Positions 1 through 64,000 of a stretch of DNA of 64,000 bases are shown in pieces. Position 1 is the stretch's first letter, and each line of letters begins with the position of its first letter. The notes under the pieces are model-generated. The model saw nothing but the letters and a program-made list of their open reading frames with translations. It did not search any database and was not told the DNA's origin. Source of the stretch: Candidatus Xianfuyuplasma coldseepsis (GTDB taxonomy: Bacteria > Bacillota_I > Bacilli_A > Izemoplasmatales > Izemoplasmataceae); assembly GCF_014023125.1 (NCBI RefSeq), contig NZ_CP048914.1:1640698-1704697 (forward strand). Reading direction: 5' to 3'. Position numbers and translations under genes: made by a program.

Positions 1-1
1 A

Positions 2-1513
2 ACCGGTTCGGATAAAGCTGTAGTAGAGGGGATTTTTCAAACAGACAATCCCGATATTGCGAGATTGCTCCAATCACTAGATATTGATCAAGAACAGCAT
101 GAGTTGATTATTCGGCGTCAAATCACACCCAATAATAACAATATAATCAAAATCAATAATACGGTCGTCACACTTAAAGATTTGCGCGAAATCACGAGTA
201 AGCTTGCGGATATCCATACGCAACAGGATACGCATCGTTTAATCCAACAAGATACGTATCTCGATATTATTGATGGTTTTGAACGTCACCAAACCGATCA
301 ATTACTGGAAACCTATCATCGTCATCTGGCAACCTATAAAAAAGAACGTTCTGAATTGCGACGATTGCAACAGGCGAATGATTCTTTATACGAGCGACTA
401 GATTTACTCAAGTACCAGCAAAAAGAACTGACATCCTATAACTTGGAAGACGACGAAGAAGAAACGCTTCAAGAAGCCGTCGAAAAAATGGAAAACTACG
501 ATCGGATATATCAGGTGTTGCAGTCGATAAAACAACGAATCGAAGGTGTTGATGCTCTAGGTGCCATTTATCAAGCGAGTAAAGAACTGGGATCGATTTC
601 CAGTCTGTCATCTACCTATGAGACACTCCATAAGCGATTCGAGAATGAATACTACGAATTGGATGATGTCTTTGAAACCTTATTACAAGAAATCGACCAA
701 TTGGATTTTAGTCCAGCCTTAATGGATCAATATCAAGATCGATTGAATGAACTAGACGGATTAAAACGAAAATATCGCAAATCCATTCCTGAATTGATAC
801 GGTATTTAGAGACAATAACCAATGACATTGATAACATCGATCACTATGATGATGTGGTTCGTGAACAAGAGCAAAAAGTCAAAGAAGCGTTTGAAACCGC
901 TGTACAAACTGGAACAAATATCACTTCCTTGAGACAACAAACATCACACTATATAGAGAGTGAGTTGCTTCGAATTTTGACGGATTTAGAATTACCGAAA
1001 ACGCATTTTGAAATAGCCTTTACCATTCGTGAACCACGGGATTTTACCGATCAAACATTCTTTTTGGACAATGGGATTGACGAAGTTGATTTTCTATTGA
1101 CCACAAACGTAGGTGAACCCCTTAAACCACTTAGTAAAAGCGCGAGTGGTGGCGAGATGAGTCGCATTATGCTCGGGTTTAAAAACCTCCTCGCAAACAG
1201 TCTTGGATTAAGTTTGATGATCTTTGATGAAATCGATACAGGGGTCAGTGGATACATCGCGTTCCAAGTGGCTAAGAAAATGAAAGAAATAGCTAAAAAT
1301 ACCCAAGTAATATGTATTACACATATCCCTCAAGTCGCAGCGATTAGTGAACATCACATACACATATCAAAATCTGTTAAAGAAGGACGTACTAGGGCGC
1401 ATGTGACGGCGCTTGACGGGGAACAACGAATTGAGGAAATCGCTGGAATGATTAGTGGTGACCACATTACGGATGCTGCCATCATATCAGCAACTGAATT
1501 GTTAGCAAAATAA
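2..1513 (+). CDS. recN: DNA repair ATPase RecN (5' truncated by window edge)
   Basis: SMC-like ATPase that acts early in double-strand-break repair. The reading frame is open from base 2, so the N-terminal Walker A part lies outside the window. The visible part starts with a GSDKAVVEG stretch typical of the RecN N-lobe. A long coiled-coil region rich in Glu, Lys and Leu follows. The C-terminal ABC half then has the signature SASGGEMSR and the Walker B segment MIFDEIDTGVSG, with the family's ITHIPQVAA switch region. It ends at a hairpin shared with the convergent small gene on the other strand. Identification is firm; only the start is missing. Confidence 0.96.
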   Translation, partial: TGSDKAVVEGIFQTDNPDIARLLQSLDIDQEQHELIIRRQITPNNNNIIKINNTVVTLKDLREITSKLADIHTQQDTHRLIQQDTYLDIIDGFERHQTDQLLETYHRHLATYKKERSELRRLQQANDSLYERLDLLKYQQKELTSYNLEDDEEETLQEAVEKMENYDRIYQVLQSIKQRIEGVDALGAIYQASKELGSISSLSSTYETLHKRFENEYYELDDVFETLLQEIDQLDFSPALMDQYQDRLNELDGLKRKYRKSIPELIRYLETITNDIDNIDHYDDVVREQEQKVKEAFETAVQTGTNITSLRQQTSHYIESELLRILTDLELPKTHFEIAFTIREPRDFTDQTFFLDNGIDEVDFLLTTNVGEPLKPLSKSASGGEMSRIMLGFKNLLANSLGLSLMIFDEIDTGVSGYIAFQVAKKMKEIAKNTQVICITHIPQVAAISEHHIHISKSVKEGRTRAHVTALDGEQRIEEIAGMISGDHITDAAIISATELLAK

Positions 1514-1536
1514 AAAAGCCTACACTGTAGGCTTTC
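1512..1536. terminator. Bidirectional terminator between recN and the 59-aa gene
   Basis: Seven-base-pair stem (AGCCTAC/GTAGGCT) flanked by an A-run on the left and T-rich DNA on the right. It sits between two convergent genes. Confidence 0.8.
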
Positions 1537-1543
1537 ACATTTT

Positions 1544-1723
1544 TTATGCATTCCAAGCTTGGAATAGTACAAGAACAGTTCCTGCAACAATCGATAATAC
1601 AAAACCGAGTGCTAGAATAAGGATGATGGCCTTACCCCATTTACTTTTTGTAATATTTGCTGTTTTCTTTTTCACTTCAACTTCTTGTTTTGGTTTCTTC
1701 GCACGTTTACGGCTGGTTGGCAC
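1544..1723 (-). CDS. Small basic single-TM membrane protein (59 aa)
   Basis: A GTG start follows the ribosome binding site AGAGGTG with a 7-base gap. The protein has a strongly basic N-terminal part (SRKRAKKPK, then KKK) followed by one hydrophobic helix of about 22 residues (IILILALGFVLSIVAGTVLVL) and a short AWNA tail. This is a typical cytosolic-tail, single-pass layout. It resembles in architecture the short membrane proteins of unknown function common in Firmicutes (for example DUF4044), but I cannot assign it. It is convergent with recN and shares its terminator. Function unknown; a real gene is supported by the RBS, the clear TM segment and the filled intergenic space. Confidence 0.7.
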   Translation of the reverse strand: MPTSRKRAKKPKQEVEVKKKTANITKSKWGKAIILILALGFVLSIVAGTVLVLFQAWNA

Positions 1724-1804
1724 TTTATTTCACCTCTTTACTGTAGATGTTCGTAATGTCGTTACCTATTATATTATAAAATTCCGTAAAAAGGAAGGTG
1801 TTTT

Positions 1805-2980
1805 ATGGAAAAAAAGTATCGAGTCATCTTTCACATTGATTTAAACGCTTTTTTTGCCAGCTGCGAAATGGCAGAAGACCCGACATTACGAGATAAGGCA
1901 ATTGGTATTGGTGGGTCGTCGAATCGCGGTGTTTTGACAACGGCGAATTATGTTGCCCGGAAATATGGAGTGTCCAGTGCAATGAGTGTTATGGAGGCAA
2001 AGCGCCTATGTCCGGAGTTGATTATTTTACCAGTTAACTTTGATTTATATCATACGTACAGTGAAAAATTCTTTTCCGTGTTAAGCGAATATTCAGATAC
2101 GATTGAGAAGGGAAGTATTGATGAAGGGTATTTGGATATGACAGCACTGAGTGAAACGATGCATCCACTGGATATTGCTAATGAAATACAACAGCGATTA
2201 CTCAAAGAACATAATCTACCTGTTTCAATCGGAATTGCGCCCAATATGTTTTTAGCAAAAATGGCTAGTGATATGAAAAAACCACTAGGAATAACCATTT
2301 TACGCAAACGGGATGTATCGGAAAAAATGTGGCCGCTTCCAATTGAGAAGATGTTTGGGATTGGCAAAAAGACGTATCCCAATTTGAAACTACTGGGCAT
2401 ACGTACCATCGGTGACTTAGCGCAATATGACGATGCCTATAAACTAGGATTAGTACTGGGAAATCGTGTAGACGAATTTCAACAAAAAGCGTTTGGTCAT
2501 GACGATCGAACCATTGAACCAGATCGTTATGTTGATATGAAGAGTATTGGAAATAGCCAAACATATGCTCAAGATTTGTATGAGTATCAAGATATTATTG
2601 GTAAACTTACCGATCTTACACGTAAGGTTGTACAACGATTGCAAGCGGATGAAAGTGTCGCCAAGACCATCACGATTCAAGTGCGTTATAATGACTTCAC
2701 CCAAATCAATCGCAGCTTGACACGGGAGCATCATACCGATAGTTTCTACGAGATCTTAGCAATTGTCGAGCGATTGTACGATGAAAATCAGTCCGATAAA
2801 CCGATTCGATTACTGGGAGTCAGTGTTTCAAATCTAATTGATTCAGAACATTTTTTCCGACAGTTAAATATTTTTCAAATGACGGATATCACCAAAAAAG
2901 ATGAAGCTGTTATCCGCGTTCTTGACGATATCAATGAAGCATATGGTCAAAAAATAATAAAAAAAGGAGCTAAAAAGTAG
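1805..2980 (+). CDS. dinB: DNA polymerase IV (Y family)
   Basis: Error-prone translesion DNA polymerase of 391 aa. Palm motifs are plain: HIDLNAFFASCE near residue 10 with the first catalytic Asp, and SIDEGYLD near residue 105 with the Asp-Glu pair. The thumb has helix-hairpin-helix-like sequence (MFGIGKKTYPNLKLLGIRTIGDL), followed by a little-finger domain. The ATG has an AAGGAAGGTG ribosome binding site. The gene stands alone. Its stop lies in a short GAGC/GCTC hairpin followed by nine T, a likely terminator. Length matches Bacillus-type Pol IV (about 400 aa). Confidence 0.95.
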   Translation: MEKKYRVIFHIDLNAFFASCEMAEDPTLRDKAIGIGGSSNRGVLTTANYVARKYGVSSAMSVMEAKRLCPELIILPVNFDLYHTYSEKFFSVLSEYSDTIEKGSIDEGYLDMTALSETMHPLDIANEIQQRLLKEHNLPVSIGIAPNMFLAKMASDMKKPLGITILRKRDVSEKMWPLPIEKMFGIGKKTYPNLKLLGIRTIGDLAQYDDAYKLGLVLGNRVDEFQQKAFGHDDRTIEPDRYVDMKSIGNSQTYAQDLYEYQDIIGKLTDLTRKVVQRLQADESVAKTITIQVRYNDFTQINRSLTREHHTDSFYEILAIVERLYDENQSDKPIRLLGVSVSNLIDSEHFFRQLNIFQMTDITKKDEAVIRVLDDINEAYGQKIIKKGAKK

Positions 2981-2993
2981 GCTCTTTTTTTTT
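2966..2993 (+). terminator. dinB terminator overlapping the stop codon
   Basis: GAGC...GCTC arms around the stop codon followed by a run of nine T. The stem is short, so the call is moderate. Confidence 0.5.
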
Positions 2994-3124
2994 AAGACGT
3001 GCAGTTTTCATTGATATATGGTCATTTTTATGGTACAATAATGAATTAGAAAAAAGGATACATTTTTTGAGGTATAAATTTGGTTCTTATTATAAATAAG
3101 AAACGACAACATGGAGGAATGGAT

Positions 3125-6100
3125 ATGCGAAAATTTTTAATAATTATCACGGCATTGGTCATGAGTCTGATTTTAACAGCTTGTAATGATGATGGTGAAG
3201 TTATTGCACCGACTTTTGTTTCTGTACGAGTTGACAATATTGAACCGGTTACCGGTGGTGAGTTTTATACATACTATCGTGGTAAAGGTGATACGGTCAC
3301 TGTTGAGGTTGCCCTCACCAATCCCAGTAATTTAAAAATAAAATCTGTGGTAATTAATGGGTATACTCATTTTTCCACGAAGTTTGATCCTACATCTACG
3401 AACACCTTGATTACCTTTGATTTGGATGTCGGAACAACATTGGAAGAAACCATTTACTCCGTTGATCGAATCAACTATTTAGATGGTGAAAACAATCAAT
3501 ACGTGACCATTACCAACAATAATGAGTTCCGTGTTTATGTCTATAAAGATTTACCAAGCATATCACGGGAAAACTTTAGTACTACAATCGAATCCATTTC
3601 TGTTGATTTCAACATTGAAGATGAAGATAGTGTCATCTTACCCGATACACTAATCGCATATCTGTATTCCGGAGAAACGCTAATTGACTCAGAAAGTATT
3701 GAAAGTGGGTTAATTACAGTAACCTTTACCGGTTTGCTGGCGCATCGCGATTATGAGATTAAAATCATCGGATCCTATGATCTTGATGATGGTAATGACG
3801 TGCAAAGCAATATACCTTTATATAGTGAAACATACTCAACATTGCGCAAAGGACTGCCTAGTGCAAGTATCGAAAATGTTGAAACATCCAGTAATTCCGT
3901 CACATTCGATGTGAACTTTAACGATGAAGATAATGTTGTCACACCTGGTGGACTCGTTGTAGGTATCTATAACGATGATATTTTGGTGGATTCCATAAAT
4001 CTCACTGGTACAACGACAGAATTGACTTTTGAGGACTTACTAAATGATAAAAGTTATGATATTGAAGTACGCGCTGATTACGACTTAAATGATGGAATTG
4101 GGGTGCAAGAAGATAATACTCTTGCGATTCATACCTTTTCGACTTTACCACGTCAGGTACCAACACCGGCGATTTTGAACATGGATTTGCAGGAAAATAG
4201 TATTGAGTTTGATGTCTTCATCAATGATCCATTTGACGTGATTGATGAAACCACTTTATACGCTGAAATTTATATTGAAGGCGAATATGTTGATACAGCG
4301 GTTATCGAGCAATACCATGTTGATTTCCAAGTAAGCAACCTCTTCAGTAATAAAGACTTCACGATTAAAATCCTAGGAGACTATGACTTAAATAACGGAC
4401 TCGGGATTCAAGAAGATCAAGTTCTTTTGTCCAACACGTACAACACATTAGAAAATGCGATTCCGTCGATTAATATAGTAGGAATCCTTGTCGAACAAGG
4501 GTACGTTACTATCGATCTTCAGGTACTCGATGCCAATGAGACATTGATGGGAAGCATTGAAGCATTTTTATATGAAGGGGATACCGTTGTTCAAACGGTA
4601 GAGTTTGATAAAACAGCAACTCAAATCATATTTGATTACCCAACCACTTCAGAAACAAATTACTACATCGAGTTTGTCGCGGATTATAATTTACGCGATG
4701 AAACAGGAGCGAAGTTTGATCAAGTCTTACGACGGATCGTGTCCTATACCGCAGAAGACAAAGCGCCAATTGCTGAAATCCACAATGTCGTAGCAACAAC
4801 ATCAACGATTGATTTCGATGTGGTTATCATCGATGCGGATGGAACGAGTATACCAGGTGAAACCTATGCATATCTATACTTAGGATCCACAGAGATTACC
4901 AGCGTCCTGGTTAGCGAGGGACATAACTCGATTGAAGTAGATGGCCTGTTATCCAATAATCAATATACGATTGAAGTAATCGGTGATTACAACTTGGATG
5001 ACGGTAGTGGGGTCTTAGAAGATATGATGTTGATCGCACTCGATGTAATGACGTTGAGCAAAGACTTGCCAACGTACGATTTACTCGATTCAGAGCAAGA
5101 TCAAAATAGCATTACCATCGATGTCGATATTATCGATGACTTTGGTGTTGTTGAACCAGGAAGTATCATTGCGGAATTACTCTATGAAGGTACATCCATT
5201 GCAACCCAACCACTTGTCATTGGTGAAAATTTCAATATTGAGTTCGTTGGATTATTATCCGATAACAACTATACAATACGCCTCTATGCCGATTATGATT
5301 TGAATGATGGTAATGGCGTAATAAGTAATTATATGATTGACGAAATAACGATAAAAACCGATCGCAATGATGAACCTAGTGCATCAATCATTTCGCAACA
5401 AGCAAATCAAGAGACTATTACTCTTGGCATTGAAGTTTACGACGTACATAGCGTGATTACGGGGAATCTCCGCGCCATCTTGTTAGAAGTGGATAGTGGA
5501 ACGGGAGACCTTATTCCAACGGGTGATGAAATAACTCTAAATGTTGGAATTAACAACAATGTTACATTTGACACGGTATATGCGGAAACAAGATACTACA
5601 TCAACATTGTTGCCGATTATGACCTCAATGATGGTGAAGCAGCTGTTACCGATGCATTGTTGGAACAAATCTCGTTAACAACAACGGGATACAACCGTGT
5701 ATTTGGTAGTATTTCCAATGTGATAGTAACAAGTAATTCGATTACATTTGATACGTTTGTAAATGATGATAGTTCAATTATTACAGGAAACTTACAAGCG
5801 GTATTGTATAAAGATGACGTGGCAACGGGAGACGTTGTTCCGGTCGTTCTAGGAGCACAAGAAGGTGTTGCATTCCTAGGTGTTGATTCGGCGACGGATT
5901 ATACGATCAAACTCGAAGCGGACTATGATTTAAATCTTGAAACATCGCCAGAACTCGCCGTTGTTCTTGATGAAGTTGATGTTCGTACCGATGATTTAGC
6001 CGCACCGACAGTAGGCTTTGGCAACTTAATTACGGATTATACGTCGTTTATCGTTGATATTGAAGTGCGTGATAATGATGGTACAATTACCGATAACTTA

Positions 6101-9100
6101 ATTGCAGAACTGTATGAAGATGGGTTAAAAATTGCTGAACAACCTCTTACAGTAGGTCAAAATCTCGCGGTTGCATTTGATACCTTATATTCCGATTACG
6201 ATTATACTGTTCGCGTCTTTGCCGATTATAATCGAAACGATGAACTCGGGGAACAGTTGCATCAAGAAATTGGTACATTTGAACTTCATACCGATACCAA
6301 ACCATTACCAGAATATGTACTAAGTAATTTATCATTAACGAAAACAGAAATCACCTTCAACATTACCTTTGATGATGTCGAAGATGTCATGATTGATGGA
6401 ACGTTATATGTTGGATTATATGTTGGCGATAGTCTTATCGATGAAATTCAATATGATAGTGACACTGTGTCTTTCGATATTGCCAATTTCATTGCCGACT
6501 TTGATTTTGAAATCCGCTTCACAGGTGATTATAACTTAGGTGATAATCAAGGTGATGTACTGGATGGAACAATTGCATCCTTAACCTTTACAACCTTGAC
6601 AAATGCTGTACCTGAAGCAAGTATCACAGGCGCAGTTGCAACACAAACAACGGTTGAAGCTACCGTTAATGTAACCGATGTTGACAACACTATCGTAGCC
6701 GGATTAGAAGCACGATTAATCGATAATACTGGTGCTGAAGTTGCACCGGCGATCCCATTAGTCGTTGGTAGCAATGCGATAAGCTTTGATTTCACAACAA
6801 TGTATCAAGAACTCTATCGCGTGGTGATCGTTGCCGATTACAACCTTCGTGATGCAACCGCAACACAAGATGATGCTATCTTAGCTGAAACTGTTGTATC
6901 AATCTATAATAAACTAATACCTGAAGCTATCATTAGTGATATCAATTTGGATCAAACATCCATCACATTTGATGCGATGGTATATGACAATGATGCTACC
7001 ATTATTGCTGCATCAACCTTTGTTCAACTCTACTTGGATGGTACATACATTGATCAATTACCACTCGATATTAATCTTCTTAATGATGATTTATCCTTCC
7101 CGGGATTGAGATCTAATCGTGATTACGAATTACGAGTAATCACAGATTATGACAGTAGTGATGGGGTAGGAACCTACGCTAATCAAACGTTGGTAAGCAC
7201 TGTAGTAACAACGAACGCACAAGCAGCACCAACAACTAGTGTATTAGAAGATTCGATCACGGAAGATAGTATTATCGTTGATGTTGTCATCACCGATACA
7301 GATGCCGTCAGTAGTGAACGCCGTGTCGTCTTATATGACCAATTTGGTACTGTAGTAGAAACAATCTTAGTCTCTATCGGAACAAATGATAATGTAACCT
7401 TTAATACTGGATTATATGCGAATGAAAGTTATACCGTGAAAGTCTTTATCGACTATGATTTAAATACGGGTCTTTCAACAGTGATCAATGAAGAACTTGC
7501 AAGTTCAACGTTCACTACCGACGCTTTAGAAGCACCAAGTGCGAGCTTTAATATTGATGGATTTGATGCGGATAGTATTGATTTTACTGTAATCGTTGAA
7601 GATGACTATAGTGTAACAAATAACCTTAAAGCAGTATTATACTTGAATGGTTCTGAAGTGGATTCGATTCCGTTGAATGTCGGGGAACAAAGTGAAACCT
7701 TTAGTGGACTAGCGTCAAGTAGTGAGTACCTCATTCAAATTGAAACCGATTATGACCTACAAGAACGTAGTGGTGAAGTGTTTGGAGAAGTTATAGTATT
7801 TACCTACCAAACAACGAGAGCAGTACTGATACCAGTGGTAAATATCGGTAGTATCGCAACAGACTTTGATGCTTTTGATGTAGGTATTACGGTCGTTGAT
7901 GATGATGGCGCGATAACCGGCAACTTAAAAGCGGTATTATATAAAGATGGTATAGCTACTGTCCAAGAAGAAGTTTTAGTTGTTGGAGAAAACACCGTCA
8001 CCTTTGACACATTACTCGCAAATAACGAGTATGAAGTAAAAGTCTTCGCTGACTACGATTTAGAAGATGGTGCTGGTGAACAAACCGATGTTGAGTTTGA
8101 TAGTCAACTCGTTACCACCGCTGCCAAAGAAACTCCAAGTATTCAAACCAGCAATGTCTCAATCACCTACGATCAAGTAAGCTTTGACGTCCGTGTCTTA
8201 GACAATAATGGTGTCTATACAAACAACACCTTAATCGCATCATTATATGATGGTGTAACGTTGATCGCATCCCAAGAATTATTAACCGATCAAGTTCTAT
8301 TCGATCTCAGTGGTTTCATCGCTGATTACCCATTCGAGATTCGTATTACTGGAGATTATAATTTAGATGACGGTAATGGATTAATTGATGATGGTGTCTT
8401 AGCAAGTATTGAACTACGTACTCTAGCCTATGACGCACCAAGTATCAGCATTGGCGATATCACACCGCATCAAAACAGTGTCGACACTACCATCGTTGTC
8501 ACGGATAATGATGACACTAGCGTTGTCGCAACCATCATTGCTACATTGTATGATGAAACTGAAACCCCGATGGATTCCGTCGTTCTATCCGTAGGTAGCA
8601 ACGATGTCTCCTTCAGTCATACAGTTACTCAAGATCAATTCTATAGTATAGTCGTCACGGCTGACTATGATTTATTGGATGGTACCGGGGTACAAGATGA
8701 TGCCATCTTAGGAGAAGCGGTCTTGATTTCATACAACTTACTCGCACCAGAAGCCGTGATTGAAAACATCGTCGTCGATGAAACAAGCATTACCTTCGAT
8801 GCGACAATATATGATAATAATTCTGTCACAACCGGAAATTTATATGCCCAGTTATATCTTGATGGTGTATATGAAGCACAAACAATTATTAACGTTGGTG
8901 CAAATCCAGGAGAAAACTTCACTGGTTTATTATCTGGAACTGAATACGAAATTCGTATAGTCACAGATTATAATAATGGTGATGGAAATGGTGTCTATAG
9001 CAGTGTTATGGCAATATCAGAAACTGCTACTACAGATTCGTATGCAGTACCAACTGCATCATTTGATTTAGATACTCTGAATAACGATACTATTATTGTT

Positions 9101-11521
9101 GATGTGACTGTTACAGATTTTGATAGTGTCACAACATCACGTGATGCGGTACTTTACAATGAAGCCGGTGTTGAAGTTGATCGCATTGGATTGAATATTG
9201 GATTTAATAGTAATGTAGAGTTTACTGGATTGTTTACAAATGAAACCTACATATTGCAGGTTGAAGTTGATTATGACCTGAATGATGGTGAACCAATATC
9301 TGAAGATGTTGGAATACTGACCGAAACAATTGTTGATAGAACATTCCAAACCAGTAGTTTGAATGTGCCTACAAGCACAATTGTAACAGAGACAGCAGCT
9401 AGTACGACAATCACGCTTGAACTTGAAAGTGTGGATACACATAGCACATTGGATGGTTCTATTGAAGCAGTGCTTTATCAAAACAATATTGAAGTAACAA
9501 GACAAAATGTTGCATTAGGAACCACAATAATTACATTTACCGGATTGGATTCTGATACCGAATATTATATCGAAATCATCGGTGATTATGATCTTGGTGA
9601 AGTTAGTGGAGCTATAACAGATGAAATACTAGACTTTAGTTATGTAGTCACATTAGAAAAAGTAGTGCCACAAATTACCTTGAATAGCACAACTGTATCT
9701 GAAGATGAAGTAGTTATCGAATATACTATCGATGATGTAGATGGTGTGATGACACCTGGTACGGTGAAAGCATTATTAGTAGTGAATGATAGTGTAGTGG
9801 CAACACAGGCTGTATCAATCAACACCATTAGCTTTGACTTGTCTGGCTTCTTAGCGAACTTCCCATTTGAAATTCGTTTTACAGCAGATTACGATTTGGA
9901 TGATGGTGCCGGATTACAAGATGATGGACTCATCGCAACCTTTAGCTTATCAACACTTGCATATGAGGTGCCTAGCGCAGCGATAAGTGGAACCACTGTC
10001 TTACCAACAACACTTGATATGACCGTAGAAATTACCGATGATGATAATACAACCATTGGTAATATTGAAGCAATCCTCTACGATAGTAGTGGTGCAGTGC
10101 TTGATACTGTAGTATTGAATGTTGGAACAAATAATATTTCATTTGACTATATCATCATCGAACAAACTTCTTATCGTGTTGAAATTCAGGCAGATTACAA
10201 TCAATTAGATGGTGTCGGTGACTTGACTGATCAAGTACTTGCAGAACAAGTTGTATACATCCAAGATAAACCAGAAGTTGCACCAACAGCAACCATTGAT
10301 GCTATTACTCCTGCAAATACAACACTTGATGTGGATATTACTGTAATCGATAATGACAATGTCAATACGAATTTATCTGCTGTACTATATCTAAACAGCG
10401 TAGAAGTAGATAGCATTGCTCTAGTAATTGGTGTGAATAACATCCAGTTTTCAACCTTGCTAGCTGGAACTGAATATGAAATCAAAGTATTTGCAGATTA
10501 CGAGTTGGATGATGGTAATGGACCTGTAGCGGATGTGGAATTAGTCTCACAAACACAATCGACAGATGTTCTGGTCACTATTGATAATATTACCAACGAT
10601 CTTGTCAGTAACAAGGGTCATCACTTAGTTGATATTACGATTGATGATGCATCAAGCATCCTGACAACGTCTATCATGACAGCTACTCTTTACGAAGGTC
10701 TCACTACAAAAGCGACATATATCATTACCAGTGATACAACTACTACCATTGAAATGACGAATCTATTGACAAATTATGATTATCGTTTGGTTATCAGCGC
10801 ATCATATGATGTGGGTGCTGGAACAGAAACAGAAGCTGTTTATGAATATGAATTTACAACAGATGTTCCGGCTACACCTTCAGCCGTTATTAATAGCCTA
10901 ACTGAGGGGGATACAACAATTGACTTTGACATCGATGTTACAGATGATGATACTGTCATCACTGGCAACTTGCAAGCAGTTCTGTATAAAGATGGTATTG
11001 CTACTGGTGATACGATTGCATTAATTGTAGGAAATAATACTGATCAATTTAGCGGTCTCCTAAGTGGAGTAGAGTATGAAGTGCGTGTCGAAACCGATTA
11101 TAACTTACTGGATGGAAATGGTGTTCAAGCAGCAGAAATGCTTGCAACGGATACATCTACAACAACAGCACAAGTTGCTCCAACTGTCTCAATCGAGAAC
11201 TTTGTTAATTGGGAAAATGTTGCAGACAACTTAGAAGTTGATATCACTATCGGTTCAGATACAGACACGGTGGCAACGGATACATCTTGGACAGCGTATC
11301 TGTATGTTAATGGTGTATACGTCGACGAAGTTGACATGTATGTATCAAATGCAAACAGTAATCCTGAAGGAGGTACCCGTACAATTACATTTAGTAATTA
11401 TACAATTATCGGCGGTGAATCTTACACAATCATAGTCACTGCATCTATTGATCTGAATGACGGAGATGGAGCGTCAGAAACTGCTTTAGATAGTGCCTCA
11501 GGTATTGATGCTGGTAACTAA
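3125..11521 (+). CDS. Giant surface lipoprotein with ~26 tandem repeats (2,798 aa)
   Basis: ATG at 3125 is chosen because GGAGGA lies six bases upstream; an upstream in-frame TTG at 3080 has no such site. The N-terminus is a lipoprotein signal: MRKF, a hydrophobic run, then LILTAC with the lipidated Cys at residue 20. After a first domain of about 120 residues the protein is a string of beta-rich repeats of about 100 residues. Each has a core resembling fibronectin-III-like modules: a 'V D' strand, 'LxAxLYxDG', 'FxGLxxxxxYxIxVxADYDLxDGxG'. The DYDLNDGNG-type loop recurs about 26 times. It spaces acidic residues as DxDxxDGxG, reminiscent of calcium-binding loops. There is no LPXTG anchor or C-terminal TM. 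It is probably anchored to the outer face of the membrane as a long rod, for adhesion or as a surface coat. Substrate unknown. Confidence 0.85.
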   Translation: MRKFLIIITALVMSLILTACNDDGEVIAPTFVSVRVDNIEPVTGGEFYTYYRGKGDTVTVEVALTNPSNLKIKSVVINGYTHFSTKFDPTSTNTLITFDLDVGTTLEETIYSVDRINYLDGENNQYVTITNNNEFRVYVYKDLPSISRENFSTTIESISVDFNIEDEDSVILPDTLIAYLYSGETLIDSESIESGLITVTFTGLLAHRDYEIKIIGSYDLDDGNDVQSNIPLYSETYSTLRKGLPSASIENVETSSNSVTFDVNFNDEDNVVTPGGLVVGIYNDDILVDSINLTGTTTELTFEDLLNDKSYDIEVRADYDLNDGIGVQEDNTLAIHTFSTLPRQVPTPAILNMDLQENSIEFDVFINDPFDVIDETTLYAEIYIEGEYVDTAVIEQYHVDFQVSNLFSNKDFTIKILGDYDLNNGLGIQEDQVLLSNTYNTLENAIPSINIVGILVEQGYVTIDLQVLDANETLMGSIEAFLYEGDTVVQTVEFDKTATQIIFDYPTTSETNYYIEFVADYNLRDETGAKFDQVLRRIVSYTAEDKAPIAEIHNVVATTSTIDFDVVIIDADGTSIPGETYAYLYLGSTEITSVLVSEGHNSIEVDGLLSNNQYTIEVIGDYNLDDGSGVLEDMMLIALDVMTLSKDLPTYDLLDSEQDQNSITIDVDIIDDFGVVEPGSIIAELLYEGTSIATQPLVIGENFNIEFVGLLSDNNYTIRLYADYDLNDGNGVISNYMIDEITIKTDRNDEPSASIISQQANQETITLGIEVYDVHSVITGNLRAILLEVDSGTGDLIPTGDEITLNVGINNNVTFDTVYAETRYYINIVADYDLNDGEAAVTDALLEQISLTTTGYNRVFGSISNVIVTSNSITFDTFVNDDSSIITGNLQAVLYKDDVATGDVVPVVLGAQEGVAFLGVDSATDYTIKLEADYDLNLETSPELAVVLDEVDVRTDDLAAPTVGFGNLITDYTSFIVDIEVRDNDGTITDNLIAELYEDGLKIAEQPLTVGQNLAVAFDTLYSDYDYTVRVFADYNRNDELGEQLHQEIGTFELHTDTKPLPEYVLSNLSLTKTEITFNITFDDVEDVMIDGTLYVGLYVGDSLIDEIQYDSDTVSFDIANFIADFDFEIRFTGDYNLGDNQGDVLDGTIASLTFTTLTNAVPEASITGAVATQTTVEATVNVTDVDNTIVAGLEARLIDNTGAEVAPAIPLVVGSNAISFDFTTMYQELYRVVIVADYNLRDATATQDDAILAETVVSIYNKLIPEAIISDINLDQTSITFDAMVYDNDATIIAASTFVQLYLDGTYIDQLPLDINLLNDDLSFPGLRSNRDYELRVITDYDSSDGVGTYANQTLVSTVVTTNAQAAPTTSVLEDSITEDSIIVDVVITDTDAVSSERRVVLYDQFGTVVETILVSIGTNDNVTFNTGLYANESYTVKVFIDYDLNTGLSTVINEELASSTFTTDALEAPSASFNIDGFDADSIDFTVIVEDDYSVTNNLKAVLYLNGSEVDSIPLNVGEQSETFSGLASSSEYLIQIETDYDLQERSGEVFGEVIVFTYQTTRAVLIPVVNIGSIATDFDAFDVGITVVDDDGAITGNLKAVLYKDGIATVQEEVLVVGENTVTFDTLLANNEYEVKVFADYDLEDGAGEQTDVEFDSQLVTTAAKETPSIQTSNVSITYDQVSFDVRVLDNNGVYTNNTLIASLYDGVTLIASQELLTDQVLFDLSGFIADYPFEIRITGDYNLDDGNGLIDDGVLASIELRTLAYDAPSISIGDITPHQNSVDTTIVVTDNDDTSVVATIIATLYDETETPMDSVVLSVGSNDVSFSHTVTQDQFYSIVVTADYDLLDGTGVQDDAILGEAVLISYNLLAPEAVIENIVVDETSITFDATIYDNNSVTTGNLYAQLYLDGVYEAQTIINVGANPGENFTGLLSGTEYEIRIVTDYNNGDGNGVYSSVMAISETATTDSYAVPTASFDLDTLNNDTIIVDVTVTDFDSVTTSRDAVLYNEAGVEVDRIGLNIGFNSNVEFTGLFTNETYILQVEVDYDLNDGEPISEDVGILTETIVDRTFQTSSLNVPTSTIVTETAASTTITLELESVDTHSTLDGSIEAVLYQNNIEVTRQNVALGTTIITFTGLDSDTEYYIEIIGDYDLGEVSGAITDEILDFSYVVTLEKVVPQITLNSTTVSEDEVVIEYTIDDVDGVMTPGTVKALLVVNDSVVATQAVSINTISFDLSGFLANFPFEIRFTADYDLDDGAGLQDDGLIATFSLSTLAYEVPSAAISGTTVLPTTLDMTVEITDDDNTTIGNIEAILYDSSGAVLDTVVLNVGTNNISFDYIIIEQTSYRVEIQADYNQLDGVGDLTDQVLAEQVVYIQDKPEVAPTATIDAITPANTTLDVDITVIDNDNVNTNLSAVLYLNSVEVDSIALVIGVNNIQFSTLLAGTEYEIKVFADYELDDGNGPVADVELVSQTQSTDVLVTIDNITNDLVSNKGHHLVDITIDDASSILTTSIMTATLYEGLTTKATYIITSDTTTTIEMTNLLTNYDYRLVISASYDVGAGTETEAVYEYEFTTDVPATPSAVINSLTEGDTTIDFDIDVTDDDTVITGNLQAVLYKDGIATGDTIALIVGNNTDQFSGLLSGVEYEVRVETDYNLLDGNGVQAAEMLATDTSTTTAQVAPTVSIENFVNWENVADNLEVDITIGSDTDTVATDTSWTAYLYVNGVYVDEVDMYVSNANSNPEGGTRTITFSNYTIIGGESYTIIVTASIDLNDGDGASETALDSASGIDAGN
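3540..11510 (+). repeat. Coding tandem repeat, ~300-bp period, about 26 units
   Basis: Counted from the conserved loop that ends each unit (DYDL/DYNL variants), from GSYDLDDG near 3775 to ASIDLNDGDG near 11440. Units are diverged at both DNA and protein level rather than near-identical. Some supra-units recur: a longer pattern with 'RDATATQDDAI', 'LLDGTGVQDDAI' and 'DGAGLQDDGLI' is spaced several units apart, which suggests past duplication of multi-unit blocks. Confidence 0.8.
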
Positions 11522-11526
11522 AAAAT

Positions 11527-11550
11527 AAAAGCACTCTAGCGAGTGCTTTT
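11527..11550. terminator. Bidirectional terminator, giant lipoprotein / ispH
   Basis: Ten-base arms AAAAGCACTC and GAGTGCTTTT around a TAGC loop. It lies between convergent genes, and the ispH stop is inside it. Confidence 0.9.
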
Positions 11551-12477
11551 TCTTTCGAGTAATGTCTCTGTGCGTAAGCTACTGATGTTCTGATGTGTTG
11601 AGGTATCAGAAGGATCAAATTGTTGTAAAAAGGCGATGACTTCATTGGTTACTTGTGTTGGTGTTGATGCACCACTCGTAACGCCTACAACCTTGTATTG
11701 AGCGAGTTCTTTAATATTGATGTCTTCCACCGATTGAATGAGTGTCGAGGGGATATCCGCCTCCTCGATGGATACTTGTTGTAAATGGCGGGAGTTGTTG
11801 GACATCGAATCACCAACCACATAAATGTGATCGATATCCTGTGAAGCATTACGAACGGCTTCTTGACGAATGCGAGTTGCATTGCAAATCTCATCGACAA
11901 AGTAGATATCGGGATAGAGTGCTTGTGCCTCCTCAGCAAGTTGATAGATGTCGTATAAACTCATTGTGGTTTGATTGGTGAGAGCGACTTTGCTTTTTGT
12001 GATACGTAGCGATTTGATTTCTTCTATTGTTTCCACCACGTGAACATACGGACTAATTCCTTTGGCTCCATCACTTTCTGGATGATTGTGTTTGCCGATA
12101 TATATGATTTCGTAATCATCGTCAATCAACTCTTGAACGACGGTGTGCGATTTTACGACATCACGACATGTTGTATCGATGATTTCCAATCCTTTTTCTT
12201 CCGCTTTTTTGTATACTTGGGGACTGACACCGTGCGCAGTAAAGACGACAATGCCTTCATCGATTTCATCCAATAGTTCCAATCGCGTTTTGGATGGATC
12301 ATGCAAAGTTTTAATGCCTTTGGCTTTGAAATAATCGACTACTTGTTTGTTGTGAACCACCCAACCGAGAATCGTTATTGGTTTTTTTGTTGACAATTCA
12401 GTCAATTTTGTTATAGTATTTATTGCATTCACAACACCATGACAATAGCCACGTGGTGTGATTTTTATTGTTTGCAT
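11536..12477 (-). CDS. ispH: 4-hydroxy-3-methylbut-2-enyl diphosphate reductase
   Basis: Last step of the MEP isoprenoid pathway: reduces HMBPP to IPP and DMAPP using a [4Fe-4S] cluster. The three cluster cysteines are visible at about residues 12 (GYCHGV), 104 (DTTCRDV) and 198 (EICNATRIRQ). The substrate-binding His residues in VVHN and TAHGV are also present. The start at 12477 is chosen for the AGGTGA site four bases upstream; the longer frame from 12495 adds six residues without an RBS. It is divergent from cshB. In Bacillus the same three genes (ispH, cshB, nfo) are close neighbours, so this is conserved order. The C-terminal tail (LRTETLLERKSTR) runs into the terminator hairpin and looks like a lineage-specific extension. 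Confidence 0.95.
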   Translation of the reverse strand: MQTIKITPRGYCHGVVNAINTITKLTELSTKKPITILGWVVHNKQVVDYFKAKGIKTLHDPSKTRLELLDEIDEGIVVFTAHGVSPQVYKKAEEKGLEIIDTTCRDVVKSHTVVQELIDDDYEIIYIGKHNHPESDGAKGISPYVHVVETIEEIKSLRITKSKVALTNQTTMSLYDIYQLAEEAQALYPDIYFVDEICNATRIRQEAVRNASQDIDHIYVVGDSMSNNSRHLQQVSIEEADIPSTLIQSVEDINIKELAQYKVVGVTSGASTPTQVTNEVIAFLQQFDPSDTSTHQNISSLRTETLLERKSTR

Positions 12478-12565
12478 AGAATCACCTAAATCCATTATAC
12501 AAGATAGTCATAATATTTGGAAATGATATAATTATGTAGTATAATTTGTACGGGAGGAATACACA

Positions 12566-13858
12566 ATGAACATACAAAAACCATACATTAAGAAAGCGGT
12601 AGAAGAACTGGGATTTAAAGCGTTTACTGAGGTCCAAAACAAAGTGATACCTGTTGCGATAAAAGGAGAGGATATCATTGGTTGTAGTCAGACTGGTAGT
12701 GGTAAAACGCATGCTTTTTTGATACCGATTTTTGAAAATCTTGATGTGTCCTCTGATGACGTAGAAGTCGTAATTACATCTCCCACAAGAGAACTCGCTA
12801 ATCAAATCTATACGTTTGCCAAACAAATCGCCAATCACAGTGAGACGTTAATTGATATCCGTCGATATACCGGTGGGAGTAACCGTCAAAAAGAGTTAGA
12901 ACGACTCGAAAAATCACAACCACAGATTGTTATTGGAACACCGGGAAAACTACGCGATTTAGCGATTAAAGAGAACAAGTTGAAGATTTATTCCGCTAAG
13001 ACATTTGTTGTTGACGAAGCCGATATGGCGATGGATAGTGGATTCTTAGAAGACATTGATCAAATTGCTAGTGTAATGAAAGAGGATTTGCAAATGATGG
13101 TGTTCAGTGCAACAATACCAGAAAAACTAAAACCCTTTTTACGCAAATATATGACGAATCCATTTGAAGTATACGTCAAACCCCAAGAACTATCTAGTCT
13201 GAATATTGAACATGTGTTTGTTCCGTTAAAATCGAAACAACGGAAAACCATGATCGATAAATTGTTACAAGTTCTAAATCCTTATGTTGCAATTATTTTC
13301 TGTAACACCAAAGAGACCGTCGAAGAACTCGGTAGTCACATCATTAGTCAAGGATATAACGCTGCAAAACTACATGGGGGCATTCCCGCAAGAGAACGAA
13401 ACCGGATTATGAAAATGGCTAATAATGGTGATTTTCAATACATCATTGCCAGTGATATTGCTTCCCGTGGAATTGATATTGATGGTGTCAGTCACGTAAT
13501 CAATTACGAGCTTCCACGAGATATGGAATTCTATGTTCATCGTACGGGACGTACCGGGCGAGCCAGTTATGATGGGTTAGCCATTAGTTTTTATGGACCA
13601 AATGATGACGCGTATGTCGATTTCCTTGAACAAAAAGGAATTGACATCGCCTATAAAGATATCAAAGACGGTGAACTTGTCCACCGACGGGAACGAAAAG
13701 AACGAGATAAACGCGAACGAGTTACTGCTGGGTTTGATAAACACACACTCAATGTGAAAAAGAACAATAAAAAAGTCAAACCAGGATACAAAAAGAAATA
13801 TCATAAAAAAGTACAAGAAGCGAAGAAACGCGTGCTTCGAAAAAAACGGAGGTCGTAA
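12566..13858 (+). CDS. cshB: DEAD-box RNA helicase, CshB type
   Basis: ATP-dependent RNA helicase of 430 aa with the usual order of motifs: Q motif ([13 protein letters not shown]), Walker [27 protein letters not shown] (DEAD), FSATIP and the C-lobe HRTGRTGR. A very basic Lys/Arg tail (about residues 375-430) replaces a defined RNA-binding domain. It has a consensus TATAAT just upstream, a GGGAGGA ribosome binding site, and its stop overlaps the nfo start (TAATG). The CshB assignment rests on size and the conserved ispH-cshB-nfo arrangement. Role by family: cold-associated RNA remodelling or ribosome assembly. Confidence 0.9.
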
Positions 13859-14769
13859 TGTTAAAAATCGGTAGTCATGTATCGATGAATGGGAACGACA
13901 TGTTAGTTGGTGCTGTACAGGAAGCTTTGTCATATAACGCAAACAGCTTCATGATTTATACAGGAGCACCACAAAACACACGTCGTAAACCGATGTCATC
14001 GATGAAAATAGAAGAAGCAAAAGCATTAATGAATCAAGCAGGTATCCCATTTGAAAACATCATTGTTCATGCACCTTACATCATGAACCTTGCCAATGGG
14101 GATCCAACCAAACGGCAATTTGCTGTGGATTTTTTAACAAGTGAAATTGAGCGAACTGCTGCTATAGGAGCGAAGCAAATTGTCCTTCATCCTGGGGCAC
14201 ATGTGAAACAAGGTGTTGAGATTGGAATCCAATATATTATTGAGGGATTAAACAAAGTTATTGAAAACACCAAGGACTTGGATGTTAAAATTGCACTCGA
14301 AACGATGGCGGGAAAAGGGACGGAAGTCGGTCGTCGATTTGAGGAGCTACAAGCGATTATCGATGGGGTTGAACACGATGAACGTCTTAGTGTATGTTTT
14401 GATACATGTCATACGCATGATGCTGGATATGATACAAAGAATGATTTTGATGCAGTGATTGATGAGTTTGATCGTGTTATTGGTAAGGATCGGATTAGCG
14501 TATTCCATATTAACGATTCCAAAAATCCAAAAGGTGCAGGAAAAGACCGTCATGAAAACATTGGGTTTGGTTATCTTGGATTTGATGCATTGAACTACAT
14601 CGTCAATCATCCAGATTTCACTTCAATTCCGAAAATCCTTGAAACACCATATGTTACACCAAGTGACGACAGTAAAGACAAGATTCATCCCCCATATAAA
14701 TTTGAAATAGAAATGTTCCGCAATCAACTTTTCAATGATTCTATATTAGATGACATTCGAAGCAATTAA
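13858..14769 (+). CDS. nfo: Endonuclease IV (AP endonuclease)
   Basis: Zn-dependent apurinic/apyrimidinic endonuclease of base-excision repair, 303 aa. TIM-barrel zinc ligands are visible in order: [63 protein letters not shown] and LETPY. It starts in the overlap with cshB, so the two are co-translated. A strong terminator follows. Length equals that of the Bacillus enzyme. Confidence 0.96.
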
Positions 14770-14791
14770 TCTTGTATTAATTGCTTTTTTT
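14761..14791 (+). terminator. cshB-nfo operon terminator
   Basis: Arms AGCAATTAAT and ATTAATTGCT with a CTTGT loop, followed by a T-run. The stop codon lies in the 5' arm. Confidence 0.9.
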
Positions 14792-14946
14792 ATTGTATAA
14801 TTAAGTATATTCAACTTTTACTAGAATTAAAAAATGTCTTTATAAAGGGAATTAAATGTGAAATTCAACCACAGGTTTAGTAAATACAACATATGCGTTA
14901 TTGTGGTTATGATGGCATTGTTATAGACTAATGGTGAGGTGATAAC

Positions 14947-15516
14947 ATGAAAGGAAACATTTCAGAAATTTTAATTCAATTACGGAAAGAACATCAGTTT
15001 ACGCAAGCAGAGTTAGCCGATAAACTTGGTGTATCATTCCAAGCTGTGAGCAAGTGGGAACGTGGAGAAAATCTTCCCGATGCATTTACCCTTGTCGCAA
15101 TTGCTGATATCTATGAAGTAACAGTAGATGAAATTTTACGGGGGAAACTTAAAGACAAAGAATTATCGAAAAAAATTCAAAACCGTAAATTATTGTTATT
15201 CATTATCGCAATTACAATGCTTGTTCTCTCGCCAATCTCAATCTTTATCTATGGTGTTGAGGAGTATCAATCATACGTACCGGTGATCCTTATCATTGCG
15301 GCGATTGCCGTACCACTTGTACTGTATGCTACCGTCTCAACCGAACAATTGTCAGGAGGTACTATGATGACGTATCGACAAAAAAAGATTAATGAAGCAA
15401 TCTATGCAACATGTGCAGCTGGATTCTTAATTCTCGGATTTATTTGGGGATTATGGCATCCAGGATGGATTATCTTTATCTTTGGATATGTAGCAACTGT
15501 AATCTTTAACAATTAA
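14947..15516 (+). CDS. XRE-family regulator fused to a membrane domain
   Basis: 189 aa. N-terminal Cro/C1-type HTH (about residues 6-62: LRKEHQFTQAELADKLGVSF then QAVSKWERGENLPD). A short linker and four hydrophobic helices fill the C-terminal half (about residues 75-185). Membrane-tethered XRE regulators of this kind are common in Firmicutes; targets and signals are unknown. GAGGTGA lies five bases before the ATG. It is followed by a bidirectional terminator shared with the convergent XRE gene. The 175 bases upstream hold promoter-like AT-rich DNA and no further gene. Confidence 0.85.
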   Translation: MKGNISEILIQLRKEHQFTQAELADKLGVSFQAVSKWERGENLPDAFTLVAIADIYEVTVDEILRGKLKDKELSKKIQNRKLLLFIIAITMLVLSPISIFIYGVEEYQSYVPVILIIAAIAVPLVLYATVSTEQLSGGTMMTYRQKKINEAIYATCAAGFLILGFIWGLWHPGWIIFIFGYVATVIFNN

Positions 15517-15540
15517 AAAAGCCCAAATATGGGCTTTTTT
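15515..15540. terminator. Bidirectional terminator between two XRE genes
   Basis: Symmetric AAAAAAGCCC/GGGCTTTTTT hairpin with an AAATAT loop. Confidence 0.9.
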
Positions 15541-15823
15541 ATCGTTTAATCAGTGCTTTGATTTCATCTGCTTTTTTCGTAATTTCTTCCATTGTTTGAA
15601 CACTGTATACTTCTTTGTTTTGAACGGATACACCTAAAAGGTAATCTGCAGATACATCGCAAAATTCGCAAAATAAAACAATCTGCTCAGGTGTGAGTTT
15701 TTGAATGTTGTTTTCAATTCGCGAATAGTTTGTTCGATGAACACCTAAATGTTCAGCAATAACTTTTTGAGGGAATCCTTTTTCATCTCTGATTTTACGT
15801 AACATTTCACCGATATTATTCAT
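15539..15823 (-). CDS. Small XRE-family HTH regulator (94 aa)
   Basis: Cro/C1-type repressor. The helix-turn-helix covers about residues 5-60 (IRDEKGFPQKVIAEHLGVHR, NYSRIENNIQKLTPEQIVLF). A short, partly helical tail (EEITKKADEIKALIKR) may dimerise. It has a GTGGTGA-type ribosome binding site. It is divergent from queG. The intergenic region holds two 16-bp direct repeats that fit autoregulation. Confidence 0.85.
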   Translation of the reverse strand: MNNIGEMLRKIRDEKGFPQKVIAEHLGVHRTNYSRIENNIQKLTPEQIVLFCEFCDVSADYLLGVSVQNKEVYSVQTMEEITKKADEIKALIKR

Positions 15824-15842
15824 ATGTTTTCACCACTTATAT

Positions 15843-15918
15843 TGTAGCAAATTCACACATTCAATGGGTGAAGTGTGATAAATAGCAACATAATAGACTT
15901 TATGTAGCAAAATAACAC
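15843..15918. promoter_or_regulatory. Paired direct repeats, likely XRE operators
   Basis: TGTAGCAAATTCACAC at 15843-15858 and TGTAGCAAAATAACAC at 15903-15918 match at 14 of 16 bases and start exactly 60 bp apart. They lie between the divergent XRE and queG genes, next to a TATATAAT-like -10 for queG. They probably bind the adjacent 94-aa regulator, which could also affect queG. Confidence 0.5.
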
Positions 15919-15986
15919 AGTATTTTGCATTTTGACTTTCCTGAAAAAGACTATATAATGGATATATAATAAAGATGGTGATCCCA

Positions 15987-16940
15987 TTGAAACAACAAAT
16001 CGAAGCAATATTACAAGAATATGTGGAAGTATACAATTTTATATCCGTTTCAGAGTATAAAAACCATCGCAGTGCATTGGACAAAAGCGATGGTTTTAGT
16101 GATTACCATTATTTGGAAGCTTACAAGACGATTATTACGTTGGCGATTCCCTATCCATCCAAATTAGTGAAATGGTCCGGAAAAGGGTATGGGATTTTGT
16201 CACGATATAGTTACAATGTCGATTATCACCTGGTGTTTCAGAGAATATTAGATCAAATAACAACGAAATTATCCGAACTCAATATTCAATCAAAAGCCAG
16301 TGTTGATATCAGTGGTGTGGATGAACGTTTTGCGGGATACTTAAGTACGATGGGATTCCTTGGTAAAAACCAATACTTAATTATTCCTCAATATGGAACC
16401 TATTCGTTTTTAGCAACAATCCTTATCGACCAGGATATAACATCTAATATCCAACCGCTCGACGATTGTGGAACGTGTCGCAAATGCATTGATGCTTGTC
16501 CTAGTGGAGCACTGGACAATGGCTTTGAACAAGACAAATGCATCTCACATTTATCGCAAGAGAAAATTCCGTTTAGTGATGAAGAAATTTCCTATTTTAA
16601 AACGATGATTTACGGGTGTGACATTTGTCAGCGTGTCTGTCCTAAAAATGGTGCACTGGATATTCATAAATATCCTGAGTTTGAACCAAGCGGTATTGAA
16701 AATATAAATCTTAAAGAGTTGCTGTCGATGAGTAACCGTGAGTATATGAAGGTGTATCAGAATAATGCTTCTAGTTGGCGTGGGGCATCGATTATAAAAC
16801 GCAATGCCTTATGTTTGATTGCAAATCAGCGTTTGATATCGTATCTTCCAGATATCCGTAAAAGTATGGTTATATTAGAAGATAATCTATGGTATAATGA
16901 AACAGCAAAACGTGTAATAGCCATCTTGGAAGGATTGTGA
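15987..16940 (+). CDS. queG: Epoxyqueuosine reductase
   Basis: Cobalamin- and Fe-S-dependent enzyme that makes queuosine from epoxyqueuosine in tRNA. Two [4Fe-4S] cysteine sets are visible: CGTCRKCIDACPSGAL and CDICQRVCPKN. The catalytic-domain segment SVDISGVDERFAG precedes them. I prefer the TTG start at 15987 because GGTGA lies five bases before it, giving MKQQIEAILQEY. An ATG at 15975 is in frame but lacks a ribosome binding site and itself contains the Shine-Dalgarno bases. At about 317 aa it is short and lacks the C-terminal HEAT repeats of some homologues. It is followed at once by trmL, another tRNA wobble-base gene. Confidence 0.9.
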   Translation: MKQQIEAILQEYVEVYNFISVSEYKNHRSALDKSDGFSDYHYLEAYKTIITLAIPYPSKLVKWSGKGYGILSRYSYNVDYHLVFQRILDQITTKLSELNIQSKASVDISGVDERFAGYLSTMGFLGKNQYLIIPQYGTYSFLATILIDQDITSNIQPLDDCGTCRKCIDACPSGALDNGFEQDKCISHLSQEKIPFSDEEISYFKTMIYGCDICQRVCPKNGALDIHKYPEFEPSGIENINLKELLSMSNREYMKVYQNNASSWRGASIIKRNALCLIANQRLISYLPDIRKSMVILEDNLWYNETAKRVIAILEGL

Positions 16941-16944
16941 TAAT

Positions 16945-17454
16945 ATGAATCATATTGTATTGTATCACCCCGAAATTCCACAAAATACGGGGAATATTAT
17001 GAGAACGTGTGCAGCGACCAACATGCATTTACATCTCATTGAACCCCTTGGATTTAAATTGGATACCAAGTATGTGAAACGGAGTGCTGCAAATTATTTA
17101 GAACATGTGGATTATACGGTGTATAAAAACTGGGAAGAGTTTATTGAAAAAAACACGGGTACCTTGTTCTTTTTGACACGATATGGTCAAACGTCACCCG
17201 ATGCGATGGATTATACCATTGATGAAGATGTGTTCTTAGTCTTTGGGGCGGAATCGAGTGGGATTCCAAAAGATATATTACAAGGACATTTGGATCGATG
17301 TTTGCGTTTGCCAATGACGGACAAGGTACGCAGCTTAAATCTCAGTAATACCGTCGCAATAGTTGCGTATGAAGTGCTGCGGCAACAAGGATACAAAGGG
17401 TTGTATAGCCATGAACCCGATAGTATGAAAGGCAAAGACTACTTACAAAAATAA
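16945..17454 (+). CDS. trmL: tRNA (cytidine/uridine-34 2'-O)-methyltransferase
   Basis: SPOUT-fold methyltransferase, 169 aa, that methylates the wobble ribose of leucine tRNAs. Signature segments are EIPQNTGNIMRTCAA at the N-terminus, VFGAESSGIP in the middle, and the knot RSLNLSNTVAIVAYE near the C-terminus. It starts four bases after queG, so the two wobble-modification genes form an operon that continues into the DUF402 gene. Confidence 0.94.
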   Translation: MNHIVLYHPEIPQNTGNIMRTCAATNMHLHLIEPLGFKLDTKYVKRSAANYLEHVDYTVYKNWEEFIEKNTGTLFFLTRYGQTSPDAMDYTIDEDVFLVFGAESSGIPKDILQGHLDRCLRLPMTDKVRSLNLSNTVAIVAYEVLRQQGYKGLYSHEPDSMKGKDYLQK

Positions 17455-17465
17455 GAGGTGAGACG

Positions 17466-17999
17466 ATGAGTACTTTGGTGGGGAAAAACATCCAAATACA
17501 AAGCTATAAACATGATGAAACATTGCACCGAATTTGGGAAAAAGCAACTGTAGTCGCTGAAGCGGATGATTACATTGTTGTTGTTAATCGACGAACAAAG
17601 GTGATTGAGTCCAATGGCCGTTTCTGGCATACCAGAGAACCCTCAGTTACGTGGTTTTTTACAGACCATTGGTTTAACATTATTGGCATTATTAAAAAGA
17701 ATGAAATTCACTTTTATTGCAATATCGCTAGTCCTTTTGTCATTGATGATGAAGCGTTAAAATACATTGATTATGATCTTGATATTAAAGTAGTAGATGA
17801 TTTTTCTTATACAACACTGGACCGCAATGAATACAATAAACATAAAATGAAAATGGAATATCCGATCGAACTGAAGTCGATTCTAGAACGTGAACTGTCG
17901 GTATTAAAAGAACGAATTGAACAGCGATCATATCCCTTTGATCATGAGGTTGTAAAACAGTACTATAATCAATATCTGGAGGAAAAAGACGATGAATAA
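17466..17999 (+). CDS. DUF402 nucleoside tri-/diphosphatase-like protein
   Basis: 177 aa, matching the size and sequence style of Bacillus YgaC/Ntdp: a beta-barrel with the family segments RIWEKATVV, GRFWHTREPSVTWFF, FYCNIASPF, the YIDYDLDIKV stretch with Asp ligands, and a C-terminal helix. Family members hydrolyse nucleoside di- and triphosphates with divalent metal. GAGGTGA precedes the ATG. It lies 11 bases after trmL and overlaps the next gene by 8 bases. Confidence 0.85.
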   Translation: MSTLVGKNIQIQSYKHDETLHRIWEKATVVAEADDYIVVVNRRTKVIESNGRFWHTREPSVTWFFTDHWFNIIGIIKKNEIHFYCNIASPFVIDDEALKYIDYDLDIKVVDDFSYTTLDRNEYNKHKMKMEYPIELKSILERELSVLKERIEQRSYPFDHEVVKQYYNQYLEEKDDE

Positions 18000-18570
18000 A
18001 ACATCGATTATGCGGACATACGTACATTTTAGTATCGTGATTGGACTTTATTTCTTATTGGCGATTGTCCTTTATAACAATCGTTTCGGGACGAACTTTC
18101 ATGGATTGGTTACGGTAACCTTATTCAATGTACATTTAGAAACCCTTTACGAAACAAACACCATTTTCAATATGCCTCTCGTTTCGTATTTCATATTCTT
18201 GGTGTTGAATATCCTGGTATTCGTACTGATTGGACGCCACAAAGATGTGACAACGCAATCGTTACGAGATGTCGCCATTTACAATGGATTAATCACCGTG
18301 GTGATGATTGCATCACAAATCGTATACGTCTATATGATCCCCGACCGTATTGGTGGATTGATTGAGAACAACTATTTATACACTGATTTTTACTATACCA
18401 GTAGTCGAATCGTTAAAGCAATAAACTTAAACTACGTTTTGGCGTTGATCTATGTCGTCTATAACATGGTTGTCAGTATCACGACAATGCCACCAAAGGA
18501 AGACAAAGAATTTGTTGATGAAGTCTTACAAGAAGAAGCACTCCTACAACAGTTTCTAAAAGAAGAATAA
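17992..18570 (+). CDS. Multi-pass membrane protein (192 aa), unknown
   Basis: Four or so hydrophobic helices (about residues 12-30, 62-82, 92-115 and 142-162) and a charged, acidic cytosolic tail (KEDKEFVDEVLQEEALLQQF). A GGAGGAAAAAGACG ribosome binding site lies inside the end of the DUF402 gene, so it is co-translated. No recognisable domain. Ends at a strong terminator that closes the queG-trmL operon. Confidence 0.7.
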   Translation: MNKTSIMRTYVHFSIVIGLYFLLAIVLYNNRFGTNFHGLVTVTLFNVHLETLYETNTIFNMPLVSYFIFLVLNILVFVLIGRHKDVTTQSLRDVAIYNGLITVVMIASQIVYVYMIPDRIGGLIENNYLYTDFYYTSSRIVKAINLNYVLALIYVVYNMVVSITTMPPKEDKEFVDEVLQEEALLQQFLKEE

Positions 18571-18590
18571 GCACGTTTTCGTGCTTTTTT
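18570..18590 (+). terminator. Terminator of the queG operon
   Basis: AGCACG/CGTGCT stem with a TTTT loop and a six-T tail. Confidence 0.85.
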
Positions 18591-18648
18591 CCGATATTCT
18601 TACAATGTTCACAACTCTGTGATAAAATAGGGATAACGAGGTGATATG

Positions 18649-19578
18649 ATGGGTAAAAAACGGTTTTGGATTTTAATTGGAATAGGCGCATTTATCGTCA
18701 TATTCTTTATTTTGTTAAGCAATGTACTTGATGTCGGTGTGAAATTACGAGAAATCTCTCCGTACGTCGAATATACATTTTATGGAATAAGCATCCTTCT
18801 CTTTTATGTGTTAATTGTCAATCCGATTCGCGTGATTGCACTCAGTCCAACATTTACCGTAGATGCGATGTTAACCGATGATACGAAGCGACATAAAATC
18901 TATAAGGATGCCACCCAAGTATTATTGAAAAACAATCGATTAACCGACGATGATAAAGAGCTATTAAAAGGTTCTATGAACAACCATGAAGAGCTTCGCA
19001 ATAGTCTTCAGACCGTATTTGAAACCACGCTTAAAAACGAGATGAATGAAGTGATCGTCCGCAATGCTAAAAGCGTGCTAGTAACCACGGCTTTATCGCA
19101 AAATGGAAATTTGGATATGCTTAGTGTGTTGGCTATTAACTTGAAAATGATTCGCGAAATAGTTGAAGTATCGGGATTTCGTCCGAGTTATCCATATTTG
19201 GGTAAACTCAGTTTGAATGTCATGGTAACCTCACTCATTGCCGAAGGAATCGAAGATATTGATATGACAGAATACATGCCAACGAAAATTGGTGAAACCC
19301 TAACCGATATTCCCTTCTTAAAAACAATCTCGTCGAGCTTGATTGGTGGAATAGCAAATAGCTTACTTACGTGTCGTGTCGGGATTATTACGCAAAAATA
19401 CCTGTATAATGACAACCAGTTATTAGACAAGAAACAAATTCGTCGAAATGCCTATAAAGAAAGTGTAAAACTCATGCCAAGGATCATCTCTGAAGGCTTG
19501 GTTGCTTTTCCAAAGGGAGTTGCTAGTATCTTCTCTAGACCGTTTAAAAAGGCGGCGAAGAAAGAAGAAAACGAATGA
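18649..19578 (+). CDS. DUF697-like membrane protein (309 aa)
   Basis: Two N-terminal transmembrane helices (about residues 5-25 and 42-62), a helical middle region, then a GxxP-rich C-terminal membrane-associated part (GFRPSYPYLGKLSLNVMVTS and SSSLIGGIANSLLTCRVG). That pattern resembles DUF697/YcjF-type proteins, some of which pair with GTPases. The second ATG is chosen because GAGGTGA is then five bases away rather than two. The stop overlaps the next gene (ATGA). Confidence 0.65.
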   Translation: MGKKRFWILIGIGAFIVIFFILLSNVLDVGVKLREISPYVEYTFYGISILLFYVLIVNPIRVIALSPTFTVDAMLTDDTKRHKIYKDATQVLLKNNRLTDDDKELLKGSMNNHEELRNSLQTVFETTLKNEMNEVIVRNAKSVLVTTALSQNGNLDMLSVLAINLKMIREIVEVSGFRPSYPYLGKLSLNVMVTSLIAEGIEDIDMTEYMPTKIGETLTDIPFLKTISSSLIGGIANSLLTCRVGIITQKYLYNDNQLLDKKQIRRNAYKESVKLMPRIISEGLVAFPKGVASIFSRPFKKAAKKEENE

Positions 19579-19958
19579 AAAAACTTGGGAAGCGACTTTT
19601 AATTCTTCTCATCATCGCAGCTGTTTTATATGGAGCCTATATGCTCTTTGTGATGCCATCTGGTTATACTGATAAAGATCAATTGGTTACCGATTTCTTT
19701 ACCAATATGGATTCCAGTGATGCCTGTGAAACGTATTTTGGCGATGAGACGAGGAGCTATTGTGATACGTTTGTCCAATTATTTGATGGTGAGACCGTAA
19801 CGGTGAAACGCACTGTAACAAGCGGTAGTACCATTATTGCAACCATTGAAGTTGGATCCAATGAAGAAGAGTTTATCGTCACATTTGTTAGTAAGGACGT
19901 GACAAATTACAAACGATTCTTCAATAGTTCGTATTACTATATTGATACCATTGAATAA
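19575..19958 (+). CDS. Single-TM exported protein (127 aa), unknown
   Basis: Basic N-terminus (MKKLGKR) and one hydrophobic helix, followed by an extracytoplasmic domain of about 95 residues with two cysteines close together (SSDACETYFGDETRSYC) that could form a disulfide. Overlaps the preceding membrane protein by four bases, so the two may work as a pair. No family recognised. Confidence 0.65.
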   Translation: MKKLGKRLLILLIIAAVLYGAYMLFVMPSGYTDKDQLVTDFFTNMDSSDACETYFGDETRSYCDTFVQLFDGETVTVKRTVTSGSTIIATIEVGSNEEEFIVTFVSKDVTNYKRFFNSSYYYIDTIE

Positions 19959-19984
19959 AAAAAAGGTCATTTGACCTTTTTTTG
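19956..19984. terminator. Bidirectional terminator
   Basis: AAAAAAAGGTCA/TGACCTTTTTTT hairpin between convergent genes. Confidence 0.9.
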
Positions 19985-21088
19985 ATTGTAATAAATTATG
20001 AGTGGAACCATCATTTCTTCAGCACTAAGTCCGGCATGATGTGCTTTGTATCCTTTACCTTCATGGAGACCAAACATAGATAGTGATGTGGCGACACTAA
20101 TGTAATTCCCAAAACACTGCATTAAATTAGGATGGATCTCTCCCTCACCAAACCATTGTTTCTCTAGAAAATCCGATGTTTTGTATAAGTCGAAGTACGA
20201 GCCGAAATGTGTAGTAAATGACTCTTCGAATGCGGATTCATGCCCCTCTTTGATATAAAATGTAGTCACCCGTGGTTCAATTGCTGGTTTGCGAATAAAA
20301 TGGGTTGTCACATCGTGATATTCGAAGAGAGGAATAATGTCGACATCAACGAGACCGTGATCGGCAATCAAAACAACAAGTGTATCATCATCTACATTGT
20401 TAATTAGTGATGTAAAGTCCTGATTCAATCCTTGGACAACGGCCTTGGTTTCCTTGCTGGACGTCCCATGGACATGTTGGGTTAAATCCGGTTCGATCCA
20501 ATAGACGTAATTGAACGATTGATCGGTATTGTGTGTCGTTAATAGGACACGCTCAATCTGCTGGGCAAAAGTCTCACTACCACCTTCACGAAACGATGGA
20601 AAAAACTCATTGGTTTGAATCGTTGGATTGGCCTTATTTATCTTGTCGTACATGGTTTCAAATGAGAAATATTTATGTCGTAAATCCTCGCTGAACACGT
20701 CACCAGTGTAAAAATCTTTATTCTGAAATACCACAGCGTGAACGTCTTCTTCTTGATAATACTGGACCCAACCGATATGACCGTTAACAATCGGGGGATC
20801 ACCGGACAATACCGCATCGGTTGCTGCAACCGTTGTCGGTGGAAAAACGCTGGTAATCGGCCGTTGAAGATATTGGCGGATGGCGTCATTTGGCTGTAGA
20901 TGTTCTTCGATTACGTTCATTCCAAGTCCATCTAGTAACACATAGATAATATGATTAAACGAATGATTGTCTAGGACTTGATCGAGTTCGGGTAATGAAG
21001 GATAATCATGTTTTGCTTTATAGTGTCGCAAAAAGGAGTTTGTGACGTTTAGTATCGATTCTTGATAATTGGGCAATGTGATTTTCAT
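19967..21088 (-). CDS. AlkP-superfamily phosphodiesterase / nucleotide pyrophosphatase
   Basis: 373 aa, alkaline-phosphatase fold of the type I phosphodiesterase family. Visible metal and nucleophile motifs: YVLLDGLGMN near residue 58, SVFPPTTVAATDAVLSG (Thr nucleophile region), LIADHGLVDVD, and the late HHAGLSAEEMMVPLI. There is no signal peptide, so it is probably cytosolic. Start 21088 follows AGGAGTGAGCCT; a longer frame to 21109 lacks a site. Substrate unknown; family members hydrolyse phosphodiesters, nucleotides or phosphonates. Confidence 0.85.
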   Translation of the reverse strand: MKITLPNYQESILNVTNSFLRHYKAKHDYPSLPELDQVLDNHSFNHIIYVLLDGLGMNVIEEHLQPNDAIRQYLQRPITSVFPPTTVAATDAVLSGDPPIVNGHIGWVQYYQEEDVHAVVFQNKDFYTGDVFSEDLRHKYFSFETMYDKINKANPTIQTNEFFPSFREGGSETFAQQIERVLLTTHNTDQSFNYVYWIEPDLTQHVHGTSSKETKAVVQGLNQDFTSLINNVDDDTLVVLIADHGLVDVDIIPLFEYHDVTTHFIRKPAIEPRVTTFYIKEGHESAFEESFTTHFGSYFDLYKTSDFLEKQWFGEGEIHPNLMQCFGNYISVATSLSMFGLHEGKGYKAHHAGLSAEEMMVPLIIYYNQKKVK

Positions 21089-21117
21089 AGGCTCACTCCT
21101 AACAGTCAATTATACCA

Positions 21118-21145
21118 TAAAAAAAACGCAATTATGCGTTTTTTA
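21118..21145 (-). terminator. Terminator of the M42 peptidase gene
   Basis: AAAAAACGCA/TGCGTTTTTT hairpin just past the stop on the minus strand. Confidence 0.85.
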
Positions 21146-22165
21146 GGTTAAATAATGAAGCAATAATGAAATCGTGGCTTCGATTGCTTTCACATGGGTT
21201 CTCTCCATGCCATGTGAAGCGTGAACACCAGGACCTAATAAGGCTCCTTTAAAATCATTACCACCACGAATTGCAGCAGAAACGTCACTACCGTAATACG
21301 GATAAATATCTACCGCATGGGCGATGTCGTTCGCTTTGGCAACTTGAATTAAGCGGTTTGTTAAATCATAATCATACGGACCACTGGAATCTTTGGGACA
21401 AATCGAGACATCGTATTCCGTGCAGGTTAAGTCATCGCCAATGCAGCCCATATCCACAGCAATCATTTCGTCCAGTTCCGGAATAAAGGAAGCACCGTGG
21501 CCGACTTCTTCATACGTAGAGATTATAAATTTAATCGTGTATTTTGGCGTGATGTTCTGTTCTTGTAAATATTGAATTAAGCCAAAAATACTGGCGACAT
21601 TGATCTTGTCATCTAAGAATCTAGACTTGATAAAATTACTGGATGTAATTGTGGTTTTGGGATCGATGAAAATGAAATTACCAACTTCAATGCCTAGTTG
21701 TTCGACGTCTTCTTTATTGTGAACAACTTCATCCAAGCGAACATACATATTTTCCGGACTGCGTTCTTTTGATTTTGCATCTTTGTAAACGTGAATCGCA
21801 GGACTTGTCGATAAGAATGTACCGGTATATTCCTTGTTATCACGGGTTTTAATGGTACAATATTCACCATCCAATGTTGGCCAAATCGGCCCACCAATTG
21901 TGGTGAATTTGATTTCCCCTTTACTGTTGATGCTGCGAACCATAGCACCAAGAGTATCGACGTGAACACTTAATCCAACACTATAGTCTGTCAAACCGGG
22001 ATATGTAATGATCAAATTCCCCTTTTTTGTCGTTGTTGTTTCAAGGTTATATGTTGAAGCTTCTTGTTTGATTCTGGGGATGATTTCAACGGGATATCCA
22101 CTGGGACTAGGAATCTGTAATATCTCCTTTGCAAGGCGTAAAATATACGCTCGATTGATTTTCAT
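21143..22165 (-). CDS. M42-family metallo-aminopeptidase
   Basis: 340 aa, co-catalytic metal peptidase. Metal-site segments of the family: LSVHVDTLGAMV (His, Asp), the loop with KSRFLDDKINVASI (bridging Asp), STYEEVGHGAS (Glu-Glu), MIAVDMGCIGD and the last ligand in GVHASHGMERTH. Cytosolic, no signal. A second, more distant M42 gene lies at 40332. By family it trims peptides from proteolysis. Confidence 0.9.
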   Translation of the reverse strand: MKINRAYILRLAKEILQIPSPSGYPVEIIPRIKQEASTYNLETTTTKKGNLIITYPGLTDYSVGLSVHVDTLGAMVRSINSKGEIKFTTIGGPIWPTLDGEYCTIKTRDNKEYTGTFLSTSPAIHVYKDAKSKERSPENMYVRLDEVVHNKEDVEQLGIEVGNFIFIDPKTTITSSNFIKSRFLDDKINVASIFGLIQYLQEQNITPKYTIKFIISTYEEVGHGASFIPELDEMIAVDMGCIGDDLTCTEYDVSICPKDSSGPYDYDLTNRLIQVAKANDIAHAVDIYPYYGSDVSAAIRGGNDFKGALLGPGVHASHGMERTHVKAIEATISLLLHYLT

Positions 22166-22241
22166 AATTTCACCTCACATTATTATAACATAGTTATAGG
22201 ATAAACAAAATATATGTTATAATATGGTCGAGGTGATGACA

Positions 22242-22832
22242 ATGATCATTGTTTTTGGTGGGGCATTTAACCCGGTTACCAATGCGCATTTGGAAGTGTG
22301 TGATTTTACGCTATCGCAGTTTCCGAATGCTACATTCTTATTTCTCCCAGTAAGCAGTGCTTACACGAAAAGTGATTTAGCTAGTAATTATGATCGTGTG
22401 AATATGTTAAAGCTAGCTATTAGCGACAAAGAACATGTTGCGATTAGTGAGATTGAAATTAGCGATAGTGATTATTTAGGTACGTATCAATCACTAATCC
22501 GAATCAGTGATGCATATCAGGATGATGTCCTGTTTGTCGTTGGTGCGGATAACCTCATTAACATGCACAAATGGATCAATATTCATGGCCTACTGTCGGA
22601 GTTTAAAATCATTGTGTTAGGTCGATATGGTCTTGATATTCATAACCTCATTATGCACAATCCGGTATTGCAACGTCATCAATCACAATTTGTCTTGTTC
22701 CCGGAGTTTGATATGGATATTAGTTCGACGGGATTTCGAGAATCCTTTGATAAGTCCCTAGTACCAGAAGCAGTGTATGACTATATAATAAATAATGAAT
22801 TGTATCGAGGTGATGAAGATGTTCAAGAATGA
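22242..22832 (+). CDS. nadD: Nicotinate-nucleotide adenylyltransferase
   Basis: Transfers AMP to nicotinate mononucleotide in NAD synthesis. The nucleotidyltransferase motif GGAFNPVTNAH is at the N-terminus, VVGADNLINMHKW in the middle and SSTGFRES near the end (ISSTxxR-type motif). Start 22242 follows GAGGTGA; an upstream in-frame ATG at 22224 would add six residues. It overlaps nadE by 14 bases, so the last two NAD steps are co-translated. Confidence 0.93.
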   Translation: MIIVFGGAFNPVTNAHLEVCDFTLSQFPNATFLFLPVSSAYTKSDLASNYDRVNMLKLAISDKEHVAISEIEISDSDYLGTYQSLIRISDAYQDDVLFVVGADNLINMHKWINIHGLLSEFKIIVLGRYGLDIHNLIMHNPVLQRHQSQFVLFPEFDMDISSTGFRESFDKSLVPEAVYDYIINNELYRGDEDVQE

Positions 22833-24681
22833 CTTTATTAAAGTAGCGAGTATCACCCCACGATTGAAAGTGGGAAATCCAGATTACAATATCAAAGAAA
22901 TTATATCGTTATTACAAGATAATCAAGCGGCCATTGCCGTTTTTCCGGAACTGTCAGTGACCGCATATACTTGTAACGATCTCTTTTTCCAAGAAAGTCT
23001 ACTCCATGCAACCAAAACGGCCATTGCATTCTTATTAGAGAACAATCCTCATCCCGGAATTGTTGTCGTTGGTGCACCGTTAGAACTGGATGGAGTACTC
23101 TATAATTGTGCATTTGTTATTCAACGACAAACCATTTTAGGAATTGTACCAAAATTCTATTTACCAAACACGGGTGAGTTTTATGAAAAACGATGGTTTC
23201 AAAGTGGGTTTAATGTTGTGAAACACGTACAGGAAGTATCCTACTTGAATCAAACCGTTCCCTTTGGTAAACTGCTATTTAGGGAAGAACATGATGAACT
23301 ATCGTTTGGCATTGAAGTCTGTGAAGATATGTGGGCACCGATTAGCCCTGGGAATATTCTCAGTCTCAATGGTGCTCGAATCATCGTGAATCTCAGTGCA
23401 TCCAATGAAGTCTTAGGAAAACGAGAAATTCGAAAACGAGCAATCTTAGAACACAGTCGCCGCAATGCAGGAGCATATGTATACAGTAGTGCCGGTGTCC
23501 ATGAGAGCTCTAGTGAAACGGTCTTCTCAGGTCATAATCTTATTGCCCAAAACAGTGAACTAATCGTTGAAACCGAGAATTTCAATCAAGATAGTGAAAT
23601 TATTTATGGTGATATTGATTTAGCGAAAATCGATTTTGCTCGTCGTACAAACGCGAGTTATCGCGATAGTATGAACTTATATCGCCATGATGTTCAACAC
23701 ATCACATTTTCCTTAGAAAAAAGTGAGGATTATACCTTTTCAAAAAAGTTTGATCGCACGCCGTTCATCCCCAAAAAGAACATCTTAGCAAGTTTTGAAA
23801 AAATCGCTGCATTACAAGAAAATGCTTTGATTAAACGGCTAAACCACGTGCGTGCGAATCATGTTGTTATTGGGATTAGTGGGGGTCTTGATTCAACATT
23901 AGCTTTATTAATCGCATGCCGTGCTTTTGATGCATTGGCACTCGACCGTAAAGGTATTATTGCGGTCACAATGCCGGGACTACATACCAGCAAAAAAACC
24001 AAAATCAATGCGGATAACTTGATGAAACACCTTCAGGTTACAGCGCTTGATATTGATATCAATCAGCACGTAAAAGATCATTTCTCATTGATTGGTCACG
24101 ATGGGGTAACCGAAGATATCACTTATGAAAATACACAAGCTCGTGCACGGACGATGATTTTAATGAATTTGGCCAATACCTATGGTGGTCTAGTGCTTGG
24201 AACTGGTGATTTGAGTGAAATGGCACTCGGATGGTGTACCTATAATGGTGACCAAATGAGTATGTATGGTATCAACGTCGGAATCCCCAAAACATTGGTT
24301 CGATTTATGATTACCGAGTATGCCAATCACAAATTCATTAGCGCTGTACAAGACACACTCTATGATATTGTGGCGACACCAATCACACCAGAACTAACAA
24401 GTAATCAAAAAACCGAAGAAGCTATCGGTAAATATGAAATCAATGATTTTATCATCCATCGCGTCTTACGCTATGGGGATACCGCCGATCGGATTCAATG
24501 GTTATTACCGATGGTATTCGATTTAACAACGAAAGAAACAACACACTATGTATCACAATTTTTCCGGCGTTTTTACTCGCAACAATTTAAACGACAAGCA
24601 ACACCGGACGGACCCAAAATATTGGATATTTCAGTGAATCCTAGAGGTGATTTGCGGTTGCCTTCGGATATTGACTACTAA
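22819..24681 (+). CDS. nadE: Glutamine-dependent NAD+ synthetase
   Basis: Final NAD step: amidation of nicotinic acid adenine dinucleotide. N-terminal nitrilase-like glutaminase (about residues 1-290) with Glu in [11 protein letters not shown] and catalytic Cys in [11 protein letters not shown]-terminal ATP-pyrophosphatase domain with P-loop [31 protein letters not shown], and the C-terminal DGPKILDI region. About 620 aa, the long glutamine-using form. Start 22819 follows GAGGTGATGAAG inside the nadD end. Confidence 0.95.
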
Positions 24682-24704
24682 TAAGAAAAGAGGATTTCAT
24701 TATC

Positions 24705-25838
24705 ATGAAAAAACGAGTTGTTGTTGGACTTAGTGGTGGCGTTGACAGTAGCGTTGCTGCAGCATTATTAAAAGAACAAGGCTATGATGTCATTGGTCTT
24801 TTTATGCGTAACTGGGATTCCACAACAAACAACGATATTCTTGGTAATCCAACAATCGATGATGACATCTGCCCACAAGAGATTGACTACCAAGATGCAG
24901 AAAAGGTAGCCAACAAATTAGGTGTGCCTATATTTAGGGTTGACTTCATTAAAGAATATTGGGATAATGTATTCACATACTTCCTTGATGAGTATAAAAA
25001 AGGACGGACACCAAACCCGGATATTCTGTGCAATAAATACATAAAATTTGATGCATTTATCGAACACGCAAAACAATTTAATCCAGACTATATTGCCATG
25101 GGTCATTATGCCAGAGTTGAGCATGGCGACCATCCGAAACTACTCCGGGGGATTGATAATAACAAGGATCAAACCTACTTCCTTAGTCAATTGACCGAAA
25201 AGCAATTATCACATACATTATTTCCTGTTGGTGAACTGACAAAACAAGAAGTTCGTGATATTGCTCACAAGTATGATTTAGCCACCAAAGACAAAAAAGA
25301 TTCCACGGGAATATGCTTTATTGGTGAACGCGATTTCAATCGTTTTCTAGCCAACTATCTACCGAGTCAGTCAGGAAACATGATTACCGAAGATGGTGAT
25401 GTATTAAATACCCATCAAGGGTTGATGTATTACACCATTGGCCAACGAAAAGGTCTCGGTATTGGTGGAAGTAATCAATATGATAATAAACCGTGGTTTG
25501 TCATTGGTAAAAACCTAGAAACCAATGATTTGATTATCGGACAAGGATTTCATCATCCCGTATTGTACAGTGATTCATGTATCGTGGAAGATGTCAATTT
25601 AATCAATCTAAAGCGTTTTGAAGGACCGTTATATTGTACGGCAAAATTCCGGTATCGCCAACAAGATCATCCGGTAACCATTGAATTTAACGATGACGAT
25701 ACACTACAAGTTACCTTTGAACAGGATATTCGAGCAATTACACCAGGACAAGCAGCAGTATTTTACGATGGCGAAGTCTGTCTAGGAGGCGGGTTTATCA
25801 AAGCAGCCTACAAAAATGGACAAAAACGACAATATTAG
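24705..25838 (+). CDS. mnmA: tRNA-specific 2-thiouridylase
   Basis: Makes 2-thiouridine at wobble position 34 of Lys, Glu and Gln tRNAs. P-loop [12 protein letters not shown] at residue 7, catalytic cysteines in [12 protein letters not shown] and [12 protein letters not shown], then a C-terminal beta-barrel. 377 aa, the normal length. An AAGAGGA-type site precedes the ATG. It continues the nad run with 24 bases of spacing. Confidence 0.96.
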
Positions 25839-25847
25839 GAGGACATT

Positions 25848-26270
25848 ATGAACGGAACCATTATTTTAGCAAACAACCATATTATCGAAATTGAACTATT
25901 CGAACAAGAAGCACCAATCACAGTTAACAACTTTAAGACATTGGCGAACAAAGGATTCTACAACGGACTCACATTTCATCGTGTCATTCCTGGATTTGTT
26001 GCACAAGGTGGATGTCCAATCGGAAATGGTACCGGTGGACCCGGATACACGATTCCTTGTGAAACCAAAAACAACCCACACAAGCATGTTGTTGGTGCGA
26101 TTAGTATGGCTCATGCTGGAAAAGATACCGGTGGCAGTCAGTTCTTTATCTGCTATGATAGCTTCCCCCATTTAGATGGTGTTCACACCGTCTTTGGGCA
26201 AGTCACAAAAGGGATGGAATTTGTCGATCAAATCCAACAAGGAGATCGAATCAAAGAAATCATTATATAG
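25848..26270 (+). CDS. Cyclophilin-type peptidyl-prolyl isomerase
   Basis: 140 aa, short bacterial cyclophilin. Active-site segments [46 protein letters not shown] and [11 protein letters not shown] are all present. There is no signal peptide, so it acts in the cytosol. AGGAGG is placed well before the ATG, ten bases after mnmA. Confidence 0.94.
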
Positions 26271-26280
26271 GGGTGTATGA

Positions 26281-27099
26281 ATGAAAAAACTAGGCATAGC
26301 TCTTGCTGGTGGAGGCGCTAGAGGAGCGTATCAAATTGGTGCATGGAAAGCGCTGAAAGAATTTGGAATCGACCAACATATTACAGCCTTTAGCGGCGCA
26401 AGTGTTGGTTCATTGAATGCCGTGTTGTTTGCTATGGGGGACTACGAACTTGCAAAAGAAACATGGATGAATTTGGATGATAAGAGTTTGTTCAATATCG
26501 AAAAACATATCATGAAACGCTTGTTTAAAGAAAAACTCAACTTCTTTAACCGTGGTGTATTTAGCACCCGTAAACTGGAGAAAATGCTTCATGAAACAAT
26601 CGATTATGACATCATTAAAGACAAAGAAATATACGTTGCGACAACACATATTGGTGATGACAACAGCACATTTTTTGACCTACTACGAACAAACTATGAA
26701 CATTACTTCAAAAAAAATCAGCGCATTCATTACGTTGATTTGCGAACCATTGATCCAGAAACCATTGAAAAGACATTGTTGGCTTCCTGCGCTATTCCAA
26801 TTGCATTCCGACCGATTACAATCAAAGGGAAAACCTATTACGATGGCGGTGTGTTAGACAATACACCCTATCAACCATTAATTGATGCCGGATGCGATAC
26901 GATTATCGTTATCGATTTGTATACATTCAGTTCGATGCGGATTAAAAAAGTCGAAGAGGCAAACGTCTATACCATTTTTCCCAAACGCAGTTTACGAGGA
27001 ATTCTTGATTTTTCTCACAAACACATCGAACGCCGATTTGAACTCGGATATCACGATATGAAGCAGAAACTAGAAACGATTAAAGATGAATTACTATGA
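26281..27099 (+). CDS. Patatin-like phospholipase
   Basis: 272 aa acyl hydrolase. The oxyanion loop AGGGARGAYQIG is at residues 9-20. The catalytic Ser 41 is in GASVG, and the catalytic Asp at about 187 is in YDGGV. No signal or TM, so probably a cytosolic or peripheral lipid hydrolase (RssA/YchK-like size). It follows the cyclophilin gene by ten bases and may be the last gene of this run, since a terminator-like hairpin follows. Confidence 0.9.
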   Translation: MKKLGIALAGGGARGAYQIGAWKALKEFGIDQHITAFSGASVGSLNAVLFAMGDYELAKETWMNLDDKSLFNIEKHIMKRLFKEKLNFFNRGVFSTRKLEKMLHETIDYDIIKDKEIYVATTHIGDDNSTFFDLLRTNYEHYFKKNQRIHYVDLRTIDPETIEKTLLASCAIPIAFRPITIKGKTYYDGGVLDNTPYQPLIDAGCDTIIVIDLYTFSSMRIKKVEEANVYTIFPKRSLRGILDFSHKHIERRFELGYHDMKQKLETIKDELL

Positions 27100-27107
27100 G
27101 AAAAATC

Positions 27108-27145
27108 ACACCTTCAGTCATACCATATGATTGGAGGTGTTTTTA
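27108..27145 (+). terminator. Hairpin with T-run that also sequesters the next gene's Shine-Dalgarno
   Basis: Fourteen-base arms at 27108-27121 and 27127-27140 pair fully with two G-U pairs around an ACCAT loop, then TTTT. The 3' arm contains the GGAGGTG that serves the ATG at 27146. It can therefore end transcription from the patatin gene and hide the site of the next gene. Confidence 0.7.
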
Positions 27146-27778
27146 ATGAAAAAACTATTTACAATGACATTGCTATTACTTGTATTTGCCTTATCCAAAC
27201 AACATGTTCACGCTAGTGATTACTTATCGTATCAAGAAACGGAGTTCGAACATAGCGGAATGGTGTGGATGGAAAACTTCCCTGATTCAGACTATGAAAA
27301 ATATATCGAAAAAGTATCCAAACGACGCTTCTTTGGATGGCGTACCTATACCGCATACAAAACCGAACCAGTGATTTATACCAAAGAAACGTTGTATGTA
27401 ATTTACAATGAAGGCGAAACACCAATCACGGAGAATTTTCGCTTTGAAACCAATCGTTATGTTAAAAAACAATACAGTGCCTCAGGCTCAATTGCGCTGG
27501 ATGCCAGTGGACCATATAATGGGTTTAAATTGGGATTGGAAAGCAAATTGGATTCCTCGATAACCACGACAACAATGAATCAAGAAGAAGAGGAAATCAC
27601 GATCAAAGTATTGGTCGACCCCAATACTCATCTCCTCGTTCAGGTAAAGGGAGAAGGTAAGGTATCCAATGGTGTAGCCGCATACTACGCGTTTTGGAAG
27701 CGAATACGTCAAGGTGGTTGGGAAGTCTTTATCGTTACTACGGAATACTATAGTATTGTGAAAGAAGTTATTGAATGA
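27146..27778 (+). CDS. Secreted protein of unknown function (210 aa)
   Basis: Clear signal peptide (MKKLFTMTLLLLVFALSKQHVHA, probable cleavage after AHA/ASD). The mature part of about 185 residues looks beta-rich, with alternating hydrophobic and polar residues (GFKLGLESKLDSSITTTTMN, ITIKVLVDPNTHLLVQVKGEG). No family recognised. It overlaps the next gene (ATGA) and heads a run of two exported proteins plus an ABC transporter. Transport substrate or accessory factor of that transporter is a reasonable guess. Confidence 0.7.
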   Translation: MKKLFTMTLLLLVFALSKQHVHASDYLSYQETEFEHSGMVWMENFPDSDYEKYIEKVSKRRFFGWRTYTAYKTEPVIYTKETLYVIYNEGETPITENFRFETNRYVKKQYSASGSIALDASGPYNGFKLGLESKLDSSITTTTMNQEEEEITIKVLVDPNTHLLVQVKGEGKVSNGVAAYYAFWKRIRQGGWEVFIVTTEYYSIVKEVIE

Positions 27779-28695
27779 AATTCGTGTATTTCAGTGGCGC
27801 GATCATCGCCTTACTGATCACGTATGTCCTTCTTCGACCACCACAAAAGGAACTGAAAATTCTAACCAATCCACGCGTATATTCGTTCTATCATGGTGAT
27901 GATCAGGATACGTATAAAATCGAAGTATTAGTAAATCAATTGGAACACTACGCTGTGGATGAGACGTATATCAATAGCGTGAAAATTATCAATGACACCC
28001 TTGTTTTCCCGGTTGAACTGGAACACATTACAACACGTGATCAACCCTATTATTATCAAGAACAAGCATTTTATCCGGTCGCGTTCTATATAAAAACAGG
28101 AGTCATCCATGAGAATCAAATGGTTCAGATTCCCAACGCCTCATTGGAACTATCCTATACCAATGGCGAGACCATACAATTGGAGATTGGGGAATGGAAC
28201 ATCCGATTCTTACAAACCGATGAACAGGACGTAACGTTTCATACTTTGCAAGCAACGTATGGGTCCATCGATGCACTCGATACCGTTACTGGTATTACGA
28301 TTGAGCTTGTCAATCGCACTACGGACATATTAACGATTGAATCCGTTAATCTCCTGTCGGACCTTGTTCAAGTGGACACGGCGAATATAACCGAGACCGC
28401 ATGTGAAGGGCGAATAACCGTAGAAGAATGTCTTGGCCATCCATACTCGTTCACAATCCAACCAACCAATCAAAAAACCGCAATCGTGCTTCAAAAAGGA
28501 CAATCAAAAACATTGTATTTTCCATTAAAATATGAATACCCCATCATCTTCCACCGCGGTGCAGTAGAGATTATTTATCAATTACATGATAATTCTCGAA
28601 CCTTTATCATTGATGATTTTCCGTTTATGAATTCAACCACCTTTCAACCCGAGTATGAATCGCAATATGTTCTCTATCATCATGATTCAGATTAA
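27775..28695 (+). CDS. Membrane-anchored extracytoplasmic protein (306 aa), unknown
   Basis: One N-terminal hydrophobic segment (VYFSGAIIALLITYVLL) acts as signal anchor. The rest is a beta-rich extracytoplasmic domain without TM segments and with a cysteine pair close together (TACEGRITVEECLG). Overlaps both neighbours: 4 bases with the preceding gene and 14 bases with the ABC ATPase. The four genes are therefore tightly co-translated. Confidence 0.7.
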   Translation: MKFVYFSGAIIALLITYVLLRPPQKELKILTNPRVYSFYHGDDQDTYKIEVLVNQLEHYAVDETYINSVKIINDTLVFPVELEHITTRDQPYYYQEQAFYPVAFYIKTGVIHENQMVQIPNASLELSYTNGETIQLEIGEWNIRFLQTDEQDVTFHTLQATYGSIDALDTVTGITIELVNRTTDILTIESVNLLSDLVQVDTANITETACEGRITVEECLGHPYSFTIQPTNQKTAIVLQKGQSKTLYFPLKYEYPIIFHRGAVEIIYQLHDNSRTFIIDDFPFMNSTTFQPEYESQYVLYHHDSD

Positions 28696-29218
28696 GGATG
28701 TGGTAAAGTCCTACAAGCACGTACAACTTGTCTATCCTCAAATCACCATAGATAAGCGGATTACGTTGCTTGTAGGAGCAAATGGAAGTGGGAAAAGCAC
28801 ATTATTTAAAGCGTTACTGGGCTTAGTAGAATACCATGGGACAATTACCACAAACGAGACCTTTTCCTACGCACCAGAACACCCTCAATTTCCTAAGGAT
28901 TGCACGGTAGAAGTTTTTCTTGATGCCATATGCGACAGTCCATACAATGAACTATTGCATGATTTCGGATTGGACCATAAACGCCACGCAATAATCAGTC
29001 AATTATCAAAAGGGATGCAAGGGAAGTTAAATATCATACAAGCATATTGTCACAACAAGACAACAATGTTATTGGATGAACCAACAGAAGGATTGGATAT
29101 TCAAGGACTACAACAACTTAAAACGATCCTCAAAGAAACCACAAAAAACGTGATAATCTCTACGCATAATTCTGATTATTTTATGGATATTGCGATGGGG
29201 GTGATTCGACTTGATTAA
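28682..29218 (+). CDS. Small ABC transporter ATP-binding protein
   Basis: 178 aa. Walker A LLVGANGSGKST near residue 30, a degenerate signature QLSKGMQGKLNI and Walker B TTMLLDEPTEGLD. It is shorter than most ABC ATPases (200+ aa), with a compressed helical domain and an early end after the H-loop (ISTHNSD). It starts inside the preceding gene with no strong ribosome binding site, so it probably depends on coupling. The permease follows, overlapping by 8 bases. Confidence 0.88.
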   Translation: MIQIKDVVKSYKHVQLVYPQITIDKRITLLVGANGSGKSTLFKALLGLVEYHGTITTNETFSYAPEHPQFPKDCTVEVFLDAICDSPYNELLHDFGLDHKRHAIISQLSKGMQGKLNIIQAYCHNKTTMLLDEPTEGLDIQGLQQLKTILKETTKNVIISTHNSDYFMDIAMGVIRLD

Positions 29219-29930
29219 GACGCATAGCACGTTTTTACTTCATCGGAAAATCCATACAATTTGCTTTATCATGTTGATCACTATAACAGCGATACTATAT
29301 GATATCGCATCACTTGAACTACCACCCTCGACGATTCTCTATCAGCGGCAGATGCTGAAGTTTGAACTTCTATATCAAGGTATTTTAATCATTAAAATAA
29401 CATTGATGGGATGGATGACGTTTCTATGGGTGTACAGTGATTACTATAATGACTACGACGTGTATTTGTATGTACGAGATAATCCTTTGAAAGTGCGACT
29501 TGCAAAATGGTTTGTCATCACAGCGTACACGGTATTCATATCGGTCATTTTGACATCTATTCTTATCGGACTTCTATCGGTTTACCCCATCCCATTATCG
29601 CTTTCATTTGTCCGTAGTTTAGTAAGCAAAGTGGTCTTGTTTTCGATGTTTTACAATACGCTCTATTTGCTTTGTTCGACATGGGTTCGTCATATTTCTA
29701 GTGTCTTTGTACCACTGGGATTATACTTCGTGGGAATGATTCTTGTGGATATAAATAATGAATCAAAAATATCTGAAAATCCGGCCAATTATATTCAACT
29801 AATCGCTCCTGATATCGTTTATTTAGATAATCGGATTTTCTTTTTGTTTGGCCATATAGTGGTTGTTATAGTGATGGTCGTTTTGTTGCAAATAGTTTTC
29901 CACATTTTTCGTCAGAAAGATCGATTATAA
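29211..29930 (+). CDS. ABC transporter permease (239 aa)
   Basis: Six or so hydrophobic helices of ABC-2 style and no extracellular domain. TTG start, with GGGGGTGA seven bases before it. With the ATPase it forms a minimal export or bacteriocin-immunity-like transporter. No closer family assignment can be made by eye. Ends at a 9-bp hairpin with a T-run. Confidence 0.75.
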   Translation: MIKTHSTFLLHRKIHTICFIMLITITAILYDIASLELPPSTILYQRQMLKFELLYQGILIIKITLMGWMTFLWVYSDYYNDYDVYLYVRDNPLKVRLAKWFVITAYTVFISVILTSILIGLLSVYPIPLSLSFVRSLVSKVVLFSMFYNTLYLLCSTWVRHISSVFVPLGLYFVGMILVDINNESKISENPANYIQLIAPDIVYLDNRIFFLFGHIVVVIVMVVLLQIVFHIFRQKDRL

Positions 29931-29954
29931 AACTCTTTAAATAATCGATTTTTT
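29920..29954 (+). terminator. Terminator of the ABC operon
   Basis: ATCGATTAT/ATAATCGAT arms, perfect nine-base pairing, followed by TTTTT. The permease stop codon lies in the 5' arm. Confidence 0.8.
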
Positions 29955-30011
29955 AATTGTCAAAGCTTCTTTCATATGATATAGTAACGTTGTAAGTTAG
30001 GAGTGATTTCG

Positions 30012-31799
30012 ATGTGCGGAATTGTTGGGTACATAGGTACCAAAGATGCAAGGGAAATAATTATTAATGGTCTGAAGCGATTGGAATATCGTGGATACGA
30101 CTCGGCTGGGATTGCCCTTCAAAATTGTGAGAATGGCGATTTTAACATGTACAAGGACAAAGGACGTGTTGCTCATCTAGAGTCGATTACGGATTTTTCG
30201 TATAGTTCCTGTTTGGGAATTGGTCATACACGTTGGGCGACGCATGGCGTACCCAATCAAGAAAATTCACATCCACAAACATCCAATACGGGCCGTTTTT
30301 TTATTGTTCATAATGGGGTAATCGATAATTATAAAGAGTTGATTACATCGCATTTAAACGACAGTGTATTTTCGAGTGAAACCGATACGGAGGTCATTGC
30401 GCATTTAATTGAGCGTTATAGTTACACCATGAGCGTAAACGAAGCGATTCGGAAAACGATGAGTTTGCTAGAGGGATCCTATGCTTTAGCGATTATTGAT
30501 ACCTATAATCCATATCGTCTATACGCGTGTAAAAATAAGAGTCCTCTGTTAATCGGTGTCAGTGATGATGGGGTCATTGTCGCAAGTGATGTCATGGCTT
30601 GTGTTGGATATAGTGATCGTTTTGTTCCACTAGAAGACAAAACATTTGTTGAGATTGATGGGGCAAAATACCATATTCGTGACATCATCGGTAAAGAAGT
30701 TGTACATAAAGAACGTCCAATTGATGTCGACTATTTCAATATTGAAAAAGGGGAATTCTCCCACTTTATGTTGAAAGAAATCATGGAACAACCCGCGGCA
30801 TTACGCACAATCATCGGGACCTATTTCAATGATGACGGTAGTGTACGTGTCAATCGTAATATATTGGACGCCATTCGAACGAGTGATCGGTTATATATTA
30901 TTGCTGCAGGAACCAGTATGAATGCGGGATATGTCGGTAAGGAGTTATTCGAAACGTTGGCGGAGATTCCCACGGAGGTTCATATTGCGAGTGAGTTCGC
31001 CTATAACATGCCGTTACTCTCTGACAATCCTTTGTTCATCTTTATCTCACAAAGTGGAGAGACTGCCGATTTACGGGCGGTTTTGGTGAATATTAAAGCC
31101 AAAGGGTATCGTAGTTTAACGATAACCAATGTGAAAACCAGTACGTTGGCCCGGGAAGCAGACCACTACGTCGAGATCATGGCTGGACCGGAGATTGCGG
31201 TTGCCAGTACCAAAGCCTATACAGCTCAGATTGCGATATTATCAATCTTGGCATATGGCTTAGAATCGCATCGAATGGACCTTCGAAAAGAATTGAGTAA
31301 GGTTGCGATAAGCATTGAAAATATCATTGATCGCCGCGATTATATCGAGGCTTTAGTCGAAGAATATCTAACCAAACGTAATTGTTTCTATATTGGCCGT
31401 GGAATTGATTATTACGGGTGTCTAGAAGCGAGTTTAAAATTGAAAGAAATCAGCTATATTCAAACCGAAGGGTTTGCTGCTGGAGAACTGAAACATGGGA
31501 CGATTGCCTTAATTGAAGAAGGCACACCTGTGATTGCAATCATATCTCAACGAGCGATTGCGAAAAATACAAGATCAAACTTAAACGAAGTAAAAAGTCG
31601 TGGTGCGAAGACGCTTGTTATCTCAACCAAAAGCGTTCATCAATCCGAGGATCAGATTGTCGTTGATGATGTCTACGAATCCTTTAGTCCAATTTTAACG
31701 GTTATACCAGCCCAGTTCATTGCTTATTATGCGGCATTGCATCGCGGGTATGACATTGACAAACCACGAAATCTCGCAAAAAGTGTGACCGTAGAATAA
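30012..31799 (+). CDS. glmS: Glucosamine-6-phosphate synthase
   Basis: Makes glucosamine-6-P from fructose-6-P and glutamine, the entry step to UDP-GlcNAc. Start 30012 is fixed by biology: Cys2 (MCGIVGYIG) must become the N-terminal nucleophile of the glutaminase. GGAGTGA lies six bases upstream. Glutaminase motifs GHTRWATHG and HNG are present, followed by two SIS domains (SQSGETADLRA, ASTKAYTAQ) and the C-terminal DKPRNLAKSVTVE. No glmS ribozyme fits in the 57-base space upstream. Confidence 0.97.
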   Translation: MCGIVGYIGTKDAREIIINGLKRLEYRGYDSAGIALQNCENGDFNMYKDKGRVAHLESITDFSYSSCLGIGHTRWATHGVPNQENSHPQTSNTGRFFIVHNGVIDNYKELITSHLNDSVFSSETDTEVIAHLIERYSYTMSVNEAIRKTMSLLEGSYALAIIDTYNPYRLYACKNKSPLLIGVSDDGVIVASDVMACVGYSDRFVPLEDKTFVEIDGAKYHIRDIIGKEVVHKERPIDVDYFNIEKGEFSHFMLKEIMEQPAALRTIIGTYFNDDGSVRVNRNILDAIRTSDRLYIIAAGTSMNAGYVGKELFETLAEIPTEVHIASEFAYNMPLLSDNPLFIFISQSGETADLRAVLVNIKAKGYRSLTITNVKTSTLAREADHYVEIMAGPEIAVASTKAYTAQIAILSILAYGLESHRMDLRKELSKVAISIENIIDRRDYIEALVEEYLTKRNCFYIGRGIDYYGCLEASLKLKEISYIQTEGFAAGELKHGTIALIEEGTPVIAIISQRAIAKNTRSNLNEVKSRGAKTLVISTKSVHQSEDQIVVDDVYESFSPILTVIPAQFIAYYAALHRGYDIDKPRNLAKSVTVE

Positions 31800-31826
31800 A
31801 AAATGTTAGGTCCGCCTAACGTTTTT
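31797..31826 (+). terminator. Hairpin between glmS and glmM
   Basis: GTTAGG/CCTAAC stem with a TCCG loop, flanked by AAAAA and TTTTT. It may end part of the glmS transcripts before glmM. Confidence 0.75.
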
Positions 31827-31846
31827 CACTGAAAGGGGCAAGGCAT

Positions 31847-33157
31847 ATGGCAAAATACTTTGGAACCGACGGTATTCGCGGTCGGTACAATATCGAAATT
31901 AATAACACAATGGCATTTCAACTAGGTCAGAGTCTAAAATCGGTCCTAGGAACCACAAAATTGGTCATTGGAATGGATACAAGAGAATCCTCCAGTGAAT
32001 TGATGTATAGTGTCGTTAGCGGAGCACAAACCGTCGGTGTTGACGTGATGGTAGCAGGCGTCGTAGCCACGCCACTCATCAGTCTATACAGTTATCAAAA
32101 ACAAGTGACGGGAGTCATGATTACTGCATCACATAATCCCTATAAAGACAATGGGATTAAGGTATTTGATAACGGAAAAAAACTAACCCAAGAACAAGAA
32201 CTGGCTATCGAAGCATACATGGATAATGTGTCCGAATTTGAAGTCACAACGTTTGGCGAAACCTTTAGTGGGGAAGATGTCTTGGATACATATTTGGATC
32301 TCATTGAATCGGTTGGCTTTTACGAAACCGACTTTCGAATCGGAGTCGACAGTGCTAACGGAGCCAATTATCTAATTGCTCGAGGAATCTTTCAAGAATT
32401 AACAAAATCGTTCTATCAAATGGGAGATGAACCTAACGGAACCAATATAAATGATGGCGTTGGAAGCACGCATCTTGAAGCCCTTCAAGCCTTTGTCAAG
32501 AAGTGGGAGTTGGATATCGGTTTTGCCTTTGATGGCGATGGTGATCGCGTATTAATTGTTGACTTTGATCAAACCATTATCGATGGGGATCAAATCATTT
32601 ATCTCCTCGCAGTTTATCTGAACAACCTTGGATTGCTGAAGAAGCAAACGGTTGTCTTAACGAAAATGAGTAATCTGGGAATTATCAAAGCATTTGAACG
32701 CCAAGGAATCAACGTTGTCCTGACGGATGTTGGTGACAAATATGTGTTACAAGCGATTGAAGATGGCGGATATAGCATCGGTGGTGAAAATAGTGGCCAC
32801 ATCATCCTACGAGATTACTTACATACTGGGGATGGATTGCTGGTCGCACTGTTTGTACTTAAAGTATTACAAGATTCGGAACAATCACTCCAAGAGTTGC
32901 TTGCAGACATCACCATGTGGCCGCAACAACTTGTCAATATCCGAACATATAATAAAGACATCTTAGATGATCATCGGATTCAGCAAGTCGTACAAGACGT
33001 CACGGAAGAACTGGGATCGGATGGGAAAGTACTGGTTCGCGCTAGTGGAACAGAACCGTTGGTTCGCGTCACCATTAGTTGTGAAACCACCGAACAAGTC
33101 GATATTTATATGAAACAAATCGTCGATGTAATCACAATGGTAAAGGAGGAAGTATAA
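31847..33157 (+). CDS. glmM: Phosphoglucosamine mutase
   Basis: Converts glucosamine-6-P to glucosamine-1-P. The phosphoserine loop MITASHNPYKDNGIK lies near residue 95, the metal loop FDGDGDRV in the middle and the C-terminal phosphate-binding loop VRASGTEPLVRV. 436 aa, close to the family's usual 445. Its stop overlaps glmU. Confidence 0.96.
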   Translation: MAKYFGTDGIRGRYNIEINNTMAFQLGQSLKSVLGTTKLVIGMDTRESSSELMYSVVSGAQTVGVDVMVAGVVATPLISLYSYQKQVTGVMITASHNPYKDNGIKVFDNGKKLTQEQELAIEAYMDNVSEFEVTTFGETFSGEDVLDTYLDLIESVGFYETDFRIGVDSANGANYLIARGIFQELTKSFYQMGDEPNGTNINDGVGSTHLEALQAFVKKWELDIGFAFDGDGDRVLIVDFDQTIIDGDQIIYLLAVYLNNLGLLKKQTVVLTKMSNLGIIKAFERQGINVVLTDVGDKYVLQAIEDGGYSIGGENSGHIILRDYLHTGDGLLVALFVLKVLQDSEQSLQELLADITMWPQQLVNIRTYNKDILDDHRIQQVVQDVTEELGSDGKVLVRASGTEPLVRVTISCETTEQVDIYMKQIVDVITMVKEEV

Positions 33158-34539
33158 TGAAAAACTATGCAATTGTACTTGCCGCAGGAAAAGGAACACG
33201 AATGAAAACGGACTTGCCAAAATGTGCATTTCCGATTTTGAAAAAACCAATGATTAAATACATACATGAGAACATTGAGAAGAGTGTCATTGATGAAACA
33301 TTGGTTGTCGTTGGATACCAAAAAGAAGTACTGAAAGACGTCTTAGAAGATCGTGTAAAATACGTTGTTCAGGAACAACAAAGAGGTACTGGACACGCGA
33401 TTATGATGTGTAAAGAAGCAATGGCAAACAAACGTGGTACTACGATTATCATGCTCGGAGACATGCCATTAATTGATGCTAAAGTCATCGATAAAGTTGT
33501 CAACTATCACAGCGATAAGGATAACGATTTAACCGTATTAACGACCAAATACCAACAACCCAAAGGATACGGTCGCATTATTCGCAATGAATACGGTAAT
33601 ATCGAAGCGATTGTCGAACACAACGACTGCACCTTTGAACAAAAGAAAATCAAAGAAGTAAATACGGGTATTTATGTCGTGAAGAATCACTTGTTGTTTA
33701 AAGAAATCGACAAGATTCAAGTCAATCCACGAAAACAAGAATATTATCTCACTGATATTGTATCGATTATGAAACAAGCCGAATATCGTGTCGATGCATT
33801 TGAACTGTGGGATAGTGAAAAGGTCATGGGTGTCAACGATCTTTATTCGGTTAGTATTGCCGAGAAGTATTTACGGAATGAAATCAATAAAATGCATATG
33901 TTAAATGGTGTTAGTATCGTGACACCAGAAACCGTCACGATTGGGCACAACGTCACCATTGAAAACAACGTTACGATTTATCCAAACACCTACATTACAG
34001 GAGATTCCGTCATTAAAAGTGGCAGTAAAATCGGTCCTAACACGGAAATTCACTCCTCTTTGATTCATAATAACGTTCGCGTCCAACACAGTTTAGTGTT
34101 TGACAGTGAAATACGTAGTGACGCAACCGTTGGTCCTTTTGCTCACTTGCGCAATGGTGCTGTCATAGGTGAACGTAACCGGATTGGGAACTTTGTCGAA
34201 ATTAAGAAATCAATCATTGGCGACGATACCAAAGCCTCGCACTTGGCTTATATCGGTGATACGACTACTGGTACCGGTGTCAACTTTGGATGCGGTAGTA
34301 TAACTGTCAACTACGATGGCATCAACAAACATCCAACCACCATTGGCGACGATGTCTTTATCGGATGCAATACCAATTTGATTGCACCAGTGAATATTGG
34401 GGACCGCGTCTTTATCGCCGCTGGTTCAACTGTAACAAAAGATGTTCCTGCAGGAGCGCTTGCGATTGCACGGAACCACCAAATCAACAAAGAAGACTAC
34501 TCGAAAAACTTGATTACGCCAAAAGATGATCGAAAATAG
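33157..34539 (+). CDS. glmU: Bifunctional GlmU (acetyltransferase/uridylyltransferase)
   Basis: Acetylates glucosamine-1-P and then makes UDP-GlcNAc. The N-terminal uridylyltransferase (about 1-230) has LAAGKGTRMKTDLPK and MLGDMPLID; the C-terminal half is a left-handed beta-helix of hexapeptide repeats with the acetyltransferase segment VNYDGINKHPTTIGD. 460 aa, normal length. AAGGAGGAAGTATAATGA places the start in overlap with glmM. With glmS and glmM this completes UDP-GlcNAc synthesis in one place. Confidence 0.97.
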   Translation: MKNYAIVLAAGKGTRMKTDLPKCAFPILKKPMIKYIHENIEKSVIDETLVVVGYQKEVLKDVLEDRVKYVVQEQQRGTGHAIMMCKEAMANKRGTTIIMLGDMPLIDAKVIDKVVNYHSDKDNDLTVLTTKYQQPKGYGRIIRNEYGNIEAIVEHNDCTFEQKKIKEVNTGIYVVKNHLLFKEIDKIQVNPRKQEYYLTDIVSIMKQAEYRVDAFELWDSEKVMGVNDLYSVSIAEKYLRNEINKMHMLNGVSIVTPETVTIGHNVTIENNVTIYPNTYITGDSVIKSGSKIGPNTEIHSSLIHNNVRVQHSLVFDSEIRSDATVGPFAHLRNGAVIGERNRIGNFVEIKKSIIGDDTKASHLAYIGDTTTGTGVNFGCGSITVNYDGINKHPTTIGDDVFIGCNTNLIAPVNIGDRVFIAAGSTVTKDVPAGALAIARNHQINKEDYSKNLITPKDDRK

Positions 34540-34567
34540 TTGACAGAGTTGTTTTATTTGATATAAT
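34540..34567 (+). promoter_or_regulatory. Sigma-A promoter of infC-rpmI-rplT
   Basis: Perfect TTGACA (34540-34545) and TATAAT (34562-34567) with 16 bases between. Confidence 0.85.
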
Positions 34568-34574
34568 ATTTATG

Positions 34575-34695
34575 CAATTGAATACGTGGAAAGAAGAGTA
34601 CCCACTCTCACCTGATTGATTATGTCGATAGGTTGAAGCTACAAAAACATAAAACATTTTTGTGTGGGTACCCTCGGTACGCACACTTTTTATAT
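34575..34695 (+). promoter_or_regulatory. infC leader with terminator/antiterminator (L20-leader type)
   Basis: A GTGTGGGTACC...GGTACGCACAC hairpin with one mismatch is followed by TTTTT at 34662-34695 and can end transcription before infC. Its 5' arm GTGGGTAC (34664-34671) is also a perfect 8-base complement of GTACCCAC at 34598-34605, upstream in the same leader. The two pairings exclude each other. This is the classic layout by which bL20 controls the infC-rpmI-rplT operon in Firmicutes. Confidence 0.75.
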
Positions 34696-34733
34696 GCTTT
34701 CCACAACCAATCCATTTACCGGGAGGTGAAACT

Positions 34734-35285
34734 ATAAAACGATATAGCAAAGAATTACCCAAGAAGAATGCTGACGCTCATTTATTAAATGAAGGAATTC
34801 GATCTCGTGAACTGATGATTATCGCTGAAGATGGTGAGAAATTAGGTGTTATGAGTAAAAATGAAGCGATTGATTTGGCGTATGAACGTGACTTGGATGT
34901 ATTTGTTGTGGCACCTAGTGCCAAACCTCCAGTAGCGAAATTCATGGATTATAATCGCCACAAATACGAACAACAACGAAAACAACGTGAAGCTCGTAAA
35001 AATCAAAAAGTTGTCTCTCTTAAAGAAATTCGCTTAAGTCCAAAAATCGACATTCATGATTTTGAAACAAAATTACGGAATGGCCGTAAATTCTTGGAAA
35101 AAGGCGATAAGCTAAAAGTATCGATCCGTTTCCGCGGACGTGAAATGGCCTATACCAACAAAGGACGCGAAGTCATGTTAAACTTCGCTGAGAAATGTGC
35201 AGACATTGCCACCATTGAAAGTTATCCGAAACAAGATGGTCGGAACATGTACATGAGATTGGCACCAATCAAAGATAAAAAATAA
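34734..35285 (+). CDS. infC: Translation initiation factor IF-3, probable AUA start
   Basis: Binds the 30S subunit and proofreads initiation. The two IF-3 domains follow YSKELPKKNADAHLLNEGI: N-domain with LGVMSKNEAIDLAYERDLD and VVAPSAKPPVAKFMDY, a Lys/Arg-rich linker, and a C-domain with KVVSLKEIRLSPKIDIHDFE. No ATG, GTG or TTG stands at the expected start. GGGAGGTGAAACT is followed by ATA at 34734, giving a product of 183 aa, the right length. An in-frame ATG at 34662 lies within the terminator stem and would add 24 unlikely residues. A non-canonical start is usual for infC (AUU in E. coli) and lets IF-3 limit its own synthesis. Confidence 0.93.
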   Translation: MKRYSKELPKKNADAHLLNEGIRSRELMIIAEDGEKLGVMSKNEAIDLAYERDLDVFVVAPSAKPPVAKFMDYNRHKYEQQRKQREARKNQKVVSLKEIRLSPKIDIHDFETKLRNGRKFLEKGDKLKVSIRFRGREMAYTNKGREVMLNFAEKCADIATIESYPKQDGRNMYMRLAPIKDKK

Positions 35286-35298
35286 GGAGTGAACCCCA

Positions 35299-35499
35299 AT
35301 GCCAAAAATGAAAACCCACTCTGGTACGAAAAAAAGAGTGAAAAAAACCGCAACAGGAAAAGTTAAAGTGTCCCACGCATTCCGTGGCCACTTATTGAGT
35401 GCAAAAAGCACAAATACCAAACGTGCTCACCGCAAAGCAAATTTTATAAGTAAAGCCGATTTGAAACGTATCCGTCAACAAATCGATAATATCAAGTAG
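35299..35499 (+). CDS. rpmI: Ribosomal protein bL35
   Basis: 66 aa, basic, with the standard start MPKMKTHSGTKKRVKKTATG and the KLKRIR-like end (KADLKRIRQQIDNIK). AAGGAGTG lies upstream, and the gene sits between infC and rplT as in most Firmicutes. Confidence 0.97.
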   Translation: MPKMKTHSGTKKRVKKTATGKVKVSHAFRGHLLSAKSTNTKRAHRKANFISKADLKRIRQQIDNIK

Positions 35500-35514
35500 T
35501 AGGAGGAATTATCA

Positions 35515-36144
35515 ATGCCAAGAGTAAAAGGCGGAAACGTAGCCCGCAAAAGACGTAAGAAAGTATTAAAATTAGCCAAAGGGTATTTTGGCTCAAAACA
35601 TTTATTATATCGTACTGCACATGAACAAGTGATGAAATCCTTGACCTATGCATATCGCGATCGAAAACAACGGAAACGGAACTTCCGTAAATTATGGATT
35701 ACCCGGATCAACGCTGCAGCTCGTCCCAATGGACTAAGCTATTCTCGTTTTATCAACGGATTAAACTTAGCTGGTGTCGAAATCAACCGTAAAATGTTAG
35801 CCGATATCGCTGTCAACGATCCTGAAGGATTCGCAAATATTTGCGACATCGCGAAAAAAGGATTAGCTGGTGAAGCAGTTGCTGCACCAAAAGCCGATCC
35901 CAAACCAGTTAAAAAAGAAGAAATCAAACAAGAAGTAAAAGCAGAAGTTAAAGAAGAAATCGTTGAAGAAATCATCGACGAAGTGAAAGAGGAAGTCAAA
36001 GAAGAAATCATTGATGAAGTGAAAGAAGCTGTCTCTGATTTGAATTCGATGACCGTTGCTGAGTTAAAAGCATTAGCAAAAAGCCGTGGTCTTTCAGGAT
36101 ATTCTTCATTGAAAAAAGCAGAACTCGTTGATTTATTAAAATAA
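35515..36144 (+). CDS. rplT: Ribosomal protein bL20 with C-terminal coiled/SAP-like extension
   Basis: Residues 1 to about 118 are a normal bL20 ([58 protein letters not shown]). The usual protein ends there at 117-119 aa; this one runs to 209. The extra part is a Lys/Glu-rich segment with repeated [16 protein letters not shown] (about residues 136-170). It ends in a helix-turn-helix-like module, [18 protein letters not shown] then [10 protein letters not shown], of the SAP/Rho-N type seen in nucleic-acid-binding tails. The frame is open and the codon use uniform, so this is no sequencing read-through. Confidence 0.92.
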
Positions 36145-36167
36145 GCAGTTGCAACTGCTTTTTTTAT
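36143..36167 (+). terminator. infC-rpmI-rplT operon terminator
   Basis: AAGCAGTT/AACTGCTT palindromic hairpin plus T-run, right after the rplT stop. Confidence 0.88.
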
Positions 36168-36203
36168 ACCATTTTTCATGATATAATTTGTTACGGTGAT
36201 TGC

Positions 36204-37520
36204 ATGAAAACAATCCTTAAACACATTTCCTATGATCTCTATTTGATCGGGTTAATAACCTTGACATTCATTAGTTTCATGGGACCATTAGAAGAATACT
36301 TAATGCCACTACTTGTTGGGATTGGTTTTTTGTTCATTCTTGCCAATAAGAGTATATTTTACGTCATCCCGATACCATTCTTTGTCCAAATGAGTTTTGG
36401 TGGAATGCGAGATAACGTGCAAGTAACAACCATATACACGATTATTTTTGTATTGATGATTGCCGTTGACATGATTAAAAACCGGACCATTACGAATAAA
36501 GGGAAATTAACCATTCCCCTTGCCATATTAGTTGGACTGTCTGTTCTAACGCATTTTAACAGCCCCGACTTGTTTACAACATTTGCTGGATTTATGCAGA
36601 TTGCCAGTGTTCTTGGTCTTTATTTCTACTTCATTAATACCTTGCAATCGAGTGATGATAACTACCGTTATGTAGCAAAATTGATGATGTATATGAGTGT
36701 CCTCGTGTCGATGCAAATGATGTATGTCATTTATGATTCTGGTGAACTAGCGACGACAATCATCCGCACAAGAACGATTGATTTAGGCTGGGAAAACTTG
36801 AATATTATCATCTATAGTAATCTCATCAGTATTCCCCTTATTGCCTACTTAATTCACGAATCAAAAATAAAAATCTTTTATATGATCTTTGCCGTTGTTA
36901 GTATGATTGGTATCTTCTTAACGTTATCGCGTTCCAGTGTCCTTACCCTAGGTGTCATGGTTGCTTTAATTATCCCGACAATGTTTATCTTATCGAAGCA
37001 AAAAGGGTACTTGATTGGTCAAGGTTTTGTCTTGATATTGATGTTGTTGATTGTTGCGTATATTACAGAACAACGATTTGAACTACTCAGTGGGTACATC
37101 GACGCCTTTGAACAGCGTGATTTGTATGCCGTCGATGATCGGATTGAATTATTGTACGTTGCATGGAATCAACTAAAACAGCATCCATTATTTGGAAGTG
37201 GTGGACTATATTCATCACGAATCCATCTTGCTAATGCAGGATTTCAAGCCGTCAATTATCACAACACAATGGCGCAAGCAAGCACCCTTGGAATTCTTGG
37301 AGTTATCGGTTTTTATTATCTCTTTTTAGAAAAGACCCGATTGATTATGTTAAGCAAATCGTCATTTAAATGGTTTGTTCTAATCATGGTCTTTACTACC
37401 GCGTTTGTTAATGGAACCTTGCAACCAATGTATTTTTACACGACCTATATGGTCTTTCTATTTCTTGTCTTAGCAAGTATCGAAGTGTCCGAAATGAACG
37501 ATGTTCGCAAGTCTAATTAA
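36204..37520 (+). CDS. O-antigen ligase/polymerase-like membrane protein
   Basis: 438 aa with about 11-12 hydrophobic helices and a large loop between late helices (about residues 290-350: RIELLYVAWNQLKQHPLFGSGG, NYHNTMAQASTLG). The H-N and G-G pattern after 'W..HP..G.G' is characteristic of the Wzy/WaaL O-antigen ligase superfamily, which joins glycan chains at the outer face of the membrane. GGTGA lies four bases before the ATG. No other glycan genes are adjacent. Confidence 0.8.
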   Translation: MKTILKHISYDLYLIGLITLTFISFMGPLEEYLMPLLVGIGFLFILANKSIFYVIPIPFFVQMSFGGMRDNVQVTTIYTIIFVLMIAVDMIKNRTITNKGKLTIPLAILVGLSVLTHFNSPDLFTTFAGFMQIASVLGLYFYFINTLQSSDDNYRYVAKLMMYMSVLVSMQMMYVIYDSGELATTIIRTRTIDLGWENLNIIIYSNLISIPLIAYLIHESKIKIFYMIFAVVSMIGIFLTLSRSSVLTLGVMVALIIPTMFILSKQKGYLIGQGFVLILMLLIVAYITEQRFELLSGYIDAFEQRDLYAVDDRIELLYVAWNQLKQHPLFGSGGLYSSRIHLANAGFQAVNYHNTMAQASTLGILGVIGFYYLFLEKTRLIMLSKSSFKWFVLIMVFTTAFVNGTLQPMYFYTTYMVFLFLVLASIEVSEMNDVRKSN

Positions 37521-37528
37521 CATAATAA

Positions 37529-37556
37529 AGAAGGGGAGAACCCTTCTCTTTTGTTT
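37529..37556 (+). terminator. Terminator after the ligase-like gene
   Basis: AGAAGGG/CCCTTCT stem with GAGAA loop, then CTTTTGTTTT. Confidence 0.8.
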
Positions 37557-37567
37557 TGGCAAACCAA

Positions 37568-37596
37568 TTGACAAAACGGTCAATTGCGATTATAAT
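37568..37596 (+). promoter_or_regulatory. Strong sigma-A promoter of the 6S-like RNA
   Basis: Perfect TTGACA (37568-37573) and TATAAT (37591-37596) with the ideal 17-base spacer. Confidence 0.85.
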
Positions 37597-37602
37597 GTAA
37601 GT

Positions 37603-37780
37603 GTATCCTAGGCGATTGGAAATCACCCACAATGCGACCCCAACTTAATTTATTCGGGGCCAAGACGTAACCTGTGACGGATGCCTGCTAGACAGGAACC
37701 CTAATGGTTATTGTAAGAGGCTACCACCATAGTAGAACAGAGGTTCTGCACTGGGTGATTTCCAATTGTTTAGGATATTT
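37603..37780 (+). ncRNA. ssrS: 6S-like regulatory RNA
   Basis: No ORF lies here, yet the region has a perfect promoter and a 23-bp closing helix. Bases 37607-37629 pair with 37752-37774 throughout, with G-U pairs only near the base. Between them are a long partly open middle and short hairpins (CCCC...GGGG, CCTG...CAGG). An RNA of about 175 nt shaped as a rod with a central bubble is the 6S layout, which mimics an open promoter and binds RNA polymerase. RNase P, SRP and tmRNA signatures are absent. Assignment is by structure and size only. Confidence 0.6.
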
Positions 37781-37841
37781 TTATATAAGTTTTGGTAGAA
37801 TGACGAAGATTTGATAAAATAAGGATAGGGAGTTGATATAA

Positions 37842-38600
37842 ATGACGTTTTTTGACTATGAGAGTCCCTATCGCACTGGGAACTTCATCTCCTTAACAAC
37901 AACCGAATACGTTGTTCCATTCATCATATTAGCACTACTTGTAGGTGCTTTACTATATTACCGTGACTATCTACGACAGCATGTATTAATGCAACAGCGA
38001 CTAGAGCGCATTGTTGGTGTCGTCTTTCTTGTCGTGTATGTAAGTCACTATTTGCTACGCTTCAACTTGTATCGATTTGACACCATCATTCTCCCGTTTC
38101 AACTCTGTGGTATCAGCATGATGTTTGCAATCTATTTGTTATTTAGTGGGAATAAAAATGTATATGCATTTGTTCTATATACTGGTGTTTTAGGTGGATT
38201 GACGAGTTTGTTTACACCGATAATGGGATATGACTCCGCATATTATCGATATTATCAGTTCTATGGGGCTCATATCTTATTAATCCTCACCCCGATTTAT
38301 TATATGGTTGTCAAATCGTATTATCCCACTGCAAAAAGCACAGTAAACGCCTTTCTTATATTGCAAGGTTTAGCACTATTCATGGGTGTCTTCAATTATT
38401 TTTACCACACGGATTTTATGTTCATCTTTGTCGATCCCGTCAAAGAAACCAAATTTCCAATGATTAAGAAATTTGGTGGCGTTCCATATTATATTATTTG
38501 GATGGAACTTGTCGGATTGGCTGGATTTTATCTAATGTATAAGGTTACAACCTTGATTGAACAGTACCGCGTTCAACAAGTCGAATATCAAAACCAATAG
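37842..38600 (+). CDS. YwaF/TIGR02206-type membrane protein
   Basis: 252 aa with about seven TM helices. Typical features of this family are a conserved HYLLRF segment after the second or third helix, LPFQLCGISMM, and GVLGGLTSLFTPIMG. Function in the family is not established. It lies ten bases before the next membrane gene, so they form a pair. Confidence 0.75.
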   Translation: MTFFDYESPYRTGNFISLTTTEYVVPFIILALLVGALLYYRDYLRQHVLMQQRLERIVGVVFLVVYVSHYLLRFNLYRFDTIILPFQLCGISMMFAIYLLFSGNKNVYAFVLYTGVLGGLTSLFTPIMGYDSAYYRYYQFYGAHILLILTPIYYMVVKSYYPTAKSTVNAFLILQGLALFMGVFNYFYHTDFMFIFVDPVKETKFPMIKKFGGVPYYIIWMELVGLAGFYLMYKVTTLIEQYRVQQVEYQNQ

Positions 38601-38609
38601 GAGGTTTAT

Positions 38610-39263
38610 ATGAACACATTAAAACAATATGGTTGGGTGTTACAAGTCGTTGGGGCAGCATTGTTGGTTGCTTTGGCATTATTCTTACAGTTTGGTAATG
38701 GGGAAGATATCATAGTACCGTTTTTAGGTGGAGTGATCATCATTGCGGCAGTCATTCGTCTTATTCCGTATGTTAAAACGCAGAAGAATGATCTGATTAA
38801 AACGATCAACATCATTGAAATCACCATTGATGTCGGTATTGGACTAACTCTCATTTTAGTGGAGTTACTGGTTGATCAAGGGCTTGGTAATCTATTTGGC
38901 TATTTGATTGGTATTTACTTAATGCTTCGGGGATCGGTACATTTTTACGGTGTATCCAGTCATAAAGAACAAAGTGACTTACCAATATACTTTTTCCATA
39001 TCGCTGCATTAATTGTTGGTAGTTTTGTGTTCTTCCAAGGGAACTTCACTCCTGCCGTACTGATTTATATCATTTTATTCTTTAGTGTCGTTGCTGCAGG
39101 ATATTTATCCTGGGGTGGATACAAAGGTTATAAAGTGTATCGTTATCAAAAAACAATGACGATGCCGGATCAAGCACATGTTGATGAACCAACGGTTGAG
39201 AAACGGGTGCCAACACAGCCAGAACCTGAAGTAGAAGAACCTGTTCAAGATCACGTAGCGTAA
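38610..39263 (+). CDS. DUF308/HdeD-like membrane protein with acidic tail
   Basis: 217 aa. Six short hydrophobic helices in three pairs (residues about 8-180), in the style of HdeD/DUF308 proteins, then an acidic Pro/Glu-rich cytosolic tail (residues about 190-217). AGGAGG before the ATG. Function unknown. Confidence 0.65.
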   Translation: MNTLKQYGWVLQVVGAALLVALALFLQFGNGEDIIVPFLGGVIIIAAVIRLIPYVKTQKNDLIKTINIIEITIDVGIGLTLILVELLVDQGLGNLFGYLIGIYLMLRGSVHFYGVSSHKEQSDLPIYFFHIAALIVGSFVFFQGNFTPAVLIYIILFFSVVAAGYLSWGGYKGYKVYRYQKTMTMPDQAHVDEPTVEKRVPTQPEPEVEEPVQDHVA

Positions 39264-39265
39264 AA

Positions 39266-39301
39266 AAAATCTTCACCAATTGGTGAAGATTTTATTTTTT
39301 T
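39266..39301. terminator. Bidirectional terminator
   Basis: AAAATCTTCACCA/TGGTGAAGATTTT hairpin between the DUF308 gene and the convergent rhodanese. Confidence 0.9.
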
Positions 39302-39324
39302 CTTAACGTTTGAGCTGCTCAAAA

Positions 39325-39639
39325 CTAATTGACCAAATCTACTCCTCCAAGAACATTGATAACCTTATATCCATATTCTTGTAAGAATTCTGTAACCGTG
39401 TAACTGCGTTGACCGTGATGGCAAAGAATGTAATATGTTTCGTCGGTATTTAGAAACTCTGAATGAAACATAATGAGAATGTTCATCGGGATGTTTCTGG
39501 CTCCTTCAAATGGTAGTTCTTTTAGTTCGAAGGGTTCCCGAATGTCAATCACATTGACGGTTTCCGTTGTCATTTTTTTTACCAACTCATGGGGATGAAT
39601 ATGGTTGATTTTATCGTCGAAATTATGCACTATACGCAC
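39325..39639 (-). CDS. Rhodanese-domain protein (104 aa)
   Basis: Single-domain sulfurtransferase fold: VIDIREPFELKELPFEGARN at about residues 33-52, and the active-site loop YILCHHGQRSY with the persulfide Cys near 72. No signal, so cytosolic. Stand-alone gene with an AGGAGTG-type site. Confidence 0.9.
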   Translation of the reverse strand: MRIVHNFDDKINHIHPHELVKKMTTETVNVIDIREPFELKELPFEGARNIPMNILIMFHSEFLNTDETYYILCHHGQRSYTVTEFLQEYGYKVINVLGGVDLVN

Positions 39640-39760
39640 TCCTTATTTGTGTTCAGTGATATTGTATCATAAAAACCGAAACCTCTGTTTATTATTTACA
39701 TTTTTTTTCGTGTTTTTACACCGAACTGCTTTACAAAGTCCAAATATCTTGTATAATTAA

Positions 39761-39773
39761 TTTGTATACCAAA
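39761..39773. promoter_or_regulatory. Possible MarR operator
   Basis: TTTGTATACCAAA, a near-palindrome immediately downstream of the TATAAT of the marR-type gene and before its ribosome binding site. Position and symmetry fit autorepression; no second site seen. Confidence 0.35.
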
Positions 39774-39791
39774 CTATAAGGAGGGATTTTC

Positions 39792-40226
39792 ATGGTTAAA
39801 GAGATCTGTTATAAATTGAATAAGAGCAGTATGCTATACAAACGGTTGATGTCCAAACACTTAGAAGAAATGAATATTACGTATGCACAATTGATGGTAT
39901 TACGCGTAATTGATGCGGAACCGGGTATTACTGCAAAGGAAATCTTACTCCAAATGGATACGGATAAGGCAACCTTATCCGGAGTGATTTCTCGTTTGGA
40001 ACGGGATAACTATATCTATCGTGTTCAAAATGACAAAGATGGACGTGTCCGCAATATTTATGTATCCGAAGGTTCGGAAAAATTGTGTGCGGATGTCAAT
40101 GTCATTGAAGAAGCTTGTATGAAAGAACTGATGTCTGGAATTAAAGAAGAGGATGCGGAGCATTTCCTTCACGTTTTGGATATGTTCATTGCCAATCAAG
40201 TACGTAAAATTGACGAGAAGTTTTAA
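39792..40226 (+). CDS. MarR-family transcriptional regulator
   Basis: 144 aa winged-helix repressor: helix pair MLYKRLMSKHLEEMNITYAQLMVL, recognition region AKEILLQMDTDKATLSGVIS, and wing YRVQNDKDGRVRNIYVSE. AAGGAGGG ribosome binding site. No obvious target operon next to it, so it may mainly regulate itself or distant genes. Confidence 0.92.
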   Translation: MVKEICYKLNKSSMLYKRLMSKHLEEMNITYAQLMVLRVIDAEPGITAKEILLQMDTDKATLSGVISRLERDNYIYRVQNDKDGRVRNIYVSEGSEKLCADVNVIEEACMKELMSGIKEEDAEHFLHVLDMFIANQVRKIDEKF

Positions 40227-40237
40227 TGGAACCATAT

Positions 40238-40262
40238 CCCTATTCTTAGAATAGGGTTTTTT
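40238..40262 (+). terminator. marR terminator
   Basis: CCCTATTC/GAATAGGG stem followed by TTTTTT. Confidence 0.88.
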
Positions 40263-40331
40263 AATGTTTCTTATCGAAATGCAGGTAACATATATGCTAT
40301 AATAATATCAGTTTATCGAGGAGGAAATGGT

Positions 40332-41390
40332 ATGAACATATTAAAAGACATGTCAATGTTAAATGGGATTCCCGGAAATGAAAAAGAAGTTCGCAACTAC
40401 ATGAAACTACAAATGGACGGCTTTGCTGAAGTTAGTTTTGATAATTTAGGTAGTATCATCGGTGAAAAGATCGGGGCAAAGAATGGTCCGAAAATCATGG
40501 TCGCCGGTCATATGGATGAAGTCGGATTTATGGTCACAACGATTACCGATGAAGGGTATGTGAAGTTTACCGCAGCAGGTGGTTGGTGGTCGCAAGTCAT
40601 GCTAGCTCAACAGCTGAACATTACTACAAGTAGCGGAGCCGTTGTTCGTGGTGTGATTGGGGCGAAAGCACCCCATATTTTAACCCCCGAAGAACGAAAA
40701 AAACCAGTGGAGATAAAAGATATGTTTATCGATGTTGGTGTCGATGACAAAGATGCAGCGATTGCCCTAGGAATTAAACCTGGTGATATGGTGACACCAT
40801 ATATCGAATACAAAGAACTGAGCAATCCGAAATACTTGCTCGGAAAAGCATGGGATAACCGTGTAGGTTGTGCTGCAGCAATCGAGGTATTACAACAATT
40901 ACAAGATACACCACATCCAAATCGCTATTATGCGGTCGGGACAGTAATGGAAGAAGTTGGATTGCGTGGTGCAGCAACCAGTGCCCATAAAATCAATCCT
41001 GACATTGGGATTGCGCTAGATACCACAATTGCTTTTGATTTTCCTGGAGGAAATAAAAATACTCAGTTAGGAAAAGGCGTCGGAATCATGTTTAAAGATA
41101 GTAGTATGGTGGGGCATAAAGGGCTTCGTGACTATACTGTTGAGCTTTGTGAAAAACATGATATTCCATACCAATTAACCTATCTTGAACGCGGTGGTAC
41201 CGACGGTGGCGCGATGCATCTGGCAACCGATGGAGCACCAAGTATTGCCCTTTGTTTACCGGTACGTTATCTCCATTCGCATACATCAATCGTTCATAAA
41301 GATGATTATGATGCGATGGTAAAACTTGTGGTAAAACTAGTGGAAACACTGGATCAAGAAACCGTACATAATATTACATACGAACGATAA
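40332..41390 (+). CDS. M42-family metallo-aminopeptidase (second copy)
   Basis: 352 aa. Metal-binding motifs VAGHMDEVGFMV, LGKAWDNRVGCAAAIEV, VGTVMEEVGLRGA, DTTIAFDFPGG and HSHTSIVHKDD are all intact. It is closer to the canonical glutamyl-aminopeptidase/deblocking type than the gene at 21143. AGGAGGAAATGGT precedes the ATG. Cytosolic. Confidence 0.95.
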   Translation: MNILKDMSMLNGIPGNEKEVRNYMKLQMDGFAEVSFDNLGSIIGEKIGAKNGPKIMVAGHMDEVGFMVTTITDEGYVKFTAAGGWWSQVMLAQQLNITTSSGAVVRGVIGAKAPHILTPEERKKPVEIKDMFIDVGVDDKDAAIALGIKPGDMVTPYIEYKELSNPKYLLGKAWDNRVGCAAAIEVLQQLQDTPHPNRYYAVGTVMEEVGLRGAATSAHKINPDIGIALDTTIAFDFPGGNKNTQLGKGVGIMFKDSSMVGHKGLRDYTVELCEKHDIPYQLTYLERGGTDGGAMHLATDGAPSIALCLPVRYLHSHTSIVHKDDYDAMVKLVVKLVETLDQETVHNITYER

Positions 41391-41407
41391 GGCCATGGGG
41401 CCTTTTT
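41389..41407 (+). terminator. Terminator of the second M42 gene
   Basis: AAGGCC/GGCCTT stem and five-T tail. Confidence 0.8.
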
Positions 41408-41425
41408 GTTTCCGGAGGTGAGATC

Positions 41426-41977
41426 ATGCGGATCATTAGTGGACGATATCGTCATCGATTGATAAAAGAAGTACCAAGTGACGCCACACGGGAAACCAAA
41501 GACCGTGTCAAGGAGTCCATTTTTAACAGTCTTCATAATCAGCTCACGCAAGCGACGGTATTGGATTTGTTTGCCGGAAGTGGTAGTTTAGGACTCGAAG
41601 CCCTTAGTCGTGGGGCTGGACATATCGACTTTGTCGATCAAAGTGAACTAGCAAGACAAACCATCAATACCAATTCAAAGATGCTGGATGTTTTCGACAA
41701 CGTTACGATTCATAAAATGGATGCAATGACATTTCTACAATCAACAACCACCATCTATGATGTGATTTTACTCGATCCACCATACGATGTGAATATCATC
41801 GACGACATCATCGCATTTATCGCTACCCACAAGCGTCTATCATCACAGGGAACCATCGTTGCGCTCTATGGTAAAAAGACATCGCTAAATGTGGGAGAAT
41901 ATGGTATAATTGATGTGAAAAAGAAGACCATTGGTATAACCAATGTATCCTTTATGAAATGGAGCGATGCGGCATGA
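41426..41977 (+). CDS. rsmD: 16S rRNA (guanine-966 N2)-methyltransferase
   Basis: 183 aa. SAM motif LDLFAGSGSLGLEALSRGA and catalytic LLDPPYD are in place, with the N-terminal RIISGRYRHRLIKEV typical of RsmD. GGAGGTGA before the ATG. Stop overlaps the coaD start, the usual rsmD-coaD pairing. Confidence 0.95.
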   Translation: MRIISGRYRHRLIKEVPSDATRETKDRVKESIFNSLHNQLTQATVLDLFAGSGSLGLEALSRGAGHIDFVDQSELARQTINTNSKMLDVFDNVTIHKMDAMTFLQSTTTIYDVILLDPPYDVNIIDDIIAFIATHKRLSSQGTIVALYGKKTSLNVGEYGIIDVKKKTIGITNVSFMKWSDAA

Positions 41978-42456
41978 AAAAAGCAGTATATCCCGGAAGT
42001 TTTGATCCGATAACCTACGGTCACATTGATATCGCAAAACGAGCGCTAAAAGTATTCGACAAATTGATTATCATGATTACTGTAAATCCCAATAAGACCA
42101 ATGCGCTATTTAGTGCGGAAGAGCGGATTGAAATGGTACGAGAAAGCATGAAAGAATGCATGGATAGGATCGAGATTACCACCTGTGAGGTGTTAACAGT
42201 AACCAAAACCTTAGAACTTGGGTCACACCATATTGTTCGGGGATTGCGCGCGGTAACCGATTTCGAATACGAGTTCCAAATGACCCATGCCAATCGTGTT
42301 CTAGCTAAAAAAGTTGATAGTATCTTCTTTATGACCGATAACGAATATTCTTTCTTATCGAGTAACACCGTCAAGGAAATCGCTCAATTTAAAGGCGAAT
42401 TAAAGACGTTTGTGCCAGCTTGTGTCGAAGAAAAATTACGTCAAAAATTCAATTAA
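41974..42456 (+). CDS. coaD: Phosphopantetheine adenylyltransferase
   Basis: Penultimate step of coenzyme A synthesis. 160 aa. AVYPGSFDPITYGHIDIAKRA gives the T/HxGH-type motif at the N-terminus; RGLRAVTDFEYEFQM and FLSSNTVKEIAQFKG complete it. Start 41974 overlaps the rsmD stop (ATGA), with GGAG upstream. Confidence 0.96.
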   Translation: MKKAVYPGSFDPITYGHIDIAKRALKVFDKLIIMITVNPNKTNALFSAEERIEMVRESMKECMDRIEITTCEVLTVTKTLELGSHHIVRGLRAVTDFEYEFQMTHANRVLAKKVDSIFFMTDNEYSFLSSNTVKEIAQFKGELKTFVPACVEEKLRQKFN

Positions 42457-42480
42457 TTAAAAAAAATTATAATAAGACTG

Positions 42481-42530
42481 GAAAAACAAAACATTTATTG
42501 TTAAAATTTATGTGTTTTGTTTTTCTTTTA
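42481..42530 (+). terminator. rsmD-coaD terminator
   Basis: Thirteen-base perfect arms GAAAAACAAAACA and TGTTTTGTTTTTC around a 19-base AT loop, then TTTTATTT. Confidence 0.75.
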
Positions 42531-42565
42531 TTTATAAAAATGTTAATATAGATTAGGTGATAAAG

Positions 42566-43051
42566 ATGGATAGTAGAGAAAAAGTATTTGCAGAGTTACG
42601 AAAAAACAATGTACGCATTACCAAACAACGTCGAGCGATCATTGACGTACTAGAAGATAAACACTTAACGATTCAGGAAATTTATTCCGAGCTTAAGAAT
42701 CGTGGATTTAACAACTTAGGTACCGTATATAATAATATTGATTTCCTTCTTGAGCATAAGATTGTGACTCAGATTTTTATCAATGGTAAAAAACACTACG
42801 ATTTAACCATCGATGAGAAAAGTCATAACGCCGACTCTCACATTCATGTAACATGTAAAGTAAACAACAATATCATTGAAATCAACAATAGCAGTATCTT
42901 TGATGAAATCAAAGCAAATCCAATCTTCAAAGATTTCAAAATCAGCAAACTTCAATTGGTTGTCGAAGGGGTTTGCGAACACTTTGAAAAAGATACCTGT
43001 AAAAAAGATGGAAAATGTTTTATCAGTACACTCGGAAAGGTTAGAAATTGA
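42566..43051 (+). CDS. Fur-family regulator with altered zinc site
   Basis: 161 aa. Winged helix VRITKQRRAIIDVLEDKHLT and recognition part NLGTVYNNIDFLLEHKIV; dimer domain with SHIHVTCKVNNN. In most Fur/PerR proteins the His-rich segment is followed by a CxxC pair; here only the first Cys remains. The C-terminus instead has three Cys (CEHFEKDTCKKDGKC), so zinc must be held differently. Start 42566 follows AGGTGA. It lies upstream of feoAB in the same direction and may control it, with iron or peroxide as signal. Confidence 0.85.
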   Translation: MDSREKVFAELRKNNVRITKQRRAIIDVLEDKHLTIQEIYSELKNRGFNNLGTVYNNIDFLLEHKIVTQIFINGKKHYDLTIDEKSHNADSHIHVTCKVNNNIIEINNSSIFDEIKANPIFKDFKISKLQLVVEGVCEHFEKDTCKKDGKCFISTLGKVRN

Positions 43052-43066
43052 CCTTTCTTTTTTTTG
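43035..43066 (+). terminator. Fur-gene terminator
   Basis: GAAAGGT/ACCTTTC stem spanning the stop codon, then eight T. Confidence 0.85.
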
Positions 43067-43070
43067 CCTA

Positions 43071-43091
43071 AATTAGTTTGTAACACTAATT
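43071..43091. promoter_or_regulatory. Candidate metal-regulator operator upstream of feoA
   Basis: Perfect inverted repeat AATTAGT-ttgtaac-ACTAATT. It lies just after the fur-gene terminator and about 70 bp before feoA, upstream of a TTGAAA/TATAAA-type promoter. Symmetry and length resemble DtxR/MntR or Fur boxes. Confidence 0.45.
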
Positions 43092-43159
43092 ATAAAAATT
43101 ATGGTTTTTATTGAAAACACCATTATCCTAGTATAAAATGCACATATGGAGTGGTGGAA

Positions 43160-43387
43160 ATGAACATTATTGATTTAAAACGCGGCGAAAAAGCACGTGT
43201 CCTAACCATGCAACAACTATCAAAAAAATATGTTGAACGTCTGATGGATGTCGGTATTTATGAGAGCGCTGAAGTGACGCTTTTGAATATCCTCGCCATG
43301 GGACGTTTATATTTGTTGGAAGTCGATGATATTGAAATATGTATTCGACGCGAGGATGCTGCACGTATCGAGGTCCAAAAGCCATGA
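43160..43387 (+). CDS. feoA: Ferrous iron transport protein A
   Basis: 75 aa SH3-like protein that supports FeoB: LKRGEKARVLTM, RLMDVGIYESAEVTLLN and IRREDAARIEV. Start 43160 is preceded by GGTGG; the stop overlaps the feoB start (ATGA). Confidence 0.92.
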   Translation: MNIIDLKRGEKARVLTMQQLSKKYVERLMDVGIYESAEVTLLNILAMGRLYLLEVDDIEICIRREDAARIEVQKP

Positions 43388-45390
43388 TATTTTTACTCGC
43401 TGGTAATCCCAATACGGGGAAAAGTACCTTCTTTAATATCATGACCCAAAGCCACGTCCATGTCGGTAATTATAGTGGTGTCACCGTTGAAAAACGGGTT
43501 CACCATATCAAACATTATGAAGGAGCGAACCTCGTTGATCTCCCTGGAACGTATAATGTATGTCCTTCCGGAGAAGATGAAGGTGTTGTCACCTATTCAT
43601 TACTTCATGAAAACTACAATGGGATTATTAATATTATTGATTCCACCCATTTAAAACGAAACTTACATCTGACAATTCAATTATTGGAACTTGGGGTTCC
43701 AACCCTGTTAGTCTTAAACTTGAAAGATGCCTTAAAGAATAATGGATATGTCATCGACATCGATGTACTCAGTAACCATCTGAATACAAGTGCTGTTAGT
43801 ATATCTGCTCGCGAAAACAATGCCGATGAACAATTAAAGGTTGTCGACAACCTCAAAACAATGCGCGCTTCAAAAGCGTTGGAACTGGATTACCCGCAAC
43901 CGATCAAATGGGGAATACAACGAATTCATGATTTGTTGCGTTACGACAATCTTCAAGTCAAGAAAAAATGGTTGGCACTTCAGATTCTTGAAGGAAATGA
44001 AGGAATTTATCAATTTTTAGATTTGGTGAAAGTAGATAAGATAAAAACCGTTGTCAAAGAAGTCGAACAACGGATTCTCGATGAACGTATTGCGATGAGT
44101 CTGAAAGGGGCCATCTTCAATACGAGACGCGAGTTTATCCAACAAGTCGTCCAAGACAGTATGATTCAGGTGGAACATAAAGAACACTCGAAATATTTCA
44201 ATCAAAAAATCGACCGAATCTTAACTCACCAAGGCTGGGGTATCCCGATTTTTATCGGATTGATGTTACTGGTGTATCAAATCAGTTTTGGTAATGTCCT
44301 GGGACTTGGAACACTTCTTAGCGATTGGTTTAGTATTGTTTGGGATGATTATGTCCTCGGGTATGCCGCAGATGCACTGAATGTAATTGGGATTACTGGA
44401 TTTGCTCAAGGATTGGTTGTCGATGGAATCCTCGCCGGGATTGGTGGGGTATTGGTGTTTTTACCTCAAATCATCGTCTTATTCTTCTTATTGGCGATTA
44501 TGGAAGGAACGGGATACATGTCCCGGGTCGCAATCGTTATGGATCGGTTCTTAAGTCGCTTTGGTTTCAACGGAAAGAGTATTGTTCCGATTATCACCGG
44601 ATTCGGGTGTACCGTTCCCGCAATTATGGCAACGCGAACCATTAGTGACAAGAAAGAACGAATCTTAACGATTCTCACGATTCCTTTCGTCTCTTGTAGT
44701 GCACGATTACCAATCTATTTAATCTTTGTCAATCTATTCTTCAGCCAATATCAAGCCCTTGTGATGATGGCGATTTACATCCTTGGTATTGTCGTCATGC
44801 TTGTTAGTGCCAAATTATTCAGCTTAAGTTATTTCAAAGGCAGTGGAGCCAGTTTTATTTTAGAGGTACCACCGTACCGCGTACCACAACTTCGCACAAT
44901 CACGTATCAAGCCCTTGAAAAAGCAAAACGATTTGTCAAAAAAGCTGGAACGTTTATTTTAGTGGGTAGTGTGGTATTATGGCTGTTAAGTAATGTTGGA
45001 CCATCGGGAATTGACATTGATCCCGATCAGAGTTTTTTGGCGATGGTCGCCACAATCATTGCTCCTATCTTTACACCACTTGGATTTGGAAGTTGGCAAG
45101 CTACCAGTAGTTTAATCAGTGGTTTCTTAGCAAAAGAGATTGTCGTTTCAAGTTTGTTGGTACTGTATGGCGGGAGCAGTGGTATTGCTGCATCGTTTAC
45201 CACACTAGCGGCATTATCCTATGTTCTGTTTGCTAGTTTATACATTCCTTGTATCTCAACGGTTGCCACAATTCGCAGTGAAACAGGATCGGTAAAATGG
45301 ACTTTGTTCAGTGTCGTGTATCCATTTATTGTTGCCTACATTGTCGCGGGACTCATTTATGGAATTGGGTTCATCATAACAAGTATATAA
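43384..45390 (+). CDS. feoB: Ferrous iron transporter B
   Basis: 668 aa. N-terminal G domain: GNPNTGKST (G1), DLPGTYN (G3), NLKD (G4). Then membrane gates with GFGCTVPAIMATRT and FVSCSARLPIY, and conserved late helices. It imports Fe2+ across the cytoplasmic membrane. The start inside feoA has CGAGGT about nine bases upstream. No FeoC gene follows. Confidence 0.96.
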   Translation: MIFLLAGNPNTGKSTFFNIMTQSHVHVGNYSGVTVEKRVHHIKHYEGANLVDLPGTYNVCPSGEDEGVVTYSLLHENYNGIINIIDSTHLKRNLHLTIQLLELGVPTLLVLNLKDALKNNGYVIDIDVLSNHLNTSAVSISARENNADEQLKVVDNLKTMRASKALELDYPQPIKWGIQRIHDLLRYDNLQVKKKWLALQILEGNEGIYQFLDLVKVDKIKTVVKEVEQRILDERIAMSLKGAIFNTRREFIQQVVQDSMIQVEHKEHSKYFNQKIDRILTHQGWGIPIFIGLMLLVYQISFGNVLGLGTLLSDWFSIVWDDYVLGYAADALNVIGITGFAQGLVVDGILAGIGGVLVFLPQIIVLFFLLAIMEGTGYMSRVAIVMDRFLSRFGFNGKSIVPIITGFGCTVPAIMATRTISDKKERILTILTIPFVSCSARLPIYLIFVNLFFSQYQALVMMAIYILGIVVMLVSAKLFSLSYFKGSGASFILEVPPYRVPQLRTITYQALEKAKRFVKKAGTFILVGSVVLWLLSNVGPSGIDIDPDQSFLAMVATIIAPIFTPLGFGSWQATSSLISGFLAKEIVVSSLLVLYGGSSGIAASFTTLAALSYVLFASLYIPCISTVATIRSETGSVKWTLFSVVYPFIVAYIVAGLIYGIGFIITSI

Positions 45391-45416
45391 AAAAAGTGGA
45401 CGAGGTCCACTTTTTC
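45388..45416. terminator. Bidirectional terminator after feoB
   Basis: AAAAAGTGGAC/GTCCACTTTTT hairpin between feoB and the minus-strand operon. Confidence 0.88.
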
Positions 45417-45417
45417 A

Positions 45418-45540
45418 TTATCGTCGTTTTTCGGATTCATAATCGAGGTAAACAGGTGTTTTTCCCAAAATACAAGGAATCGAATGAATCAACGGTGATG
45501 AATTGTTATTGTTTGATAGGGAGTGATGTTTGAATTTCAC
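45418..45540 (-). CDS. Possible 40-aa protein at the end of the XRE operon
   Basis: GTG start overlaps the TAG stop of the preceding gene (TAGTG), so it would be translated by coupling. The product (MKFKHHSLSNNNN then SIPCILGKTPVYLDYESEKRR at the end) has a well-formed, charged C-terminus and stops exactly before the bidirectional terminator. No separate ribosome binding site and no known family. Confidence 0.4.
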   Translation of the reverse strand: MKFKHHSLSNNNNSSPLIHSIPCILGKTPVYLDYESEKRR

Positions 45541-45935
45541 TATTCGGTATCTTGAAAGATTACTGATATATCGTCTTCTTCATCCGTGCCTTCTTCTTGG
45601 GCTTTTTGGACAAGATCGTCAAACATTTCTTTGATTTTGTCTTTTCCTAAGAAGGGGAGTAATACTTCTTGTTTGAATCCTTCGATTTTTCCGCTTTTGA
45701 CGTTTTCGTAAAGGGTGTTAAGAGCACTTTTACTTAAGAATGGTAGAGCGGCATAAATATCTTTGTTTCGTCCTTGTTTAATTAATTCTTGAACCAGTTC
45801 ATCAAGATTATCTCGGCCTAAGAATGGATAGACGACTGCAAGGGATATGCCTTTCACTTCACCAGATACTATTTTGTTTGCGAATTCTTTGATTTCTTCT
45901 TTGTCCATAAATGGTAATAATGCCATGAGTTTCAT
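45540..45935 (-). CDS. Four-repeat helical protein (131 aa), unknown
   Basis: Start 45935 follows AAGGAGGAAGCT; the frame is open far upstream but into the XRE gene. The protein is four repeats of about 28 residues, each beginning with a variant of LLPFLxKxxI (LLPFMDKEEI, VYPFLGRDNL, ALPFLSKSAL, LLPFLGKDKI) followed by a helix, and an acidic end (EEGTDEEDD). It lies ten bases after an XRE regulator and is surely in its operon. Cytosolic. Function unknown; such repeats often accompany XRE genes in Firmicutes. Confidence 0.7.
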   Translation of the reverse strand: MKLMALLPFMDKEEIKEFANKIVSGEVKGISLAVVYPFLGRDNLDELVQELIKQGRNKDIYAALPFLSKSALNTLYENVKSGKIEGFKQEVLLPFLGKDKIKEMFDDLVQKAQEEGTDEEDDISVIFQDTE

Positions 45936-45945
45936 AGCTTCCTCC

Positions 45946-46527
45946 TTATAAATGAATGTGATAGTTGGGCATTTTATAGGGGTAATGCCCTTCGGTGTAT
46001 TTACTGTGTACAAGACGTTGCTCTTGATCCGATAATTGCATGTAAATGGAGCGAAGGTCGTAATCGAGCTTTCCACTGAGGATTACGCTCAACAGATACG
46101 TGCGTTCGGGATGATTTAAGTAGTGCCAGATGTCTTTGACGGTTAGTTCATCGGGATGATGAATTAAGTGCTGGACGATACGAAGTCGCTCTGGTTTGGT
46201 TAAGCGATAGAAGATGTGATCAAGATCTTCAGGCTTCGTAGTGCTTTGCAAGAACTTGGAGATGACAATATGACGGGGATATGATTCAAATAAATCATCG
46301 TAGTCATTGTCGTTGATTTCCGTATCATTTAATAACTCGTCAATCGATATGTGGAACAACTTGGTGAGTTCGTAGAGAATGTCGATGTTCGGCATACTCT
46401 TTCCTTTTTCCCATTTGCTGACGGCTTGATGGGTAACATACAAGGTTTCAGCGAGGTCATGTTGGGTCATGTTGTGTTGATTTCGATAGGTGGCAATTTT
46501 ACTGCCAATCTGCATTAAGTCGAGCAT
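45946..46527 (-). CDS. XRE-family transcriptional regulator (193 aa)
   Basis: N-terminal Cro/C1-type HTH (MTQHDLAETLYVTHQAVSKW, MPNIDILYELTKLF) followed by about 120 residues of helical domain of unknown type. Start 46527 follows GGAGG by six bases. It leads the small minus-strand operon with the four-repeat protein. Confidence 0.88.
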   Translation of the reverse strand: MLDLMQIGSKIATYRNQHNMTQHDLAETLYVTHQAVSKWEKGKSMPNIDILYELTKLFHISIDELLNDTEINDNDYDDLFESYPRHIVISKFLQSTTKPEDLDHIFYRLTKPERLRIVQHLIHHPDELTVKDIWHYLNHPERTYLLSVILSGKLDYDLRSIYMQLSDQEQRLVHSKYTEGHYPYKMPNYHIHL

Positions 46528-46670
46528 CTTCAACCTCCTTTACACTTTCATTCTACTAAGGACGATAAATAACTTCAAGCAACTGCTGGTTGCATTGAAA
46601 AAAAACGAGAAAACATAGGCTTCTTATAGCCGTTTTATGATATAATAAAAATCACATGGAGGGGTTTACT

Positions 46671-48512
46671 ATGACACACATTAAAAACTATAAATCCTAT
46701 ATGTATGTAATCGCGTATCTGATGTTGTTGCGCGTTGTTTTATTGTTTACTGTTGGAATGGACTTGCGACCGATGGGATTACTATATGACCTTGTTGTCA
46801 TGATGTTTTGGGTAGGTATGATTGCCTATTTCATCAGTAACATCACCGGGTTAAAAGTGTATTATATATTTGTTGTTCTATTTGGAACCGTGTTTGCGAT
46901 TGTCGATAGTGTATATTTTGATTATTTTGGTGTCATTTTCGCGAGAAGTAGTGCCAGTGGTATCAAATGGCTTCAAGAAGGAAATACACTCGAATACAAC
47001 ATTCAAATTCCCCTTGTTACTTATTTGATTACCCCGCTATTGATTGGTGTGATCTACCTTATTATAACAAATAAGAAAAAAGATGTCTTTCGTTTTAAAG
47101 AAATGGCGGTTTTAGCGACGATATTTGTCTTGCAAGTTGGATTGTTCCTGTTTTGGGGAAATCAATCCTTTGACACCAAACTCGATTACTACCGCAGTGA
47201 TGCCTTTTTGTTTGAAACGATGCACGATCGCATCTTATATAGTGAGAAGTATGGATACTATAATTACCATTTACTGGATTTAACGCGGATTCGTCCCAAG
47301 GCGGATCCTGCAGCAATGGTTCAAGAAGTCGATGAATATTTCGCTTCATTGCCAAATCATACAACCAACGATTATTCCGATATCTACAGTGGGTACAATG
47401 TCATCAATATTGTGGGAGAAACATTGGAAACGAGGTTTATTGATGAAACATTGACGCCACATCTCTATTTGATGCAGCAAAATGGGATGGTCTTTGATAA
47501 CTACTTCACTACCGTCTTCCAACAAGGGGCAACTTGTAATAGCGAATACATGAGTATTACTGGTCTATCTGCGATCACAACCAATGACTGGAGTAGTAAT
47601 ATTTGTGATGCCTATAGTGAGAATATCTATCCGTATTCGATGCCATCACAACTACGAGATCAAGGGTACAATACCTATTATTTCCATAGTGGATACGAAT
47701 GGTTTTATAACCGCAAAACAATGATACCCAATTATGGATATGAAACGGTGAAGTTTCAAGAAGATATTTATAATCTAGGCTATACTGAAGATGATTTCTA
47801 TGACCGCTTCGATACCGACATGATGTTATTTGTTGACGAGTATCTCAAGTACGATCAACCGTTCTTGATGACCCTGCTAACCTACTCGATGCATGGTGCC
47901 TATAATCAAGAAGAATTTGAAATCCATCGCGATCAACTTGATGCCGCATATCCAGATAATGAATTTGATCCAGAAATTGAGAATTACATGTTGAAATTGA
48001 TTGAGTTCGATACATTAATCGGTGATCTAATGGATAAACTGGATGAAGAAGGAGAACTGGATAACACATTATTTGTTGTCTATCCCGATCATTATCCATA
48101 TATGATGAACTACGATACTTATACCGAGTATATTGACGTAATCGATGACTTTCATGAAGTGATGCGCCAAGAGTTGATTATCTATGCAACCGACATGACA
48201 GGAGACGTTATCCACACTACGGGTAGTCAAATTGACGTCACTCCAACAATTATGAATATGATTAACAGCAGTTCAAACTTTCGTTACTTCATGGGGACCG
48301 ATCTTCTTAGTACCGATGAAAACTACGTGATTTTTGCGGATCTTGTTATTACCGATGGAACCAATACATTATACTTGGATGAATCGGTAGAAGGTGATGA
48401 CGATCAATTATCCACATTGGAACAAGCTCTGATGGACCGGATTACGATGTTAGAAATACAAAAAGATCTTCTCAACAGCGATTATTTTGCTTACAAAGAG
48501 GAATTCGAATAA
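46671..48512 (+). CDS. LTA synthase-like membrane sulfatase-fold protein
   Basis: 613 aa. Five N-terminal TM helices (about residues 10-165), then a large extracellular AlkP/sulfatase domain. Expected active-site elements: VINIVGETLETRF (first metal Glu), QGATCNSEY with the Thr nucleophile (usually GKTSDAE), and late FVVYPDHYPYM (metal Asp-His). The family transfers glycerol-phosphate from phosphatidylglycerol to glycolipid. The changed nucleophile context leaves the exact substrate open. Start 46671 follows GGAGGGG. Stands alone next to the tRNA-Arg locus. Confidence 0.82.
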   Translation: MTHIKNYKSYMYVIAYLMLLRVVLLFTVGMDLRPMGLLYDLVVMMFWVGMIAYFISNITGLKVYYIFVVLFGTVFAIVDSVYFDYFGVIFARSSASGIKWLQEGNTLEYNIQIPLVTYLITPLLIGVIYLIITNKKKDVFRFKEMAVLATIFVLQVGLFLFWGNQSFDTKLDYYRSDAFLFETMHDRILYSEKYGYYNYHLLDLTRIRPKADPAAMVQEVDEYFASLPNHTTNDYSDIYSGYNVINIVGETLETRFIDETLTPHLYLMQQNGMVFDNYFTTVFQQGATCNSEYMSITGLSAITTNDWSSNICDAYSENIYPYSMPSQLRDQGYNTYYFHSGYEWFYNRKTMIPNYGYETVKFQEDIYNLGYTEDDFYDRFDTDMMLFVDEYLKYDQPFLMTLLTYSMHGAYNQEEFEIHRDQLDAAYPDNEFDPEIENYMLKLIEFDTLIGDLMDKLDEEGELDNTLFVVYPDHYPYMMNYDTYTEYIDVIDDFHEVMRQELIIYATDMTGDVIHTTGSQIDVTPTIMNMINSSSNFRYFMGTDLLSTDENYVIFADLVITDGTNTLYLDESVEGDDDQLSTLEQALMDRITMLEIQKDLLNSDYFAYKEEFE

Positions 48513-48579
48513 ACACATTATTGAATGGTTTGTCCTTTACAAACCGACGGCGTTATATTATAATTATTAACGCTGAAAT

Positions 48580-48656
<77 letters not shown>

Positions 48657-48669
48657 TTTGAACTTAACT

Positions 48670-48690
48670 AAGCCCTTTTGGGCTTTTTTA
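48670..48690 (+). terminator. Terminator after tRNA-Arg
   Basis: AAGCCC/GGGCTT stem followed by TTTT. It belongs to the inserted element (brought in with the tRNA 3' half). Confidence 0.85.
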
Positions 48691-48797
48691 TTTTTTATAT
48701 CACTCTTCGAGGCCGTAGGTGGGGGGGAGCAACGGCCTACATATGTCATTTACTATGGTGTGTTCATATGGTATAATTATTCAAGGGAAGTGATGTT

Positions 48798-49499
48798 ATG
48801 GACATAATTGTTTTTAAGAAAATTAACATATATCGGCAGGGTTTATTCATTGCTGCAATACTGTTCTTCGGATATGGAAGTTTAGTAACTGAAACGTATT
48901 TTATTACAGTTGTCTTGTTATTTATACTAGCCTATATCATATATACTGTTTATCTATTTATTAGAAAAACAACATATATGAAAATAAATAGTACTGAAAT
49001 ATCACATGGTATTATATATAAACAAAACATTCCAATTTCGGCTATTACTGACATTCAATACTTTGATGATAATGTTTTTGGCAAGAGACTGATTATTAGG
49101 TATAAATCAACACAACTAAGGCAATTATTACTCAGAAATGATTATAGTATGCCTTTAGAGGAAATTAACAACAAGTTAATTGAATTGTGTCGTGATAAAG
49201 TTGTTTTTGATGGTTCGATAATTAAGCAGAATAAAAAGGATAATCAAGGTCCTAAATATTTTGTAGTATTTTTCTTTTTACTTCAATTATTGCTAATTCC
49301 TTTTATATCTGATGCGAATCACTTAATAATAAGCAGTAAACTATATACAATTATTATTATTGGATTTACGATTGTTGGTATAGTCACACATTATATACTC
49401 TATAAGAGAAAAGACGAGAAATATATTTCACTGAAAATTGCCTTGATATCATGGATTATATTATTGTTGATATTGATTTCGTCGATGTTTATATACTAG
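48798..49499 (+). CDS. Membrane protein with PH-like middle domain (233 aa)
   Basis: Two N-terminal TM helices (about 16-56), a cytosolic stretch of about 85 residues with strand pattern like bacterial PH domains (YMKINSTEISHGIIYKQNI, ISAITDIQYFDDN), then four C-terminal helices. ATG after GGGAAGTGATGTT. First gene of the integrated element, next to the tRNA. AT-rich codon use. Function unknown; it may be cargo or an exclusion factor. Confidence 0.65.
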   Translation: MDIIVFKKINIYRQGLFIAAILFFGYGSLVTETYFITVVLLFILAYIIYTVYLFIRKTTYMKINSTEISHGIIYKQNIPISAITDIQYFDDNVFGKRLIIRYKSTQLRQLLLRNDYSMPLEEINNKLIELCRDKVVFDGSIIKQNKKDNQGPKYFVVFFFLLQLLLIPFISDANHLIISSKLYTIIIIGFTIVGIVTHYILYKRKDEKYISLKIALISWIILLLILISSMFIY

Positions 49500-49528
49500 T
49501 CTTAATTATTGATTATAAACTCATGAAT

Positions 49529-49552
49529 AAAGCCCCAATTAAGGGGCTTTTG
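49529..49552. terminator. Bidirectional terminator
   Basis: AAAGCCCC/GGGGCTTT hairpin between the membrane protein gene and the convergent recombinase gene. Confidence 0.9.
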
Positions 49553-50416
49553 TTATGCTCTGAGGCCAGATAGATAGTTAACTCGTTCATACTCCATACG
49601 GAGTTTTTCAGCGTTGATATGGAGGTATTTTTGAGTGGTTAGCAAGGTGGTATGACCTAGTAAGATTCTTAGTACTTCCATGTTTCCGTTTTTACTGACA
49701 AACTTGGTTGCGAATGTGTGTCTCCATTTATGAGGAGATATCGAGTATCTTGTTTTAATTTTCTGTTGGAGGTTCTGGCATATCTTTTGAACACGATCAA
49801 CCGATAATGGTTCTCTGGTTGTTAGGTTGATGAAGATATGAGAATCTATCTTTTGTCTTACAATGTATTGTGTGAGTAGTATTTGTGTTTCAGGGGAGTA
49901 GAACACATATCGGTCGACCTTTGTTTTTGTGGTTGTGACTAATATGGTACGAGTTTCAAAATCGAAGTTTTGGATTCGAAGCGATAGCAATTCACTAATG
50001 CGTAAACCAGTATCAAGGAGTAAATGGAACATGACTAGGTTTCGTAAGAACTCAGGGTATAAATCATTGTCTAGGTAATTGAATACCTTTTGTATGACAT
50101 TATCAGGTATAACCTTAATCATTTTCTTCTCTTCAGGGAGTTTATCGAACTTGACAATGATATCACATTCATTCTTCAAAATACGAAGTAATAGGCCGAT
50201 ATACTTGTTTATAGAGGCATTTGTTATCTTGTGGTTTCTATCTCTCAAAAAGAGAATGAAGTCGAGAATAAATGCTCTATCAATCAATTCACAATCGGTA
50301 TTGCCAAAGTAGTCTAATAAGGTTTTGGTTTTTCCTTTTGTGAATCGGTAGGTACCTTTTGATTTTGTGACTTGAATGTATTTCTCATATGATTTGATAG
50401 CCTGTTTTAATTTCAT
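49553..50416 (-). CDS. Tyrosine recombinase (integrase) of the element
   Basis: 287 aa. N-terminal SAM-like core-binding domain (about 1-95), then the catalytic domain with Arg139 in LLLDTGLRISELLSL, Lys164/166 in TTTKTKVDR, His229 and Arg232 in HKWRHTFATKF, His255 in LLGHTTLLTTQKYLHI and the nucleophile Tyr264. All six catalytic positions are present, so it is probably active. AAGGAGGTGCGAAC before the ATG. It is co-transcribed with rep, 12 bases downstream of it. XerC/D-like length without extensions. The obvious enzyme for recombining the tRNA-half sites. Confidence 0.93.
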   Translation of the reverse strand: MKLKQAIKSYEKYIQVTKSKGTYRFTKGKTKTLLDYFGNTDCELIDRAFILDFILFLRDRNHKITNASINKYIGLLLRILKNECDIIVKFDKLPEEKKMIKVIPDNVIQKVFNYLDNDLYPEFLRNLVMFHLLLDTGLRISELLSLRIQNFDFETRTILVTTTKTKVDRYVFYSPETQILLTQYIVRQKIDSHIFINLTTREPLSVDRVQKICQNLQQKIKTRYSISPHKWRHTFATKFVSKNGNMEVLRILLGHTTLLTTQKYLHINAEKLRMEYERVNYLSGLRA

Positions 50417-50428
50417 GTTCGCACCTCC

Positions 50429-51337
50429 TTAGAATAGATTTTTGATTTCTTCTTGGTCTTTGTCAAATTGCTTGATTTGTTCGAGGTTTCCACAGAGAGC
50501 GATTCGTCTGTCGAATGCTCTCATGGTGCTTGGGTGTTCCTCGCGAACATTGGCATATTGTTGTTTGTAGTCCCAATTACTGACAATGTAAACTTCTGTA
50601 TAACAAGCGACTTTATCACCATAACGAGCAGGTAGTCGCATGGGGTAGCCGTCTAGATAATTGAGCATTTGTTCGACTGGGAGAGAACTGCGAAACTCTT
50701 CGAATACAATGACTGGTTCTCCCTTGTAGCCGTCGAATGGGTGTTTGTAGTTGGAGACTCGATAGACATTCTGATAGCCGTATTTTTCCATGATGTAGCG
50801 AGTTTTTCCGACTCCTGGTTCATCTACTAAATATCTCGCACAAATCTCTCGAAATGTTTCTTTGAACTGTTCTTCCAAGTGTTCTTGCATGGTATTGTTG
50901 ATATTGGTTCGATATCGAATGTATTGGCTTGAATAGGTCTCTTTTATCTCTCTTATGGAGTAGCCTTCCTTTATCATGGAGTAAATATCTTCTAGATCAC
51001 TGCGTTTACCTTGTTGGGGTAATTCACCAGATATGACAACCTCTGATATTCTGGTATCTTCTTTGGTACAATAATCACTTGCTTGTTTGGGTGTACCTTG
51101 CATATACTCTATATGAGCCTTTGGAAATAGTTTCTTTATGGTCTCAAATGATTTGGCATTCTCGAAACTGATATATATTTGATGATGTTGGGTTCCGTTT
51201 TTTCCTTCCTCCAACTGAAAAGCAGTATATTTGAATCCTTTGATGTTTTCGATATACTTCAATAATTCTTCATTTGTCATTGGCTTTTCTTCTTTATAGT
51301 TGTTAGTTAACAGCCAATTTCTATTCCTTTTTTTCAC
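50429..51337 (-). CDS. CRESS-type replication initiator (HUH nuclease + SF3 helicase)
   Basis: 302 aa, the domain order of circovirus-like Rep proteins. HUH part: motif I NWLLTNN (7-13), motif II GTQHHQIYISF with His51/His52, motif III DYCTK with nicking Tyr89 and Lys92. Helicase part: Walker A DEPGVGKT (172-179), Walker B VIVFEEF (209-215), motif C IVSN (Asn254), and an Arg-rich AFDRRIAL. All catalytic residues are intact. GTG start with AAGGTGA six bases upstream. Related Reps occur on bacterial CRESS plasmids, including those of phytoplasmas; they nick the origin and drive rolling-circle replication. Confidence 0.93.
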   Translation of the reverse strand: MKKRNRNWLLTNNYKEEKPMTNEELLKYIENIKGFKYTAFQLEEGKNGTQHHQIYISFENAKSFETIKKLFPKAHIEYMQGTPKQASDYCTKEDTRISEVVISGELPQQGKRSDLEDIYSMIKEGYSIREIKETYSSQYIRYRTNINNTMQEHLEEQFKETFREICARYLVDEPGVGKTRYIMEKYGYQNVYRVSNYKHPFDGYKGEPVIVFEEFRSSLPVEQMLNYLDGYPMRLPARYGDKVACYTEVYIVSNWDYKQQYANVREEHPSTMRAFDRRIALCGNLEQIKQFDKDQEEIKNLF

Positions 51338-51367
51338 TTTCTATCACCTTACTTTTTGCACAGAAGT

Positions 51368-51395
51368 GTGTAAAGGGTAATACTAGCCTTTACAC
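51368..51395 (-). other. Rolling-circle origin hairpin with TAGTATTAC nonamer
   Basis: Perfect nine-base stem GTGTAAAGG/CCTTTACAC. On the rep strand the ten-base loop reads CTAGTATTAC, containing TAGTATTAC, the nonamer nicked in circovirus and other CRESS origins. It sits 31 bases upstream of the rep start. Stem, loop, strand and place all fit a working origin. Confidence 0.9.
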
Positions 51396-51461
51396 GTGGT
51401 TTCGGGTGGTGGCTACCCTGCGGGACGCAGCCGACCACACCTCACCACCAAACCGTACACG

Positions 51462-51543
51462 GTGTACCAATACGGAACACCTCATACTACCATTATAGTG
51501 TACCAATACGGAACTGTCAAGAAAAAGGTTCCATTTCGGAACC
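51462..51543. promoter_or_regulatory. Repeated operator-like sites between rep and xre
   Basis: Two identical 17-bp direct repeats, GTGTACCAATACGGAAC at 51462-51478 and 51498-51514 (36 bp apart), plus a palindrome GGTTCC-atttc-GGAACC at 51527-51543 that shares the CGGAAC core. The palindrome overlaps the -35 region for TATAAT at 51552. They are likely binding sites of the adjacent XRE protein or Rep iterons. Around 51410-51475 there are further small palindromes (CTGCG/CGCAG, GTACAC-G-GTGTAC). Confidence 0.6.
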
Positions 51544-51576
51544 CCTTATTGTATAATTGTATTGGAGGTGCTAATT

Positions 51577-52104
51577 ATGAATGTTCCACACGCCATGAAA
51601 GAACTACGATTGAAAAAGAAGAAGTCTCAGAAAGATATAGCAAAAGTACTAGGAATCACAAGACCTGCATATGTACGATATGAAACTGGAAATAGAGAGC
51701 CTGGTTTGAAAGTTATCTCCGAATTAGCAGAATATTACAATGTTCCTCCTAGTGTGTTCTTTATTTCAGATGTGAAAGGATTCAATATTGATAAAGAGCA
51801 GAACATCGATAAACTGTATCAGTTTTTTCAACTAAGACTGTACGACATGGACAATCTAACTTTCTTATTTCGTGCAAGACTCATGGAACAACAAGAGAAG
51901 TTTGCCTATGATAAACAAAATGATGTTTCCGAGAAACGATTTAAGGATTTTGTCAAAGCACTTGAACAAATCCATAATGATCTAGAACGAGTGAAGGCAA
52001 GATTACTACCAGTATTTATGCCAAGAAGTTTTGATGATGTTTTGAAAGAACCGAAATTACGATTTGAAGAGTATAAGGAATGGGCTAGAAGAATAACAAG
52101 TTAG
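51577..52104 (+). CDS. XRE-family regulator of the element
   Basis: 175 aa. HTH at residues about 5-60 (MKELRLKKKKSQKDIAKVLG, RPAYVRYETGNREPGLKVIS) and a helical C-terminal domain (about 75-170) that looks like a dimerisation or sensing part. Start at 51577 has GGAGGT eight bases upstream; the longer frame from a TTG at 51562 has none. It is divergent from rep, with operator-like repeats in between, so it probably decides between quiet integration and replication. Confidence 0.88.
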   Translation: MNVPHAMKELRLKKKKSQKDIAKVLGITRPAYVRYETGNREPGLKVISELAEYYNVPPSVFFISDVKGFNIDKEQNIDKLYQFFQLRLYDMDNLTFLFRARLMEQQEKFAYDKQNDVSEKRFKDFVKALEQIHNDLERVKARLLPVFMPRSFDDVLKEPKLRFEEYKEWARRITS

Positions 52105-52124
52105 TACTCAATGGGAGGGGTATA

Positions 52125-52259
52125 ATGCCAACATGGAAGAAACTAGCGATAATTTCACTTGTTATCGCGACATTAATACTCATATTTCAAGATTACAATA
52201 AAGGCTTCATATATCTAGGGGCATTTTCACTGGTCTCCTATGTGATATATCAAATTTGA
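52125..52259 (+). CDS. 44-aa double-helix membrane peptide
   Basis: MPTWKK then a hydrophobic helix (about 7-21), a DYNKG turn and a second helix (28-43). GGGAGGGG six bases before the ATG. Sits between xre and the 212-aa membrane protein. Too short for a family call. Confidence 0.55.
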   Translation: MPTWKKLAIISLVIATLILIFQDYNKGFIYLGAFSLVSYVIYQI

Positions 52260-52274
52260 GGGGGGGATGTTAAA

Positions 52275-52913
52275 ATGAATAAGTTTATCCGAAAACACTT
52301 TCTAACAACTATTTTATTCACATTGCTTATGTTCTACATTGTCAATATGAGTATTCAAGTTTATAGAGGTTATCAATTTGGAGAGATTGGTGATAATGTA
52401 TCAGTCGATTATAGACCACCCGTATTAAATCCGATGATAGTTGAGGGACTATCAGATGAGTTTATTGTCGCTTTCGATGTTACAAAGGATGTTGCATTTT
52501 TCTTTGATAAGGAAGGGATTTTAATCGATGTTTTTCGATTAGATTCTGCGGGAAGTGTTGAACTAGTTGATTACAATGATGACACACACGAGTTAACAGT
52601 TTATTACAATAGACGTCAAATATTTTATGTAATTGATTCGAGTGGAACTGTTATTGATTTATATGATGGTATACGACCGAGAAATCTACCGCAGAAAACA
52701 ACATGCACAGTGTTAAATGATAAAGAGTATTGTATGAATCATTATTTCTTTTTCATACGTTTAACTGTTGAAAAAGAATCAGCCACATCGATATTTTCTT
52801 CCTGGACATATGTAATAATTGGAACAGTTCTTTTTGTAATTGCCGGGATAATAGATAGAAATAGTTCTGAGTTATTTACGGAAGACAATAGTGAGAAATA
52901 TGAGTCGACTTAG
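52275..52913 (+). CDS. Membrane protein with extracytoplasmic domain (212 aa)
   Basis: TM helix near the N-terminus (about 10-30), an extracytoplasmic beta-rich domain of about 140 residues with a Cys pair (TTCTVLNDKEYC), then a second TM helix (about 175-195) and a short tail. Ends 33 bases before the first tRNA-half copy. Unknown function; cargo of the CRESS element. Confidence 0.65.
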   Translation: MNKFIRKHFLTTILFTLLMFYIVNMSIQVYRGYQFGEIGDNVSVDYRPPVLNPMIVEGLSDEFIVAFDVTKDVAFFFDKEGILIDVFRLDSAGSVELVDYNDDTHELTVYYNRRQIFYVIDSSGTVIDLYDGIRPRNLPQKTTCTVLNDKEYCMNHYFFFIRLTVEKESATSIFSSWTYVIIGTVLFVIAGIIDRNSSELFTEDNSEKYEST

Positions 52914-52945
52914 CAAATCTCAGAGACAAAACAGGGGCCAATATT

Positions 52946-52991
52946 ACTTCTAAGCCGTCGGTCGGGGGTTCGAATCCCTCCCGGAATGCCA
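52946..52991 (+). repeat. tRNA-half attachment copy 1 (45/46 identical)
   Basis: Anticodon loop through CCA of tRNA-Arg, identical over 45 bp (52947-52991). Marks the right end of the CRESS element and the left end of the next unit. Lacks the 5' half, so it is not a tRNA gene. Confidence 0.95.
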
Positions 52992-53001
52992 GTAGAAATT
53001 T

Positions 53002-53027
53002 AAATCCCTTGCCTAAGGGATTTTTTA
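53002..53027 (+). terminator. Terminator of unit 1
   Basis: AAATCCCTT/AAGGGATTT stem with T-run, directly after the tRNA-half copy. Confidence 0.85.
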
Positions 53028-53107
53028 TTTTGAGTATGTTATTCCAAGAGAGGAGGGACCAACGGTGTGATTTTATGATATAATAATACATAAGGGGGAA
53101 TTTACAC

Positions 53108-53425
53108 ATGTTATTACAAAAGAGAGTTAGCATTATTTCACTTGTATGGAGTTTATCATTTTTACTATTAATTGCACTGCAATTTCTTGCACAGGAATTT
53201 GACTTTTCATTGTATTTCATTATTAGACCATTTGAGTTTCTTTTTGGGTGGCCATTATATATTTTCATTTTTGTTTCGTTTATAATAACTGGAATAAAAT
53301 GTCTGATTGATATGAATCGTGAGAATTTCAAGTACTTCATTTATACTTGTATTTCAGGGACATTGGTTGTTGGTGTAATAGTAGCATTAATTGTGATGTT
53401 AGGAGATGCATTGGCAAATTTTTAA
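53108..53425 (+). CDS. Small membrane protein (105 aa), single-gene unit
   Basis: Three hydrophobic helices (about 12-30, 42-66, 78-100), basic loops. A TATAAT-type -10 and AAGGGGG lie upstream. It is the only gene in a 503-bp unit bounded by two essentially perfect tRNA-half copies. Confidence 0.7.
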   Translation: MLLQKRVSIISLVWSLSFLLLIALQFLAQEFDFSLYFIIRPFEFLFGWPLYIFIFVSFIITGIKCLIDMNRENFKYFIYTCISGTLVVGVIVALIVMLGDALANF

Positions 53426-53448
53426 TGATATATTACAGGGGGTATATT

Positions 53449-53494
53449 CCTTCTAAGCCGTCGGTCGGGGGTTCGAATCCCTCCCGGAATGCCA
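53449..53494 (+). repeat. tRNA-half attachment copy 2 (46/46 identical)
   Basis: Identical to 48611-48656 of the tRNA. Preceded by TATATTC, a shorter version of the GATATTC that precedes copies 3 and 5. Confidence 0.95.
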
Positions 53495-53659
53495 GTTAAA
53501 AACGAAATAGTTAAGCCATTTAAGGTTTAGCTATTTTTATATCCTTATTAAGGAAAGAAAAGTACAAAAACTTTCCTTGAAGACTTGACGTGTAAAATAT
53601 AACATGCTATTATATGAATAAGGAAAAAAAAGTAAAAATATTTTTCTCGAGGTGATAAC

Positions 53660-54715
53660 ATGGAAAGAATGAAGAAATTACCATTCAACGTTAACTTAGA
53701 TACAATAAAGATATTGAAAGAATTAAACTTAGCCAATAATAGCATTGGTGAACTTAAAGGTGTTATGAACCTGCTTCCAAATCCCAACATAATCTTCAGC
53801 CTATTAGCAATAGGTGAGTCAAAAGATTCTTCAGCTATCGAAAACATAATTACAACATATGAAGATATTTACAAGGAAATGATTACAAAAAAACCTATTA
53901 GTAAGGCAGCTAAAGAGGTAAATAATTATAAGTTGGCTATGGAAGTAGGATTTAACGAACTAAAAGAAAAGGGATTTATAAGCACTAATACGATAATACG
54001 AGTTCAAGAAATTATTGAACCTAATAAAGGTGGAATTAGAAGATTACCTGGAACGGTGATAAAAAACATGGATACAAATGAAATTGTTCATACTCCTCCT
54101 CAATCAGAAAGAGATATTAGAGAATTATTGAAGAATCTTGAAGAATATCTCAATAATGAAACGGAGTATGATCCTCTTGTTCAGTTAGCGTTGATTCATT
54201 TTCAATTTGAAAGTATACATCCTTTTTATGATGGAAATGGTAGAACCGGTAGGATTTTAAACATATTATATCTTGTACTTAAAGAAAAAATAAACCAACC
54301 CATATTATATCTAAGTAAATATATTATAGAGAATAAATCCGAGTATTATGATCTTCTTAAATCCTGTAATCAAGATATTACCAATATTGAAAAGTTTGTG
54401 TCATATATTTTAATGGGAGTACATGAGACATCTAAGTATACTGTATCAATGGTTTTGAGAATTAATGATTTAATAAATTTAACAAAAGAAGCTATGAAAG
54501 ATCGATTAAGTGAGATTTATTCTGATGAAATTGTTTTACATATTTTTAGTTATTTATACACCAAAAACGAACTCTTTAGAGAGAGCTTAAGCATTTCTAG
54601 ACCAACAGCTACTAAGTATCTCAAAGAACTAGAACGAGAAGGATTCTTAGTGTCCGAAAGAGTTGGTAAAGAAGTTGTATATAAGAATATTCAACTGTTA
54701 AATATATTTAAATAA
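53660..54715 (+). CDS. Fic-family AMPylating protein with built-in inhibitory motif
   Basis: 351 aa. Fic core motif HPFYDGNGRTGR at residues 187-198, complete with His, Asp and both Gly/Arg anchors. An N-terminal SSAIEN (57-62) matches the (S/T)xxxE(G/N) inhibitory helix of class II Fic proteins, so the enzyme is self-restrained. C-terminal winged-helix (about 285-350: LSISRPTATKYLKELEREGF). By family it transfers AMP or a related group from a nucleotide to a target protein. GAGGTGATAAC before the ATG. It is the only gene in its 1,280-bp unit. AGA-rich codon use. Confidence 0.93.
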   Translation: MERMKKLPFNVNLDTIKILKELNLANNSIGELKGVMNLLPNPNIIFSLLAIGESKDSSAIENIITTYEDIYKEMITKKPISKAAKEVNNYKLAMEVGFNELKEKGFISTNTIIRVQEIIEPNKGGIRRLPGTVIKNMDTNEIVHTPPQSERDIRELLKNLEEYLNNETEYDPLVQLALIHFQFESIHPFYDGNGRTGRILNILYLVLKEKINQPILYLSKYIIENKSEYYDLLKSCNQDITNIEKFVSYILMGVHETSKYTVSMVLRINDLINLTKEAMKDRLSEIYSDEIVLHIFSYLYTKNELFRESLSISRPTATKYLKELEREGFLVSERVGKEVVYKNIQLLNIFK

Positions 54716-54728
54716 TCACGACGATATT

Positions 54729-54774
54729 CATTCTAAGCCGTCGGTCGTAGGTTCGAATCCCTCCCGGAATGCCA
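54729..54774 (+). repeat. tRNA-half attachment copy 3 (43/46)
   Basis: Three substitutions against the tRNA, one at the second base and two in the T-stem. Preceded by CACGACGATATTC, nearly the same as before copy 5. Confidence 0.93.
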
Positions 54775-54784
54775 TTTGAAAACG

Positions 54785-54854
54785 TAATAACCAAGTCATT
54801 TGTTGACTTGGTTGTTTTTATTTTCCTAGAGCAACTGCCTTTTTAGTATGTTAT
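54785..54854 (+). promoter_or_regulatory. Unit 3 leader: terminator, AGAGCAACTGCCT motif, promoter
   Basis: ACCAAGTCA/TGACTTGGT stem with T-run, then AGAGCAACTGCCT (54828-54840), then a TATGTTATAAT -10 region. The middle motif is one base off the tRNA's own AGAGCAACGGCCT. Confidence 0.7.
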
Positions 54855-54879
54855 AATAATTGATAAAGGAGGAGATTCA

Positions 54880-55422
54880 ATGAAAAGGTTAAGTTTAATA
54901 TTTATTATTGTAGCATTGATGAGTGCTTGTGGAGAAAAGAGTAATGATACTACATATGAGGAGTGTCTTGCAAACTTAGGTAATGAGGCTACTTCAATGG
55001 AAGTTGCACAGTGTTATGAAAAATATAATGAAGCTGAATTGTGTGAGCAAGTTATTGACACAAATAGTGAAAATTATTTAGAAGACTATTCAGGAATAAG
55101 TCACATATCAACATTTTGTAATATTATTCCAGAAGGAAATTATTTCATATATTTTTATGAGGATACATGTTTGGAATGTATGGAAATTAAAGATGATATT
55201 GTTAGATTTGGACTATCTGAAAACGAAGATTATGATGTCTATTTTGTGAATGTGTCAGAAAATGAGTTTAATGGAGATACTTTTACACAAAATACTTCTC
55301 TTACACAAGTACCAAGTATAATTTATGTTGTTGACGGATTCATTGTTGATGAAATAGACAATGATGAAATTGTCGATTTTCTAACCGAAGTTGAGAACAA
55401 TCAATATTTTGAGATTGATTGA
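54880..55422 (+). CDS. Thioredoxin-like lipoprotein (180 aa)
   Basis: Lipoprotein signal MKRLSLIFIIVALMSAC with Cys17. The mature part has a thioredoxin-fold look: strand YFIYFYE, active-site CLEC (97-100), and a cis-Pro segment QVPSIIYVVDG. Extra cysteines occur before the domain. Extracytoplasmic thiol exchange at the membrane is the natural reading. GGAGGAGATTCA before the ATG; only gene of its 696-bp unit. Confidence 0.82.
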   Translation: MKRLSLIFIIVALMSACGEKSNDTTYEECLANLGNEATSMEVAQCYEKYNEAELCEQVIDTNSENYLEDYSGISHISTFCNIIPEGNYFIYFYEDTCLECMEIKDDIVRFGLSENEDYDVYFVNVSENEFNGDTFTQNTSLTQVPSIIYVVDGFIVDEIDNDEIVDFLTEVENNQYFEID

Positions 55423-55424
55423 AA

Positions 55425-55470
55425 CCTTTTGAGCTGTCGTTCGGGGGCTCGAATCCCTGGCGGAATGCCA
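55425..55470 (+). repeat. tRNA-half attachment copy 4 (39/46)
   Basis: Seven substitutions; the CCA end and T-loop region remain clear. Confidence 0.88.
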
Positions 55471-55482
55471 ATGAATAAACTA

Positions 55483-55552
55483 AATAGTTAAGCCATTTAA
55501 GGGTTAACTATTTTTTATTTTCTTAGAGTAACGGCCTTTATGGTATGTTATA
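55483..55552 (+). promoter_or_regulatory. Unit 4 leader: terminator, AGAGTAACGGCCT motif, promoter
   Basis: AT-rich hairpin (AATAGTTAA...GGTTAACTATT) with T-run, then AGAGTAACGGCCT (55525-55537), then GTATGTTATAAT. Nearly the same order and sequence as unit 3. Confidence 0.7.
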
Positions 55553-55575
55553 ATCATAAAGAAGGAGATGATGTT

Positions 55576-55788
55576 ATGACAGATATAACTCCTTATATTA
55601 CTATGTGGTTATACTTCTTTGGGATATCTGCAACCATTAGTTTGATCGTACATATTAAGTTAAAGACTAAAACAAGCAAAATAGTTTTATACATATTCGG
55701 TTCCATTTTTATAATCTCATTTGTAATAGTGATTTCTTTCATGTTGATTTACATCATTCAATTATTAAGAACACCACCAGAATTATAG
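55576..55788 (+). CDS. Small membrane protein (70 aa), single-gene unit
   Basis: Two hydrophobic helices (about 8-28 and 38-62). AAGGAG eight bases before the ATG. Sole gene of a 474-bp unit. Unknown function. Confidence 0.6.
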   Translation: MTDITPYITMWLYFFGISATISLIVHIKLKTKTSKIVLYIFGSIFIISFVIVISFMLIYIIQLLRTPPEL

Positions 55789-55898
55789 ACTCTAAATGAG
55801 TATTGTTATATTTTCTTCTCATATAATACAGGATATGTAAATGATGTTCATGGTGGTTACATGCATTATACTATACAAAAAATACATACGACGATATT

Positions 55899-55944
55899 CC
55901 TTCCAAACCGTCGGCCCACAGTTCGAATCGATCCCGGAATGCCA
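55899..55944 (+). repeat. tRNA-half attachment copy 5 (37/46)
   Basis: Nine substitutions, mostly in the T-arm stem. Preceded by TACGACGATATTC, as before copy 3. Confidence 0.85.
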
Positions 55945-56056
55945 TTTGAAAACTAAATGGTTAAGCCATTTTCGTTTTACTATTTTGATTACTATTGATT
56001 TCGTAGTATGATAGTGTTGTATAGTGATCAAATAAATAATTGAAAGGAGTATACTT

Positions 56057-56416
56057 ATGATTCTATCCATAATTGGTGCTAGTCTAACAATTTTATGGGG
56101 AATATCACATCTATTTCCAACCAAAAGTGTTGTGAAGGATTTTGGTGATATTTCGGAGGATAATAAAAATATTGTTTATATGGAGTGGATAAATGAGGGC
56201 GTTACACTAATCTCATTAGGGGCATTAGTTATTCTTTCAATAATTATTACTGGGAATGTTGTTTCTTATCTCAACATCTTTGTTATCATTGTTCTAGCTG
56301 TTTTAGCCATTATCTCTTTATTTACAGGATTTAGAATCAATTTCATTCCATTCAAATTATGTCCTGTAATTTTTACAGTTTCAGCAGTATTATTATTACT
56401 TGGTATCTTTGTATAA
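56057..56416 (+). CDS. Membrane protein (119 aa)
   Basis: Four hydrophobic helices (about 2-20, 45-63, 67-88, 95-117). AAAGGAG before the ATG. First of two genes in its 774-bp unit. Unknown. Confidence 0.65.
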   Translation: MILSIIGASLTILWGISHLFPTKSVVKDFGDISEDNKNIVYMEWINEGVTLISLGALVILSIIITGNVVSYLNIFVIIVLAVLAIISLFTGFRINFIPFKLCPVIFTVSAVLLLLGIFV

Positions 56417-56438
56417 TTTTCTTAAGGAGATGATTGCT

Positions 56439-56648
56439 GTGGTTCAAGGGTTGTTATACGTTTTACTTATTTTTGGAATTATCTCGATATTTTTCCCTGA
56501 GGTTGCGGATTATATAGCTTGGTTAGATAGAGAGGCAGAGTTACCATCTAAAGATGAACATAAGAAACCGACAAGTCATTCAAAAACGACAACAAGAATA
56601 GTTGGAGTAATTTTAACTATTGTATCACTATATTTATTAGTTACCTAG
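56439..56648 (+). CDS. Small membrane protein (69 aa)
   Basis: GTG start chosen because AAGGAG is nine bases upstream; the ATG at 56430 directly abuts that site. Helix at about 4-22, polar middle with Lys/Thr/Ser, second helix 50-68. Follows the 119-aa membrane gene in the same unit. Confidence 0.6.
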   Translation: MVQGLLYVLLIFGIISIFFPEVADYIAWLDREAELPSKDEHKKPTSHSKTTTRIVGVILTIVSLYLLVT

Positions 56649-56672
56649 CTCCAAGAAAAGCAGGTAGAAAAA

Positions 56673-56718
56673 CCTTTTAATTCGTTGGTAGGGAGTTCAA
56701 ATCCCTACGCGAATTCCT
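56673..56718 (+). repeat. tRNA-half attachment copy 6 (34/46)
   Basis: Twelve substitutions. The T-arm can still fold (TAGGG/CCCTA), but the CCA end is lost. Confidence 0.7.
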
Positions 56719-56729
56719 TTAGTAAATTA

Positions 56730-56820
56730 TATAGTTAAGCCATTTAGGTTTAGCTATTTTTTATTTTCGATGAGCAACGTTCAACAGTTCTTCCGTTATG
56801 TTATACTATTATTGAAGGAG
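56730..56820 (+). promoter_or_regulatory. Unit 6 leader: terminator, GAGCAACG motif, promoter
   Basis: TAGTTAAGCC...GGTTTAGCTA hairpin with T-run, then GAGCAACG (56772-56779), then TATGTTATACT. Same order as in units 3 and 4. Confidence 0.6.
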
Positions 56821-56828
56821 ATGGTGTG

Positions 56829-57374
56829 ATGAAAGAATTTAATACAGAAAGACTACTTCTAAGAGAGTTACAACAACAAGATGCAAATGACATATACGAG
56901 TATTGCAGTATGAAAGATGTTATTGATATGATTGGTATGAGATTACATTCCTCTATCGAGATAACATACAAATATATAAGTCATGAACAAAAGAAATCAG
57001 AGACTCTTGCTATTGTTAATCGAAAATTGAACAAAGTAATTGGTACAGTTTCGTTGAGAAAACAATATAATGATTCAAATCTAGATATTCGTTTGATCAG
57101 TTGTATTATCAACCCAAAGTATTGGGGAAAAGGTTATGCACCTGAAGCTATACAACAGATTATAATGTATGCCTTTGAAGAATTAAATGTTCATAAATTG
57201 TTGGGGGGACATTATTCATTTAATTTGCAATCATCTGCAGTTAACAGAAAACTTGGATTTGTGTATGAAGGTACACAAAGAGAAGTGTATTTATACAATG
57301 GGAAACTCGTGGATGCAGTAGAGTATGGAATGTTAGAAAGAGATTATATGAGAGTATCACAGAACTGGAAATAA
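56829..57374 (+). CDS. GNAT acetyltransferase, RimJ/RimL-like
   Basis: 181 aa. FNTERLLLRELQQQDANDIY at the start, NPKYWGKGYAPEAIQQIIMYAFEE (acetyl-CoA loop, Gly-x-Gly with Ala) in the middle, and LNVHKLLGGHYSFNLQSSAVNRKLGF in pieces after it: the RimJ/RimL pattern. ATG at 56829 has AAGGAG eight bases upstream. Acceptor unknown: ribosomal protein, antibiotic or another small molecule. Sole gene of its 703-bp unit. Confidence 0.88.
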   Translation: MKEFNTERLLLRELQQQDANDIYEYCSMKDVIDMIGMRLHSSIEITYKYISHEQKKSETLAIVNRKLNKVIGTVSLRKQYNDSNLDIRLISCIINPKYWGKGYAPEAIQQIIMYAFEELNVHKLLGGHYSFNLQSSAVNRKLGFVYEGTQREVYLYNGKLVDAVEYGMLERDYMRVSQNWK

Positions 57375-57375
57375 A

Positions 57376-57421
57376 CCCTAGAAGCCGTCGATCGGAAAAT
57401 CGAATCCTTCTAGGAATGCTA
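57376..57421 (+). repeat. tRNA-half attachment copy 7 (34/46)
   Basis: Twelve substitutions. Followed by TTTGAACTTGAC, very like the TTTGAACTTAAC after the intact tRNA. Confidence 0.72.
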
Positions 57422-57523
57422 TTTGAACTTGACTGTTTTTTGAATTAACATATAAATATAGATCTATACAGCAAGATTGTTGCTTGATTTATATGTGATA
57501 TAATTATTGGATGAGGTGGTGTT

Positions 57524-58258
57524 GTGGACAACTATAGAAGATTAGCCGAGTTCTACGACGAAATGAAGAGCATGAGTGAGATTAAACAGTTGTTTTTTCA
57601 ACGTTTGTTTGACGAGTATACAGACCCGATGATTCTTGATTGTGCATGTGGTACAGGATATGATATTAGTACGTTTTCCGACTTGGGATACCGTGTTGTC
57701 GGTTCGGATTTGTCTGAAAGTATGATCTCCGTTGCATTGAGAAGGGACAACTTACGCAAAGATCAATTACATGTGGTGAATTTTGAGCAACTCGATGCTT
57801 ATTACAATCAAAAATTTGATTGCATCCTCTGCTTGAGTAATTCAATAAATGAGATACATGTGGACCCTGTTAAGGCACTGAATAGTATGAAAAGTGTTCT
57901 ACAGGATGATGGATGTATTGTTTTTGATCAAGGACAAACAGATTTCTCAATGCAAAATCCTCCGACCAAAGAAGTGATTGTTGATAACGAACACGTGAGA
58001 AGAGAATTTTGTATGGAGTATACCAATGACATTATGACAGTGCATATTAGGGATGAAATTAAAGGCAAATTCCAAGAATTGATTGTGTCCAAAATCCAGA
58101 TAAGAATTCGACTCCTTGAAGATTGGATATCCATATTACATGAATGTGGACTAGCCTATGAAATATATGGTGATTTTGATAGAACACCATATGATGTATC
58201 AGAATCAAAAAGGTTAATCGTTGTTGCAAAAAAAAAAAGATATAGTTCGAGCTACTGA
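57524..58258 (+). CDS. Class I SAM-dependent methyltransferase
   Basis: 244 aa. Motif I ILDCACGTGYDISTF, motif II VVGSDLSESMISVA, motif IV FDCILCLSNSINEI. Substrate undetermined; resembles small-molecule or glycine/sarcosine-type methyltransferases in length. GTG start after GAGGTGGTGTT. A run of twelve A near the 3' end is a possible frameshift spot but affects only the tail. It follows copy 7. Confidence 0.88.
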   Translation: MDNYRRLAEFYDEMKSMSEIKQLFFQRLFDEYTDPMILDCACGTGYDISTFSDLGYRVVGSDLSESMISVALRRDNLRKDQLHVVNFEQLDAYYNQKFDCILCLSNSINEIHVDPVKALNSMKSVLQDDGCIVFDQGQTDFSMQNPPTKEVIVDNEHVRREFCMEYTNDIMTVHIRDEIKGKFQELIVSKIQIRIRLLEDWISILHECGLAYEIYGDFDRTPYDVSESKRLIVVAKKKRYSSSY

Positions 58259-58422
58259 GCAATGAAGAATTAAGAGTTAATTGGATATTTACGAGTTTTA
58301 ATATCAATTACAAGCAAAATGAGGTATAATGAATACACACATTGGATGGTATATTTTTATATGAAATCTGCATATCTACTTGTGACAGTCGAATGACTAG
58401 AAAGTGATGTGACAGAAACGAT

Positions 58423-58860
58423 ATGAATACATATACATTTTTTATCCAAGATGTACTCCCGCGAACCGATGCGGTGGAGTATATTATATTACGAGCCGGT
58501 AAAGGTAAACACAAATGGTCCTCAATCTATGTGAATTCCCTTGGCTTTTCCTATTTAGAAGGATTGATTTGGGATAAATATCGAGAATATCGACAACAAA
58601 GGATTTCGAAAATCCCTTCTGCTGAATGGAAACGGATTCTCGAAGGATTTGAGATTGCTGCAGATTTGTTGAGGGACAATCAAGATCCTGAAAAAACAGA
58701 GTTGATACTAAAATATAAAATCGTTTCACCGATGTATCCGATATCCGATATCATCGATCAAATTGCGGATTTAGAGCGTTTTATCCGAGAACTAAGTATC
58801 TGGCTACAAAATTTCACGAAAACCGAAAAATCAATTTCCATCATCAAAAATTATATTTAG
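58423..58860 (+). CDS. Hypothetical protein (145 aa)
   Basis: Soluble, mixed alpha/beta then helical; KHKWSSIYVNSLGFSYLEG and a helical C-terminal half. No TM, no family recognised. Weak ribosome binding site (AGTGATGTGACAG). Codon use closer to the host than to the array genes. Confidence 0.6.
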   Translation: MNTYTFFIQDVLPRTDAVEYIILRAGKGKHKWSSIYVNSLGFSYLEGLIWDKYREYRQQRISKIPSAEWKRILEGFEIAADLLRDNQDPEKTELILKYKIVSPMYPISDIIDQIADLERFIRELSIWLQNFTKTEKSISIIKNYI

Positions 58861-58881
58861 TATTAGGCACATAATTACACA

Positions 58882-58912
58882 AAATAAAGACCTTATATGG
58901 TCTTTTTCTTAT
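58882..58912 (+). terminator. Terminator, AGACC...GGTCT type
   Basis: AAAGACC/GGTCTTT stem with a TTATAT loop and T-run. First of four similar hairpins in this region. Confidence 0.8.
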
Positions 58913-58985
58913 AGTATTAAATAAGTAATTGAAACAAGTAGTGCCATGTCTACTTGGAGTATCAACAACTTATTAAAATTAATAA

Positions 58986-59031
58986 CCTTCTGAGTCTTCT
59001 ATACGGGATTCAATTTTCTCCGGGAGATTCG
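58986..59031 (+). repeat. Possible eighth, strongly decayed tRNA-half copy
   Basis: Starts CCTTCTGAG and aligns without gaps to the tRNA half, about 26 of the first 40 bases. It occupies the expected place between a gene end and a terminator-promoter. Could be chance. Confidence 0.4.
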
Positions 59032-59039
59032 GAAAAACA

Positions 59040-59078
59040 AGAGACCAGAAATGGTCTTTTTTTGGTATAATAATGTAG
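59040..59078 (+). promoter_or_regulatory. Fused terminator-promoter module
   Basis: GAGACCA/TGGTCTTTTTTT hairpin directly followed by GGTATAATAATG, so the T-tract merges into the -10 of the next gene. Confidence 0.65.
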
Positions 59079-59092
59079 AAGGAGATGGGACA

Positions 59093-59407
59093 ATGAAAAA
59101 GTTGATGAAAGCACCTTTAGATATCAAAATCTTTGTGTGTAGTGCTTTTCTTATATTGGGAATCTTCCTTTTACCGGATGAACCAGATCCCTATCATCTA
59201 TCGGAAACCTATATTGTGTTTGTCTTTGTGTACATAGTTGTATCCGTATTCTTTGCTCGCTTTATTGGCGATTCGGACTATAATATTTTGCGGAAAGCGA
59301 AAACACCAAAAGCGATTATTATCACATTGTTGCTTTATGTATTGATTTGTGGCTTTATTGCGTATGTACTAGCGAGTACAGAGCTGTTCTTGTTCTTTTT
59401 ACCGTAG
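59093..59407 (+). CDS. Small membrane protein (104 aa)
   Basis: Three hydrophobic helices (about 10-26, 38-58, 78-102). Start 59093 has AAGGAG with proper spacing. Pairs with the next gene. No recognised family. Confidence 0.65.
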   Translation: MKKLMKAPLDIKIFVCSAFLILGIFLLPDEPDPYHLSETYIVFVFVYIVVSVFFARFIGDSDYNILRKAKTPKAIIITLLLYVLICGFIAYVLASTELFLFFLP

Positions 59408-59452
59408 AGAGTAATAAACAAATCTACAACAAAAAATAAGGAGTTGATCGGT

Positions 59453-59848
59453 ATGATTTTACCAACTAGTATCATCTTTATTCTAGCGTCTCTTTTTTAC
59501 ATATTAAGTATTGGAACACATGTTCTTGTGTTGATGAAAAAAATTCCATTTCAAGATGTTAATGGTGGGAGAAGTTCTAGTTTTGAGGAACAAAAGAAAC
59601 AATCACAAGTTAGTATCGTTGTCCTTGGTGTGTTGTTTGTGTATGTCCTATCAGCGAAGGTATTTCCGGCATTTCGGACACGCGTTATATACCTAATAGC
59701 ATCCTCACTGCTCGCTTTATTTTGGTTGCTGGGAACTGTTATGCAACTCCTCGGGACCCGCTTTGAAAAACGGATAATGGTATGGATCAATGTAATTGGG
59801 CTCATCTCTCATATCGAATTGGTTTTGCTATATGTTGAAACGGAATAG
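59453..59848 (+). CDS. Membrane protein (131 aa)
   Basis: Four hydrophobic helices and a basic loop after the first. AAGGAG nine bases before ATG 59453. Ends 11 bases before the glucanase-like gene, so probably one operon. Function unknown. Confidence 0.65.
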   Translation: MILPTSIIFILASLFYILSIGTHVLVLMKKIPFQDVNGGRSSSFEEQKKQSQVSIVVLGVLFVYVLSAKVFPAFRTRVIYLIASSLLALFWLLGTVMQLLGTRFEKRIMVWINVIGLISHIELVLLYVETE

Positions 59849-59859
59849 GAGTGATTTGA

Positions 59860-60762
59860 ATGAAGACATTCAAGTACGATCGAGCGATTAACTATTCCGG
59901 GTATCGCGAGAATCAGTCGCCACTAACAGAAGCGTATCCAAGTAAAGACGAAATTCTTGAGGATTTACGAATCTTAGAGAATGACTATTTTTATTTACGG
60001 TTATATGATTGTTCACCACATGCATATCGCGTATTAGAGGTGATTAGAGAGAATAATTTAAATTTCAACATTATGATGGGATTGTTTTTACGAGCCGAAG
60101 TGAATCATGTGGATCATCCGTTCTTTTGGACATATCCCGATGAAGTATTACAACAACACCGATTACAGAATACCACATTGGTACAGGAAATCATTTCCTT
60201 AACCAATCAATATGAAGACCTCATTTCTGCGGTATCGATTGGTAACGAAACAAGAAGTATGTGGAATAATAATCGTATTTCTGAACAGCGATTGGTTGAA
60301 GTTGCGAAGGAGATTAAGGCAAAAACGAATACACCCGTAACCTTTTGTGAGGAGTACCAACACTGGGTGGAGGGACTTGAGGAGTTGGCGGATACTGTCG
60401 ACTTTATCAGTCTTCACACGTATCCTGTTTGGCAAGGAGAACCAATTGAAAATGCCCTCAATACCGCCATTAAAAACTACAACGAAGTTCAGTCCAAATA
60501 TCCAGATAAGTACTGTATTATCACCGAAACCGGATGGCCGACAAAAAGTCATGGTAGTCGGATTAAGATTGAAGATGCGACTATCACAAATCAGGAGCAA
60601 TACAATCAAGAAATCACAGCTTGGGGACAACAAAATGATGTCTTGATCTATTTATTTGAAGCGTTTGATGAACCATGGAAGGGACGCCAACATCCTGATG
60701 AACCGGAGAAACATTGGGGGATTTATAATGTTCATCGAGAGAAAAAAGTACAAAATAAGTAG
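59860..60762 (+). CDS. GH17-like glycoside hydrolase, no signal peptide
   Basis: 300 aa TIM-barrel. Acid/base Glu130 in AVSIGNETR and nucleophile Glu223 in CIITETGWPTKS are the two diagnostic GH17 glutamates. FISLHTYPVW and YLFEAFDEPWKG also fit. GH17 enzymes split or remodel beta-1,3-(or 1,3/1,4-)glucans. The N-terminus (MKTFKYDRAINYSGYREN) starts directly with the barrel, so the enzyme is apparently cytosolic, which is unusual. GGAGTGATTTGA before the ATG. Confidence 0.85.
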   Translation: MKTFKYDRAINYSGYRENQSPLTEAYPSKDEILEDLRILENDYFYLRLYDCSPHAYRVLEVIRENNLNFNIMMGLFLRAEVNHVDHPFFWTYPDEVLQQHRLQNTTLVQEIISLTNQYEDLISAVSIGNETRSMWNNNRISEQRLVEVAKEIKAKTNTPVTFCEEYQHWVEGLEELADTVDFISLHTYPVWQGEPIENALNTAIKNYNEVQSKYPDKYCIITETGWPTKSHGSRIKIEDATITNQEQYNQEITAWGQQNDVLIYLFEAFDEPWKGRQHPDEPEKHWGIYNVHREKKVQNK

Positions 60763-60867
60763 GATACGCTATATTTCAGATATTCAATGGAGGCGGAAAC
60801 CATGATGAAGAAGCACATCATGATTAGTATAACAACAGGGTTGTATTATATAAATATCATAAATATC

Positions 60868-60915
60868 AAGACCATAATTGGTCTTTTTGTTATAATAAAG
60901 AAGAGGTGAATAACA
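60868..60915 (+). promoter_or_regulatory. Fused terminator-promoter module (second)
   Basis: AAGACCA/TGGTCTTTTT hairpin followed at once by GTTATAATAAAG and then GAGGTGA. Same build as the module at 59040. Confidence 0.65.
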
Positions 60916-61217
60916 TGACAGAAGAAATGAGTCGATTATTTGGTAGCTTGATTACGATAGAAGTTCGTGATATCCGTGGAGCGTATGATTATCTTGGTAA
61001 TGAACTGAACAAGATGGAACAGCAGGGTGAGTTATCCTTTGATTTGACATCAAATGCGTTAAAAAACATCAACATAGAATACAAATTGTTAAAAAAATAC
61101 TATAAAGGTAAGATCATATTAAATCCTGAAGACTGTTATAAGAAATTTCCTGAAAATACGGAAGAGCATTTTTTCTTGAAGTGTCTCGTCACACTGATGA
61201 ACTATAATCAACAGTGA
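60915..61217 (+). CDS. Hypothetical protein (100 aa)
   Basis: Soluble, charged, mostly helical (EEMSRLFGSLITIEVRDIRG, LKNINIEYKLLKKYYKGK). GAGGTGA before ATG 60915. Stop overlaps the start of the next gene (GTGA). No family recognised. Confidence 0.65.
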   Translation: MTEEMSRLFGSLITIEVRDIRGAYDYLGNELNKMEQQGELSFDLTSNALKNINIEYKLLKKYYKGKIILNPEDCYKKFPENTEEHFFLKCLVTLMNYNQQ

Positions 61218-62506
61218 GTTTCGAAGTGGCACGTAATAGAATGGATTTACACGAGTTAGAGACCTTTGTTGCAACAATGGTTGCATCATGGAAGATTCCT
61301 GGACTGGCACTTGGAATCGGAAGTATTGACAAAAATCTAATTGAAATCTATCATGGTAAACTGGATGATGACCCCCATCATCTAGTCAATCACGATTCTG
61401 TTTTCTGTGTAGCATCCATCGGTAAATTTGTCGTGGCGTTGGCAGTCTTGCAGCTTCATGAACAAGGTGTTATCGACATTGATGCTCCGATTGTTTCTTA
61501 TCTACCTGAATTACATTTACCAGATAAGAAAGAACACGAAATAACCGTTACAATGCTGCTAAATCATCGATCAGGTTTACCAGATTTCACACTGAAAGAA
61601 TATGTTGAACTTTTGCACGAACCGAAAATGGATTGGAAAACTTATGTTAACTTACATCCGGTTACCATATCTAGTCCTGGAGTACAATTTAAATATAGTA
61701 ATTTAGGATACGATATCCTCGGTATGATAATTCAAGAAGTAACACATATGCCGTTTACAACGTACATGAAGACAGTACTGGAACAACTATCTATGCATCA
61801 CAGTTATTTTTCAAAGCCGACAGATAAGAATCATCTAGCAATGCCGTATGTACGTATTCCCGCACTAACTATCAGCAAAACGTATCCATATAATGCCTTT
61901 GATGCACCATCCAGTTTTATGCATACCACCATCCGTGACATGTTAAATTTGTATCGAAATATTGATAAAATCATATCGAAATCCACGTTTCAACAAATGA
62001 CAACAAGTCATTCGAATCGCTCGTATCCACCGTTTTATGAAGCTACCGGGTTGGGCATTAACATCGGTCACTTTGAACAAGAAGTAGTCTTCAGCCATGG
62101 TGGAATGGGATTTGGATTTTCCGGATTTTATATGATGTTTCCAACTCGTGATATTTCTGCTGTCGTGCTTCTTAATGAAGAGTCCTTTGCCCATCATCAC
62201 TTGGCGCATGCGATGGCGCATGTGATCACCAATACACCTTTGCAACAACCGCGTGTTTCCTGGATTATCAAGATTGCAGATATATTTCATCAATCGGGTT
62301 TACAACAAGCAATTCAATATGCGCGTATGATGGTTGCTGATCCACAATCAACCTATGAAATTGATCCATATGATTTAATGAATCTCATCTATCAGATGAT
62401 CGTAGCCGAAGAACAAACGACTGCAAAAGCATTTTTAGATTTATATCTTGATTTGTATCCTGATGATGAAGAAGCATTGGATATAAAAAGTGTGTTTAAC
62501 TTTTAA
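61214..62506 (+). CDS. Serine beta-lactamase-fold hydrolase (class C/PBP4* type)
   Basis: 430 aa. SxxK as SIGK with Ser68 and Lys71, YSN at the second motif (FKYSNLGYDI) and HGG in FSHGGMGFGFSG, the full esterase/class C set. A C-terminal helical part of about 90 residues follows. No signal peptide, so a cytosolic esterase or peptidase is more likely than antibiotic resistance. GTG start overlaps the previous stop; an ATG at 61241 is an alternative. Confidence 0.85.
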   Translation: MSFEVARNRMDLHELETFVATMVASWKIPGLALGIGSIDKNLIEIYHGKLDDDPHHLVNHDSVFCVASIGKFVVALAVLQLHEQGVIDIDAPIVSYLPELHLPDKKEHEITVTMLLNHRSGLPDFTLKEYVELLHEPKMDWKTYVNLHPVTISSPGVQFKYSNLGYDILGMIIQEVTHMPFTTYMKTVLEQLSMHHSYFSKPTDKNHLAMPYVRIPALTISKTYPYNAFDAPSSFMHTTIRDMLNLYRNIDKIISKSTFQQMTTSHSNRSYPPFYEATGLGINIGHFEQEVVFSHGGMGFGFSGFYMMFPTRDISAVVLLNEESFAHHHLAHAMAHVITNTPLQQPRVSWIIKIADIFHQSGLQQAIQYARMMVADPQSTYEIDPYDLMNLIYQMIVAEEQTTAKAFLDLYLDLYPDDEEALDIKSVFNF

Positions 62507-62534
62507 GATGGATATCATATTTAACATTCCAGAA

Positions 62535-62575
62535 ATAAAAAGACCAAAAGTGGTCTTTTTTTGTTATAATAGGGT
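62535..62575 (+). promoter_or_regulatory. Fused terminator-promoter module (third)
   Basis: AAAGACCA/TGGTCTTTTTTT hairpin followed by GTTATAATAGGG. Confidence 0.65.
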
Positions 62576-62608
62576 ACATGCTTACATGATAACAGGAGTG
62601 GATTATCG

Positions 62609-63166
62609 ATGAATCGAAACATATTTGCGTATTTATTATTACTGGGTTTATTCAGTTATATCTTACATGAGGCTACAGAACTACCGTACATCATGGCATT
62701 TATCGTGATTGCACCACTAGCTATCGGTATTAGCTTTATCACGATTCCCCCGATTTACTTCTTGTTAAAAGGGTACATCATTGATCAAAACTATGAAGCG
62801 GGAAATGTATCGATTGTGGTTGCATTGGTTGAAATCGGGATTATATTGCCCCTGTTTCAATATATCAAAAATGGTGATTTAACCCTCATTCCAGCATATA
62901 TTGATTGGATTGTCATTGGCGTTTCCTTATTAATTGATGTCATTGCCTTTTTTCTCGATTATTATAAACGATGGGTATATGTTATAGTTGGAGCGCATAT
63001 CATTGCCATCTTCTATATCTTTTTCTATTTTACCAAAGTCGATTTCTTCTTTATCCAAGTCGCACTATACTATTTATTAGTTCATACCATATTCAGTATT
63101 AGTTATTTAGTCTTACGTCATATTTTAAAAGAACGTTTTCCATATGTCAGCAAGTGGAAAATCTAG
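62609..63166 (+). CDS. Multi-pass membrane protein (185 aa)
   Basis: Six hydrophobic helices evenly spread, short loops. GGAGTGGATTATCG before the ATG. No recognised family. Confidence 0.7.
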   Translation: MNRNIFAYLLLLGLFSYILHEATELPYIMAFIVIAPLAIGISFITIPPIYFLLKGYIIDQNYEAGNVSIVVALVEIGIILPLFQYIKNGDLTLIPAYIDWIVIGVSLLIDVIAFFLDYYKRWVYVIVGAHIIAIFYIFFYFTKVDFFFIQVALYYLLVHTIFSISYLVLRHILKERFPYVSKWKI

Positions 63167-63190
63167 AAAAGGCCCATGTGGCCTTTTTAT
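63167..63190 (+). terminator. Terminator
   Basis: AAAAGGCC/GGCCTTTT stem with CATGT loop and T-rich tail, again followed shortly by a -10 (TATAAT) of the next gene. Confidence 0.8.
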
Positions 63191-63251
63191 TTTTATCGTT
63201 GATTCCATGAGTATGCTATAATGAAGAAAACCTATCGAAAGAAGGTGGATT

Positions 63252-63818
63252 ATGGATTTTATCGAGAAACTACAACAGTTACCACCCAGTTCAATCATTT
63301 TTATCAGTGGATATGGCGGATCGGGGAAGACCACATTAGCTGAGACGATTGCACACCATATCGAATGCACGATTGTCTCAAGTGATGATTTCTACCGGAA
63401 TATTAAAGATTATGTTAACTGGGATTGTTATGATTTTAAACGGCTAATTAAAGATGTAATCATTCCATACAAACAGAAGATACCGTCACGATATACAGCG
63501 TATAACTGGGACAATCCTTCGCTGTCTTTGTATAAACAATTGGATATACGCAAATATCTGATTATCGAAGGTGTTGGTCTGTTGCGGGATGAATTAGATC
63601 CCTATGTTGATTACACCATATGGATTGACTGTGATTTAGATCGTGCCATTGCTGCTGGAAAACAACGTGATCGTAACCAATACAACGTCAATCATGACGC
63701 ACTGTGGGATGGTATTTGGAGATTGAATGAAGTAACTTATTATAGAACATACGAGCCATTAACTCGGGCAGACTATATCTATCCTTCCGTTCACAATAAT
63801 AAAAACCGCAACCGGTAG
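63252..63818 (+). CDS. Uridine-kinase-like P-loop protein
   Basis: 188 aa. Walker A SGYGGSGKTTLAE near residue 20, SSDDFYRNIKDYVNWDCYDF (substrate part as in uridine kinases), and IIEGVGLLRDELDPYVDYTIWID in pieces. It resembles the YdjE/Udk-like small nucleoside kinases; exact substrate open. AGAAGGTGG before the ATG. Confidence 0.82.
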   Translation: MDFIEKLQQLPPSSIIFISGYGGSGKTTLAETIAHHIECTIVSSDDFYRNIKDYVNWDCYDFKRLIKDVIIPYKQKIPSRYTAYNWDNPSLSLYKQLDIRKYLIIEGVGLLRDELDPYVDYTIWIDCDLDRAIAAGKQRDRNQYNVNHDALWDGIWRLNEVTYYRTYEPLTRADYIYPSVHNNKNRNR

Positions 63819-63831
63819 AGGTTGCGGTTTT
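63802..63831. terminator. Bidirectional terminator
   Basis: AAAACCGCAACC/GGTTGCGGTTTT hairpin between convergent genes. Confidence 0.92.
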
Positions 63832-63842
63832 AACGTAATAAT

Positions 63843-64000
63843 TTACATGACGCTATTGACGACATCGGGGAAGAAGGTACTGACAACAACAAATGCCAAG
63901 ATTATGAAGAATATTGCCGCGATAAGTTTCTTACCAGCCACAAACTCCATTCCGGCTAATCCAGCAAGTGCATAGACAAGATATTGTTGTACAAGATTGA
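63843..64000 (-). CDS. Membrane protein C-terminus (cut by window edge)
   Basis: Minus-strand frame open to the window end. Its last 52 residues have two hydrophobic parts (YLVYALAGLAG, then KLIAAIFFIILAFVVVSTFF) and end DVVNSVM. Frame and terminator placement support a real gene; identity cannot be given. Confidence 0.7.
   Translation of the reverse strand, partial: NLVQQYLVYALAGLAGMEFVAGKKLIAAIFFIILAFVVVSTFFPDVVNSVM

Follow-up and report, generated by a model that had tools for sequence, protein, structure and literature searches.

Integrative plasmids with a CRESS-type Rep are known across bacteria and are regarded as the source of the eukaryotic CRESS-DNA viruses (PMC6668415). The p4M-like members of this group, pCRESS1-3, known since 2017-2019, combine a nuclease-helicase Rep without the YLxH signature with site-specific integration and carry no capsid genes (Kazlauskas 2019, PMC6668415). 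The element described here is of this known kind and shares these traits, including site-specific chromosomal integration as indicated by 45-bp perfect direct repeats at tRNA-Arg. It differs from pCRESS1-3 in that an array of passenger cassettes occupies the same tRNA site; its rep-int operon under a divergent repressor may be a further difference.

Other described systems resemble single aspects of the locus. Streptococcal integrative mobilizable elements (IMEs) likewise unite an integrase and a Viral_Rep (PF02407) initiator in one chromosomal element (PMC5357655), whereas the element in the window has no coupling protein and a replication-type origin. The ssrA islands of Dehalococcoides are arranged in tandem downstream of one RNA gene, copies of the 3’ end of this gene form their boundaries, and about half of them lack an integration module (PMC3146451). 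They differ by a serine recombinase, a tmRNA target and by being described as without independent replication (PMC3146451), while the window array consists of small, mostly single-gene cassettes, is associated with a tyrosine recombinase and has a replicon at its head. In the tandem accretion of ICEs, IMEs and CIMEs, recombinase-less elements keep attL and attR and share a site with active neighbours (PMC5704250). The passengers in the window are unlike such decayed conjugative elements, as they mostly comprise one gene directed away from the tRNA. Integrons share the small same-direction cassette array, apparently newest at one fixed site, as well as a Xer-like recombinase. Here, in contrast, the fixed site is a tRNA gene, the cassettes have apparent promoters of their own with a tRNA half in place of attC, and the recombinase scores far below integron-integrase cut-offs (63.6 bits with TIGR02249, cut-off 265). 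An integron reading was rejected on finding no IntI-type integrase and tRNA 3’ halves instead of attC.

The new part may be the array itself, which is anchored at a tRNA, consists mostly of single-gene cassettes with the same direction and is common to unrelated rolling-circle replicons. Such an array shared by CRESS and Rep_trans replicons was not found described in the open-access literature, a scope that makes this weak evidence of novelty.

Layout and control of the element

The window, i.e. the whole 64-kb stretch of DNA that was analysed, is part of the 1.96-Mb, single-contig chromosome of an Izemoplasma-type bacterium. It contains a 4335-bp unit (48612-52946) holding a CRESS-type Rep and a tyrosine recombinase between perfect 45-bp repeats. 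A preceding sequence-only reading was centred on 49553-51395, which spans int, rep and the ori stem-loop, and had named perfect 45-bp repeats as the bounds of a 4.3-kb circle. Indeed, the repeats at 48612-48656 and 52947-52991 are identical in 45 of 45 positions. They correspond to the 3’ half of tRNA-Arg(TCT), beginning at the anticodon loop, and their positions result in a repeat-to-repeat unit of 4335 bp, so that the size of the circle was correct as well. Judged from the sequence, chance is ruled out for the element because of the exact 45-bp repeat, the unique nonanucleotide with its 9-bp stem and the relatives with the same gene order. The features are as follows.

48580-48656, plus strand: tRNA-Arg(TCT), intact integration target (ARAGORN; Rfam tRNA, 65.7 bits)
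48612-48656, plus strand: att copy 1, 45 bp, tRNA 3’ half from the anticodon loop
48711-48735, plus strand: P’-side motif GGCCGTAGGTGGGGGGGAGCAACGG, putative accessory recombination site
48798-49499, plus strand: cargo ORF, membrane protein of 233 aa (ORF list)
49553-50416, minus strand: tyrosine recombinase (int), Xer-like, 287 aa (Pfam PF00589, catalytic residues, XerA-like structures)
50429-51337, minus strand: CRESS Rep, HUH endonuclease and SF3 helicase, 302 aa (Pfam, phmmer, AlphaFold model match)
51368-51395, minus strand: predicted rolling-circle origin GTGTAAAGG-[CTAGTATTAC]-CCTTTACAC (DNA fold z=-3.0; kept in relatives)
51462-51477, minus strand: putative operator repeat, copy 2
51492-51520, minus strand: rep-int promoter TTGACA-17-TATAAT (exact consensus)
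51498-51513, minus strand: putative operator repeat TTCCGTATTGGTACAC, copy 1, within the promoter spacer
51527-51543, no strand: palindrome GGTTCC-n5-GGAACC, possible repressor site
51577-52104, plus strand: divergent HTH repressor gene (Pfam HTH_3, 1.9e-15; NCBIfam NF041951, 2.6e-10)
52125-52259, plus strand: small membrane ORF, 44 aa (read off the sequence)
52275-52913, plus strand: cargo ORF, membrane protein of 212 aa (ORF list)
52935-52946, plus strand: P arm GGCCAATATTAC, right end of the element
52947-52991, plus strand: att copy 2, same sequence as copy 1, bounding the element on the right

The 233-aa cargo ORF has no match in Pfam, PHROG, PADLOC or NCBIfam, and the 212-aa and 44-aa ORFs belong to no recognised family. 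Neither capsid, Zot or conjugation genes nor an excisionase are recognisable in the element. A prophage reading was rejected, as no capsid, Zot or phage-structural match was obtained for it.

The genes rep and int are consecutive on the minus strand, only 12 bp apart, and seemingly form one operon. The consensus promoter is directed at rep. One copy of the 16-bp repeat sits in its spacer, the other follows 20 bp downstream, and the palindrome lies upstream. The best curated match of the divergent HTH gene is the RstR family (NF041951), although below the family cut-off. In two relatives (G013 and L093) repeats are found at the same place over the promoter but with different sequences, consistent with what is expected if repressor specificity is element-specific. 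Owing to the predicted operon, rep and int would be controlled jointly.

Rep, recombinase and their relatives

Rep matches Viral_Rep (PF02407, 2.8e-13) and the SF3 family RNA_helicase (PF00910, 1.3e-4). Among solved structures the Rep of PCV2 is closest (7lar, E=1e-18, phmmer). The AlphaFold model (pLDDT 81) reaches a TM to target of 0.74-0.83 with the nuclease domains of circovirus and nanovirus Reps and of 0.70 with the ATPase domain of PCV2. The nuclease motifs are WLLTNNY (I), QHHQIY (II) and YCTKE (III), the helicase motifs PGVGKT (Walker A), VIVFEEF (Walker B), a sensor-1 SN and an RR finger, whereby GKT, FEE, SN and RR are invariant or near-invariant among relatives. The statement that all HUH and SF3 motifs are intact is thus borne out with two qualifications: motif II has the circovirus form H-x-Q and is not HUH in the strict sense, and in Walker A another residue stands in place of the first Gly. 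With nuclease motifs I-III, a C-terminal SF3 domain and a stem-loop origin nearby, the protein is a CRESS-type (Viral_Rep) initiator.

The sole plasmid match of Rep among 72,556 records is p4M (30-31% identity, E=1e-32). Motif III (YCTK) is without the YLxH signature, as in the p4M-like cluster pCRESS1-3. Walker B, sensor-1 and the Arg fingers, which separate pCRESS1, 2 and 3 (PMC8780604), point in different directions: the Walker B Glu fits pCRESS1/2, the sensor-1 Asn is against 1 and two Arg fingers are against 2/3. As a separate observation, the Rep encoded on contig L097 (5473-6522) is 57% identical to the window Rep in its helicase part but seems dissimilar in its N-terminal half, and is possibly chimeric.

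The recombinase (Phage_integrase PF00589, 2e-30) has XerA-like proteins as nearest solved structures. Its catalytic set of R, K, HxxR, H and Y is complete, as had been claimed; an arm-binding domain was not identified. At the same tRNA-Arg, related recombinases of G017 and G046 are accompanied by a Rep_trans initiator in place of the CRESS Rep, and others adjoin tRNA-Phe, -Trp, -Thr or tmRNA genes. Beside a tmRNA, contig L103 of G046 contains a segment duplicated in tandem (4337-7906) that comprises a 194-aa ORF and the gene of a 316-aa recombinase.

Of 90 genomes of the order, 4 carry the Rep. The order HTH repressor, ori-rep-int, tRNA is found in the window genome (G000) and G013 at tRNA-Arg and in G050 at tRNA-Phe. 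Outside the order, G470 shows repressor, ori-rep-int and tRNA-Trp with a Rep identity of 52%. On L093 repressor and ori-rep-int are present with no tRNA within the available stretch. G016 keeps HTH gene, rep and int, while its ori region is masked as N and its tRNA-Arg lies on another contig. Identities to the window proteins decrease from G013 (Rep 70%, Int 75%) over L093 (61% and 51%) to G050 (56% and 40%). As both drop in the same order, the sequences are consistent with joint inheritance of Rep and Int. For the elements of G050 and G470, the stretches examined contained no distal att copies. Several relatives are draft bins, and three tRNA-Arg contigs of G017 were rejected as a proof of mobility: their upstream flanks are 18-27% different, therefore the bin mixes species. 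In Oscillospiraceae, two contigs (L004 6330-10462, L005 610-4704) show a CRESS Rep between two putative integrase-type genes beside tRNA-Leu.

The replication origin and RF03070

The predicted origin is located 30 bp upstream of rep and consists of a perfect 9-bp stem with a 10-nt loop, CTAGTATTAC, containing the nonanucleotide TAGTATTAC. The latter occurs as a single copy in the whole window, and a stem of at least 6 bp around it was found in none of 200 Markov sequences of 64 kb. The nonanucleotide is identical in G013, L093 and G470 as well as in four inovirus-type contigs with a related Rep (L069, L070, L094, L095). In G050 it is kept upstream of Rep with one stem mismatch, and the p4M nonanucleotide, TAGTGTTAC, differs by one base. 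Origins of PCV carry the octanucleotide AxTAxTAC within the loop of a stem-loop (PMC2690592), and by its sequence the loop in the window fits this pattern.

The Rfam family RF03070 ('ssNA-helicase RNA', typed as sRNA) has a consensus stem-loop carrying TAGTATTA and matches the window origin at 51360-51396 (minus strand) below threshold. Moreover, it matches CRESS origins upstream of Rep genes on L069 (756-805; 42.6 bits, above cut-off), L094 (3223-3268) and L093 (5946-5982). Based on these sequences, RF03070 probably represents an origin of DNA replication rather than an RNA; a published account to this effect was not found in the open-access literature. Two further RF03070 stem-loops with TAGTATTAC (47.3 bits; L105 of G366, L106 of G427) are situated beside a gene resembling the end of a tRNA synthetase, with no Rep in the 3 kb examined, and may each represent an orphan origin or an integration scar.

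Between promoter and origin of the window element lies a GC-rich block (51399-51457) that is conserved in G000 and G013 (GGTGAGGTGTGGT..GGCTGC..CGCAGGGTAGCC.CCACCCG), possibly a leader structure or a single-strand origin.

The tRNA-Arg array, the proposed cycle and its alternatives

Downstream of the tRNA copy there are seven further att copies with edit distances of 0, 0, 2, 7, 9, 12 and 12. Those beyond the element close the passenger units u1 to u6.

53450-53494, plus strand: att copy 3, identical; closes u1 (105-aa membrane ORF)
54730-54774, plus strand: att copy 4, 2 mismatches; closes u2 (SoFic-type Fic adenylyltransferase)
55426-55470, plus strand: att copy 5, 7 mismatches; closes u3 (lipoprotein)
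55900-55944, plus strand: att copy 6, 9 mismatches; closes u4 (82-aa membrane ORF)
56674-56718, plus strand: att copy 7, 12 mismatches; closes u5
57377-57421, plus strand: att copy 8, 12 mismatches; closes u6 (GNAT acetyltransferase); methyltransferase gene next

Att decay correlates with the distance from the tRNA (rank correlation 0.97, p=7e-5, tRNA copy included), and the newest unit of the window array apparently adjoins the tRNA. In some other arrays the gradient is weak (G013 rho 0.43, p=0.19; pooled p=0.03). In the arrays of the relatives 52 complete units were delimited, 40 of which are ≤2.6 kb (median about 1 kb); the longest ORF is directed away from the tRNA in 38 of these 40. Cassette genes are common to different genera (86 and 76% identity between G015 and G025), and the Fic cassette gene is found in G000, G025 and G028. 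Since the same cassette genes recur in different genera, the sequences indicate that cassettes have moved. The stem-loop origin is absent from all units except the CRESS elements. The passengers of the window have att sites but neither a recombinase nor a CRESS origin.

The P arm, i.e. the 12 bp before the right-hand core, is alike in all three tRNA-Arg CRESS elements (window, G013, G016) and recurs in passengers u1, u2 and u4 with 2-4 mismatches. With up to four mismatches it is found elsewhere only in these three units of the window genome and in four units of G025. The GGCCGTAGGTGGGGGGGAGCAACGG-type motif, which lies some 100 bp in from the left end, has at most one mismatch in the three tRNA-Arg CRESS elements and is also present in passengers u4 and u8 of G013. 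Units u3, u5 and u6 have a different arm, of a type found on elements pairing a related recombinase with Rep_trans. A GAAACC-type arm is found on most other units and on the Rep_trans element of G017. Five genomes have tRNA-Arg arrays without a CRESS Rep (G017, G046, G025, G015, G011). In the near-complete G048 and G028 arrays are present, while no recombinase of the element's family exceeds the general Xer-like level.

The sequence-only reading had cast the element as driver of the array. This holds in part: three of six passengers bear its own arm, but the other three bear another arm and related arrays lack a CRESS Rep. Given the different arm on three passengers and the arrays without a CRESS Rep or family recombinase, the element is one of several candidates for supplying the recombinase. 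The simplest reading of the sequences would be that several recombinase-bearing elements come and go, each serving the passengers of its arm type.

The genes, motifs, origin, att repeats, gene order, att decay and cassette sharing between genera described above are observations. From them we infer, with a probability of roughly 80%, that the unit at 48612-52946 is an integrative rolling-circle CRESS plasmid (p4M-like/pCRESS) that would be subject to repression, excise and replicate as a circle, and mobilise passengers in trans. With complete catalytic residues, a circovirus-type origin and clean att sites it appears to be an intact integrating relative of ssDNA-virus replicons, which may be live as had been suggested. 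In the integrated state, the divergent repressor would bind the repeats over the rep-int promoter and keep the element silent. Once repression is lifted, Rep and recombinase would be produced from one operon, and the recombinase would join the two tRNA-half copies, so that a 4.3-kb circle is released and a single intact tRNA stays behind. At the predicted circle junction the P arm GGCCAATATTAC would be joined to TTCTAAGCCGTCGG and continue through the tRNA half into TTTGAACTTAACTAAGCCC. Rep would nick TAGTATT/AC in the extruded stem-loop such that the circle is copied by rolling circle, and the recombinase would put the circle back at the same tRNA anticodon loop. Because each insertion would restore the tRNA and shift the old half downstream, an array with the newest unit beside the tRNA would arise. 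The passengers, having att sites but no recombinase or CRESS origin, would be movable only by a recombinase in trans: that of the element for its own arm type, related recombinases for the others.

For Izemoplasmatales in general, we tentatively consider it possible, at less than even odds, that tRNA-Arg serves as a fixed, integron-like capture site where Xer-like recombinases of CRESS and Rep_trans replicons move promoter-bearing single-gene cassettes in trans, stacked by arrival. The array may illustrate how CRESS replicons supply a stock of gene cassettes kept at a tRNA gene, as a cassette system distinct from integrons. A small complete genome carries the entire unit of repressor, origin with circovirus nonanucleotide, Rep, recombinase and att sites, therefore replication and excision are testable together.

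Among the alternatives, a fixed island that is no longer mobile survives best but is unlikely. Its att copies would be old duplications and its genes would persist by chance; no circle was observed and the distal att copies are decayed, as such an island would have it, but there is no mismatch among the three proximal att copies, Rep and recombinase are both intact, and no part of the operon, origin or promoter is missing.

Slightly less probable is an IME whose Rep acts as a relaxase-like initiator exploiting the conjugative machine of another element. While streptococcal IMEs that pair an integrase with Viral_Rep are described (PMC5357655; PMC5704250), all PF02407 IMEs in the study of PMC5357655 have a coupling protein and the element has none. 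Moreover, the T4SS coupling ATPase (PF02534) has no match in the genome, and the site that Rep is predicted to nick belongs to a replication origin of the viral type.

It is very improbable that a filamentous (inovirus-type) phage supplied Rep, origin and RstR-like repressor and that the unit is its remnant or its satellite, with a helper for packaging: the closest phage Reps are encoded in inovirus-type genomes that have Zot and share the origin loop, and RstR is the best match of the repressor, but these Reps are only 36-43% identical, the Izemoplasma-type elements cluster apart from inovirus-type phages in the Rep tree (in which 'ino' tags are not reliable), the element has no coat or Zot gene, and a Zot match was obtained in 0 of 49 family genomes.

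A 16.8-kb element of G046 was also considered as an inovirus-type prophage and dropped, as it was not supported by searches with Pfam, PHROGs and Zot. On one inovirus-type contig (L095, 4930-4990) we observed a match to the type-P1 twister ribozyme close to threshold (60.8 bits, cut-off 67.2).
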